Below the pieces are notes generated by a model, which did no database searches, was not told where the DNA came from, and saw nothing but the letters and a program-made list of their open reading frames with translations. The position numbers were made by a program, and so were the translations under genes. A stretch of 48,480 bases of DNA, taken from positions 1-48,480 of the forward strand of contig JABHMO010000029.1 of NCBI GenBank assembly GCA_018693855.1. The letters run 5' to 3'. Below are positions 1-48,480 of the stretch, one piece after another. The stretch comes from Candidatus Falkowiibacteriota bacterium (GTDB lineage Bacteria; Patescibacteriota; Patescibacteriia; UBA11705; JABHMO01). Positions within the stretch are counted from its first letter, which is position 1. Each line of letters begins with the position of its first letter.

Positions 1-471
1 CAAACGGAAGTTGACCTTGAAAAATTTGGAATAGTTGCTCAGTCACTTGGAACGTCTACAACGATTGCGCTTGCGCCAGAAATGAAATGTCTGATCTGTT
101 TGGGGGCAGTTTCTCATCCTGGAGACAAATTACCTATAAAATTTGGAGAGAACTATCATCCTGATGGGATATCATCGAGAGTTCGATCGAATGGAACAGT
201 TACAACAGTTAAACCTTCGTTTTGGCAAGATTTTAAGAACTATGATTTAGTTGACTCAATAAAAAATATTTCATGTCCTATATTATTTATCAATGGGGGA
301 GCAGATACTGACGTTTCTATCTCTGAAATGCAGGCTTATTTTGACGTAGTAACTGGTCCGAAAGAAAAAGTCTTAATTGAAGGATTAGATCACGGAATGA
401 ATCCTGATCGAGATAAAATGTGTAAAGTTGTAGTTGGTTGGTTAAATAAAAATTTAGTTAACTTAATTTAG
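1..471 (+). CDS. alpha/beta hydrolase family protein, C-terminal part (truncated by window start)
   Basis: Frame is open from base 1 (QTEVDLEKFGIVAQSLGTSTTIALAPEMKCL...); GxSxG-like GIVAQSLGT nucleophile elbow and late Asp/His (INGGADTDV ... GLDHGMNPD). Confidence 0.75.
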   Translation, partial: QTEVDLEKFGIVAQSLGTSTTIALAPEMKCLICLGAVSHPGDKLPIKFGENYHPDGISSRVRSNGTVTTVKPSFWQDFKNYDLVDSIKNISCPILFINGGADTDVSISEMQAYFDVVTGPKEKVLIEGLDHGMNPDRDKMCKVVVGWLNKNLVNLI

Positions 472-483
472 TCTTTTTATTAT

Positions 484-822
484 ATGAACAAAATAAGCTG
501 GGATGATTTTGAAAAAGTTGAATTGATAGTGGGAACAATTATTGAGGTAAATGATTTTCCTGAAGCAAAAATCCCTGCCTATAAGATTAGGGTAGATTTT
601 GGATCGGAAATAGGTGTCAAAATATCAAGTGCTAGAATTACAGAACTGTATTCTAAGGAGGATTTATTGAATAGAAAAATAATTGGTGTTGTGAACTTCC
701 CGCCAAAAAGAATTGGTCCTTTTGTATCAGAGTTTCTTTGCAGTGGTTTTTATCGAGAAGACGGTTCAGTTGTTTTAGCTGTTCCTGACAAAGATGTTCC
801 GAATGGAAGCAAGTTGGGTTAA
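484..822 (+). CDS. csaA: CsaA-like tRNA-binding domain protein
   Basis: [35 protein letters not shown] and [18 protein letters not shown] are typical of CsaA/EMAP-II OB folds. Confidence 0.85.
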
Positions 823-846
823 TTCTTTTAGTGTTTAAAAAGAAAA

Positions 847-1036
847 GAGGAGGTCCTGGTTAGGATTCTCCTCAATTCGTAACTTCCCGTGGCCGGCTGG
901 AGGGTGTTCCGTCCGAAAAAGCTGCATTGTGGGCGGTATTTCAACAACGGCTCCATCAGAATCGCAATTGCAAAACCCTGATCTCAAAGCCTCCCGCCTA
1001 TCCTATACACAAGCAATCTCCACGGATCATTGCTAC
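847..1036 (-). ncRNA. Stand-alone small RNA containing a 23S rRNA domain V / L1-stalk (about H75-H79) sequence
   Basis: Reverse complement has GTATAGGATAGGCGGGAGGCTTTGA and ATGGAGCCGTTGTTGAAATACCGCCC (E. coli 23S: GTGTAGGATAGGTGGGAGGCTTTGA / ATGGAGCCGACCTTGAAATACCACCC). Minus-strand promoter TTGACT (1066-1071), 17 nt, TAGAAT (1043-1048); 5' hairpin AGCAAT/ATTGCT; terminator GAGGAG..CTCCTC (847-873) followed by TTTTCTTTTT. Confidence 0.8.
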
Positions 1037-1116
1037 AAAAGTATTCTAATATATTAAAATAGATCAGTCAAGGCAAAAGTAGTTGACAAAAATCTATAAG
1101 GTTTTATAATGTATAT

Positions 1117-1262
1117 ATTACTCGTGGGGATTGGCTCCTACATGAAGAGTGATTAATTAAGGTGTCCCGCACTTGCGGGAAAACTAGATGGAACCGCGGG
1201 CCTCAATGTCTCGTTCTAGTGATCTAAATTAAATTTTTGGATTATTAGAATGAGGCTTTTTT
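1117..1262 (+). promoter_or_regulatory. Short T-box leader (glycyl, transcription-attenuation type) upstream of glyRS
   Basis: Promoter TTGACA (1083-1088), 16 nt, TATAAT (1105-1110); small hairpin 1120-1150 with GGC in loop; CCCGC/GCGGG hairpin (1166-1179); T-box AGATGGAACCGCGGG (1186-1200); antiterminator ACTAGA/TCTAGT; alternative 17-bp terminator GTCTCGTTCTAGTGATC (1208-1224) / GATTATTAGAATGAGGC (1240-1256) then a T-run. Confidence 0.85.
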
Positions 1263-1373
1263 GTTTATATTAATAATATAATAGATTAAAATTAAATCAT
1301 GGTGTGCTAGATTTCTTGCTGATTCGCAATATCCGCAACATCTGCAAATAATCTGCATATCCGTAATATAAAT

Positions 1374-2723
1374 ATGGAAAAAATTGTATCTCTAGCAAAA
1401 CGACGAGGTTTTGTTTATCCGGCTTGTGAAATTTATGGAGGGTTTGCGAACTCTTACACATATGGACCTTATGGTGTTGAATTGAAAAATTTAATTAAAA
1501 ATTTATGGTGGAAAATGTTTGTGAAAGATCGTGATGATATGGTTGGAATGGATGGACCGATCTTATTGCACCCGAAGTTGTGGGAAGCGTCAGGTCACAC
1601 TGAGGGTTTTAATGATGCTATGATTGACTGTAAGAAATGTAAACACAGATTTCGAGCTGATCATCTTGTTGAGGAAGCAACTGGTCAGGATCTAGAAGGT
1701 GATATTGAGGGCATGGAAAAGATTATTAAAAAAGAACTTGTTAAATGTCCGAACTGTGATGCGTTTGATTGGACAGACGTTAGAACGTTTAACATGATGT
1801 TCAAAACTCAGATGAATGGTTATGAAGAAGATGTTTATCTTCGACCTGAAACTGCTGGTGCGATTTTTACAGAATTCAAAAACATTGTCGATACAATGCG
1901 TGTTAAGATCCCTTTTGGGATCGGTCAGATAGGAAAAGCGTTTCGGAATGAAATTGTCGCAGGTAACTTTATTTTTAGATTACGTGAGTTTGAACAGATG
2001 GAGATAGAGTATTTCATTCATCCAAAAACAAAATGGGAACCTCTATTCCAAAACTGGCTTGATCTGCAAGAAGAGTTTACTTTGAGACTCGGTGCGAAAA
2101 AAGAAGATATTAGAAGATATGAACATCCAGCAGAGAAACTTTCTCATTATTCTCAAAAAACAGTTGATATTGAGTATAAATATCCATTTGGATTCCAGGA
2201 ACTTTTCGGATTAGCTCATCGTAGTGATTTTGATCTAACGGCTCACGCGAAAGCGTCTGGAGAAAAAATAGAGTATTTTGATCCTGTTGAAAAAGAAAAA
2301 TTCGTACCACACATTCTTGAACCAACCTTTGGATTAGATAGAGCGATTTTAACAGCGCTTTGCAGTGCCTATAATGAGGAGGATGTGGATGGTGAAAAAC
2401 GAATTGTGATGAAATTTCCTAATGAGATTGCTCCTGTTCAGATTGCTGTATTCCCGTTGCTAAAAAACAAGGAACAGTTAGTCGATAAAGCAAAGGAAGT
2501 TTACGCTGAATTAAGAGAGAACTATCGATGTGAGTTTGATGATAATGGTAATATAGGAAAACGGTACCGTCGACAAGATGAGATCGGAACTCCTTACTGT
2601 GTAACTGTTGATTTTGATACATTAGAAAAAGATGAATCAGTTACAGTAAGAGATCGGGATAGTATGAAACAGGAGAGAGTAAAGTTGGATGAGTTGGATA
2701 AGTATTTTGAGAGTAAACTGTAA
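1374..2723 (+). CDS. glyS: Glycyl-tRNA synthetase (single-subunit class II)
   Basis: KRRGFVYPACEIYGGFANSYTYGPYG, RPETAGAIFTEFKN, IPFGIGQIGKAFRNEI motifs. Confidence 0.97.
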   Translation: MEKIVSLAKRRGFVYPACEIYGGFANSYTYGPYGVELKNLIKNLWWKMFVKDRDDMVGMDGPILLHPKLWEASGHTEGFNDAMIDCKKCKHRFRADHLVEEATGQDLEGDIEGMEKIIKKELVKCPNCDAFDWTDVRTFNMMFKTQMNGYEEDVYLRPETAGAIFTEFKNIVDTMRVKIPFGIGQIGKAFRNEIVAGNFIFRLREFEQMEIEYFIHPKTKWEPLFQNWLDLQEEFTLRLGAKKEDIRRYEHPAEKLSHYSQKTVDIEYKYPFGFQELFGLAHRSDFDLTAHAKASGEKIEYFDPVEKEKFVPHILEPTFGLDRAILTALCSAYNEEDVDGEKRIVMKFPNEIAPVQIAVFPLLKNKEQLVDKAKEVYAELRENYRCEFDDNGNIGKRYRRQDEIGTPYCVTVDFDTLEKDESVTVRDRDSMKQERVKLDELDKYFESKL

Positions 2724-2741
2724 TTAACTGAAATATTTTAA

Positions 2742-2775
2742 ATAACCGAGAATGCGCATTCTCGGTTATTTTATT
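2742..2775 (+). terminator. Palindromic terminator AACCGAGAATGCGCATTCTCGGTT
   Basis: Perfect inverted repeat followed by a T-rich stretch; sibling of the element near 5549. Confidence 0.75.
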
Positions 2776-2825
2776 GAACTATTTTGAGTGAATTTAAAAT
2801 TCATGCTATAATATCTATATAATTT

Positions 2826-3803
2826 ATGAAGTATTTCGATTTAGTAACTTTTGGTAGCGCACTGAAAGATATCTCTTTTTATAGTGATGAAGTTTTTGTT
2901 GTGAAAAATAAGAAATCAGTCAAAATGCCAAAACTTTTGGCAATGGAATACGGTGCAAAAGTTGCGATCGAAGATCTGTTTGTTACCTACGGTGGCGGCG
3001 CAATGAACGTGGCAGTTGGAACGAAAAACTTTGGTGTGAAAGTTTCTCCAATGATAAGAATTGGAAAAGATAATGTCGGAATGGAGCTTTTTAATTATTT
3101 GAAAAAACAAAAAATTTCAACTGATCTAGTTGAAGTTAGAAAAGAAGATAAAACCGGTTTTTCAATTGTCATTTCATCAGCCAAGGATAAGGAACATACT
3201 ATCTTTACATTCAAAGGTGCAAGTAACCATTTGCAAGTTCATTCATTACGAAATTTTACTACGAAATGGTTTTACGTTGCTAGTCTGACAAGTAAGGATT
3301 GGAAATCTGAGTTTGAAAAAATTACTCGACAAACAAAAAAGGATGTTAAGATCGCTTGGAATCCTGGTGAGTTGCAACTGCGGAATCAGAAGACTTTAAT
3401 AAATTTTTTAAGTTATGTAGAAGTTCTGATTTTGAATAAAAGCGAAGCAATCGAACTTTTATCCGGAATAAAAAAACGAATTAATAAAACTAAACTGCAA
3501 GATAAGAAATATTTATTAAAAGAACTGTTGAATCTAGGGCCGCAAAAAGTTGTAATAACTCTAGGTGAAAAAGGTGTTTGTGCAATTGATGAGAATGAAC
3601 AGTTTTACTACTATCCGTCACAGAGCAATCAAAAAAGGATTGTTGACACAGTTGGTGCTGGCGATGCTTTTTCGTCAGGTTTAATGTCAGGTTTAATAAA
3701 ATTTAAGGATTTCGATAAAGCACTGCAACTTGGAATTAGAAATAGTTCAAACGTTCTCTATCGAGTCGGTGCCCAAAACGGTTTACTGAAAATTAAACTT
3801 TAG
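2826..3803 (+). CDS. PfkB/ribokinase-family carbohydrate kinase
   Basis: GGGAMNVAVG and DTVGAGDAFSSG PfkB signatures. Confidence 0.93.
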   Translation: MKYFDLVTFGSALKDISFYSDEVFVVKNKKSVKMPKLLAMEYGAKVAIEDLFVTYGGGAMNVAVGTKNFGVKVSPMIRIGKDNVGMELFNYLKKQKISTDLVEVRKEDKTGFSIVISSAKDKEHTIFTFKGASNHLQVHSLRNFTTKWFYVASLTSKDWKSEFEKITRQTKKDVKIAWNPGELQLRNQKTLINFLSYVEVLILNKSEAIELLSGIKKRINKTKLQDKKYLLKELLNLGPQKVVITLGEKGVCAIDENEQFYYYPSQSNQKRIVDTVGAGDAFSSGLMSGLIKFKDFDKALQLGIRNSSNVLYRVGAQNGLLKIKL

Positions 3804-3842
3804 TTTTTAATTGGCTATATTTACCAAATTTACAAATATCCT

Positions 3843-4406
3843 ATGAAAATCAAAATTGAAGTATCTGCAAGACACGCTCATTTTACGAATTATGATCTAG
3901 AAGTTTTGTTTGGGGAGGGATATGAACTAAAATCTGATAAGCAATTATCGCAACCAGGTCAGTTCGCGAGTACTGATACAGTTAAAATTGTTGGTCCTGA
4001 GGGAACAATTGACAATGTTCGAGTAATTGGTCCATGTCGAGACAATACTCAGATAGAAATTTCAAAAACTGATGCTCACAAATTGGGCATTAAGGCACCA
4101 ATTCGACTTTCTGGTAAAACAATTGGTTCAGGTGGTGCAACTATAGTTGGTTCTGCTGGTGAGCTTGAGATTGAGGATGGAATCATTGTTGCTAAACGTC
4201 ATATCCACATGAATCCAGAAGAATCTCATCGTGCTGGACTCAGTAATGGTTCATTTGTTGACGTTGAGATAGAAGGTCCAAGAGCGTTAACGTTTAACGA
4301 AGTTGAAGTCCGAGTCCATGAAGATTTTGAAGAATCAATGCACATTGATACTGATGAAGCTAATGCTGCTGGAATTGAAGGACATGATGAAGGGATTATT
4401 AAATAG
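3843..4406 (+). CDS. pduL: PduL-type phosphate acyltransferase
   Basis: VSARHAHF and AKRHIHMNPEESHRAGL His motifs; adjacent to ackA. Confidence 0.93.
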   Translation: MKIKIEVSARHAHFTNYDLEVLFGEGYELKSDKQLSQPGQFASTDTVKIVGPEGTIDNVRVIGPCRDNTQIEISKTDAHKLGIKAPIRLSGKTIGSGGATIVGSAGELEIEDGIIVAKRHIHMNPEESHRAGLSNGSFVDVEIEGPRALTFNEVEVRVHEDFEESMHIDTDEANAAGIEGHDEGIIK

Positions 4407-4411
4407 AAGAC

Positions 4412-5530
4412 ATGAAATATACCTTAATAATTAACGCAGGTAGTTCTAGTTTGAAATTCAAGTTGTTTGAATCTGATTTTAATGTTGTGGCAGAAGGTAT
4501 TGTTGAAAAAGTCGGATTGAATGGTTCATTTATTGATTACAAAATTGGTAAAAATAGAAACGTTCAAACAGGTTCAGTGAAAAACCATAAAGACGCCATT
4601 AAGAAGGTGTTTATTTTATTTGAGCAGAATAAATTGGATATAAATTCAATTGTAAAAATAGGACATAGAGTTGTGCATGGTGGAGAAGAGTTTGTTAAAC
4701 CTGTTTTAATAGATAATAAAACTTTGTTAAAAATAGACAAGTATAGTAAATTAGCGCCACTTCATAATCCGAATAATATTGCAGGTATCAAGGCTTGTCA
4801 GAAACTATTACCTAAGGTTCCTAATTACGCAGTTTTTGATACTTCTTTTCATAATACAATCTCTGAGGAGGTCTTTTTGTATCCATTACCATTAAAATTT
4901 TATAAAAAACATCAGATTAGAAAGTATGGATTTCATGGGATTTCTCATCAATATGCAACAGCAGAAGCTGGTAAAAAGTTAAAGAAAAAGAGTCCAAATC
5001 TAATTACATGTCATCTTGGTAGTGGTTGTAGTATTACAGCAATACAAAAAGGCAAATCCATTGATACTTCAATGGGATTTACTCCACTGGAAGGTTTGAT
5101 GATGATGACTCGATCAGGTAATATTGATCCTGCTATAATATTTTATTTAATGGGTCAGGGGTATAGCGCAGCTAATATTGAAGATGTTTTGATTGATCAT
5201 TCTGGATTAAAAGGAGTTTCTGGCTTAAGTGATATGCGAGACATCATGATTGGAGCTGGTTATAAGATTCCCGGTTACAATCCAGATCGGACTTTTGTGA
5301 TTGATGATAAAAAGTCTGCCAAATTAGCTTTAGACATGTTCGTAAACAGAATAAAGAAATATATTGGAAGTTATTCAGCCATTCTAGAAAAAGTGGACGC
5401 AATCGTCTTTACTGGTGGAATAGGGGAACGAAATAAAGATGTTCGTGATTTAATTATGAAAGGGTTGCCAAAGTATAAGGTTGTGGTTGTTGAGGCTGAT
5501 GAGGAGTTGATGATCGCGAAGAAGATTTAA
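4412..5530 (+). CDS. ackA: Acetate kinase
   Basis: LIINAGSSSLKFKLF, GHRVVHGGE, FHGISHQY, FTGGIGER. Confidence 0.97.
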   Translation: MKYTLIINAGSSSLKFKLFESDFNVVAEGIVEKVGLNGSFIDYKIGKNRNVQTGSVKNHKDAIKKVFILFEQNKLDINSIVKIGHRVVHGGEEFVKPVLIDNKTLLKIDKYSKLAPLHNPNNIAGIKACQKLLPKVPNYAVFDTSFHNTISEEVFLYPLPLKFYKKHQIRKYGFHGISHQYATAEAGKKLKKKSPNLITCHLGSGCSITAIQKGKSIDTSMGFTPLEGLMMMTRSGNIDPAIIFYLMGQGYSAANIEDVLIDHSGLKGVSGLSDMRDIMIGAGYKIPGYNPDRTFVIDDKKSAKLALDMFVNRIKKYIGSYSAILEKVDAIVFTGGIGERNKDVRDLIMKGLPKYKVVVVEADEELMIAKKI

Positions 5531-5548
5531 GTGTAAATAATATACTAC

Positions 5549-5577
5549 TAACCGAGAATTCGAATTCTCGGTTAGTA
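5549..5577 (+). terminator. Palindromic terminator CTAACCGAGAATTCGAATTCTCGGTTAG
   Basis: Perfect palindrome downstream of ackA. Confidence 0.65.
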
Positions 5578-5616
5578 ATACATTGCTTGCATCTGCAGTA
5601 ACTCAAGTATTTTATC

Positions 5617-7254
5617 ATGTTAAAAAAACTCTTCTCAACTAAGTTCAGCTCTATCTCATCTGCAGCAATCATTATCGGTGCTGCTGGTTTGGTTAGTAGA
5701 ATTTTAGGGATTGTTCGAGATCGAGTTTTAGCTGGAAAGTTCGGGGCAGGCGATGAGCTTGATATCTATTATGCAGCGTTTCGAATCCCTGATTTACTTT
5801 TGAACTTGATAATTTTTGGTGCGTTATCTTCCGCTTTTATTCCTATCTTTATTAGTTTACTTAGAAAAGAAGAATCAAATAAGTACAAAGACAATCAATC
5901 TGCTTGGGATTTATCAAATAATGTTTTGAACATTTTAACTGTTGGTTTGATTTCTGTTGGATTGATTCTTGTTGTTTTATCACCATGGTTAGTTCCATTG
6001 ATCACTCCAGGTTTTGACGGTGATAAACTATCAATCACAACAAAAATGACCCAGTTAATTTTCTTTAGTCCGCTACTACTAGGTATTAGCGGAATTTTTG
6101 GTGGTATTTTGCAGTCATTTAGAAGATTCTTAGCTTTTTCGATTGCTCCGATAATGTACAATCTCGGAATCATTTTTGGAGCTGTTTTTCTGACTGATTC
6201 GTTTGGTCTATATGGTTTAGCTTTTGGTGTTATAATTGGATGTATGTTGCATCTTTTAGTTCAGCTGCCGGTTGCGATAAGGCTAGGATTTAAATTTAAA
6301 GCAATTTTCCAATTAAAAGAAAGAAATTTCATCAAAATTATTAAATTAATGGGACCGCGAGTGTTAGGCTTAGCAAGTAGTCAAGTGAACTTTATTGTAA
6401 TCACGATTTTTGCTTCGTTTCTTGCTGCTGGAAGTCTGACTGTATTTAATTTCGCAAATAATCTGCAGAGTGTTGCTATTGGTCTGATTGGTGTTTCGTT
6501 TGCAATTGCAGCATTCCCTGTCTTATCTAAATCATTTTCAAATAAAAAAGAAGAAGAGTTTAATACTACTCTAATTAAAACATTCAAACAGATAATGTTT
6601 TTTATTGTGCCTTTTTCTATCGCACTAATAATTTTGCGAGTTCAAATCGTAAGAGTCATCCTTGGTGCAGGTAAGTTTAATTGGGAAGATACGATTTTAA
6701 CAGCCGATTCTTTGGGACTATTCAGCTTCAGTCTGTTTGCGCAAGCCTTGATACCGTTACTCGTTCGAGCATTTTACGCCAGACAGAACACTGTTTTGCC
6801 ATTCATCGCCAGTTTTATCAGTGTTGTTGTAAATATTTTCTTAACTTGGTATTTAATCGCAAAATTCGACGTCTTAGGTTTAGCTCTTGGTTTCAGTATT
6901 AGCGCAATTGTGAACTTTGTTATTTTAATACTATTTATTAAATTGAAAGTGGATAAATTGAGATTCCAAGGAGTCTTAAGAAGTTTACTCGATATTTCAA
7001 TAGCGTCATTAGTCATGGGAGTCGTTATTCAGTATACAAAAGCAGGTTTAGGAAACTTAGTTGAAATGAGTAGATTCTGGGGAGTTCTTGCTCAAGGACT
7101 TGTCGCCGGACTCATGGGAATAGCTGTCTTTTGTATAATTTCTAGTTGGTTAAAAAACGAAGAGTACACAAATTTTGTTCAAGCTTTTCGTGGTAAACTA
7201 TTTAGAATGTTTAAGGTGAAAGGTGAAGGAATGCGTGAATCGGGAGGGAATTAA
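5617..7254 (+). CDS. murJ: Lipid II flippase MurJ (MviN family)
   Basis: GAAGLVSRILGIVRDRVLAGKFGAGDELDIYYAAFRIPD N-terminus, multiple TM helices. Confidence 0.95.
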   Translation: MLKKLFSTKFSSISSAAIIIGAAGLVSRILGIVRDRVLAGKFGAGDELDIYYAAFRIPDLLLNLIIFGALSSAFIPIFISLLRKEESNKYKDNQSAWDLSNNVLNILTVGLISVGLILVVLSPWLVPLITPGFDGDKLSITTKMTQLIFFSPLLLGISGIFGGILQSFRRFLAFSIAPIMYNLGIIFGAVFLTDSFGLYGLAFGVIIGCMLHLLVQLPVAIRLGFKFKAIFQLKERNFIKIIKLMGPRVLGLASSQVNFIVITIFASFLAAGSLTVFNFANNLQSVAIGLIGVSFAIAAFPVLSKSFSNKKEEEFNTTLIKTFKQIMFFIVPFSIALIILRVQIVRVILGAGKFNWEDTILTADSLGLFSFSLFAQALIPLLVRAFYARQNTVLPFIASFISVVVNIFLTWYLIAKFDVLGLALGFSISAIVNFVILILFIKLKVDKLRFQGVLRSLLDISIASLVMGVVIQYTKAGLGNLVEMSRFWGVLAQGLVAGLMGIAVFCIISSWLKNEEYTNFVQAFRGKLFRMFKVKGEGMRESGGN

Positions 7255-7318
7255 ATTCTCCTCAACTTTAGTTAATAATATGAAAAACCGCCTCGAGGGG
7301 GCGGTCTTGTCGTTTTGC

Positions 7319-7663
7319 TTAGTCAGTTACAAGGTGAACTCTGAATGTCGTTTCATCCCAAAGGTTAAGTGGCTGTAATGCTTTTTTAAGTTTTTTCTTA
7401 ATGTTTCGAAATTGTTTTTTAGAAAAAGCTTGTTCACCTACTGATTCGTAGCCTCTGTTTTCATTTGAAAGTACAACTATTCCTACGTGCACAAAGTTTT
7501 CCGTTATTACAATGTTTGAACTACCAAATCCAGCTAATGTTTCTTGTACTGGATCAAATGCAGGAATAGGTATACCATTAAAGCTCAATTCCTCCATACT
7601 AAGCTCAACACCAATGACAACATGAGCAACTTGGATTGACCAGGGATCTGCACGATGATTCAT
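7319..7663 (-). CDS. Hypothetical protein
   Basis: Complete ORF with AAGGAAAT SD-like sequence; shared hairpin AACCGCCTCGAGGGGGCGG (about 7284-7303) between convergent genes. Confidence 0.6.
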   Translation of the reverse strand: MNHRADPWSIQVAHVVIGVELSMEELSFNGIPIPAFDPVQETLAGFGSSNIVITENFVHVGIVVLSNENRGYESVGEQAFSKKQFRNIKKKLKKALQPLNLWDETTFRVHLVTD

Positions 7664-7842
7664 GACGTATTTCCTTTTTTTGCGCGGTTGATTTCATTTT
7701 CTAATCAATTATTATAGTTTAATGGTATATAATGAAAAAGTCAATAATAATTGTTTGATTACTTGATTATTTTGCTAAATCTGCTATAATAGCTACTAAT
7801 TAAGTACATAGGAAAAAGTGGAAAGATGAAGGTGCGTATAGT

Positions 7843-8289
7843 TTGAAGTATATGAAGAACAAGTTTACAATTGGAGCATTTGCAATTATTGTTAATGAAC
7901 AGGACGAGGTTTTGCTTTGTTTAAGGAATGATTATGATCTGTGGAATTTGCCGGGCGGTGGAGTGGAGTCAGGGGAGTCGCCTTGGGATTGTGTCATTCG
8001 AGAAGTGAAGGAAGAGACTGGTTTGATTGTTGAAGTTGAAAAGTTACTTGGTGTGTACAGTAAACCTGATAATGATATTGTGTTTAATTATAAATGCAAA
8101 GTTGTCGGTGGTAAACTTCAATTAACCAGCGAAGCAAAACAACATAAGTATTATAAACTTGCAAATATCCCAGAAAACACCATCAAAAAACAAGTTGAAA
8201 GGATAAAAGATTATTATAATGAAACTAGTTTGGTGATGAAAGTTCAAACGGGATCATCTTCACTAAAAAATATTAAATCAAATTCGTAG
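7843..8289 (+). CDS. NUDIX hydrolase
   Basis: NUDIX box GGGVESGESPWDCVIREVKEETG. Confidence 0.95.
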   Translation: MKYMKNKFTIGAFAIIVNEQDEVLLCLRNDYDLWNLPGGGVESGESPWDCVIREVKEETGLIVEVEKLLGVYSKPDNDIVFNYKCKVVGGKLQLTSEAKQHKYYKLANIPENTIKKQVERIKDYYNETSLVMKVQTGSSSLKNIKSNS

Positions 8290-8316
8290 ATTTGTAGCGG
8301 ATTTGTTATTCGTAGT

Positions 8317-10137
8317 ATGATAAGAAATTTTTGTATCATCGCACACATCGATCATGGTAAGTCAACTTTGGCTGACCGGCTTTTGGAGTTGACGGGGACG
8401 ATTGATAAAAGAAATATGAAGGCGCAGATTCTCGATACGATGGAACTTGAGCAAGAGAGAGGCATTACGATTAAACTGCAACCTGCTCAAATGCTGTACA
8501 AGGATCATATCTTGAACTTAATTGATACTCCCGGTCATGTTGACTTTAGCTATGAAGTTTCAAGATCTTTGGCTGCTGTTGAAGGAGCTATTCTTTTAGT
8601 GGACGCTGCTCAAGGCGTGCAAGCTCAAACATTGGCAAATCTATATTTAGCAATTGAACAAGGTTTGGAAATTATTCCAGTTTTGAATAAAATCGATCTA
8701 CCAGCCGCTAATGTAGAAAAAGCTTCTAATGAGATTATTGCATTACTTGGCTGTGAAAAAGAAGATATTTTGAAATGTAGTGCCAAGACAGGTGAAGGGG
8801 TTGAACAGATTTTAGATAAAGTAATTGAAAAAGTACCAGAGCCAAATATTACAGAAAAAGATAAAACAAGAGCTTTAATTTTTGATTCATTCTACGATGA
8901 ATACAAAGGAGTTGTTGCGTACGTTCGTGTGGTTGATGGAAAAATTGAAAAAGGCAGCAAGGTCTATATGGCAGGAACAAAGGCTGAGGCTGAAGTTTTA
9001 GATTGTGGAGTTCTTAAACCTGATCTTGTTTCAAAAAATAAACTTGATACAGGTGAGATTGGATACGTTGTGACAGGCCTCAAAGAGATTGAATACTGTC
9101 GAGTTGGTGATACTATCACTTTGAACAGTCTAAAAGATGATATAGACTCTCTACCAGGTTACAAAGAAGTGAAGCCAATGGTTTACGCTGGGATTTTTTG
9201 TAGTGAAGGTAATGAATATGAGGAACTTCGAAGTGCAATTGGTAAATTAAAATTAAACGATGCAGCTCTTCTCTATGAACCAGAAAATTCGCCTGTTTTA
9301 GGTTTTGGTTTCCGATGTGGGTTCCTGGGGATGCTTCATCTTGAGATATTCCAAGAACGATTACGAAGAGAGTTTGATCTTGATCTGGTTGTTACAGCTC
9401 CAAGTGTTGCATACAAAGTTTTGTTAAAATCTAATAATAAGTTTCCGCCAGGGATTAAGACAGAGCAGATCCTATCAGATGATTCATATTTGATGAAAAA
9501 CCCAAATGAATTTCCGGATTTTACTGTAATTGATCATATTGAAGAACCAATTATGAACGTTGATATTGTTGCACCGAGTGACTATATGGGGAATATTATG
9601 ACACTTGTACAGGAGAGTCGTGGTGAATATTTGAATACTGAATATATTGATGAAACTCGTGTAATTCTTCATTATCGAATTCCTCTGGCAATGTTAATTG
9701 TTGATTTTTATGACAAATTAAAAACCGTCAGTTCAGGATATGGTTCAATGAACTACGAATTTTTTGAACACAAAACAGCTGATTTACAAAAAATGAATGT
9801 TCTTGTTGGTGAAGAGGTAATTGAAGCTTTTTCAACTATTGTTTATCGCGATAGTGCTTTTAATACGGGTAAGAAGATAGTTAAAAGTTTGAAAGAAACT
9901 ATTCCTCGTCAACAGTTTGTCATTAAACTTCAAGCAGCTATTGGTGGGAAAATTATCGCAGCCGAGAGAATCTCTGCTTTGCGAAAAGATGTTACCGCGA
10001 AGCTGTACGGTGGTGACTATTCACGAAGACAGAAACTTCTTACTAAACAGAAAAAGGGTAAGAAGAAAATGATGCAGTTCGGTAAAGGGAAAGTTAATAT
10101 TCCGCCTGAAGCCTTTCTCGCTGTCATGAAACGGTAG
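8317..10137 (+). CDS. lepA: Elongation factor 4 (LepA)
   Basis: IAHIDHGKSTLADRLLE, DTPGHVDFSYEV, C-terminal FGKGKVNIPPEAF. Confidence 0.98.
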   Translation: MIRNFCIIAHIDHGKSTLADRLLELTGTIDKRNMKAQILDTMELEQERGITIKLQPAQMLYKDHILNLIDTPGHVDFSYEVSRSLAAVEGAILLVDAAQGVQAQTLANLYLAIEQGLEIIPVLNKIDLPAANVEKASNEIIALLGCEKEDILKCSAKTGEGVEQILDKVIEKVPEPNITEKDKTRALIFDSFYDEYKGVVAYVRVVDGKIEKGSKVYMAGTKAEAEVLDCGVLKPDLVSKNKLDTGEIGYVVTGLKEIEYCRVGDTITLNSLKDDIDSLPGYKEVKPMVYAGIFCSEGNEYEELRSAIGKLKLNDAALLYEPENSPVLGFGFRCGFLGMLHLEIFQERLRREFDLDLVVTAPSVAYKVLLKSNNKFPPGIKTEQILSDDSYLMKNPNEFPDFTVIDHIEEPIMNVDIVAPSDYMGNIMTLVQESRGEYLNTEYIDETRVILHYRIPLAMLIVDFYDKLKTVSSGYGSMNYEFFEHKTADLQKMNVLVGEEVIEAFSTIVYRDSAFNTGKKIVKSLKETIPRQQFVIKLQAAIGGKIIAAERISALRKDVTAKLYGGDYSRRQKLLTKQKKGKKKMMQFGKGKVNIPPEAFLAVMKR

Positions 10138-10244
10138 TAGATTGCTGATATGCATGTAAGGCTATGCGGTTAGATTATTCATATTAACTTAATTTCAACT
10201 CAATTTCAACTCAATTTTAACTTTATAAACCTGGAGGGGTACTC

Positions 10245-10337
10245 ATGATTGTTAAAATAATTGTACTTCTGATTCTATTTGTTATATTGAGGGGTGGACG
10301 ACAGACCGTGTGGTATATCAGAAATAGGAAACAATAA
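10245..10337 (+). CDS. Small membrane peptide (30 aa) MIVKIIVLLILFVILRGGRQTVWYIRNRKQ
   Basis: CTGGAGGGG SD before ATG, TM segment, terminator AAAAGGAC...GTCCTTTTT immediately after. Confidence 0.5.
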   Translation: MIVKIIVLLILFVILRGGRQTVWYIRNRKQ

Positions 10338-10366
10338 AAAAGGACTCATCATGTGATGTCCTTTTT
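10336..10366 (+). terminator. Rho-independent terminator
   Basis: AAAAGGACTCATCATGTGATGTCCTTTTT. Confidence 0.8.
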
Positions 10367-10434
10367 AGATTTGACAAAAGTTTATAATTAGTGTAGTATG
10401 TGATAGCAACTCAATACATCAGGAGGGAAGAACC

Positions 10435-10530
10435 GTGTCCAAAAATACAACGTCTTATTACTGCCAACGAATAATTCTTTTATCAACAGTTTTAGCTGTT
10501 ATCTGTTTTGTCGGAGGTTGCCTCATGTGA
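10435..10530 (+). CDS. Tiny lipoprotein-like peptide (31 aa, GTG start) VSKNTTSYYCQRIILLSTVLAVICFVGGCLM
   Basis: AGGAGGG SD; hydrophobic segment ending in lipobox-like VGGC. Confidence 0.45.
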   Translation: MSKNTTSYYCQRIILLSTVLAVICFVGGCLM

Positions 10531-10562
10531 ACTCGTCTACTCTTAGCCGGGTTTTTTGAATT

Positions 10563-10664
10563 CTAAAATAGGAATAGTGCACTCATACTCCAGAGAATCA
10601 TTGATAGAATGATAATGATTGAAAAAATTATCCAGACTATTTTTTGTGTTTTACGTAAAGACAT
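10563..10664 (-). CDS. Small membrane protein (33 aa) MSLRKTQKIVWIIFSIIIILSMILWSMSALFLF
   Basis: Complete ORF with Lys-rich N-terminus and one TM; not in the supplied ORF track because of length. Confidence 0.5.
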   Translation of the reverse strand: MSLRKTQKIVWIIFSIIIILSMILWSMSALFLF

Positions 10665-10804
10665 AGTAAAATAGGGAGATAGTATGTAGAAAGTAGAAGT
10701 TGGTTAGGTACTTGGAAATAAGATGTTAGATTAATGTAGTAAACTAATCCAATTTCTATCTTCCATTTTCCTAACAATCATCAATCTTCCATATACCTTG
10801 ATCT

Positions 10805-12532
10805 ATGAATAAAAAATGGCAGCTTGCCGAACTATTTACAGATGATTATCAAAAAAGGTTTGAAAATTATCATCCGTTGATAACACAGCTATTATACAAC
10901 AGAACGTTCCAAGATCCAAGTGATGTTGATCTTTTTTTTAATCCAGACTTTGATAAATTGCATGATCCCTTCTTGTTTACTGATATGAAGAAAGCTGTTG
11001 CTAGGATTTGGGAAGCAATTGGAAATAATGAGAAAATATTGATCCATGGTGATTATGATGCTGACGGTGTGACGAGTAGTTCTATTTTGTATAAGGTTTT
11101 GACTGCTTTGAATGCTGAGGTGGATGTTTTTATTCCACATCGAGAAAAAGACGGGTATGGATTGAATAAAAAAAATGTTCAGAAATTTGTTGATGAAAGA
11201 GTTAAATTGCTTATCACTGTTGATTGTGGAATAACTAATTTTGAAGAGATCGAGGAGTTAAATAAGAAAAAGATTGATGTTATTGTAACAGATCATCATG
11301 AACCACCTGAAAAATTGCCAAATGCTTTGGCAATCATTGATCCAAAAGTAAAAACAGAAAAATATCCATTTAAGGAACTTTCTGGCGCAGGCGTTGCGTA
11401 CAAATTGGCTCAATCCATCTTTGCTGATAAAAGAATTAAAGAACACGAAGAAGAGTTGTACTATCATGGAGGTTCTCAAGGCTTTTTGAAATGGATTCTA
11501 GATATTGTGGCTATTGGAACAGTGGCAGATGTTGTCCCTTTGCTTGATGAAAATAGAATCTTAGTAAAGTGGGGACTGCTTGTTCTTGAGAAAACTCGTA
11601 ATATTGGATTGAAAAAATTGCTAGAAGTTGTTGGAAACAAACAAATAACTTCATATACAATTGGGTATCAGATTGCTCCAAGGCTAAACGCTGTCGGTCG
11701 GATTGATCATGCTAGGAAGGCGTTTGAACTTTTAGTGTCTGATAATGAATCAGAAGCAGAAACACTAGCTCAAGAACTTCATAAGTGTAATCAGTCAAGA
11801 CAAAAGATTACCGAGGTGATGATGGATGAAGCAAGATCGCAGATGAATGAACAGAGTCCAAACATGATCTTTGCGTATCATGCTGACTGGTCAGCTGGGG
11901 TGGTTGGTATTGTGGCAGGGAAGTTGGCTGATGAATTCTATCGACCAGTTATTGTCATGACAAAAAATCAAGGAATGATTACAGGTTCAGGTCGAAGTAT
12001 TGAGGAGTTTAACATCATTGAAGGATTAAGGAATTTTGACGAACTTTTTGCTCGATATGGCGGACACAGTCAAGCATGTGGGTTTACACTTGAGAATGAA
12101 AACTTGTTAGATGATTTCAAAAGTAAGTTGTCGGGCTTAGTTGATGAGCATCTTGGCGACAAAGATCTCAGTCCAGTGCTCAAAGTGGAGGCTGAGATTA
12201 ATTATAATGATTTAACTTTTGAAGTTGTTGAACTGATAAATAAGTTTGAACCTTTCGGTGAACGAAATAATAAACCCTTGTTTTTGTTGAAAGATCTTTT
12301 TATCACGGCTCTGGATCATATAGGAGAAAACAGTAACCATCTGCGATTGATGGTCAAACAGAAAGATTGTCCTGTGATTATTAAACTACTTTCCTTTTTT
12401 GGCGTAGAAAAATGGCCTAATCTAAATATCGGTTACACAATAGATGCCGTTTGCGAAGTTGGGATAAATGAATGGAACGGTCGACGAGATATCGAGTTTA
12501 AGATTGTTGATTTACATAAAGTCAAGGAATAA
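10805..12532 (+). CDS. recJ: Single-stranded-DNA-specific exonuclease RecJ
   Basis: HGDYDADGVTSSSIL, TVDCGITN, VTDHHEPPE, GGHSQACGFT. Confidence 0.97.
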   Translation: MNKKWQLAELFTDDYQKRFENYHPLITQLLYNRTFQDPSDVDLFFNPDFDKLHDPFLFTDMKKAVARIWEAIGNNEKILIHGDYDADGVTSSSILYKVLTALNAEVDVFIPHREKDGYGLNKKNVQKFVDERVKLLITVDCGITNFEEIEELNKKKIDVIVTDHHEPPEKLPNALAIIDPKVKTEKYPFKELSGAGVAYKLAQSIFADKRIKEHEEELYYHGGSQGFLKWILDIVAIGTVADVVPLLDENRILVKWGLLVLEKTRNIGLKKLLEVVGNKQITSYTIGYQIAPRLNAVGRIDHARKAFELLVSDNESEAETLAQELHKCNQSRQKITEVMMDEARSQMNEQSPNMIFAYHADWSAGVVGIVAGKLADEFYRPVIVMTKNQGMITGSGRSIEEFNIIEGLRNFDELFARYGGHSQACGFTLENENLLDDFKSKLSGLVDEHLGDKDLSPVLKVEAEINYNDLTFEVVELINKFEPFGERNNKPLFLLKDLFITALDHIGENSNHLRLMVKQKDCPVIIKLLSFFGVEKWPNLNIGYTIDAVCEVGINEWNGRRDIEFKIVDLHKVKE

Positions 12533-12627
12533 TTGCTAATTGATTTTTTGCTATTTGTGGACTAAGGTCTTGAAAGTTTTTATAATATGTTGTAGTATAT
12601 AATCATATTTTATTAAATTAAATCTAA

Positions 12628-14088
12628 TTGATTATTGCTATGAAAACAATTTTTGGTCGCGTGTTCAGATTTTTCGATTTGAATAATCTTACACTAAAGA
12701 GACTAGCTTTCTTTTTTTTATTTGTAGGACTTTTGTGTGTTATTCCTATGGTTGTAGCGTCTGCAGACGGTGGTCATGAAGCCGGTGGGCATGGAGGTGA
12801 GGCTGCTCAAACATTCTTCTGGATCGCGATTGTGTTACTTGCTGCAAAGCTGTCAAGTCTAGTCGAACGAGTTGGCCAACCATCTGTTCTGGGGGAGTTA
12901 GTTATGGGTGTTGTACTTGGTAATCTTGTTTTACTTGGAATCAATTTTTTCGAACCACTAAAGGATAATCAAATTATCGCTTTTCTTTCGGAGTTAGGTG
13001 TTGTTATTTTGCTTTTCCAAATTGGACTTGAATCAAATATTCACGAGATGAAAAAAGTCGGAATGAAGGCTTTTATGGTTGCTATTGTTGGAGTTGTTGT
13101 GCCTTTTGTTCTGGGTGCTTATATTGTAGGGCCATTGTTAATGCCAGGGCTTAGTTCTCACGCGTATCTTTTCCTAGGTGCTGCTTTGACTGCGACGTCG
13201 GTTGGTATTACGGCTCGAGTATTTCAAGAACTTGGAAAATTAAAATTAAAAGAAGCACAAATTATTTTAGGAGCTGCTGTTATTGATGATATTCTAGGAT
13301 TGATAATTCTTGCAGTTATTAGTGCTATGGTCACCCTGGGAGCTGTTAGTCTAGGTATGATTTCTTTGATCCTTGCAAAGGCAATTCTGTTTTTAGTAGG
13401 TTCAATTGTCTTGGGTCAGTTACTAACAAAGCATATTAGTAAGTTCTTTTCAAAGATTCATACTGGTGTTGCAATGAAATTTACAATTATTATTAGTTTT
13501 GGTTTAATATTTGCATTTTTAGCTCAGAAAATTGGACTTGCTCCAATTGTTGGTGCTTTTGCTGCTGGTTTGATTTTGGATCCAGTTCACTTCAAATATT
13601 TCAAAGATGCTCATATTGTTCAAGATATTAAACACGAAATCAAAGATGTACGGTCTGACGTTCGTGAAAAAATTTATAAGGTAATAAGACCTCACGCTGA
13701 TCGTCATATTGAGGATTTAATTGAGCCGCTTGGACATTTTGTTATCCCGATATTCTTTATTGTTACCGGTATGGCTGTAAAATTAGAAACGCTCGGAGAT
13801 TTGAGAATCGTGTTAGTTGCCTTGGCAATTACTATTGTTGCATTTATTGGTAAATACGTTACAGGGTTTTTTGCAGGGAAAGGTGTTAATAGATCATTGA
13901 TTGGATTTGGAATGGTTCCTCGAGGTGAAGTCGGTTTGATCTTTGCTACGATTGGAAAAGGACTTGGTGTTGTGTCCGACGAAGTGTTTTCTGTTATTGT
14001 TATAATGGTGATTTTAACTACATTACTAACACCTCCAATATTAACTCTATTATTGAAACGACAGGACAGAATTGAGAAAAACGCATAA
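12628..14088 (+). CDS. CPA2-family cation/H+ antiporter
   Basis: Multi-TM; LGELVMGVVLGN, GVVILLFQIGLE, MVPRGEVGLIFA. Confidence 0.92.
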   Translation: MIIAMKTIFGRVFRFFDLNNLTLKRLAFFFLFVGLLCVIPMVVASADGGHEAGGHGGEAAQTFFWIAIVLLAAKLSSLVERVGQPSVLGELVMGVVLGNLVLLGINFFEPLKDNQIIAFLSELGVVILLFQIGLESNIHEMKKVGMKAFMVAIVGVVVPFVLGAYIVGPLLMPGLSSHAYLFLGAALTATSVGITARVFQELGKLKLKEAQIILGAAVIDDILGLIILAVISAMVTLGAVSLGMISLILAKAILFLVGSIVLGQLLTKHISKFFSKIHTGVAMKFTIIISFGLIFAFLAQKIGLAPIVGAFAAGLILDPVHFKYFKDAHIVQDIKHEIKDVRSDVREKIYKVIRPHADRHIEDLIEPLGHFVIPIFFIVTGMAVKLETLGDLRIVLVALAITIVAFIGKYVTGFFAGKGVNRSLIGFGMVPRGEVGLIFATIGKGLGVVSDEVFSVIVIMVILTTLLTPPILTLLLKRQDRIEKNA

Positions 14089-14108
14089 TTATGCGATAAT
14101 ACGTTCAT

Positions 14109-14639
14109 ATGTCAGAACTTATATTTGCAATTATTATCATAGTCGTTCTTACTTTTGCCGTTGCAGGGTATATGGCTGCGCCATGGTTGCCGACGCGTCG
14201 TCGTGAACGAAAGATTTTGCTTGAAAAAGTTAATGTACAAGATGAAAGTATCGTTTATGATTTAGGCTGTGGTGACGGATCGGTTTTGTTTGATTTTGCA
14301 AAGACGTATAAAAAAACAACATTTATTGGTTTTGAAATTTCGTTATTGCCCTATTGTATTGCGAAGTTAAGAAAGTTGTTTAATTATAAAAAATACAAAA
14401 ACGTAAAGATCAAGTATCGCAACTTATTCACACAACCGTTAAATGACGCAGATATCGTTTTCGTCTTTTTATTATCAAAGTCCTATAAAAAATTGTATAA
14501 GAAGTTTAGCTCCGAGCTAAAACCGGATTGTTTAGTTATTGTCGAGGCCTGGCCAATTGACGGCATTTTACCGATAACTTCCTTTCGCCAGAAAGATAGT
14601 TTACCTATTTATGTCTACAAAGGATCTCGATTTACATAA
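14109..14639 (+). CDS. Membrane-anchored SAM-dependent methyltransferase
   Basis: N-terminal TM; VYDLGCGDGSVLFDFAK motif I. Confidence 0.85.
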   Translation: MSELIFAIIIIVVLTFAVAGYMAAPWLPTRRRERKILLEKVNVQDESIVYDLGCGDGSVLFDFAKTYKKTTFIGFEISLLPYCIAKLRKLFNYKKYKNVKIKYRNLFTQPLNDADIVFVFLLSKSYKKLYKKFSSELKPDCLVIVEAWPIDGILPITSFRQKDSLPIYVYKGSRFT

Positions 14640-14647
14640 AAATTAAC

Positions 14648-14817
14648 TTCGACTCGCTTCGATTTACTTCGACTTGCTTCGATTCACTTCGACTTGCTTC
14701 GATTCACTTCGACTTGCTTCGATTCACTTCGACTTGCTTCGATTCATTTCGACTCGCTTCGATTCATTTCGACTCGCTTCGATTCACTTCGACTTGCTCC
14801 GATTTACATCGATTCAC
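14648..14817 (+). repeat. 17 tandem copies of degenerate 10-nt unit TTCGAYTYRC
   Basis: Direct count of 10-nt units, ending 7 nt before the RNase H start codon. Confidence 0.97.
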
Positions 14818-14824
14818 TTCACCT

Positions 14825-15226
14825 ATGAAATTAATAATCCAAACAGACGGCGGTTCACGTGGTAATCCCGGTCCCTCAGCCGCAGGCGTAGTTATCTACG
14901 ATGAGAACAAGAAAGAACTTGAGCGGTTCGGTACATTTTTAGATACTCAAACAAATAATTACGCTGAGTATATGGGTGTTGTGATTGCTCTGGAAAGGGC
15001 TGTCGAGATGGGAGCTGATGAGATTGATTTTAAGTTAGACAGTGAATTACTTGTAAAACAGCTGAACCGAGAATACAAAGTAAAAAATCCAGCTTTAGCT
15101 CAACTCTTCCTAAAAATATACAACCTTCAATCAAAAGTAAAAAAAGTCACTTACGCTCACGTCTATCGGGAAGATAATAAAGAGGCGGATAGGGTAGTGA
15201 ATGAGATTCTCGATGAAAGGTCTTAA
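14825..15226 (+). CDS. rnhA: RNase HI family protein
   Basis: MKLIIQTDGGSRGNPGPSAAGVV, TNNYAEYMGVVIALE, DSELLVKQL, VYREDNKEADRVVNE; start set after the repeat. Confidence 0.95.
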   Translation: MKLIIQTDGGSRGNPGPSAAGVVIYDENKKELERFGTFLDTQTNNYAEYMGVVIALERAVEMGADEIDFKLDSELLVKQLNREYKVKNPALAQLFLKIYNLQSKVKKVTYAHVYREDNKEADRVVNEILDERS

Positions 15227-15269
15227 TTTCTAGCGAACTTCGGTTTGCGTATAGATATTTTTTTAAAAT

Positions 15270-15306
15270 GAAGAACCCCGAGCCAAGTTTGGCTGGGGTT
15301 CTTTTG
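15270..15306. terminator. Terminator hairpin between convergent genes
   Basis: AAGAACCCC ... GGGGTTCTTTT. Confidence 0.8.
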
Positions 15307-15330
15307 TTACAGGTTAGCGAAAGTGTGCTC

Positions 15331-16137
15331 TTACCGGCAGTTCGGATCCTGGCCGGAGTCAGGATCGTCGCACCAGATGGAACGCGGATTTTCGTCATCG
15401 AAGGGGTCATGAACGAACGAATCCGTGATTTCCGGGGCCAGGTTGAGCTTCTGGATGTCGTCGCAGGTTGCCGTGTCCCAATTGATGTCGGCGACTTTGA
15501 TGAGCGATCTCACGTTGGGTAATGCGATGGCGATGGGGGAGCATTCTTGTCCCATTACCGAGATCGTCACGGTTGCTGCTACTGGATAGTCGGTCCTCCA
15601 GTAGTTTTGGACTACGACACGCATGGTCTGCTGAGGTTCATCGATCACGATGGTCTCAGTTGCCATTCCGTTCACGGCGTCCATGTCCAGTCGCCCCCAG
15701 AAGGTCCTGTTGTGGTAAATCAAGATGGAATCGTCGACTTCCCGTTGCGAGTGGTCGTAACAGAACGTGCCTCCATTCCATGACAATGCATAGGAGAAAA
15801 CACAGTACTCATTGGACTCGCAATCTCGGTCTACTTCGCAGAGCCTGAGATCATCCCTTTCGTAGCCTGGGGTGCGACCGGGTTGCGAAATGTAGTACGT
15901 CCCACCGTTCCGATACCTCGCGGCGGTCAGATCGAGGTCTCCGTGATCAGCGTTCCACTCGAGCTTGATCACGATCGGAGGCCCCTCGTACTGCGGCTCA
16001 TTGTCCTCGAGCACGCAGTGAGTGCCTTCACACTCGAGTTCGCTGTTGAGGTTTTGGTCCTTCAGGTCGGTTTCGATGCAACCAACCAACAGAGTGGCCG
16101 CGGCGAGAAGGGACAGTAACAAGAAACGTTTGGTCAT
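15331..16137 (-). CDS. GC-rich secreted lipoprotein with YfaP/DUF2135-like 'DLDL' beta domain (probable horizontal acquisition)
   Basis: Start MTKRFLLLSLLAAATLLVGC (lipobox) after GAAAGGAGC SD; VIKLEWNADHGDLDLTAARY...LDMDAVNG...MRVVVQNYW; promoter TTGACT (16231-16236), 17 nt, TATAAT (16208-16213) on minus strand. Confidence 0.85.
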   Translation of the reverse strand: MTKRFLLLSLLAAATLLVGCIETDLKDQNLNSELECEGTHCVLEDNEPQYEGPPIVIKLEWNADHGDLDLTAARYRNGGTYYISQPGRTPGYERDDLRLCEVDRDCESNEYCVFSYALSWNGGTFCYDHSQREVDDSILIYHNRTFWGRLDMDAVNGMATETIVIDEPQQTMRVVVQNYWRTDYPVAATVTISVMGQECSPIAIALPNVRSLIKVADINWDTATCDDIQKLNLAPEITDSFVHDPFDDENPRSIWCDDPDSGQDPNCR

Positions 16138-16369
16138 GGAAAGCTCCTTTCGTGAGCTATGGGAAGAATGGGTAAAATGCCCGTAAAATGAACTCTTAAT
16201 GATTGTAATTATAACACGAAAGTAATAAAAAGTCAAGCGTTGCGTGCTTTTTTCTCTAAAATTACTCCAATTTACTCCGATTTACCTCGATTTACTTCGC
16301 CTCGCTTCGCTCCCACTTATTAACACCCCAATAACCTCAAAACCACCAAAAAATGGTATAATTAACCCA

Positions 16370-17836
16370 ATGAAAAACCAGAGAATAATTACAACCTTTT
16401 CTCTAATTTTTGTGATAGGGACAATTTTTTCAGTTGTCTTGATTTTTGATTCTGTTAAGGCGGTTGAGGTTCCTATTGAAGGAAACATCTGGTCAGAGAA
16501 CATCGGTTGGGTTTCACCTAATTATAATGATTCAAGATTTGGGCCGCCGTCAGTTGACTACTCTGTTCTGTTTGACGACGAGAATCGAAATCTGGCTGGT
16601 TACATGTGGTCTGATCGAGTTGGCTGGCTCTGTTTTGGACAGTCTTGTGTTGATGCTGGATTAGGTTCTACGCCTGCAATCGGTGGTGGTTCGATCCCTG
16701 CTGTTGTTAGAGAGTCAGGTTTGATTGATAGTTGGGCAGGTTGGGTGACTCTTGGTAATGATGGTTGGACTGATCTATTGGGCGATCAAATTTTAACAGG
16801 TGATTTTTCAAATAAAGTCGCTTGTCGGAACTGTCAGGGAGATAGCTGTGGGTTTTGTTTTGAAAACGATGATAATAATGGATCAGGTTATATTTATGAA
16901 AACTGCTCAGGCTGTTCTGATTTGAGTTGTTCTTTGTGTCAAAATAAATTTCAACACGGCGTTGGGCTTGATCAAATTAAAAACAATCTTGTTGGATGGG
17001 CATGGAATGCAAACAATTTGGGTGGAAGTGGATTTGGTTGGTTGCATTTTGATGAAGATGTTGAGCCAAAACCGTATTTGCAAACCGTTGATGGAAATGT
17101 TTATTCAAGAATTGGAATTAATGGTGAGAGCGCGCCTCAAGGTCATTACAATGCAACTTTCATGTTGCAAAGTGGTGGATCTATTTCAAAATTTTATTCT
17201 GAGTACGAATATACTCAAAACCCTGATTGGAAAATTGAAAATTACGATCAATTAAATTTACCAGATGCTGAGAATAATTACACAAGCTCAATCTCAAAAA
17301 TAGATTTCCCGGGACTGTATGCCGGTCAGTATGGAGAGGTTTCCATTATTCAAAATCAAGCAGGTTTGCCAAGTTCAACTCCGCTTTCAGGTAAAGTTTA
17401 CTATCATCAAGGAGACCTCTCTTTGTACTCTTCTCAATACTTCCGTTCAGGATCTGGAGCTGTAGATGGTAGTGGTACTGTTATTGTGAATGGAGATCTA
17501 ACTGTGGAAAGTAACTCATTTTACTTAGATACTGGTTTAGCAAGTTGGAAAAATTTACCTTCAGTTGGATTCATTGTAAAAGGTGATCTGTATATTTCTT
17601 CGAATGTCACTGAACTGTCTGGGAATTTTTATGTCGAAGGAACTGTTTACACTGGAAGTTCTGCAAATCAGTTAGTTGTGAATGGGATAATGGTTGCCAA
17701 GGATTTTGAGTTCCAAAGATCGTATTTGCAAAACAAAGAACCAGCTGAAAAAATTATTTACGATAAGCGAATTTTTATGAATATTCCACCAGGATTTGAT
17801 GATATTGCGAAAGGATTACCGAAATGGCAATTTTAG
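16370..17836 (+). CDS. Secreted surface protein with repeated 'IWSENIGWV / MWSDRVGWL / AWNANNLGGSGFGWL' motifs
   Basis: Signal peptide; internal W-rich motif repeats; Cys-rich segment CRNCQGDSCGFCFE...CSGCSDLSCSLC. Confidence 0.8.
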   Translation: MKNQRIITTFSLIFVIGTIFSVVLIFDSVKAVEVPIEGNIWSENIGWVSPNYNDSRFGPPSVDYSVLFDDENRNLAGYMWSDRVGWLCFGQSCVDAGLGSTPAIGGGSIPAVVRESGLIDSWAGWVTLGNDGWTDLLGDQILTGDFSNKVACRNCQGDSCGFCFENDDNNGSGYIYENCSGCSDLSCSLCQNKFQHGVGLDQIKNNLVGWAWNANNLGGSGFGWLHFDEDVEPKPYLQTVDGNVYSRIGINGESAPQGHYNATFMLQSGGSISKFYSEYEYTQNPDWKIENYDQLNLPDAENNYTSSISKIDFPGLYAGQYGEVSIIQNQAGLPSSTPLSGKVYYHQGDLSLYSSQYFRSGSGAVDGSGTVIVNGDLTVESNSFYLDTGLASWKNLPSVGFIVKGDLYISSNVTELSGNFYVEGTVYTGSSANQLVVNGIMVAKDFEFQRSYLQNKEPAEKIIYDKRIFMNIPPGFDDIAKGLPKWQF

Positions 17837-17932
17837 TGGATAAGCATTATTCGTTTGGCTAAAAAAATGTTATAATTAAGAAAAGAAAATGAAGAGAGTT
17901 ATTAACGGATTTCTCCCTTCCTATTTCTTACT

Positions 17933-18040
17933 ACGTAGAAATCTCCAGTCGAAATGACAGGGGGATTGATTTGAGTAAAACAATAAAAAAGTTCCTCCCT
18001 GTCATTTCGACCGAAGTTATACGAAGGGGAGAAATCTGTT
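17933..18040. repeat. Inverted repeat containing 'CTGTCATTTCGACCGAAG...GGAGAAATCT' phrase
   Basis: GTAGAAATCTCCAGTCGAAATGACAGGG pairs with CCCTGTCATTTCGACCGAAG...GGAGAAATC. Confidence 0.85.
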
Positions 18041-18082
18041 CTACTTGTCATGTAATGTTTCTAAAAATAAATTATTTACAAT

Positions 18083-19171
18083 ATGAGCAAAAAAGATGAT
18101 TCAAACAGCTACTTAGGTATTGATATTGGGGGAAGTAGTATTAAATTAGTAGAATTAGCTAATAATAACGGAAGAGCACAGCTTGTCACATACGGTTATA
18201 TTGAAAGATCGTTAAAGGAGGATAAAGTTAAACTGATTGATCGACCGGACGAGACAGCTGCTATGATCAAAAAAGTTGTTGAAAATTCGAAAGTTTTATC
18301 GAAGAAAGCAATTACAGCTTTGCCGGCTCCAGCTGTTTATAGTTCAATCATTTCTCTTCCTGAAGTGAAGAAATCTGATCTTTCATCTAGTAAAAAAATT
18401 ACCGCAGCTGTTGAATGGGAAGCGAAAAAAGTTTTGCCATTGCCAATTGAGGAGATGATTCTAGATTGGAAAGTTTTAGGTAGTGAGGAAATCCTGAAAG
18501 AAAACGAGAAGAAAGAAACAGTAAAAAATCTACAAGTTTTATTAACAGCAGCTTCAAAGGAAGTTATTCAAAAATACATAGATATTTTTAAGAAAGCCGA
18601 TTTAGAACTGATTAGTTTAGAAACAGAATCTTTTGCTATGGCGCGAGCTTTGGTTGGGAAAGATAAGTCGGTAGTTTTGATTGCTGATATTGGAACAATT
18701 GGGACAGATTTATCTATTGTTGAAAATACTATTCCAATGTTAACGCGAAGTGTAGCGGTTGGCGGTTTGTCATTAACGAAAATAATAAAAGATACTCTTG
18801 CTGTTTCAATGGAACAAGCTGAGCAGTTCAAGCGAGATCTTGATGCGACAACGATCAAAGAAGGTCAAGAATTCCCTGAGGTCCTAAAAGTTCCAATGCA
18901 AGCTATTTTAAACGAGATTCAATACACTATCAACTTCTTCTTAGAACAACCAGAGAACAAAGGTAAAAAAGTTGAGAAAATTATTTTAGCTGGTGGAACA
19001 GCTAACTTGTTTAATTTACCAGAATATATTACGACTGAATTAAATACTAGAGCATTTATCGGCAATCCATGGGCACGAGTGATCTACCCAGCTGACTTGC
19101 AAGCAGCTCTAGAGTCTGTAGGTACAAGATTAACAACCGCAATAGGACTTGCTATGCGCGACATCGATTAA
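18083..19171 (+). CDS. pilM: Type IV pilus assembly protein PilM
   Basis: YLGIDIGGSSIKLVELANN, ILAGGTANL. Confidence 0.95.
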   Translation: MSKKDDSNSYLGIDIGGSSIKLVELANNNGRAQLVTYGYIERSLKEDKVKLIDRPDETAAMIKKVVENSKVLSKKAITALPAPAVYSSIISLPEVKKSDLSSSKKITAAVEWEAKKVLPLPIEEMILDWKVLGSEEILKENEKKETVKNLQVLLTAASKEVIQKYIDIFKKADLELISLETESFAMARALVGKDKSVVLIADIGTIGTDLSIVENTIPMLTRSVAVGGLSLTKIIKDTLAVSMEQAEQFKRDLDATTIKEGQEFPEVLKVPMQAILNEIQYTINFFLEQPENKGKKVEKIILAGGTANLFNLPEYITTELNTRAFIGNPWARVIYPADLQAALESVGTRLTTAIGLAMRDID

Positions 19172-19292
19172 AGTGTGTTGCAGATGTGCGGATTACTTGC
19201 GGATATTGCAGATCAGTATATTAAATTCAATCTGCAAGATTCGTAATGCGATTAAATCCGCATAATCCGCAAATGATCCGCACATCCGCATT
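19172..19292. repeat. Inverted phrase repeat (GTGCGGATTACTTGCGGATATTGCAGAT ... ATCTGCAAG...TCCGCAAATGATCCGCAC)
   Basis: Complementary arms read directly. Confidence 0.85.
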
Positions 19293-19297
19293 ATATT

Positions 19298-20488
19298 ATG
19301 AAGAAGCCTAGTCTGTTACCAGACGATTACAAGGAAAAAGAAGATAGAATCAAAAAACAAGTGGCTAAAAATTCAAAGTCATTTAATTTTGATATGCATA
19401 TTCCGGGAGAAAATGGGGGGAATGGTTTAGACGAAAAGTCTGATTCTCAGAATGGTGAGAATGGGATTGTTTTTGGTAAAGAGAAAGTTGAGGTTGAAAA
19501 ATCGAAAAAAGGTAAGTTTATTTATAAAAAAGATGTATCAAAGAGAACGTTGAGACATGGAAAGAGACGATATCAACAGGAAGTTGTGACAAAGCCTTTT
19601 AAACACGATCCTGTTAAGCCTGTTCCAAAAGTTGAAAAGCTTGTTGTTAAACCGAAACTCAAAAAAGAGCCGGTGAAGCATATTCCTGAAATCAAAAAAC
19701 CTATTTTAGATAAGAAGAAAGATGAAACAATGAGAATGAGGATCCCTGATTCTCAAATTGATAATGAACAGTATCGGAAGAAAATTGTAACTGAACGAGC
19801 TGATGAGTTTGAAGAATTGACTCATCCAAATAGTGTTTTTGATGCATTTAAGAAAGATGCATTGGTTCATTTGAAAAATCCTCCAGCAGAGATGAACCTG
19901 ATTCATGAGGACTATAAAAATGTGTTGAGTGCTCAGTTCTATTTGAGAATTAAGATGTTTTTATTGATAGTCTTTGTGTTTTTGATTGTTTTTTCAATTG
20001 GATTCGTTTTTCTAAATACTCACAAAGTTAATTTAGTAAAAGAATATAACGCAATTGCTGAAAAAGTTGATGAGACAGATTCTCAGATCTCTGATCTAAA
20101 TACGCAACAGATGCAAACTAAGTTAATTAAAAATCGATTGATAAAAATATCAGAGACATTAGAGACTCATCTGTATTGGACAAAACTTTTTGATTATTTA
20201 GAACATCACACATTGCAAGACGTCTACTATACAGACTTTGTTGCTGAGGATGGAAAAAGTTTGACGCTGCTTGCGAGAGCTCCAACCTACACCGATTTAG
20301 CTGGGCAGTTGTTGATGTTTGAGAGTGCTGATTTTGTAGAGTTTGTTGATATTTCTGGTGGAAATTTGGTTAGTCAACAAGCAGAAACTGTTATTGAGAG
20401 TGGTGAATCACAATCAGTTACTGAATCTGAAGTTGAGTTTACGATTAATCTAAGATTGAAAGACAACGCGCTTTTTTATGAAGAATAA
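19298..20488 (+). CDS. pilN: PilN-like pilus assembly protein with long charged N-terminal extension
   Basis: Position between pilM and pilO, single TM followed by PilN-like coiled region. Confidence 0.75.
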   Translation: MKKPSLLPDDYKEKEDRIKKQVAKNSKSFNFDMHIPGENGGNGLDEKSDSQNGENGIVFGKEKVEVEKSKKGKFIYKKDVSKRTLRHGKRRYQQEVVTKPFKHDPVKPVPKVEKLVVKPKLKKEPVKHIPEIKKPILDKKKDETMRMRIPDSQIDNEQYRKKIVTERADEFEELTHPNSVFDAFKKDALVHLKNPPAEMNLIHEDYKNVLSAQFYLRIKMFLLIVFVFLIVFSIGFVFLNTHKVNLVKEYNAIAEKVDETDSQISDLNTQQMQTKLIKNRLIKISETLETHLYWTKLFDYLEHHTLQDVYYTDFVAEDGKSLTLLARAPTYTDLAGQLLMFESADFVEFVDISGGNLVSQQAETVIESGESQSVTESEVEFTINLRLKDNALFYEE

Positions 20489-21098
20489 TGATCCGAAAAA
20501 AGTTATTAAACAAGATGCTAGGCCTGAGAAGTCTGGATCGTATTTTGATTCATTTGCAGAACGATTTATTAGTCTGTATCAAGTCTTTATTTTTGTCGTC
20601 ATTATAATTTGTATTTTGGCTACTTCATTATTCTTGTTTTCAATTTATAATAAGAAGATAAAACCAGTTCAAAATGAAATTGTTGTACAAGCAGGAGTAC
20701 TTGAAACGAAGCAGGATCTATTCACTGACTACGAGTCATCAAGTAAAAAGTTTTCTGATTTAACTGATTTCGAACAAAAGATAATGCAAATTTTGCCGTT
20801 AAGTCAACGTAAAGATATTTTGTTCGTTGAATTTGAGGCAATTGCAAATAAAAATAATTTAACATTACAGTCAATTAATATAGCGCAAACCTTAACTGAT
20901 CAAGAAGAGGTAGATAAAAATGATTTATCAAAAATGTCAGTTGATATTGGTCTTTCTGGTGGTAACTATTTTGAGATGAAGAATTTTATAAAAGATGTTG
21001 AGAACAGTTTGCGGATAATTGAGATTAAATCTATTAATTACACACCAGACTCTGATCTGTTTACTATCAGTGCGGAAACATACTACTATGCAAAATAG
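20478..21098 (+). CDS. pilO: PilO-like pilus assembly protein
   Basis: One TM, coiled coil, position in pilus locus. Confidence 0.75.
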   Translation: MKNNDPKKVIKQDARPEKSGSYFDSFAERFISLYQVFIFVVIIICILATSLFLFSIYNKKIKPVQNEIVVQAGVLETKQDLFTDYESSSKKFSDLTDFEQKIMQILPLSQRKDILFVEFEAIANKNNLTLQSINIAQTLTDQEEVDKNDLSKMSVDIGLSGGNYFEMKNFIKDVENSLRIIEIKSINYTPDSDLFTISAETYYYAK

Positions 21099-21378
21099 TA
21101 AAAATCTAACAGTTGTTATTCTATTGTTGATTGTAAATCTTGCAATTATTGGTTCTTTAGTTGTGGTAAATATTATATATTTTGAAAAGTATGATCTAGG
21201 TGTAGAGTTGCAGAACAGTTTGATAATTAAACACAGTGGACAATCAAATATTGCTTCTGAATTTGAACAAGTTAAAGATGATTTAATGGCTGACCAGAAA
21301 TTTGATAATTTACAGAAGAACGGCAATTGGCCGATTCAGTTAGATGGTCTTGATAAAAATAGTACTCCGTTTGAATAA
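21088..21378 (+). CDS. Small membrane protein in pilus operon
   Basis: MQNSKNLTVVILLLIVNLAIIGSLVVV; overlaps pilO end. Confidence 0.65.
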   Translation: MQNSKNLTVVILLLIVNLAIIGSLVVVNIIYFEKYDLGVELQNSLIIKHSGQSNIASEFEQVKDDLMADQKFDNLQKNGNWPIQLDGLDKNSTPFE

Positions 21379-21390
21379 ATTAATTTATAA

Positions 21391-23154
21391 ATGAAAAGTT
21401 CAGATAAACAATTGCTTGATTACTTGTTTGAGGGTCGTTTTTTGAAAGAAAAGCAGGTCTCAGAAGTAAAAGAGTTAATAGAGCAAAAAGCGAATAAAAA
21501 TATTCGTGAGATTTTGGTTAAAGGCGGATTTATTGATGGAGAACTTTTAGCAGAACAAGAATCTATTAGATTTGGATTGCCGTATATTGATTTGACGAAA
21601 ACGGTTGTGCCAAAAGCGTTTTTTGAAGAGTTTCCATATAATTTGGCAAAAAATCATACAGCTATTTTGTTTGAAAAAAATGACGATATTATAAAAGTTG
21701 CTTTAGCTAATATTGATGATTATGAAGCTCGTGAGGCAATTGATTTCTGGGCAACAAGTAAACATTATCATGTTGAATACTATCTATGCTCATTCTTGTC
21801 TTGGGATCTTTTAATTAAAAATTACGATGCATTTACAAAAGAGTTTGGTGAAGTTGTTACTGAAGCGCAGGAAGATAAAAAAGAAGAGCTAGATGATGAT
21901 GTTTCAACTGAGAACATTGAAGAAGTTATAAAAAGCGCTCCGGTTGCAAAAATAGTTGCAATGATCGTTAAACATGCAATTGAAAGTAAAGCTTCGGATA
22001 TTCATATTGAACCCTTTCAGACAGTTTCAAGAGTTCGGTATCGAGTAGATGGTGTTTTGCATTCAGTTCTGAATTTACCAAGCTCAATCCATGAAGCAAT
22101 AGTTTCTAGAATAAAAGTGCTTTCAAGTTTGAAAATTGACGAGACAAGAATTCCTCAAGATGGAAGGTTCAAATTTACAACAAATAAAATTGATTTTGAT
22201 ATACGTGTTTCAGTTATGCCTTTGGCAGGTCAAGAGAAAGCCACACTTCGAATCTTGGACACTTCAGGTAAAGCTTTAACACTAACTGACTTAGGCTTTA
22301 ACCATGAGATTATTGAAGAAGTTGATGCTGCCTTAAAACAGACTTTTGGTATGATTCTCGTGACCGGTCCAACTGGTAGTGGTAAATCAACAACGTTGTT
22401 TTCATTATTAAGCAAAATTAATAAAGAAGGCGTAAATATCTGTACACTGGAAGATCCGATCGAGTACTATATTCCTGGTGTTAATCAAGCGCAGATTCGA
22501 CCTGAGGTTAAGTTTACTTTTGCGTCAGGTTTGCGTTCTTTGCTGCGTCAGGATCCAGACGTGATTATGGTAGGGGAGATCCGTGATAATGAAACCGCAG
22601 AGATGGCAGTTCACGCTTCTTTAACAGGGCATCTGTTGTTTTCAACATTACATACAAACGATTCCATCGGTGCAGTGCCTAGATTAATTGATATGAAAGT
22701 TGAGCCGTTTTTGTTAGCTTCAACTATTAATCTGATAATTGCTCAACGATTAGCAAGACGAATCTGTAGTAAATGTCGTGAACCTTTTGAATTCCCAGAA
22801 GATGTTTCTGCGAAAATCAAAACTGAACTTAGTCGAGTTGACGGTGCTAAGTTAAAAAAGATGCTTCCAGATCTTGATCTGTCTGGTAAGATACATGGAT
22901 ATAAAGGATCAGGTTGTCCAGAATGTAAAGAAACAGGATATACAGGAAGAATTGTTTTAGCTGAATCGCTACCTATCAATGAAAAATTAAAAGTCATAAT
23001 CGCTGATAACTATAAAATGAGCGACGTTTCCGAAGAGATAAAACGGATGAACATGATCTCTCTCCTTCAGGATGGCCTGATTAAAGTTCTGCAAGGTCAA
23101 ACAACCCTTGAAGAGGTTTTTCGTGTTAGTAAGGAGGTAGAGGAACAGGAGTAG
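21391..23154 (+). CDS. pilB: PilB/GspE-type assembly ATPase
   Basis: GPTGSGKSTTLFSLL, TLEDPIEYYIPGVNQAQ, GEIRDNETAEMA, tetracysteine CSKC..CPEC. Confidence 0.97.
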   Translation: MKSSDKQLLDYLFEGRFLKEKQVSEVKELIEQKANKNIREILVKGGFIDGELLAEQESIRFGLPYIDLTKTVVPKAFFEEFPYNLAKNHTAILFEKNDDIIKVALANIDDYEAREAIDFWATSKHYHVEYYLCSFLSWDLLIKNYDAFTKEFGEVVTEAQEDKKEELDDDVSTENIEEVIKSAPVAKIVAMIVKHAIESKASDIHIEPFQTVSRVRYRVDGVLHSVLNLPSSIHEAIVSRIKVLSSLKIDETRIPQDGRFKFTTNKIDFDIRVSVMPLAGQEKATLRILDTSGKALTLTDLGFNHEIIEEVDAALKQTFGMILVTGPTGSGKSTTLFSLLSKINKEGVNICTLEDPIEYYIPGVNQAQIRPEVKFTFASGLRSLLRQDPDVIMVGEIRDNETAEMAVHASLTGHLLFSTLHTNDSIGAVPRLIDMKVEPFLLASTINLIIAQRLARRICSKCREPFEFPEDVSAKIKTELSRVDGAKLKKMLPDLDLSGKIHGYKGSGCPECKETGYTGRIVLAESLPINEKLKVIIADNYKMSDVSEEIKRMNMISLLQDGLIKVLQGQTTLEEVFRVSKEVEEQE

Positions 23155-23204
23155 CTTCTAATAAAGGATATTAAGTTGAAATTAAGGATATAAAGTTGAA
23201 ATTG

Positions 23205-23268
23205 AGCCCGCCTGCCTGCCCGAAATGCTATATCGTAGCAGGCGGGCAACGCAGTAGCACTGCGGGTA
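23205..23268. repeat. GC-rich inverted repeat CCCGCCTGC...GCAGGCGGGC
   Basis: Arms read directly; related to element at 48370-48408. Confidence 0.85.
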
Positions 23269-23282
23269 GGGTAAGAAAAATT

Positions 23283-23399
23283 TTAATTGTTTTTGATGTA
23301 TTTTAACTTGCTTGTATTTACGTATATTTACCTGTACTCGCTCGTATTTACTTATATTTACCCGTACTCGCTTGTATTTACTTATATTTACTTCAACCT
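23283..23399 (+). repeat. ~10-nt-period degenerate repeat (TATTTACTTA / TACTCGCTTG words)
   Basis: Read directly; abuts pilC start codon. Confidence 0.9.
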
Positions 23400-24602
23400 A
23401 TGCTATACAAATACAGAGCAAAAAACATTGACACCGGCAAACTCCTAGACGGTTTAGTTGAGGCTGAGACAGAGATGATTGCGGGGCAGATGTTAGAAGA
23501 ACAGGGGATGACGGTTCTGTTTTTGGAAAAGAAGAAGAAAGGATTGAAAGACTTGAATGTTCAGTTTAATACTATTAATGCAAAGGATTTAGTGATCTTT
23601 TCAAGACAACTCTCGGTTTTGATTTCAGCAGAAGTTCGTTTGGTTGAAGCTTTGGGGGATATTGCGAAACAGACAGAAAACCCTAAATTAAAAACAATTA
23701 TTTCAGAAATTGCGCACGATATTGAGAATGGAGTTCGTTTCTCTGATGGTCTAGCTCAGTATCCGAAAGTTTTTAGTAACTACTTTATTAATATTATTAA
23801 ATCAGGTGAGGCGTCAGGTCGACTGCAAGAAGTTCTGTTGAATCTGGCTGATCAATTAGAAAAAGATTATGATCTTCGCGCTAAAATAAAGGGTGCAATG
23901 ATCTATCCAGGTTTTATTGTCGGTACTTTAATTGTGATTGGTACATTGATGATGATCTTTGTTGTTCCGCGAATGACTGAGATGTTAATCGAGTCAGGAG
24001 CAAAACTACCCTTGCCGACAAGAATTTTGATTGGGTTAAGTAGTTTTCTTGTGAACTATTGGTGGTTAGCTGTTTTGATAGTAATTGCAGTAGTCTTGTT
24101 GATAAAATCGGTGTTGAAGACCTATCGTGGGAAGAAGTTTTTTGATATAATGATCTTGAAAGTACCTATCTTCGGTACGCTTTTTCAATATATTAATGTT
24201 GTTAAATTTTCTAATGGGTTCAAAACCTTAACGCTCGGTGGAGTAGAGGTTGTCCAAAGTTTATCAATTTCCGCTTTAATGATTGACAACACTGTTTACA
24301 AGGAAGCTATCTTGCAAGCTAAAGATAATGTAGAAGAAGGTGGAAATATCTCTTCAAGTTTCGAAAAAAGTGATCAAATCCCTAAAATGTTGTCACAGAT
24401 GATGGCAACTGGAGAAGAAACAGGTAAGATGGAAGACGTTTTGGAAAAATTAAGTAACTTTTACACACGCGAGATTGATAATCTATTGAAAAATATAATG
24501 TCTCTAATAGAACCTATCGTCATGATTCTTCTCGGAGTCGCCGTTCTGGTCATGTTTGTCGCGATCTTATTGCCAATGTATCAGACTACAATGAGTATCT
24601 AG
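23400..24602 (+). CDS. pilC: Type IV pilus inner-membrane platform PilC/GspF
   Basis: MLYKYRAKNIDTGKLLDGLVEAE, DLVIFSRQLSVLISA, IKSGEASGRL. Confidence 0.96.
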   Translation: MLYKYRAKNIDTGKLLDGLVEAETEMIAGQMLEEQGMTVLFLEKKKKGLKDLNVQFNTINAKDLVIFSRQLSVLISAEVRLVEALGDIAKQTENPKLKTIISEIAHDIENGVRFSDGLAQYPKVFSNYFINIIKSGEASGRLQEVLLNLADQLEKDYDLRAKIKGAMIYPGFIVGTLIVIGTLMMIFVVPRMTEMLIESGAKLPLPTRILIGLSSFLVNYWWLAVLIVIAVVLLIKSVLKTYRGKKFFDIMILKVPIFGTLFQYINVVKFSNGFKTLTLGGVEVVQSLSISALMIDNTVYKEAILQAKDNVEEGGNISSSFEKSDQIPKMLSQMMATGEETGKMEDVLEKLSNFYTREIDNLLKNIMSLIEPIVMILLGVAVLVMFVAILLPMYQTTMSI

Positions 24603-24770
24603 CCGATGCAAATCCACGAATGACACGCGAATGATGCGAAAATTGCTGGGATGCTAATTTGCGAATTACGCGAATGCTACTAATAGTTATAATTCGCGTA
24701 ATTCGTAAATTAGCATGGCGAAGCGTTCGCGGCATTCGCATAATTCGTAGATTAGTATCAAACTTATTAT
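24603..24770. repeat. Long inverted phrase repeat (GCTAATTTGCGAATTACGCGAAT ... ATTCGCGTAATTCGTAAATTAGC)
   Basis: Complementary arms read directly. Confidence 0.92.
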
Positions 24771-24789
24771 AATTAACTTAAAAACTATT

Positions 24790-25224
24790 ATGAAAAAACA
24801 ACTAGGGTTCTCTCTTGTTGAATTACTAGTAGTAATTGCGATTATTGGTATTTTATCAACATTGGCAGTTATCTATCTTGGTAGCACAACTGAGAAAGCA
24901 AATGACGCAAAAAGAATTACTCATGTTAACAACTTGAAAACAGCGTTAGAAGTTATTAAAAGTGAAAATGGTAGCTATGGTACAGTTTGTGCTGCAGGAC
25001 CTGCAACTGCTTGTTCTGGCTTAGGTGAATATATCCCTGACATGGCTCAGTACACAGATCCTTCAGGTTCAGCAACTGCTTGTACAGCTGTTTCAACAGG
25101 TGCTTGTGAATACAATTTTTTAACATTTTCAGGTACTGGTTATGTCTTAGATTTTTATCTTGAAGCTGGTGCTGGTGATCTAGATGCTGGTCCTCATACT
25201 TTAATTGATGGTGTTATTGAATAA
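24790..25224 (+). CDS. Type IV pilin
   Basis: MKKQLGFSLVELLVVIAIIGIL prepilin motif. Confidence 0.95.
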   Translation: MKKQLGFSLVELLVVIAIIGILSTLAVIYLGSTTEKANDAKRITHVNNLKTALEVIKSENGSYGTVCAAGPATACSGLGEYIPDMAQYTDPSGSATACTAVSTGACEYNFLTFSGTGYVLDFYLEAGAGDLDAGPHTLIDGVIE

Positions 25225-25243
25225 TTTAATTCTGTAAATAACT

Positions 25244-25753
25244 ATGTCTTTGAAAAGATGGTCAAACTCTGATAATGGTCAGTCTGGTTTAGGCATACTT
25301 GAAGTTATTGCTATTCTTGCGATTTTGGGAGTACTGTCACTTGTGGCAGTACTGTCAATTCAAGTTATTCAAGAAAAAGCAAGAGATGTAAAGAGAGTTA
25401 GTGATATGAATACTCTCTCTACATCTTATAATAAGATTATCTTTGAGTACGATGACTATACTAAATCCGGTTGTACGCTAGGGCACATGCATGCATGCTC
25501 TGGTAATTTAGAGATGATGAAAATTTTACCTGTGATAGGTGAGATAAAAGATCCTGTGTATCATAATGATATAGAACTGTGTTCTTATGATTTATGTCGG
25601 CAGGATGTTTCTGTTTGCGATTACGCACTTGTTGAGCAGGACGATGGTTATTATGAAGTGCTTTTTAATTTAGAACACGGAATCGAAGATTTTGAGGAGA
25701 AAGGTTGTTACAAGTTGACTCCGATTGGCATTCAAAAAATTGAACTTAACTAA
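25244..25753 (+). CDS. Type IV pilin-like protein, six Cys
   Basis: SGLGILEVIAILAILGVL prepilin-like motif; paralogue of next gene. Confidence 0.88.
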   Translation: MSLKRWSNSDNGQSGLGILEVIAILAILGVLSLVAVLSIQVIQEKARDVKRVSDMNTLSTSYNKIIFEYDDYTKSGCTLGHMHACSGNLEMMKILPVIGEIKDPVYHNDIELCSYDLCRQDVSVCDYALVEQDDGYYEVLFNLEHGIEDFEEKGCYKLTPIGIQKIELN

Positions 25754-25755
25754 AT

Positions 25756-26241
25756 ATGATAAATAAATACAAAAATCAAAAAGGTATAACTTTAATTGAA
25801 GTTTTAGTTGTAGCGATTATTATAGGAATAATGCTGACGCTGTGGTCAGTTTCTATTGCCGCTAAAAAGGCTGAAGTCCGAGATCTGAAAAGATTGAATG
25901 ACATTAACGAACTAAAAGGTGCAATGGAGTTAATGAAGAACGAAACTGGTTCATATGATAGAGCTTTTTGTGATTTGACTTACGTCAGCTCGTGTGTTAA
26001 AAAGGAGAATTCAGAGCTTAAAGTCTTTTTACCCGGAATCGGAAGGATCAATGACCCTGCTGAACTCAGAAAATCTTGTGGAGAAGGTGATAACTGTACA
26101 AGCTCAGAATGTAACTACGCTTTTACTCATTTAGACCCTGATGACTATCAAGTCCTATTTCACCTCGAAAAAGGCGATGAACGATATGGTGGCGAAGGCT
26201 GTTATAGATTGTCACCGCTTGGGATTAATAAAGTTAAATAA
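25756..26241 (+). CDS. Type IV pilin-like protein, six Cys
   Basis: KGITLIEVLVVAIIIGIML prepilin motif. Confidence 0.92.
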   Translation: MINKYKNQKGITLIEVLVVAIIIGIMLTLWSVSIAAKKAEVRDLKRLNDINELKGAMELMKNETGSYDRAFCDLTYVSSCVKKENSELKVFLPGIGRINDPAELRKSCGEGDNCTSSECNYAFTHLDPDDYQVLFHLEKGDERYGGEGCYRLSPLGINKVK

Positions 26242-26304
26242 TCACAGTTGATTCGTTGATTCGTTGATTGGTTTATTAGTTAATAAGTTTGAAATTTAGC
26301 GCTT

Positions 26305-26365
26305 GTCTTTACATGTATTTACAAATATTTACTTGTATTCACTTGTATTTACTCATATTTACCTG
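26305..26365 (+). repeat. ~10-nt-period degenerate repeat (GTATTTACNN)
   Basis: Read directly, just upstream of dacA-like start. Confidence 0.88.
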
Positions 26366-26377
26366 CGACTATTCACT

Positions 26378-27652
26378 ATGGATTTAAAAGGTTGGATATT
26401 CCTTCTATCAGTATTAATTTTTATGTTTGGTGTTTACCAGGCAACAAACGCGGCAGAATTAGGTCGTGTTGATGTTTTAGTAGACGAAATGACGATAAAG
26501 AACGGTTATACTGTGAAAAGTTTAGATCAATCTTTTTGGCTGCCCGTTTTTCCAAATCAGTACGATAAACCGGTTAACATTACAATAAAGGAACTCAATA
26601 GTGAAGATAAAGCTGTTTCAGATGTGTATGAATATGATATTCGCACAGGTAATAATGGGTTTTTAATAAAACCAGCTTTACTTTCTCTAGAATACAGTGA
26701 TGATTCAAATGAAGAAAAAGCAATCTATTTTTATGATAATGGAAAATCTTTATGGCGGAAATTACCTTCAACTGTAAGAAGCTCAACCATAATTCAAGCA
26801 AAAACAATTTTCCCATACGCAAAAATAGCTGTTTTTAATTCAGATCCAAATGTTTACGTGAAAGAGTCACTTCCACAACCAGTTGTTAAAAAGGTAGCGG
26901 CAGTGATTGAGTCTGATAATTCTTTAACTGCGGTGAGTGCTCTTGTTATCAATAAAAAAACTGATGAGATAGTTTTTGCAAAGAACATCAATGATCAAAG
27001 ATCAATTGCAAGTTTAACCAAACTGATGAGTGCACTCGTCTTTTTAGATCATAATCCTGGATGGAGCAAAGTTGTTACAATGAAACAGTCTGATTTTGTT
27101 GGTGGTGCTTCATTGTGGGTTAAAGTCGGAGACAGTGTCACTGTGAAGGATCTGTTCTATTCAACAATGGTTGGTTCCAAAAATAATGCAGTTATGGCAT
27201 TAGCTAGGTCAACTGGACTAAGTTTTGATCAATTTGTTTCTAAGATGAATCAGAAAGCGATAAAAATGGGATTAACAAAGACTCGATTTGTAGAACCGAC
27301 AGGTTTGAATGAAGGAAATGTCTCGACAGCTGCTGAAATGGCAGAGATAGCTCTTCAAGCTTTCAATAGATTTGAAGTGCTGCAAGCTAGCACGTCAAAG
27401 ACGTATACAGTAACAACAAATAACAGTGGGATAAATTATCCAGTTAGAAATACTAGTTTAAAAGTTCTTAATCGAGATTTATACGTAACGGGTACAAAAA
27501 CAGGTTGGACAGATGAGGCCGGTTACTGTTTGGCTACTCAGGCTAAGAAAGGTAGAGATTCCAATCAAGAGTTGATTGCACTCGTTATGGGAGCGAAGAT
27601 TAGTCAGAATTATGAAGAAGTTTATGGATTGTTGACTAAGTATCTTAAGTAA
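26378..27652 (+). CDS. D-alanyl-D-alanine carboxypeptidase (S11 family)
   Basis: RSIASLTKLMSALVFLD (SxxK), MVGSKNNAVMALA (SxN-like), TGTKTGWTDEAGYCLA (KTG). Confidence 0.92.
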   Translation: MDLKGWIFLLSVLIFMFGVYQATNAAELGRVDVLVDEMTIKNGYTVKSLDQSFWLPVFPNQYDKPVNITIKELNSEDKAVSDVYEYDIRTGNNGFLIKPALLSLEYSDDSNEEKAIYFYDNGKSLWRKLPSTVRSSTIIQAKTIFPYAKIAVFNSDPNVYVKESLPQPVVKKVAAVIESDNSLTAVSALVINKKTDEIVFAKNINDQRSIASLTKLMSALVFLDHNPGWSKVVTMKQSDFVGGASLWVKVGDSVTVKDLFYSTMVGSKNNAVMALARSTGLSFDQFVSKMNQKAIKMGLTKTRFVEPTGLNEGNVSTAAEMAEIALQAFNRFEVLQASTSKTYTVTTNNSGINYPVRNTSLKVLNRDLYVTGTKTGWTDEAGYCLATQAKKGRDSNQELIALVMGAKISQNYEEVYGLLTKYLK

Positions 27653-27704
27653 ATACGGGTGAATATGAGTAAATACATGTAAATATAAGTAAATCGCAGT
27701 AAGC

Positions 27705-27797
27705 GCCCCTTATTCACGCACGACTTCTTGACGGTCGTAGCTTTGCAAGCGAAGACTGTTAGTCTGCGATAAAACAAGCTGCAAAGATTAAAGGGGC
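27705..27797. other. Candidate structured RNA/DNA element
   Basis: Outer GCCCCTT (27705-27711)/AAGGGGC (27791-27797); ACGAC/GTCGT (27720-27738); CTTTGCA (27741-27747)/TGCAAAG (27780-27786) enclosing AGACTgttAGTCT (27753-27765). Confidence 0.5.
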
Positions 27798-27925
27798 AGT
27801 GAAAACAAAATTCAAAATAAAAAAATATATTGATAATTGGAATTGATAATTAGAAAATTATGATTGGGGGTGGTTTTTTTTTGTTCCCTAATTTCTAATT
27901 TCAAACTTCTAATTTCCTATTTACT

Positions 27926-28291
27926 ATGAGCGATACACAAATTCGTATTCAAGAGATGTACAATGAATTAAAGGAAGCTGAAAAGAAGAAAAAAGAGTTG
28001 ATGGCTTCAATTAAAGACGCTTATCAAAATTATAAGGAGTTTGATGAAATCAAAGAGGAAATGGATAAACTTAAAGTTCGGAAAAAAGAGATTGACGGAG
28101 CTGTGAGAAATGAGTATGCTTCTGAATACAATGATTTAGATGATGTAAAAACTGATATAAAAGATACAAAGATGGTTCTTTCCGACCTAATGTGGAATGA
28201 GATCATGAAAAATAAAACCGTTGAAGTTGTTGATCAATATGATCAGAAATATGTACCCGAAGTTACTGTGACGCTTCGTAAAGATGGATAA
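27926..28291 (+). CDS. Hypothetical coiled-coil protein
   Basis: Complete ORF, Glu/Lys-rich helical. Confidence 0.75.
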   Translation: MSDTQIRIQEMYNELKEAEKKKKELMASIKDAYQNYKEFDEIKEEMDKLKVRKKEIDGAVRNEYASEYNDLDDVKTDIKDTKMVLSDLMWNEIMKNKTVEVVDQYDQKYVPEVTVTLRKDG

Positions 28292-28299
28292 TTTCGGAA

Positions 28300-28460
28300 G
28301 TTCCAAATAACAAATTACAAAAAATAAACAAGAACCAAGCACCAAGTATTAAATGATAAATTAAAAACATAGCTATTTCTTTTTTTAATTAGTTTGAAAT
28401 TTTGTATTTCTAATTTTGAATTTGTAATTTGTTTGTATTTTGTAATTTGCTATTTGGCTT
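28300..28460. repeat. Inverted phrase repeat (CCAAATAACAAATTACAAAAAATAAACAA ... TTGTAATTTGTTTGTATTTTGTAATTTGCTATTTGG)
   Basis: Complementary arms; two related copies at 36322-36500 and 46337-46470. Confidence 0.85.
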
Positions 28461-28473
28461 TTACGTCGTTTCT

Positions 28474-29571
28474 ATGAATAAAAACAACAAAATAAAAGTA
28501 GCTATCGGCATGTCTGGCGGAGTCGATTCTTCAGTTGCTGCGGCATTATTAAAAAAACAAGGTTACGACGTTGTTGGCATTTTTATTCAATTTTGGTCAG
28601 AAAAGGTGAAAGGATCAGCTCGAGATAATGTTTGTTGTTCATTTGAATCGAAAAATGATGCACAGAAAGTCTGTCGGCAATTAGGTATGCCGTTTTACAC
28701 AATGAACATGAAGACTGATTTTAAGAAGGCGGTAGTAGATGATTTTATCTGTAAATATGAAAAAGGAGATACTCCTAATCCTTGTGTTAGATGTAATAAG
28801 TACATTAAATTTGGCGAATTTATTAAGAGAGCGAAGGCTCTGGGTTGTGATTATGTGGCGACGGGGCATTATTCACGTATCACGCATCACGTAGCACGTA
28901 ACAAATACGAATTGAAAAAATCAAAAGATAAGGAGAAGGATCAGACGTATTTTTTGCATCAGTTGACGCAGAATCAGCTTAAGCATGTATTATTTCCAGT
29001 TGGCAAATACACAAAGCCAGAAGTGAGAAAGTTAGCGAAGAAGTTTGATTTGCCGACTAAGAGTAAGTTGGAATCTCAGGAAGTTTGTTTTATTCCGGAT
29101 GGGAACCTGGAAAAATTCTTGAAACGTCACTTAACTTTTTCTGCTGGCGATATTAAGGATATAAAAACAAAGGAAGTTCTTGGTCAACACAAAGGATTGC
29201 CTGTCTACACAATCGGGCAGAGAAAGGGGATTGGCTTGGCTGCTGGACCTTGGTTTGTTGTAAGAAAGGATAGTAAAAGCAATGTGCTATGGGTCACGAA
29301 TGATGAGAAAGATTTATTAAGTAACGAATTTACTGTAAAAAATGTAAATTGGATAGTAGGAACAGAAAATCTTCTGTTCCCCATGCGACTAAAATGCAAA
29401 ATAAGATACCGAACAAAATCAGTGTTCGCAACGATAAAAAAAGACTCAAAAAGTAAGTCAATGAACAACTATATTGTTCAATTCAAAAAACCACAAAGAG
29501 CAATCACCAAAGGACAGTATGCAGTATTTTATAAAGGGAAAAGCTGTCTAGGTGGTGGTGAAATTTATTAA
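28474..29571 (+). CDS. mnmA: tRNA-specific 2-thiouridylase MnmA
   Basis: VAIGMSGGVDSSVAAALLKKQGYDVVGIF, DTPNPCVRCN, CDYVATGHYSRI, KDQTYFL, SQEVCFIPDG. Confidence 0.97.
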   Translation: MNKNNKIKVAIGMSGGVDSSVAAALLKKQGYDVVGIFIQFWSEKVKGSARDNVCCSFESKNDAQKVCRQLGMPFYTMNMKTDFKKAVVDDFICKYEKGDTPNPCVRCNKYIKFGEFIKRAKALGCDYVATGHYSRITHHVARNKYELKKSKDKEKDQTYFLHQLTQNQLKHVLFPVGKYTKPEVRKLAKKFDLPTKSKLESQEVCFIPDGNLEKFLKRHLTFSAGDIKDIKTKEVLGQHKGLPVYTIGQRKGIGLAAGPWFVVRKDSKSNVLWVTNDEKDLLSNEFTVKNVNWIVGTENLLFPMRLKCKIRYRTKSVFATIKKDSKSKSMNNYIVQFKKPQRAITKGQYAVFYKGKSCLGGGEIY

Positions 29572-29692
29572 TAAATTGAAAGATATTTAGAAAAAGGTGC
29601 TATTGCATCTTTTTTGTTTTTGTGTTAATATATGATAATTGTTCATTCATAATTTGTTCCGCAACTATTTGCTTCTAACGTTGGAGGGCACG

Positions 29693-30592
29693 ATGAGTAT
29701 ATATCAAGCCGGAAGAACAATCCTTTCTCAGACACCAGGTATCAATGTGATGCAGATACCTAATTATCCACGATTTGAGTGGTATCATTTTTTGCCGCCT
29801 GAAATGGCACTTATGTTGGGTGTGAATTTGCAAAGTGATGTTTCAATGATGTCTATGGCAGCGCACGAATTATTGTTAAAAAATGGCATCCCAACATTCT
29901 TTGTAGAGGCACCATCTATCAATTCTCACGTCGTGCATTCTTGTACAATGTTGCCGTTTGAAGTCGTGATGAGGAGATATCCTGGTGGGCGATTGATTCA
30001 ACGTGATAATTGCCATGTGTATATGTTCGATCATGAATATGTTGTAGATCTGCTGGATGTTTCTGCTATAGAACTGTATTTGTTGACCGAGCAGGGAAAA
30101 GTGATGTTTGACCATTGTCCAATCCCTTTGAAGATCAAAAAACCTTTAGATGGATTAGATAGCTTGTTTGTATCGTTCACAGCTGGAATGGTTGCAGATC
30201 AAATCTCCTTACTTCACTCAACTCATTCCGATCTTCAATCGGAAGTGATGGCTTGTTGTTCGTTAGTTCCTTTTAGACTTTCGAATAAAAAAGTTGTTGA
30301 GATGTTTGATATGGCAGTGAACGCATTTAAGTTATTGGAGGCTGGTTGGGCTCGGGCTGACTATACTCTGATTGATTTGCGTTTGCGATTCGGATTTACT
30401 CAGTCGGGGAAGCTAGTAATTGCTTCTGTGATTGATAGTGATTCCGTGACATTGATATTGACTAATGACAGGCGTTCAAAGGAAACCCTTCGATACGCAG
30501 AATATCTCAGTGCAGTCTCTATGAGAGGTTTACCTGGATTTATTGGATCAATTGCTCAATGCGCTCGACAGTTCTTCCCTGAAAAGGACTAA
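29693..30592 (+). CDS. Divergent SAICAR-synthetase-like paralogue (PurC fold, apparently altered active-site motifs)
   Basis: TMLPFEVVMRRYPGGRLIQR and LEAGWARADYTLIDLRLRFGFTQSGKLVIASVIDSDS align with the downstream purC; SD TTGGAGGGCACG. Confidence 0.75.
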   Translation: MSIYQAGRTILSQTPGINVMQIPNYPRFEWYHFLPPEMALMLGVNLQSDVSMMSMAAHELLLKNGIPTFFVEAPSINSHVVHSCTMLPFEVVMRRYPGGRLIQRDNCHVYMFDHEYVVDLLDVSAIELYLLTEQGKVMFDHCPIPLKIKKPLDGLDSLFVSFTAGMVADQISLLHSTHSDLQSEVMACCSLVPFRLSNKKVVEMFDMAVNAFKLLEAGWARADYTLIDLRLRFGFTQSGKLVIASVIDSDSVTLILTNDRRSKETLRYAEYLSAVSMRGLPGFIGSIAQCARQFFPEKD

Positions 30593-30723
30593 GACTCACA
30601 TCTGAGCCACTCCCATTGGAGTGGTTTTTAATTTGTAAAATTCGCAGCTTTTTGCTAACATATGGGCAGAATCACTGTTCCTTTTATGGCTATGTTGTTC
30701 ACCCCCTTTTCAAGGAGAAACTC

Positions 30724-31632
30724 ATGTCGGCAAGTATGCTCAAACCTGGTGCTAGGATTGCAATAGGTAAAACAAAGACGATTTATACGGTTGAAGAACA
30801 TCCAGACCTTTGCTGGATCGAAAATCGAGATGATATTACTGCGGATGATGATCCGAGTAAAACAAGAGAGATAGAGGGCAAAGCTCTTTTTGCTACTACA
30901 GTGACCTGCAACGTTTTTGCTCTGTTGAAAAAACTTGGCATAGCTGTCGCATTCAGGGTACAAACAGATGATACGTCCTTTGTCGCAAAACGTTGCAGAA
31001 TGATCCCGATTGAAGTTGTGGTACGACGGTTTGCTGTCGGGAGTTACTTGAAAAGATCTCCTGAATTAGTTGTTGAGGAAGGAGCTCCCCCTCATCGATT
31101 TGAAGACGTTGTTGTCGAACTCTTTCTTAAGACAACAAGAGGTGAGTTGATTGTTAACGATGAGACTGTTGTGTCTGGTCTAAATCCAGGGAAAGGTGAA
31201 GAAGATCCGTTGATGATTTACAATCCTCGGGAGTATGGTAGGTACTATCTTTATCATCCTAAAAGACCAGTAACTCCAGAAAGCTCTTTGAATAGATCTC
31301 TTTCTGTGGATCAATTAGGAGTAAAGCTTGTAAATATTGAAAATATTCAGGAAATATCACGAAGAGTGTTTCTATTGCTTGAAAAAGCATGGGAACGGCT
31401 GGATTGTCGATTGATTGATTTCAAGATTGAGTTTGGGATTACAGCTGACGGGGAATTGGTTGTTGCTGATGTCATTGATAACGACAGTTGGCGATTGCGA
31501 GATCAGGACTGGAATGAGCTGTCAAAACAAGTTTTCCGTGACGGTGCAGGTCTTGACGAAGTTTCGACTGTTTACGAGTTAGTTGCTGAACTATCAAGGA
31601 AATTCCAAGCAATGCAAATCTCTCTCCCATAG
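30724..31632 (+). CDS. purC: Phosphoribosylaminoimidazole-succinocarboxamide synthase
   Basis: GKTKTIYTVEEH, RMIPIEVVVRRFAVGSYLKR, DCRLIDFKIEFGITADGELVVADVIDNDSWRL; start after AAGGAG. Confidence 0.92.
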   Translation: MSASMLKPGARIAIGKTKTIYTVEEHPDLCWIENRDDITADDDPSKTREIEGKALFATTVTCNVFALLKKLGIAVAFRVQTDDTSFVAKRCRMIPIEVVVRRFAVGSYLKRSPELVVEEGAPPHRFEDVVVELFLKTTRGELIVNDETVVSGLNPGKGEEDPLMIYNPREYGRYYLYHPKRPVTPESSLNRSLSVDQLGVKLVNIENIQEISRRVFLLLEKAWERLDCRLIDFKIEFGITADGELVVADVIDNDSWRLRDQDWNELSKQVFRDGAGLDEVSTVYELVAELSRKFQAMQISLP

Positions 31633-31767
31633 AGAAACCCACAAGAATCGCTGCAACAGCGGTTCTTTTAAGATCTTGCAATAATTATGAAATTAATGTA
31701 ATATTACATAATCGATGATTATTCGTCGTAGTACCTTGATATTCACATACCGAAGAAGGAGCGTATT

Positions 31768-33087
31768 ATGGATCGCCGTTATGCCAAGATACAAATGGAT
31801 GCCATTTGGAGTGAAAAAGCAAAGTTCCAGTTTTGGTTTTTGGTCGAGATGACCGTTCTTGAAGCGAGAATTCGGCTTGGTCATATCAAAATAGAAAATG
31901 GGTTGGCGTTAATCGAGCAAGCCAAGAGAATGGTTCAGATTGACGCTGGAGCAATTAATGAGTATGAGTCAAAAGTGAGCAAACACGACGTAGTCGCGTT
32001 TCTGCATCATGTTTCGCCGCAAATACCAGAAGAATTACGACCTTATTTGCATCAACTGATGACGTCTTATGACGTACATGATCCGGCTTTCTTCGCATTC
32101 CAGTTGCGGCAAAGCGTGATTTTGATCAGAGAACAGTTTGTTTCATTGATGGATGTTCTTAAACGTCGAGCACGTGAGTTTAAGAAAACGTTGCAAATGG
32201 GACGTACTCACTTGGTTCATGCTGAATATACAACATTTGGCTTGACTCTTGCCAAATGGTACGAGGAAGCTAAGCAGTATTTGCAAACGCTAGATGATTT
32301 GATTGAAAAAGTGGCAGTTGCCAAGTTCTCGGGAGCTGTCGGAAATTACACCTTACCTCCCATCGTGGAAAAGGAAGCTTGTCGATTGTTGAATGTTCGA
32401 CATGTTGTGGCTACTCAGATCATAACGCGCAGCATTGTGGCTCACTACGTCAGTGATTTGGTTATTGTTGCTGGATTTATGAACAAAATAGCTGATGATC
32501 TTCGTAAATTGACAGCGACTGAATGTTGTGAAGTTCAAGAGTATTTTAAGCCAGGTCAAAAGGGATCCTCGGCGATGCCTCACAAGCGTAATCCTATTAG
32601 TTTGGAAAATATTGGTGGGCAATATCGATCAATCATTGGTCTACCAATTACAGCTTTTTTGAATCAGGAAACAGATTTCGAAAGAGATTTGCGAAATTCG
32701 TCAGCAGAAAGAAATACAATTGCTGATGTATCGCATTTGACGCTCTATATTGTTGTACGGTTGACAAATGTCATTGACAAGATGTATGTCTATCCAAAGA
32801 ATATGCTCAGAAATGCGGCGTTGTCTCATGGCCTAGTATTTTCTCAATTGGTGCAATCAACGCTCGCAGACAAGGGACAAATTCCTCGGGAAGATGCTCA
32901 TCAACTTGTTTATGATATTGCTCAACATTGCATTGAGGAGAACTGTGACTTTTTCACTGAGTTGAAAGCGAATGATAAAGTAATGGCCGTCTTGGACGAG
33001 GTTGAGCTAAAAGCAATGTTTAATCCCTGGGCTCAGTTGCCGTATTTGGATGAACAGTTTGAATCAATTTTCGACGAAGTCGCCTAG
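31768..33087 (+). CDS. purB: Adenylosuccinate lyase
   Basis: GRTHLVHAEYTTFGLTLA and GSSAMPHKRNPISLENIGG fumarase/ASL signature. Confidence 0.95.
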   Translation: MDRRYAKIQMDAIWSEKAKFQFWFLVEMTVLEARIRLGHIKIENGLALIEQAKRMVQIDAGAINEYESKVSKHDVVAFLHHVSPQIPEELRPYLHQLMTSYDVHDPAFFAFQLRQSVILIREQFVSLMDVLKRRAREFKKTLQMGRTHLVHAEYTTFGLTLAKWYEEAKQYLQTLDDLIEKVAVAKFSGAVGNYTLPPIVEKEACRLLNVRHVVATQIITRSIVAHYVSDLVIVAGFMNKIADDLRKLTATECCEVQEYFKPGQKGSSAMPHKRNPISLENIGGQYRSIIGLPITAFLNQETDFERDLRNSSAERNTIADVSHLTLYIVVRLTNVIDKMYVYPKNMLRNAALSHGLVFSQLVQSTLADKGQIPREDAHQLVYDIAQHCIEENCDFFTELKANDKVMAVLDEVELKAMFNPWAQLPYLDEQFESIFDEVA

Positions 33088-33294
33088 GATAAACCGTAAC
33101 AGGACCTGAAACCTCATTGTTTCAGGTTTTTTATTGCAAAAATATTTTATTAAATCGCTGAATATTCTAAAATTATGTAAATTAATTTACTTTTAAGGTC
33201 TTGACAAACTTAATCATTTATAGTAAATTGATATGATCACAACTGCGTTGTGATAGTGTTCATTCAAAAGAGTTTGCAAAAGAAGGAGTTTCTG

Positions 33295-34392
33295 ATGACA
33301 AAAGTTTTGGATTCTCGAGTACTTGATGAACTGCAACGAGACGTGAACAGTTCGGCACAGGATGTTTTGAAAAGGATGAAACGTCTTGAGTACCTTCTTG
33401 AGTCAGTAAGTGCTGAGTTAAAAGAACGATTTTTAACGATTAAGGCTAGCGCTTTGTTCCGACTTTTCAGAAGGAATGAGGCCGAAGCTATTCTAGTTGA
33501 TGTTCTTGATTTGAATAGTGAAAGTGCATATGCATGTGGATTGCTTTCGAAAATCATGCAAGTAAAGAAGCAACATCGTAAAGCAGTTGATTATGCTAGA
33601 CGGGCTGTTGCTATAAATGAAAATCCTTTGTCATTGATAACATTGCTCTATTCTTTATTTAATTACACTTGGAATAAACATGAGTTCTCCCCGGAACTTA
33701 TAGGTGAGATTTGTAATGAAATAGAGCGATCCATAGTTCGTCTAAAAGAGTTTCAACTTTATCAAAATCAGAGAGATACAGTTGAAAATTTCGAAATCAG
33801 ATTGGCGACGTTGCAAGGGCGTTCTCGTGAAGTTTACCCCAAATTAAAGGCTCGGTTTGATAGAACGGAAAAACCAAAGCAAAACATGTATACTGATTTG
33901 ATTTCTGTTGCGCTTGAATTGGGGGAGATCGGCGACATTAGGTATTATTTGCACTTGGCTGTTCAGAACAAAAAGATTGCGCCTACTCCGGCTTGGTTCA
34001 GTATTGGAGAAAAATTGCGTCATAATCTGGAGCTTCAGCTTGCCAAGAAAGTTTTTGCAGCAATGGGGTTTCACCACCCCAATAATTGTTTGCATTACAC
34101 CTTGTGTTGTATCAAGCTTTCTGAGTTCACAAAGGCGATTGAAACGTTGCAACTGGTAAAAGGCTACTTGTCTGGTGAACGAAAGTATTCAGAGAATACG
34201 AAATTCAAATATTTGTCTTTCGTTATACTCTGTTATGACGCTATGTGTCGAGAGGCAGAGAGAATTCCTCGAGAGTTCACTCATATAGCAAGATCAGTTG
34301 CAAGAGAAGTGCGAGATATTCCAGCTAATGCCGCGGGTGATTTAGTGGCATTTACAAGAACGAAAGATCTGGCTGTGAAATATTTTGTCTAA
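33295..34392 (+). CDS. TPR-like helical repeat protein
   Basis: MTKVLDSRVL... start after AGAAGGAG; helical repeats (HRKAVDYARRAVAINENP). Confidence 0.65.
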   Translation: MTKVLDSRVLDELQRDVNSSAQDVLKRMKRLEYLLESVSAELKERFLTIKASALFRLFRRNEAEAILVDVLDLNSESAYACGLLSKIMQVKKQHRKAVDYARRAVAINENPLSLITLLYSLFNYTWNKHEFSPELIGEICNEIERSIVRLKEFQLYQNQRDTVENFEIRLATLQGRSREVYPKLKARFDRTEKPKQNMYTDLISVALELGEIGDIRYYLHLAVQNKKIAPTPAWFSIGEKLRHNLELQLAKKVFAAMGFHHPNNCLHYTLCCIKLSEFTKAIETLQLVKGYLSGERKYSENTKFKYLSFVILCYDAMCREAERIPREFTHIARSVAREVRDIPANAAGDLVAFTRTKDLAVKYFV

Positions 34393-34570
34393 TAACTATA
34401 ATTTAAGCTAGCGGCTATTAGTTGCTGGCTTTTTTAATTGCAAAAAATGATAAATTACGGTAAAATTATAATATTGAACACAAAATTACAAATTGGTTAC
34501 AAATTTACAAATGGAGATAGATAATGTTAATCAGATTTGTATATTTGTAATAATTCGTAATTTGTAATAT

Positions 34571-36319
34571 ATGACTACAAACGAACTACGACAAAAATAT
34601 CTAAACTTTTTCAAATCAAAAGGACACGCTATAATCCCGTCTGCTTCTTTGATTCCGGAAAATGATCCAAGTGTTTTATTTTCAACAGCTGGAATGCATC
34701 CACTCGTACCTTATCTAATGGGAGAAAAACATCCTGCTGGGACAACTCTTGCAAGTGTTCAGAAATGTGTGCGAACAGGGGATATTGATGAAGTTGGTGA
34801 TAACACGCATGGAACTTTTTTTGAGATGCTTGGTAATTGGAGTTTGGGGGATTATTTTAAGAAAGAATCAATTGAGATGTCTTTTGAGTTTTTAACTAAA
34901 GAACTTAATATTCCAATAGAAAAACTAGCTTTCACTGTTTTTGAGGGAGATGATGATGCGGATAAAGACGTAGAATCTGCTGAGTTTTGGAAATCTCATG
35001 GTGTTTTAAGTGATCGAATCCAAGCACTTAACAAAGAAGAAAACTGGTGGCCCGCTGGTGGTAAAAATCCAGGACCTCAAGGTCCTGATACTGAAATCTT
35101 TTATTGGGCAAGTGATGAACCTGCTCCTGAGAAATTTGATCCAGAAGATGATACTTGGATTGAAATCTGGAACAATGTTTTCATGCAGTTTAATAAAACT
35201 GACAAAGGATACGAACCTCTAAAACAGAAAAATGTTGATACTGGTATGGGATTGGAGAGGACAGTGGCTGTTTTGAATGGAATTGACGATCTTTATCAGA
35301 TTGATATTTATGTTCCGATAATTAAAAAAATTGAAGAGATAACTGGATTAAAATATTCTGATAAAAAACGAGAATTTAGAATTGTTGCCGATCATATTAG
35401 AAGTGCGGTTATGATAATGGGAGATAGAAATGGAATCGCTCCAAGTAATTTGGATCAAGGTTATATTGTTCGTCGTCTAATTAGAAGAGCTGTTCGATTC
35501 GGTAAAATCCTTGGGATTGATAAAGCGTTTACTCACGAAGTGGCTGAAGTTGTACTTGTTCAAATGAGCGCTGTTTATGATGATGTAAAAGAAAATCATG
35601 ACAATGTTCTTAATCAATTAAAGGCAGAAGAAGAAAAGTTCGCTAAAACATTAGAAAAAGGGTTAAAAGAATTTGAAAAAATGAGTTCAGATAATAAAAT
35701 CTCTGGAGCTGAAGCTTTTATTTTGTTTTCAACATACGGATTTCCTTTGGAAATGACTCAAGAGTTAGCTGCTGAGAAAGGTGTGACTATTGATGAGGTT
35801 GAGTTTGAGAAAGAAATGAAAAAACATCAAGAGGCTTCTAAGAAAGGATCAGAACAAAAATTTAAAGGTGGATTAGCAGACAGCGGTGAAGAAACTGCTA
35901 GACTTCATACTGCGACTCATCTTCTTCAAGCCGCTCTGCGAAAAGTTTTAGGAGATCATGTGGCGCAAAAAGGTAGTAATATCACAACGGAGCGACTTCG
36001 TTTTGATTTTACTCATGATGAGAAATTAACGGATGAACAGAAACAGGAAGTTGAAAAATTGGTTAATGAGTGGATCAAAGCTGATTACGAAGTTAACTGT
36101 GAAGAGCTTTCATTTGACGAAGCAAAAAATAAAGGCGCGATAGGTCTATTTGAAGATAAATACGGTGATCAAGTGAAGGTTTACAGCATCGATGAAATTT
36201 CTTGCGAAATGTGTGGAGGACCGCACGCGAAAAGAACAGGCGAGTTAGGTCACTTCAAAATTAAAAAAGAAAAAGCCTCTTCAGCTGGAGTTCGAAGGAT
36301 TAAAGCTGTTTTGGAATAA
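34571..36319 (+). CDS. alaS: Alanyl-tRNA synthetase, short form lacking the C-terminal C-Ala region
   Basis: RQKYLNFFKSKGHAIIPSASLIPENDPSVLFSTAGM; editing motifs HTATHLLQAAL and CEMCGGPHAKRTGELG; stops right after the editing domain. Confidence 0.96.
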   Translation: MTTNELRQKYLNFFKSKGHAIIPSASLIPENDPSVLFSTAGMHPLVPYLMGEKHPAGTTLASVQKCVRTGDIDEVGDNTHGTFFEMLGNWSLGDYFKKESIEMSFEFLTKELNIPIEKLAFTVFEGDDDADKDVESAEFWKSHGVLSDRIQALNKEENWWPAGGKNPGPQGPDTEIFYWASDEPAPEKFDPEDDTWIEIWNNVFMQFNKTDKGYEPLKQKNVDTGMGLERTVAVLNGIDDLYQIDIYVPIIKKIEEITGLKYSDKKREFRIVADHIRSAVMIMGDRNGIAPSNLDQGYIVRRLIRRAVRFGKILGIDKAFTHEVAEVVLVQMSAVYDDVKENHDNVLNQLKAEEEKFAKTLEKGLKEFEKMSSDNKISGAEAFILFSTYGFPLEMTQELAAEKGVTIDEVEFEKEMKKHQEASKKGSEQKFKGGLADSGEETARLHTATHLLQAALRKVLGDHVAQKGSNITTERLRFDFTHDEKLTDEQKQEVEKLVNEWIKADYEVNCEELSFDEAKNKGAIGLFEDKYGDQVKVYSIDEISCEMCGGPHAKRTGELGHFKIKKEKASSAGVRRIKAVLE

Positions 36320-36321
36320 CT

Positions 36322-36500
36322 TCGCAGAAAATTACAAATAGCAAATAACAAAATACAAACAAATTACAAATTTTAAATTAGAAATACCAAATCTAAAACA
36401 AATCAGGGTTACGGAACTATATTTGAAATTTGTAATTTAATATTTGGTCCTTGTTATTTGTTTGTATTTTGTTATTTGCTATTTGTTATTTAAACCTCTG
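36322..36500. repeat. Inverted phrase repeat (AAATAGCAAATAACAAAATACAAACAAATTACAAATTT / AAATTTGTAATTT...TTGTTTGTATTTTGTTATTTGCTATTTG)
   Basis: Read directly. Confidence 0.9.
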
Positions 36501-36516
36501 TTCTCGACACAAACTT

Positions 36517-36726
36517 ATGAAATATACCATTACAATATTAATCATGCTTATTTTTTTAACAGGCTGCACTACCACCGATCAACCAATCACAAACGCCAGT
36601 CCTGAGCCTGTTGATCAAGAAATCTGCAACGCTTCCTGTCAAAATGAAGAATGCTCTAATCTAGAGTGCTCTAAGCTGTTTTGTTCTTGTGGGGACTGTG
36701 AGGAGGCAGTTGAAGAGTGTGAATAA
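36517..36726 (+). CDS. Small Cys-rich lipoprotein (69 aa)
   Basis: MKYTITILIMLIFLTGC lipobox; eight further Cys in CNASCQNEECSNLECSKLFCSCGDCEEAVEEC. Confidence 0.7.
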   Translation: MKYTITILIMLIFLTGCTTTDQPITNASPEPVDQEICNASCQNEECSNLECSKLFCSCGDCEEAVEECE

Positions 36727-36908
36727 TTACCTAAAAATAGATAATAAGTCAGCTTTGCGGTTGACTTTTTGTTTTGGACAAGTTAATCTGAACTATTATG
36801 AGTCTAGTATTTTGTTAATCATGATATTTGATTGATAAAATGCTGGTCTTATTTTGAGACCACAACTTACCCGAGGTATTTCGGGTGTTCATTTCAAGGA
36901 GGCCTCCG
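36722..36908 (+). promoter_or_regulatory. Duplicated structured leader, copy 1
   Basis: Near-identical to 38018-38207; hairpins GGTCT/AGACC and CCCGA/TCGGG; AAGGAGG SD. Confidence 0.75.
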
Positions 36909-37931
36909 ATGTCAAACATCGCCACCCTCGCTCAAATGCTCGGACAAATCGCAAAACTGCATAGGCTTTTACAACAAGAAGGCTTGAGCGAAGAAGCAAT
37001 TGGTTGGGCAACTAATGAGCCTGGTTTTCGTAAAGACTTAGTTCATTTTTGGCAAAATAAAGCTTCTCTGCAGCCAGGCAGTGTTCGCGCATCTAGTTTT
37101 CCAAAAGTAACACCTGCGGAAGTTAGCCTTGCTGACGTTTTAGAAAAAGCTACCAGTTTGCACAAAGCACTTGAAGAAAGTGGCTTAACTCAAAAGGATT
37201 TGCAGTTTGCGATTGAGAACTCTCTTTTTCGTAGACGTTTGGTGCATTTTTGGATGAACAAAGGAAAAGTCGCTGTTAATCCATTTGATTTTAGAGAGTC
37301 GCCTGAGCATCAAAGAGCCAGGAACATCATGGGCGATAGATTTTTTGGGATTCCTGAAGTTCACCAGGCCTTGGGTTGTGAGATAATACAATCTCAAATT
37401 GAGGCTCTAGCAGAAATTCCGTTTACAGACGCGACTCTTCAGGAATGTTCTACAACGCATGTCTTGGTAGCTGATTTTGGAACATCTCTAAATCAACTAA
37501 GTCAAAAAGCCCATGGGAGTGGTTTAAATGAAGATTCATCGGCGCTAGTTAGTGGCAGGAATAGTCGTGTTGATAATGAGAAAGGTGAGATTGGTTGGAG
37601 GTTGATTGGTACAGGAGTTGTGAGAAGTTCGATGTTGGAACGACAGGGGCATACGTTGCCTCCGAAATCATTCTCCCCAGAACTTAGAGAACTAGTCTAT
37701 GCGACGTTGCTTTCTCTATTAGTTCGAGGTGGTGGGCAGTTTGACGAAATTTCATTTATACCTTTTGAACTAGTTGAGAGTCATTCTGTCTATGTATATT
37801 ACTGTAATCTAGCTGAATATGTTGAGGATTGCCTATACTGGCATTTTGTGAACGATGCGGATTATAAAGTGCGTACATACCCTGATCATAACGGATATGC
37901 CTACGGTCGTAGGCCCGATAAAGAACAGTAA
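36909..37931 (+). CDS. Hypothetical protein, tandem paralogue A (two copies of a ~35-aa helical module)
   Basis: LHRLLQQEGLSEEAIGWATNEPGFRKDLVHFWQNK and LHKALEESGLTQKDLQFAIENSLFRRRLVHFWMNKG; ORF after AAGGAGG. Confidence 0.8.
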   Translation: MSNIATLAQMLGQIAKLHRLLQQEGLSEEAIGWATNEPGFRKDLVHFWQNKASLQPGSVRASSFPKVTPAEVSLADVLEKATSLHKALEESGLTQKDLQFAIENSLFRRRLVHFWMNKGKVAVNPFDFRESPEHQRARNIMGDRFFGIPEVHQALGCEIIQSQIEALAEIPFTDATLQECSTTHVLVADFGTSLNQLSQKAHGSGLNEDSSALVSGRNSRVDNEKGEIGWRLIGTGVVRSSMLERQGHTLPPKSFSPELRELVYATLLSLLVRGGGQFDEISFIPFELVESHSVYVYYCNLAEYVEDCLYWHFVNDADYKVRTYPDHNGYAYGRRPDKEQ

Positions 37932-38017
37932 AACTGGTATTCAAGCCCCGAGCACACACGCTTAGGGCTTTTTGATTATAGTTTTGATCTTTGTAATAAA
38001 ATTGCTATTTAATGAAC

Positions 38018-38207
38018 CGAATAATTACCTAAAAATAGATAATAAGTCAGCCTTATGGTTGACTTTTTTTTTGGGACAAGTTAATCTGAACTATTATGAG
38101 TCTATCATTTTATTAATCAATTTATTTGATTGACAAAATGCTAGCCTCATTTCGAGGCCGCAGCCTACCCGAGGTGCTTCGGGAGATTATTCCAGAAGGA
38201 GGCCGCA
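38018..38207 (+). promoter_or_regulatory. Duplicated structured leader, copy 2
   Basis: Hairpins GCCTC/GAGGC and CCCGA/TCGGG with base-pair-preserving changes relative to copy 1; AAGGAGG SD. Confidence 0.75.
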
Positions 38208-39071
38208 ATGTCCGATCAGACTATTGCTAGCCAAGACGCAGCGAAGGTTGTTGCTTGTACAAGTCAGTGCATGCATCATTTGTTAAAATTAGGATTGACA
38301 CTTCAAGATGCACAGGCCGTGATCAATGATCCAAAATTAAGAGAACGGGTAATGATGTTTTGGAAAAATCAAGGCACGATGCCGGGAATGGAATTAACCG
38401 TAGTTGAAACTGAAAGTCAAAAGCAAGCTCGAGAGATTTTTGGAAGCAATTTTCTGGGGTTGCCTGAAGTCTTCAAATATTTTTCAACTGTTTTTACCGA
38501 GGAGCAAGTTAATGCTCTTGCTAGGCTTCCTTTTTCAAGGGAGCAGCTCGAAAGCCTCAAAGAAACTCATGTTTTGGTGGCAGATTTGGGATTGAGCATT
38601 CTTCAAGTTTGTGCGAGAGAAAATAATTATGATTTGTTCATGGATGGAGTATATTTCGATGAATTCGGCGGGGCATGTCTTTTTGATGGTGACGAAGATG
38701 AAGATTCTGTCCGAGAAGAAAGATCCCCTACTTGGAGATTGATCAGAAAGAAACGACATCCAAAATCAATTCTCGAACGAGGAGGACTTAGTTTTGAAGC
38801 AAAAAAGAGTTTGCTCGATTTTAGCGAATGTGCGTCAACGGTTGGAGCAATTGTCTATGGTATGGTTCTTTTTTTCCTAAAACAGAATGAAAAATTGTTT
38901 CAGGATCCTGTAAGTACGGGAACTATTGTCACTCGTAATTGTAGTGATTCTCCTCAGCATATTATTGCTTGTTGGGGTGATACGGGAATTTATTTTCAAA
39001 GAGAACACGATAATGAAGAATGGGAAGGTTTGGGCCTTGCTTCTGAAATAATCCCTGATTTTTGTGAATAG
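38208..39071 (+). CDS. Hypothetical protein, tandem paralogue B
   Basis: AREIFGSNFLGLPEVFKYF...EEQVNALARLPFSREQLESLKETHVLVADLG aligns with paralogue A ARNIMGDRFFGIPEVHQAL...QSQIEALAEIPFTDATLQECSTTHVLVADFG. Confidence 0.8.
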   Translation: MSDQTIASQDAAKVVACTSQCMHHLLKLGLTLQDAQAVINDPKLRERVMMFWKNQGTMPGMELTVVETESQKQAREIFGSNFLGLPEVFKYFSTVFTEEQVNALARLPFSREQLESLKETHVLVADLGLSILQVCARENNYDLFMDGVYFDEFGGACLFDGDEDEDSVREERSPTWRLIRKKRHPKSILERGGLSFEAKKSLLDFSECASTVGAIVYGMVLFFLKQNEKLFQDPVSTGTIVTRNCSDSPQHIIACWGDTGIYFQREHDNEEWEGLGLASEIIPDFCE

Positions 39072-39330
39072 TTATCATTAATAAGGCCCTAGCATAACAC
39101 GCGTGGGGCTTTTAAATTATTTCTATATACTTCTATAGTAAAGTGGACGTTAAATGATGTGAATAATTACCTAAACTTAAACAAAAAGACCCTGTGGTTG
39201 GGGACGAAAGGCTTGTCTAAATATACGATACCTGCTACGCTTTAATTAACAATTAAGTTTACATAATTATCAATTTTGCAAATGATTTAGTTGTTGTTTG
39301 CAATATCTGTAAATTAGTAAAATTCATAAT

Positions 39331-39600
39331 ATGGAATGGCTTACAAATTTATTTTCAGGCGGTAATAAAAAAGAAGAACCTACACCTCCGGCAGAAGAAG
39401 TACAAGAAAAACCTCCAGTGAAAGGAATGAGTGAAGAAGCTAAACAAGAGTTAGAGGATGCAAATACAAAGTCAGCCGAAATGATGGAACCAGAAGAGGC
39501 TACGGGACCAGAGGACGAAGACGATGAAGAAGAGGAAGGTGGTTTTGGTGATGGTGGAGAAGAACCAAGTGAGGAAGAACCAAAAATGCCAAGACAATAA
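39331..39600 (+). CDS. Small acidic, low-complexity protein
   Basis: ORF MEWLTNLFSGGNKKEEPTPPAEE... Confidence 0.55.
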   Translation: MEWLTNLFSGGNKKEEPTPPAEEVQEKPPVKGMSEEAKQELEDANTKSAEMMEPEEATGPEDEDDEEEEGGFGDGGEEPSEEEPKMPRQ

Positions 39601-39668
39601 ACGTAATTTCAGTATTATAAAATCCCAACGGATGAGTCCGTGGGGATTTTTGTTTGGTTGATGTTAGA

Positions 39669-40280
39669 TTATACCACTTTCGGACGGACGAGGTAGTGAA
39701 GTCCATCGTTTCGATCAATGTTTAGCGGTTCAAAGCTGATACTGAATCGTTTTCCACGTAGGCATCTGATGACTGGTATACATGGAATATTATCAGCGTT
39801 CGTAACAACTGTTCCCGGAAAAATTAAAATCCAACCAGCTCTGGTATGATCTAGGAATGATGTTCCTTTTTTCCCTTTTCCGATAATACGCGCTGCATCA
39901 CTGAGTCCTAGATGTGCACTGTAAGTTTCCAGGTGTTGTTTTAGTTCTTTCTCTCTAATTTCGCCTCGTGGTTCATTCAAAAATATGTATGTAATATCTT
40001 GGAACTTTCCTTCTGGAACGTCTTTTTTAATTTTTGAACCTCGAGGGATCAACTCTGGACAGTGTGTTATGCTTGGAAACTTTTTATATTGCCCATGTTC
40101 CATTATCAGCCCAGCGATTTTTTCAATGAGTCTAGGTTTCTTCAATAGACCAGCAATGACAGCATCGTCTCCGCCAGCGCGGTGAACTGCATTGATGATT
40201 CTCTTAAGCACTCGATGTCCAACTATCGTGAATGCCAGTAGAAGACCAGGAGCTGATTTTTTAGAAGACTTGGAGGTCAT
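39669..40280 (-). CDS. Hypothetical protein with related N-terminal helical module (family member C)
   Basis: Start MTSKSSKKSAPG after GAAGGAAG; LKRIINAVHRAGGDDAVIAGLLKKPRLIEKIAGLIMEHG; upstream TTGACAAAAAATTCATTTCTTGTTAATCT. Confidence 0.7.
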   Translation of the reverse strand: MTSKSSKKSAPGLLLAFTIVGHRVLKRIINAVHRAGGDDAVIAGLLKKPRLIEKIAGLIMEHGQYKKFPSITHCPELIPRGSKIKKDVPEGKFQDITYIFLNEPRGEIREKELKQHLETYSAHLGLSDAARIIGKGKKGTSFLDHTRAGWILIFPGTVVTNADNIPCIPVIRCLRGKRFSISFEPLNIDRNDGLHYLVRPKVV

Positions 40281-40419
40281 TGATTCTTCCTTCTTGCTGA
40301 GAGAAAGTTCGAGACACAAAATGAACAAGTTGCTATAGATTAACAAGAAATGAATTTTTTGTCAATATCAAAACCGCACGGAATGCTCCGAGCGGTCTTT
40401 TGTTTGAGAGAAAAACGTC

Positions 40420-40701
40420 CTATCTGATTGGTTGTGGCTTTTTCTTTTTCTTCGGTACTGTCGGGGCTTTTCTTGCCGCCCTTTTCTCCTGCGCCGCTTT
40501 TGCTCTTTCTTTCTTTTTTACTTCCCTTACAAGATATCTTCCGACTTTTTCTTGTAGCTCTGGATCTGCGATGAAGGCGGCTAGTGTGGACGTATCTCCT
40601 TTGGCAGCTCTGATTCCATTCACTAGCGTGCGTAGACCTTGAAGCCCTAGGAGGTTGTTTTCGATGAGAAGTTTAAGTCCTGAATCTTCCATTTCCGACA
40701 T
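40420..40701 (-). CDS. Small basic protein with related helical module (family member D)
   Basis: LRTLVNGIRAAKGDTSTLAAFIADPELQEKVGRYLV; Lys/Arg-rich tail; upstream TTGACAAAAGATTAGTTTCTTGTTAATCT. Confidence 0.65.
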   Translation of the reverse strand: MSEMEDSGLKLLIENNLLGLQGLRTLVNGIRAAKGDTSTLAAFIADPELQEKVGRYLVREVKKKERAKAAQEKRAARKAPTVPKKKKKPQPIR

Positions 40702-40807
40702 GTTAGTTCTCTTTCTTCCTCGGTGATAAAGGGTAGCACCAGATTAACAAGAAACTAATCTTTTGTCAAGTTTAACTTTTGAATTATTTTTGATAGAATG
40801 TAATAGT

Positions 40808-40901
40808 GATGCGGATATACGGATGAATACGAATGATACTGATTTAATTAACCAATCAGTATCCGTATTATTAGTATGCATCCGTATATCCGTATTTATT
40901 T
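40808..40901. repeat. Inverted phrase repeat abutting mutS start
   Basis: GCGGATATACGGATGAATACGAATGATACTGAT ... ATCAGTATCCGTATTATTAGTATGCATCCGTATATCCG. Confidence 0.92.
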
Positions 40902-43469
40902 ATGCCCGAACTAACTCCCATGTTCAAACAGTTCTACGAAATAAAGGATCAGCATCCAAATGAGTTGCTGCTTTTTCGGATGGGTGATTTTTATGAGATG
41001 TTTGGTGAGGATGCTAAAAAAGCTTCGCGTATTCTAAATATTGTATTAACTGCTAGAAATAAAAATACTCCGAATGAAACACCAATGTGCGGTATTCCTC
41101 ATCATGCTCTTAATAATTATTTATCAAAACTGCTGAAAGCCAATCAACGTGTTGCGATCTGTGACCAAGTTAGCGACCCTACATTACCAGGAATTGTGAA
41201 ACGTGAAGTAACTCGAGTGATAACTCCTGGGACAACTCTTGATGATAATACTCTTGAGAATAAAAACAATAACTTTATCGTCAGTCTTTATTTACAAAAA
41301 AATATCTGGGGACTGGCTGTGGCTGATTTAACAACGGGAGAGTTTAAGGTCGCAGAGATTGCTGATTTTAATTTATTGAAAAATGAACTGTTTCGATTGG
41401 ATTACTCGGAAATAATTTTACCTGAATCTTTATCGAAAAATGAAGATCAAGAAGAGTTTTTAAACGAATTGCGTAATAAAAACATTTTTCAGCTTCCAAA
41501 CTTTGAAAAAGCTTATAAGGTTTTGACAAACCATTTCCAAACTCAGAATTTGAACAGTTTTGGTGTTGAAAAGATGAAAGTTGCAATTGAGGCTTCTGGT
41601 GCTTTGGTGCGATATTTGAAAGAAACGCAAAAAAGTGAGTTAAAACATATTAATAAAATAATGCGATATAGATTTGACGATTGCATGGCTCTAGATGAGG
41701 CAACTATTCGGAATTTAGAGCTGTTCTTCCTCAGTTCAACGGGCGAGTATGAAGGAAGTCTACTTAGCGTACTTGATCGAACAATTACAAATATGGGCGG
41801 GCGAATGTTGCGAAAATGGTTACTTGCTCCATTACTTAAATCAGAAAAAATTGCACAACGTCATGAAGTTGTTGATAAATTTCGGAATGATCATACATTA
41901 ATAAAAAATCTTGCTGAAAAGTTGAAACAGGTCGCTGATTTGGAACGGCTAGTTGCAAGAATCAGTTGTAATAGAACAAATGCTCGAGAACTAGTTGCTT
42001 TGCGATCAAGTTTGCAGTTAATTCCAGAGATTAAGGAGCTAGTTAGTAGTTGCGACGCTTTGATGATTAAAAACTTTGTTTCACAACTACCAGATCATAC
42101 AGAGTTGATTGATTATTTGAATACTGTTTTTGTTGACGATCCTCCAACTTTGATTACTGAGGGCGGTATGATTAATGATGGTTTTAATAAGAAACTTGAT
42201 GAACTGCGAGAGATTTCTAAGGGCGGTAAAAGTTGGCTGAACGAATTTCAAGCTAAGGAAGTGGAACGGACAGGAATTACTTCAATGAAAGTTAAATATA
42301 ACAGAGTTTTTGGTTATTATCTTGAAATTAGCAAATCAAATCTTGATCAAGTGCCAGAGGACTATATTAGAAAACAGACGCTTGTTAATGCAGAGCGATT
42401 CGTTACGCCAGAGCTAAAAGAGTATGAAGAAAAGATTCTAAATGCTGAAGACGAGATTCATAAAATTGAACATCAGATATTTTTAGAAGCTGTTGAGAAA
42501 GTTATGACCTTTTTTGAATCAATTGCGAAAACAGCTGATATTATTGCTCAGATTGATGTTTTGCTTTCATTCTCGATTATTGCTAATGAGAACAGCTACG
42601 TCATGCCTCAGATCGCTCAGGGTGGGGAAGTTGTGATTAAAGACGGTCGGCATCCAGTGATTGAAAAATTTCAAAAAGAGATGTATATCCCAAATGATTT
42701 GGAGTTGAATCATGATAAGCAGGAACTTCTACTTCTGACTGGTCCAAATATGAGTGGTAAGTCTAGTTTTCTGCGACAGACTGCTCTGATCTGTCTGATG
42801 TCTCAGATTGGTTCATTTGTACCTGCCAAGGCAGCTCAGATCTCTATTGTTGATCGGATTTTTACTAGAGTTGGCGCTTCTGATAATTTAGCACAAGGGA
42901 TCTCTACTTTTATGGCTGAGATGCAGGAAGCTGCTAATATTATTAATAATGCAACAAAAGATTCACTGATAATTCTAGATGAACTAGGTCGAGGTACTTC
43001 GACTTATGATGGAGTTAGTATTGCTTGGGCAATGATAGATTATATTCATAATAATGTCGGTGCCAAGACTTTATTCGCGACTCATTACCATGAACTCACT
43101 GATGTGATTGATAAACTCGATAGAGCTGATAACTACTGTGTCGCAGTTAGTGAGAATGAAGGCAAGGTCGTTTTTCTACACAAGATCGTCAAAGGTGCTA
43201 GTTCGCAAAGTTATGGAATTGAAGTTGCCAAATTAGCAGGATTGCCTGATGAATTAATCAACAAAGCATCTCAAATATTGCAAAACCTAGAATCAAAAAC
43301 AGCTTTAAATAACAATAAAAAAGAAGTCCAGCAAGGGACTTTGCCCCTTAATCTAACCCCCAAAGAAAAAGAAGTCACAGACAATCTGAAGAAAGTCGAC
43401 GTGAATAACTTAACTCCCATGGAAGCGCTTAAGAAGTTGTCTGATTTGACGGATGAGCTGAAAGGTTAA
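40902..43469 (+). CDS. mutS: DNA mismatch repair protein MutS
   Basis: TPMFKQFYEIKDQHPNELLLFRMGDFYEMFGEDA, TGPNMSGKSSFLRQTALI, DELGRGTSTYDGVSIAWA. Confidence 0.98.
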   Translation: MPELTPMFKQFYEIKDQHPNELLLFRMGDFYEMFGEDAKKASRILNIVLTARNKNTPNETPMCGIPHHALNNYLSKLLKANQRVAICDQVSDPTLPGIVKREVTRVITPGTTLDDNTLENKNNNFIVSLYLQKNIWGLAVADLTTGEFKVAEIADFNLLKNELFRLDYSEIILPESLSKNEDQEEFLNELRNKNIFQLPNFEKAYKVLTNHFQTQNLNSFGVEKMKVAIEASGALVRYLKETQKSELKHINKIMRYRFDDCMALDEATIRNLELFFLSSTGEYEGSLLSVLDRTITNMGGRMLRKWLLAPLLKSEKIAQRHEVVDKFRNDHTLIKNLAEKLKQVADLERLVARISCNRTNARELVALRSSLQLIPEIKELVSSCDALMIKNFVSQLPDHTELIDYLNTVFVDDPPTLITEGGMINDGFNKKLDELREISKGGKSWLNEFQAKEVERTGITSMKVKYNRVFGYYLEISKSNLDQVPEDYIRKQTLVNAERFVTPELKEYEEKILNAEDEIHKIEHQIFLEAVEKVMTFFESIAKTADIIAQIDVLLSFSIIANENSYVMPQIAQGGEVVIKDGRHPVIEKFQKEMYIPNDLELNHDKQELLLLTGPNMSGKSSFLRQTALICLMSQIGSFVPAKAAQISIVDRIFTRVGASDNLAQGISTFMAEMQEAANIINNATKDSLIILDELGRGTSTYDGVSIAWAMIDYIHNNVGAKTLFATHYHELTDVIDKLDRADNYCVAVSENEGKVVFLHKIVKGASSQSYGIEVAKLAGLPDELINKASQILQNLESKTALNNNKKEVQQGTLPLNLTPKEKEVTDNLKKVDVNNLTPMEALKKLSDLTDELKG

Positions 43470-43593
43470 GGTTTGTCGAGGTGGGGGGAGAATACTTGAT
43501 TTACTGATCAGTCGTTTTTGTCAAAAGTTAAGTGTTAAATGTCAAATGTTTTTTACTATTGACATAAAACAAACAATTAGCTAATATATCTTT

Positions 43594-44020
43594 ATCCGGA
43601 GGTGGCAACGACCTCCTTGCCTGGAAGTCCGAGAATATTGACGAAACTCCGGACTGGCAAAAAAATGTGCAGTTGTCGGACTGTGCGGGCTTGTTTCGGG
43701 AGGACCGAACGCGAGCTAAAAGTTGCGCTTCTCCTCGCGGGAGAGCATCAACGAGAGATGTGAACGGTGATTTAGTCGGAAGAGTCGTGACGTTCTAAGA
43801 AGCCCTTTGTGGTGGAGAGTGATCGAACTTTCGGGTCAACTTGATCATCTAGGAGAAGTGTATTCTTGGTTTTCGTAAACGCCACCAAGAATACGTCGGA
43901 AATCATGCTTGACGCCTGTATTGGTCCAAACGGCCATCTATACAGCTATTCGCACGATTTCCGACATTCCGACCGATTATCCAAGCTCGTCCTCTTCTTC
44001 GAGGGCGCGCTTTTCTTTTT
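43594..44020 (+). ncRNA. Large structured RNA 1 of unknown family
   Basis: Promoter TTGACA (43559-43564), 17 nt, TAATAT (43582-43587); stems GGAGGT/ACCTCC, AGTCCG/CGGACT, GGGCTT/AAGCCC, 10-bp GTATTCTTGG/CCAAGAATAC, 10-bp GTCGGAAATC/GATTTCCGAC enclosing CTGTAT/ATACAG; terminator CGTCCTC/GAGGGCG then TTTTCTTTTT. Confidence 0.8.
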
Positions 44021-44109
44021 ATTTATTAATTGTGATTTTCAAGTCAAATGTCAAGTGTTAAATGTTTCTTATCCTTGACATAAAGTAAGTTCTGTACTAG
44101 AATGTGTCT

Positions 44110-44472
44110 ATGCGAGGGGGGGAGGTACCATTCCTCTTGAACTTACACCGGCTACGGTGTGCTAGGTTCGAAATGGCGAGTGGGGAGCCAAGACTCCATT
44201 TGCGCAGTCCTTCGGGGCCATCACATTTGTACTCTTCTTACTTGGGTCGTAGACCTGAGCCGTCAGAGGGATGGCGGGGCTTTTGCAACCCTTCCATTAA
44301 GAATGTATCTTCGAGATTTGCGGGCCAGCCCATATAGCTGGATCTCTCAAGACAAAGTCCGTTGATCCGATTATTTGGTGTCTATAGAACACTTAGATCA
44401 ACTTCCTCGGACCCTTCTTGGCCGCGATCATCATAGCTCGTCTCCGACTTTCGGAGGCGCGCTTTTCTTTTA
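44110..44472 (+). ncRNA. Large structured RNA 2, apparently related to RNA 1
   Basis: Promoter TTGACA (44075-44080), 17 nt, TAGAAT (44098-44103); stems ACACCG/CGGTGT, CCAGC/GCTGG in GAGA/TCTC, GTCCG/CGGAC enclosing TTGATC/GATCAA; terminator CGTCTCCGA/TCGGAGGCG then TTTTCTTTT. Confidence 0.78.
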
Positions 44473-44564
44473 AAAACTTTAATTGTTTGTACATGTTAGT
44501 ATTTATTCTTGCAATTGACGCAAATTTCCTCTATAATTTATATAATAAATAATCGAAATAAAAT

Positions 44565-44768
44565 ATGGCAAGTTTTGAGAATCTTCCTCAGGAAGTTGTT
44601 CCAAGTAATGCAAGTAGCGAACAAGTTGAAAGAGAGATGTGGGAACACAGAATGCCTGCCTTAAAAAGAGCATTACAAGAACTTCGTCAAGATGGACGAA
44701 AGCAATTTTTTACATTGTCAGATTTAGCTAATGATAGATTGGCAAAAATGAATAAACAAGAAGTATGA
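44565..44768 (+). CDS. Hypothetical small protein
   Basis: Complete ORF MASFENLPQEVVPSNASSEQVEREMWEHRMPALKRALQELRQDGRKQFFTLSDLANDRL. Confidence 0.65.
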   Translation: MASFENLPQEVVPSNASSEQVEREMWEHRMPALKRALQELRQDGRKQFFTLSDLANDRLAKMNKQEV

Positions 44769-44854
44769 CAGACGAACAATTGCTTGATGTCCCTGAATCT
44801 CAGCGAAATGAGATTGTTGCTTTAGCTAATAGCTGGATAGAACTAATACATTAA
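44765..44854 (+). CDS. Short ORF (29 aa) MTDEQLLDVPESQRNEIVALANSWIELIH
   Basis: Overlaps the upstream stop (ATGA); shares MTDEQLL start with 45553 ORF. Confidence 0.35.
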   Translation: MTDEQLLDVPESQRNEIVALANSWIELIH

Positions 44855-44974
44855 AATGTCATGTAGAATAGCCAGAATTATTATTATGTTTTAGATTTTT
44901 TTGTAATTTGGCTTAGAGGTCGACATAACTTATTATATAACTATATTTAACGATTTATAATTAATCTATAAACT

Positions 44975-45319
44975 ATGGAAAAACCAACAGAAATGGGTAC
45001 AGAAGTACTCGACAAAGAGAAAATTCAGGTGGACTCTCTTAATGAGTCATGGGGAGTTATATTAGTCAAGAAAGATGGGAAAGTATATCTCATTAACATG
45101 GGAACGTCCTCACTTGATTTGATACAACAGGGATATTCAGATTCAAACGGTAATTTCGATTTAGTCAAGTATTTTCCTGATGCAGAGCAACTTGGTGTGG
45201 TCGTTGAAGTTCAAGGGGACGATTTAGGTGCTATGAATGAAGAATTTGACAATGTTAACGGAAACAGACATGCGGAGTGGCCAACGGTTCAGAAATACTT
45301 AGATCAAATCAAAAAATAA
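44975..45319 (+). CDS. Hypothetical protein
   Basis: Complete ORF, coherent composition. Confidence 0.65.
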   Translation: MEKPTEMGTEVLDKEKIQVDSLNESWGVILVKKDGKVYLINMGTSSLDLIQQGYSDSNGNFDLVKYFPDAEQLGVVVEVQGDDLGAMNEEFDNVNGNRHAEWPTVQKYLDQIKK

Positions 45320-45552
45320 ATTATAAAAAGTATTAAGAAAAGGACGTTTTTGGCTACATCTGATTACAGTATTTGTTTGGTTATGGGACGTTGGTATTAG
45401 TTAAATTTGTATAGAGTGTTAATTTCCCTCTGTTCGAATTTTCATTCATTGGCTTGATGAAGGTTCGAGTGGAGTTTAATGAAAAACGTGTATCTGGTAA
45501 GCGTGGTTATTTTATTATTAAAAGGAGAACTTTAGGTATACGTAAGTGTTGT

Positions 45553-45831
45553 ATGACAGACGAACAATTACTTAGAATAAACAATTTACTTGACGGCTCG
45601 GACTTGACCGACGAAGCTAGGGATTTGTTGCGGCAGTTTTTTGAGTCTATTGCGGCTCAACCTCAATTTGAAAAGATTTTGAATCTGTTAGAAAAATTCC
45701 CGTCTTTGTTTGATAATTTCTGTCATTGCTTTGAATTAAAAAGAAAATTCTTGGCTTCAGGCGCAACTGAAGATCAATGGAATAAGTTTTTGGAGAAAGA
45801 AAAGACTTTCTTTGAGGAAATTGATAAATAA
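45553..45831 (+). CDS. Hypothetical helical protein (start uncertain)
   Basis: MTDEQLLRINNLLDGSDLTDEARDLLRQFFESIAAQPQFEKIL; upstream in-frame extension looks spurious. Confidence 0.55.
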   Translation: MTDEQLLRINNLLDGSDLTDEARDLLRQFFESIAAQPQFEKILNLLEKFPSLFDNFCHCFELKRKFLASGATEDQWNKFLEKEKTFFEEIDK

Positions 45832-45853
45832 TTAATAAATAACAATAAATTTT

Positions 45854-46243
45854 ATGGAGGAAACATTTGGAGGCGGTTTATGGACATTAGCATGGATTGT
45901 AATTTATCTTTTTACAGCATATTGCTATTTCCGAATCGCTGTTAAATTAAAAAGAGGGACACCTTGGTTTGCTTTTATTCCGATTCTGAATATGATTCTG
46001 ATGCTTCAGATGGTTAAAAAACCGCTTTGGTGGGTTATTTTGATGTTTATTCCATTCGTTAACATGGTGATTGGTATAATGGTAGTTTATTATTTAATGA
46101 AAGAACTTGGTAAACCAGGTTGGTGGACAATTTTAATGATATTACCAATTGTTAACTTTGTCATTCTGGCTCTATTAGCTTTCGAAAAGAATACTGTTGC
46201 ACCGTCAAACCCAACTCCGCCAACAATACCATCAGCTCAATAA
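45854..46243 (+). CDS. Small multi-TM membrane protein (DUF5684-like)
   Basis: AYCYFRIAVKLKRGTPWFAFIPILNMILMLQMVKKPLWW. Confidence 0.8.
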   Translation: MEETFGGGLWTLAWIVIYLFTAYCYFRIAVKLKRGTPWFAFIPILNMILMLQMVKKPLWWVILMFIPFVNMVIGIMVVYYLMKELGKPGWWTILMILPIVNFVILALLAFEKNTVAPSNPTPPTIPSAQ

Positions 46244-46336
46244 ATTTTTTCTCAATACTAAAAAATAGGGCACTAGCTCTATTTTTTGTTTGATTGAATC
46301 GTGTCGGGTTACTTTTATGTTTATGCGTTAAAGACG

Positions 46337-46470
46337 GTTTAAATAACAAAATACAAGTACCAAATTACAAACAAATTACAATAACCAAAATCATAAACTT
46401 TAAATAGTTTGGAAATTAATATTTGAAATTTGATATTTGTTTTTAATTTGGTGCTTGCTATTTGGGATTT
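46337..46470. repeat. Inverted phrase repeat (AAATAACAAAATACAAGTACCAAATTACAAACAAATTACAA ... ATTTGTTTTTAATTTGGTGCTTGCTATTTGGG)
   Basis: Read directly; related to 28300 and 36322 elements. Confidence 0.82.
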
Positions 46471-46547
46471 ATGTCATCATCAGAGCATGGAACGTTAAGA
46501 CTGTGATGATGTTTTTGTCGATGCGTACTTATCCACAGGTGAAAATC

Positions 46548-46603
46548 TTGACGTTCGCATTCTGTTCGGTATAATGAGTATATAAAGCGAACAAGAAGCG
46601 AAC
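46548..46603 (+). promoter_or_regulatory. SOS promoter with two LexA-like boxes GTTC-N7-GTTC (46553-46567) and GAAC-N7-GAAC (46589-46603)
   Basis: TTGACG (46548-46553), 16 nt, TATAAT (46570-46575); boxes overlap the promoter and are in inverted orientation. Confidence 0.82.
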
Positions 46604-46709
46604 ATTGTCACGTATCACATAGCACGTAACACGTAACGATTATTTAAGAGTTTCTAGTCTATCAATATTTACTATATTCACTCTATTTACTAAATTTACT
46701 TTTACTCCT

Positions 46710-46847
46710 ATGAAAAACAAAAACTTAAGAACAGCAAAACAAATTACTACTTTCTATGAAGTCGGCCTAATCGACGAAATCGAATACACTCGATTACTTT
46801 CAACTAACGACGATACCGGCAAAATGCTTCGTTCATTGCTTGTATAA
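46710..46847 (+). CDS. Microprotein (45 aa) MKNKNLRTAKQITTFYEVGLIDEIEYTRLLSTNDDTGKMLRSLLV
   Basis: ORF between the SOS promoter and lexA. Confidence 0.55.
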   Translation: MKNKNLRTAKQITTFYEVGLIDEIEYTRLLSTNDDTGKMLRSLLV

Positions 46848-46888
46848 TCCTAACAATCTAACTACCTAATTACCTAACACCTAAAAAT

Positions 46889-47494
46889 ATGAGCGAACTA
46901 ACAAAAAGACAAAGTGAAATACTTCGATTTATTACGGGTTTTGTTAAAGATAATGATTATTCCCCTAGTTTCAGGGAAATTGCCGAAGGTGTAGGACTAT
47001 CATCTCCTGCAACAGTGCATCAACATGTACAAGCTCTTCGTGAAAAAGGATTTCTGAACGCTGACGGTGAAACACCTCGATGCCTAGAGATAACTAATAA
47101 GGTAATGAGTCTTTGTAAGGCAATTGAGTTGCCTTTGGCAGGTCTTATTACGGCTGGTCAACCAATTGAGGCTGTCATGCAAAATGAAACAATGGCTGTG
47201 CCTGCTGATTTAGTAACTGATGACAGTTCTTATGTTCTGAAAGTAAAAGGTGAGTCAATGATTGATGAAGGTATCTTTGATGGAGACTACGTGATCGTTG
47301 AACGAAATCATTTCCCACAAAATGGAGATGTAGTAGTTGCCCTTCTTAATAATGCCTATGCTACTTTGAAAAAATTCTATAAAGAAGCAACCAGAATTCG
47401 GCTTCAACCAGCTAACGCAACAATGAAACCAATCTACTGCAAAGACGTTGCCATCCAAGGCGTCGTCCGAGCCATCATCCGTAAGTTCGCGTAA
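46889..47494 (+). CDS. lexA: LexA repressor
   Basis: LTKRQSEILRFITGFVKDNDYSPSFREIAEGVGLSSPATVHQHVQALREKGFL; VKGESMIDEGIFDGDYVIVER; cleavage-like ITAGQP. Confidence 0.97.
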   Translation: MSELTKRQSEILRFITGFVKDNDYSPSFREIAEGVGLSSPATVHQHVQALREKGFLNADGETPRCLEITNKVMSLCKAIELPLAGLITAGQPIEAVMQNETMAVPADLVTDDSSYVLKVKGESMIDEGIFDGDYVIVERNHFPQNGDVVVALLNNAYATLKKFYKEATRIRLQPANATMKPIYCKDVAIQGVVRAIIRKFA

Positions 47495-47514
47495 ATTTAA
47501 AATTTGATTGAGTG

Positions 47515-47556
47515 TCTAAACTAGCCTCATTTAGCCTCGTTTAGCCTCATTGCGAT
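47515..47556 (+). repeat. 10-nt repeat AGCCTCATTT / AGCCTCGTTT / AGCCTCATTG
   Basis: Near-identical to 48238-48271. Confidence 0.92.
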
Positions 47557-47559
47557 TCT

Positions 47560-48018
47560 ATGTGTGCAGGACTATCATTTCATATCGATAATATAAATAG
47601 AAAAGAATTGGACCGTTTTTATACGCCCGATGAGTTTGATAAGCAAAGAAAAGGCGACAGTTTGCAGATCTATTTTTGGCAGAAACGACCTTTCCTACCA
47701 GTAGAAGAAGATGGCGAAATTCATCTCTACGATTGGGGGAATAGAGATGGATCTGTGAAAATCCCAAAAACAGGTTGGGCAAAACTTGAATCATTGCGTG
47801 ATGGCAGATGGGACTATCTCAAACCTCAAAAAGTCTGGATACCGGCAAGTATGGGATACGAAAAGAAAAAATGGTTCAAAACCCCTCAAGGTTTAACTGG
47901 AATTAAGGTCCGTTTTCATAATATTACAAGAGTTTATCTCGTAACAGAAAAAGCCAATCAAGAATTTATTCAATTGACCGGGCATGATCGCATGCCTGTT
48001 GGAAAACTAGTTTATTGA
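47560..48018 (+). CDS. Minimal SRAP (YedK/HMCES-like) domain protein
   Basis: Cys2 (MCAGLSF), IPASMGYE resembling LVPADGFYEW, C-terminal HDRMPV; downstream of lexA. Confidence 0.82.
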   Translation: MCAGLSFHIDNINRKELDRFYTPDEFDKQRKGDSLQIYFWQKRPFLPVEEDGEIHLYDWGNRDGSVKIPKTGWAKLESLRDGRWDYLKPQKVWIPASMGYEKKKWFKTPQGLTGIKVRFHNITRVYLVTEKANQEFIQLTGHDRMPVGKLVY

Positions 48019-48033
48019 TCTTATCAATTATAC

Positions 48034-48182
48034 GTTAAACGAGAAATTATGTGACGCTTTGGGATACGAATTGAAAAATTTTACGAAGTATATATCGATT
48101 GCTTTGACGAAAGGCAGTTGGGAGAAAAATTTTTCAGTAAACGAGTCTAAAGGCAAGCATGGTCACATAATTTCTCATTAAC
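48034..48182. repeat. ~149-bp element bounded by 21-22-bp near-perfect inverted repeats
   Basis: GTTAAACGAGAAATTATGTGAC ... GTCACATAATTTCTCATTAAC. Confidence 0.85.
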
Positions 48183-48237
48183 ATAAAATAAAAATTATAT
48201 TGGACTAGCGAAGTTAGCTATTAGTCTATTATCTCAA

Positions 48238-48271
48238 TAGCCTCATCTAGCCTCGTTTAGCCTCATTGCGA
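48238..48271 (+). repeat. 10-nt repeat AGCCTCATCT / AGCCTCGTTT / AGCCTCATTG
   Basis: Read directly. Confidence 0.9.
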
Positions 48272-48274
48272 TTT

Positions 48275-48352
48275 ATGTCAAAAAGAAAAATAAAGGCATT
48301 TTACAGAACAAATATAAAGTCATTTTGGGAAGATTTAACAATGAATGTTTAA
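48275..48352 (+). CDS. Short ORF (25 aa) MSKRKIKAFYRTNIKSFWEDLTMNV
   Basis: Begins a few nt after the same phrase repeat that precedes the SRAP gene. Confidence 0.35.
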   Translation: MSKRKIKAFYRTNIKSFWEDLTMNV

Positions 48353-48369
48353 CTATGAAAAATAAAACA

Positions 48370-48408
48370 GCCCGCCCGCAGTGCTACGCTCAGCGTTGCG
48401 GGCGGGCT
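48370..48408. repeat. GC-rich inverted repeat AGCCCGCCCGCAGTG...GCGTTGCGGGCGGGCT
   Basis: Arms read directly. Confidence 0.9.
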
Positions 48409-48480
48409 AGAGAATTAATAAAATGGTACTTCAGAGAACTGTTAAAATAATATTATCCCGCTGCTCCCACGGCGGGATAA

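Follow-up and report, generated by a model that had tools for sequence, protein, structure and literature searches.

A free-standing, strongly folded candidate RNA downstream of mutS in a Candidatus Falkowiibacteriota genome

Boundaries and neighbors of the unit

Near the 3′ end of a 48,480-nt stretch of DNA from a Candidatus Falkowiibacteriota bacterium (the whole stretch analyzed, hereafter the window; its genome is G000), a GC-rich segment follows mutS. Does this segment encode a structured RNA, and if so, of what kind? The original prediction described a GC-elevated stretch with a consensus promoter and terminator; its coordinates and both signals are real, and the GC content is 0.50 in 43594-44020 compared with 0.367 for the whole window. 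The upstream neighbor is mutS (40902-43469; Pfam MutS I-V). On the 3′ side lie a second unit (RNA2), a run of small unassigned genes, and then lexA (46889-47494). The main features of the first unit (RNA1) are as follows.

43520-43542 (+): AT-rich repeat GTCAAA(A/T)GT(T/C)AAGTGTTAAATGT, 5′ of the RNA1 promoter; a second copy (44043-44065) lies 5′ of the RNA2 promoter
43559-43587 (+): RNA1 promoter TTGACA-17-TAATAT, from a consensus scan and the sequence
43590-44012 (+): RNA1, putative stand-alone structured non-coding unit of ~420 nt, with ends deduced from promoter and terminator
43988-44019 (+): intrinsic terminator of RNA1, a stem (43988-44007) plus a U tract, with a 22-mer common to RNA2

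The RNA1 promoter is of the sigma-70 type and would initiate transcripts near 43592, with termination at the RNA1 terminator. The next gene after RNA2 has a promoter-like site of its own (44509-44537). Because RNA1, RNA2, and this gene each have a separate promoter or promoter-like site, a role of RNA1 as a leader or riboswitch is argued against.

The AT-rich repeat, which can also be written GTCAAATGTCAA(G/A)(T/G)GTTAAATGT, is found on contigs C10, C18, C24, C28, and C39 of G000, mostly in intergenic positions; further genomes in the class and the phylum have it too. Its occurrence at RNA1 and RNA2 is not specific, since it is dispersed across the genome.

Folding compared with chance

RNA1 folds better than composition-matched chance both as a whole (-157.1 kcal/mol; z = -3.83) and without its terminator (z = -3.81), with none of 100 shuffles being as stable in either case. 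The same was found for its 5′ half (z -3.1) and its 3′ core (z -4.25), for each of which 0 of 100 shuffles were as stable; strong structure extends along RNA1 outside the terminator. Two 400-nt segments of mutS, used as controls, gave z = +0.8 and -0.1, and the large RNAs of the same genome gave z = -2.85 (tmRNA) and z = -3.05 (RNase P RNA). RNA1 is at least as structured as these two RNAs. Perfect Watson-Crick helices are also in excess, with 2 of at least 10 bp (shuffle mean 0.05; 0 of 60 shuffles had as many) and 28 of at least 6 bp (shuffle mean 18; 1 of 60 had as many). The antisense strand folds well too (z = -3.2), and the strand of RNA1 was therefore assigned by its promoter and terminator rather than by folding.

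Based on the minimum-energy fold and pair probabilities, RNA1 is predicted to form a row of 5′ hairpins followed by a 3′ multibranch domain that a long-range helix would close.

43598-43616 (+): hairpin GGAGGU/ACCUCC, pair probability 0.99
43617-43660 (+): hairpin UUGCC-AGUCCG/CGGACU-GGCAA, pair probability 0.95-0.97
43667-43686 (+): hairpin GUGCAGUU/GACUGUGC, pair probability 0.99
43688-43717 (+): hairpin GGCUUGU-UUCGG/CCGAA-GCGAGCU, pair probability 0.95, in competition with GGGCTT/AAGCCC
43766-43981 (+): 3′ multibranch domain with long-range closing helix 43766-43780/43968-43981, pair probability 0.87-0.98
43860-43894 (+): 11-bp hairpin GUAUUCUUGGU/ACCAAGAAUAC, pair probability 0.99
43895-43965 (+): 10-bp helix GUCGGAAAUC/GAUUUCCGAC, pair probability 1.0, enclosing UGUAU/AUACA (0.98) and UGGUC/GGCCA (0.88)

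Nearly all of the helices listed in the original prediction are in this fold, with mean pair probabilities of ~0.88-1.0, and a few need revision. GGGCTT (43687) and AAGCCC (43800) are a true sequence match, but the local pairing GGCUUGU/GCGAGCU (p 0.95) outcompetes it. Nor does this pair close the multibranch domain as had been proposed: the best closing helix joins 43766-43780 with 43968-43981, and its 3′ strand is as fully paired in only 8 of 200 shuffles of the 5′ part. The TGGTC/GGCCA helix is present but includes one G-U pair, and the GTATTCTTGG helix is present but has 11 bp instead of 10. Taken together with the terminator, the 43895-43965 region has a local z of -4.98.

In the first hairpin, ACCUCCUU (43611-43619), which pairs with GGAGGU, reproduces the anti-Shine-Dalgarno tail usually found on 16S rRNA. 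This identity is probably due to chance; for any one 8-mer, the probability over 427 nt is ~0.7%. Mimicry of rRNA by RNA1 or RNA2 was also considered and rejected, as comparisons with the rRNA loci of a genome of the same order (G006) or of E. coli genomes gave nothing beyond chance; the E. coli genomes, rRNA included, have no similarity to RNA1.

Coding potential

The short frames on RNA1 (53 aa at 43602 and 70 aa at 43866), which had been described as non-conserved-looking, matched nothing in Pfam, even at E 1, and neither has a Shine-Dalgarno site in a suitable position. If one of them were translated, RNA1 would be the mRNA of a small protein, as is often the case for the promoter-terminator units sampled in these genomes, which encode small proteins behind a clear Shine-Dalgarno sequence; a GGAGG is present at 43598. 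However, this GGAGG overlaps a GTG start and is sequestered in a hairpin (p 0.99), the Pfam search was negative, and codon-usage gene calling did not pick the frame. We consider translation of either frame highly improbable. RNA1 combines a stand-alone promoter and terminator with an absence of coding signals, which argues against an mRNA. With a leader or riboswitch also argued against, a trans-acting RNA remains.

Known families and homologue searches

A search with Rfam 15 at the gathering score returned 0 matches in the window. Relaxing cmscan to E up to 10 over 43450-44560 gave nothing credible, the only matches being two implausible ones to eukaryotic lncRNAs. The Rfam search that had been suggested for RNA1 therefore matched it to no known family and, together with structure above chance, upholds its description as a novel candidate structured RNA. 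Could it be a divergent housekeeping RNA, such as RNase P RNA, tmRNA, SRP RNA, or 6S RNA? RNA1 is near RNase P RNA and tmRNA in size, and those of its own genome resemble it in length and folding strength. However, both are located elsewhere, on other contigs: the only RF00010 match of the genome is at G000:C39:8053-8367 and a full-length RF00023 match is at G000:C10:25566-25958. RNA1 matches neither model, and the two lncRNA matches were all that the permissive cmscan returned. A housekeeping RNA is thus largely refuted and carries only a trace of our credence, in line with the earlier statement that signatures of these four RNAs are lacking.

The blastn comparison that had been suggested for RNA1 found no homologue of its body in 58 relatives or in genome sets from the order (11 genomes), the class (389), and the phylum (312); the matches of the region were confined to the AT-rich spacer with the dispersed repeat or to isolated short stretches. 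Phage and plasmid collections gave no match to RNA1 DNA, and there is no second copy of the RNA1 body in its own genome. A covariance model of the 3′ domain, run against the 11 genomes of the order, found only RNA1 itself and the 3′ end of RNA2; its third match, to the RNA1 minus strand, reflects a palindromic stem. A MutS-anchored contig scan returned distant bacteria only. A scan of viral contigs with the conserved 3′ linker was discarded, as its 8 matches were chance matches in unrelated sequence. Judged by these searches, the orphan status of RNA1 is real at this sampling, in which nearly every genus of the order is a single genome.

The tandem unit RNA2

Directly 3′ of RNA1, RNA2 has the following features.

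44075-44103 (+): RNA2 promoter TTGACA-17-TAGAAT, matching the consensus at 11 of 12 positions
44108-44463 (+): RNA2, tandem unit bounded by a promoter and a terminator of its own
44439-44471 (+): intrinsic terminator of RNA2, from a terminator scan, with the 22-mer common to RNA1

Homology between the two units is limited to the promoter region (including the upstream repeat) and the last ~95 nt, with a local alignment score of 54 compared with 23.9 (sd 3.5) in shuffles, none of 200 reaching it. The 5′ body of RNA2 has no similarity to RNA1. RNA2 folds at z -2.07 as a whole and at -0.9 without its terminator, the latter being indistinguishable from shuffles. A test for a 3′ architecture shared with RNA1 was not significant in RNA2: an RNA1-like closing helix can be drawn in RNA2, but also in 127 of 200 shuffles, and because shuffles do equally well this likeness was not counted as covariation. 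RNA2 is a partial paralogue of RNA1 in its gene ends only, which is no proof of conserved structure. It may represent a tandem partial duplicate that kept the same regulatory ends while its body was replaced or strongly diverged.

These patterns bear on two alternatives. The first is that RNA1 is a decaying or selfish intergenic element, or a mobile or duplicated remnant, with no selected RNA function. Tandem partial duplication with common flanks, the dispersed repeat adjoining both units, and the absence of above-chance structure in RNA2 apart from its terminator all agree with it. However, the RNA1 body is single-copy in the genome, the promoter and terminator are intact, and RNA1 is strongly folded along its whole length, and we regard such an element as unlikely. 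The second is an ordinary lineage-specific regulatory sRNA of the base-pairing or sponge type, in which the fold would be mainly protective and short single-stranded seeds functional. Fast sRNA turnover would fit both the lack of homologues beyond the genome and the divergent body and conserved ends of RNA2, but ~420 nt and folding stronger than that of the genome's tmRNA and RNase P RNA exceed the needs of a base-pairing sRNA. We hold this second alternative to be possible, though on balance doubtful.

A short non-coding unit on contig C12 of the same genome (L200:13793-13955, -) has a promoter and start (TAATATAGCTTTATCC) like those of RNA1, and its terminator ends in GCGCTTTTCTTTTT, as in RNA1 and RNA2. 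Its surroundings (330 nt) fold at z -6.8.

The position after mutS in related genomes

We identified mutS orthologues across the order and examined the DNA 3′ of each. In G003, a 441-nt non-coding unit (L056:4138-4578, +) with TTGACA-17-TATAAT and a strong terminator lies between mutS and mutL (z -6.67; -5.9 when trimmed of the terminator). In G006, which belongs to another family, a 406-nt unit (L059:918-1323, -) with TTGACA-17-TATATT and a terminator occupies the same position (z -4.2; -3.3 trimmed). The mutL label in both genomes was assigned by reading the beginning of the next frame rather than by a family search. These units resemble RNA1 in their slot directly after mutS, orientation, length (~400-440 nt), promoter and terminator, and strong fold. 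They differ in what follows, which is directly mutL in G003 and G006 but RNA2 and small genes in the window. Neither unit has an Rfam match or sequence similarity to RNA1, RNA2, or the other, and as queries over 389 class genomes they gave chance-level short matches only. In the remaining genomes of the order, mutS is followed by protein genes or the contig end.

With the same promoter-terminator criteria applied to ~286 kb from G000 and 395 kb from G006, we found no further such unit (more than 350 nt, with a strong fold and no evident ORF, tRNA, or rRNA) away from mutS; the promoter criterion of this survey missed genuine tmRNA and RNase P genes. If units number fewer than about one per 220 kb, the chance of two more cases among the roughly nine mutS flanks that could be read would be ~1 in 1000, an estimate that is post hoc and uses a crude gene caller. 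The broader claim of a general rarity of structured intergenic stretches in these genomes was abandoned: under looser criteria, ~20 of 54 long GC-rich intergenic stretches had z below about -3.4 on one strand, and rarity holds for the stricter promoter-terminator definition only.

The mutS slot is a lead rather than demonstrated orthology. A bolder interpretation is that RNA1, RNA2, and the RNAs of G003 and G006 are orthologues forming one hyper-diverging class of large folded RNAs that marks the mutS(-mutL) locus throughout the order, whose members are very small bacteria, and is tied to mismatch repair, acting together with it or being maintained by it; taken jointly, we judge these propositions to be a long shot.

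Other elements in the window and related genomes

Several other elements were observed. At 842-1056 (-) of the window, a stand-alone unit with a promoter-like site and a terminator contains a block resembling the L1 stalk of 23S rRNA (TGTGTATAGGATAGGCGGGAGGCTTTGAGA...GGAGCCGTTGTTGAAATACCGCCC), with 73% identity over 92 nt to E. coli 23S rRNA, a match obtained in thousands of genomes. This unit has no Rfam match and no similar copy in the order by blastn; it may act as a decoy RNA to which ribosomal protein L1 binds. At 1045-1221 (+), a divergent leader resembling a T-box scored 36.9 bits (E 1e-6), short of the gathering score of 93; it carries a conserved TGGNACCGCG element and precedes the gene at 1374 for a class II tRNA synthetase. 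The 301-aa frame at 15331-16236 (-) has a GC content of ~0.55 in a 0.37 genome and no Pfam match, and is possibly a recently acquired gene.

Outside the window, a predicted tRNA-like transcript on contig C48 of the same genome (L198:823-989, +) has an acceptor-like stem, a TTCAATT T-loop-like arm, and an enlarged middle; Rfam did not call it a tRNA. In G006, the RNase P RNA match (G006:C3:523584-524269; L042) spans 686 nt. As this is about twice the usual length, this RNA probably carries a large insertion.

Proposed role of RNA1

We somewhat favor RNA1 as a free-standing gene for a trans-acting structured RNA, in which the folded molecule would serve as a scaffold or part of an RNP and not as an mRNA, riboswitch, or leader. 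This explanation was given the most weight because strong structure is distributed along RNA1 beyond its terminator. The GC-rich body bracketed by a promoter and a terminator without a coding signal, folding at least equal to that of the genome's tmRNA and RNase P RNA with no Rfam match, and the equally long, strongly folded units in the slot after mutS in G003 and G006 also point to it. On the other side, the RNA1 body has no homologue in the genomes searched, RNA2 without its terminator folds no better than shuffles, and long structured intergenic stretches are common under looser criteria. We infer the transcription, stability, trans action, and partner of RNA1 from this evidence, and a fast-evolving trans-acting structured RNA is the most likely identity.

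If real, these RNAs would mean that genomes of ~1 Mb keep a long folded RNA without an Rfam counterpart, and that related genomes keep a different one in the slot beside mutS. This would suggest that some large RNAs evolve too fast for sequence-based discovery, yet can be found by position. Functions have been assigned to few large RNAs of bacteria, and a class tied to one position would open this question to testing.

Comparison with known systems

GOLLD and ROOL are located in phages or prophages, often near tRNA islands, and an RNA-only homo-oligomer is a membership trait of the ornate large RNAs GOLLD, ROOL, and OLE. The setting of RNA1 is different. There is no tRNA in the window, and the scanned flanking genes (mutS, lexA, tRNA synthetases, and other chromosomal genes) include no recognized prophage genes. 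RNA1 is also short of the ornate-class length of ~600 nt or more, with ~420 nt where ROOL env-120 has 659 nt and many GOLLDs exceed 800 nt (PMC12286853), and it matches no covariance model of GOLLD, ROOL, or OLE, either at the gathering score or at E up to 10. The likeness to GOLLD/ROOL drawn in the original prediction is thus one of general style, as RNA1 is too short, lies beside mutS, and matches neither family.

Candidate ncRNAs have been derived from GC-rich intergenic regions of AT-rich genomes, with covariation support in many genomes (PMC11109978). RNA1 differs from these candidates in that no homologous body was found and their covariation support is lacking, but it shares the signal used by that method, namely, a long intergenic stretch that is GC-rich within an AT-rich genome. 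RNA1 is a credible new orphan of a known kind rather than a demonstrated new RNA class. Like GOLLD, ROOL, and OLE (PMC12286853), it would be a stand-alone, elaborately folded bacterial RNA to which no function has been assigned.
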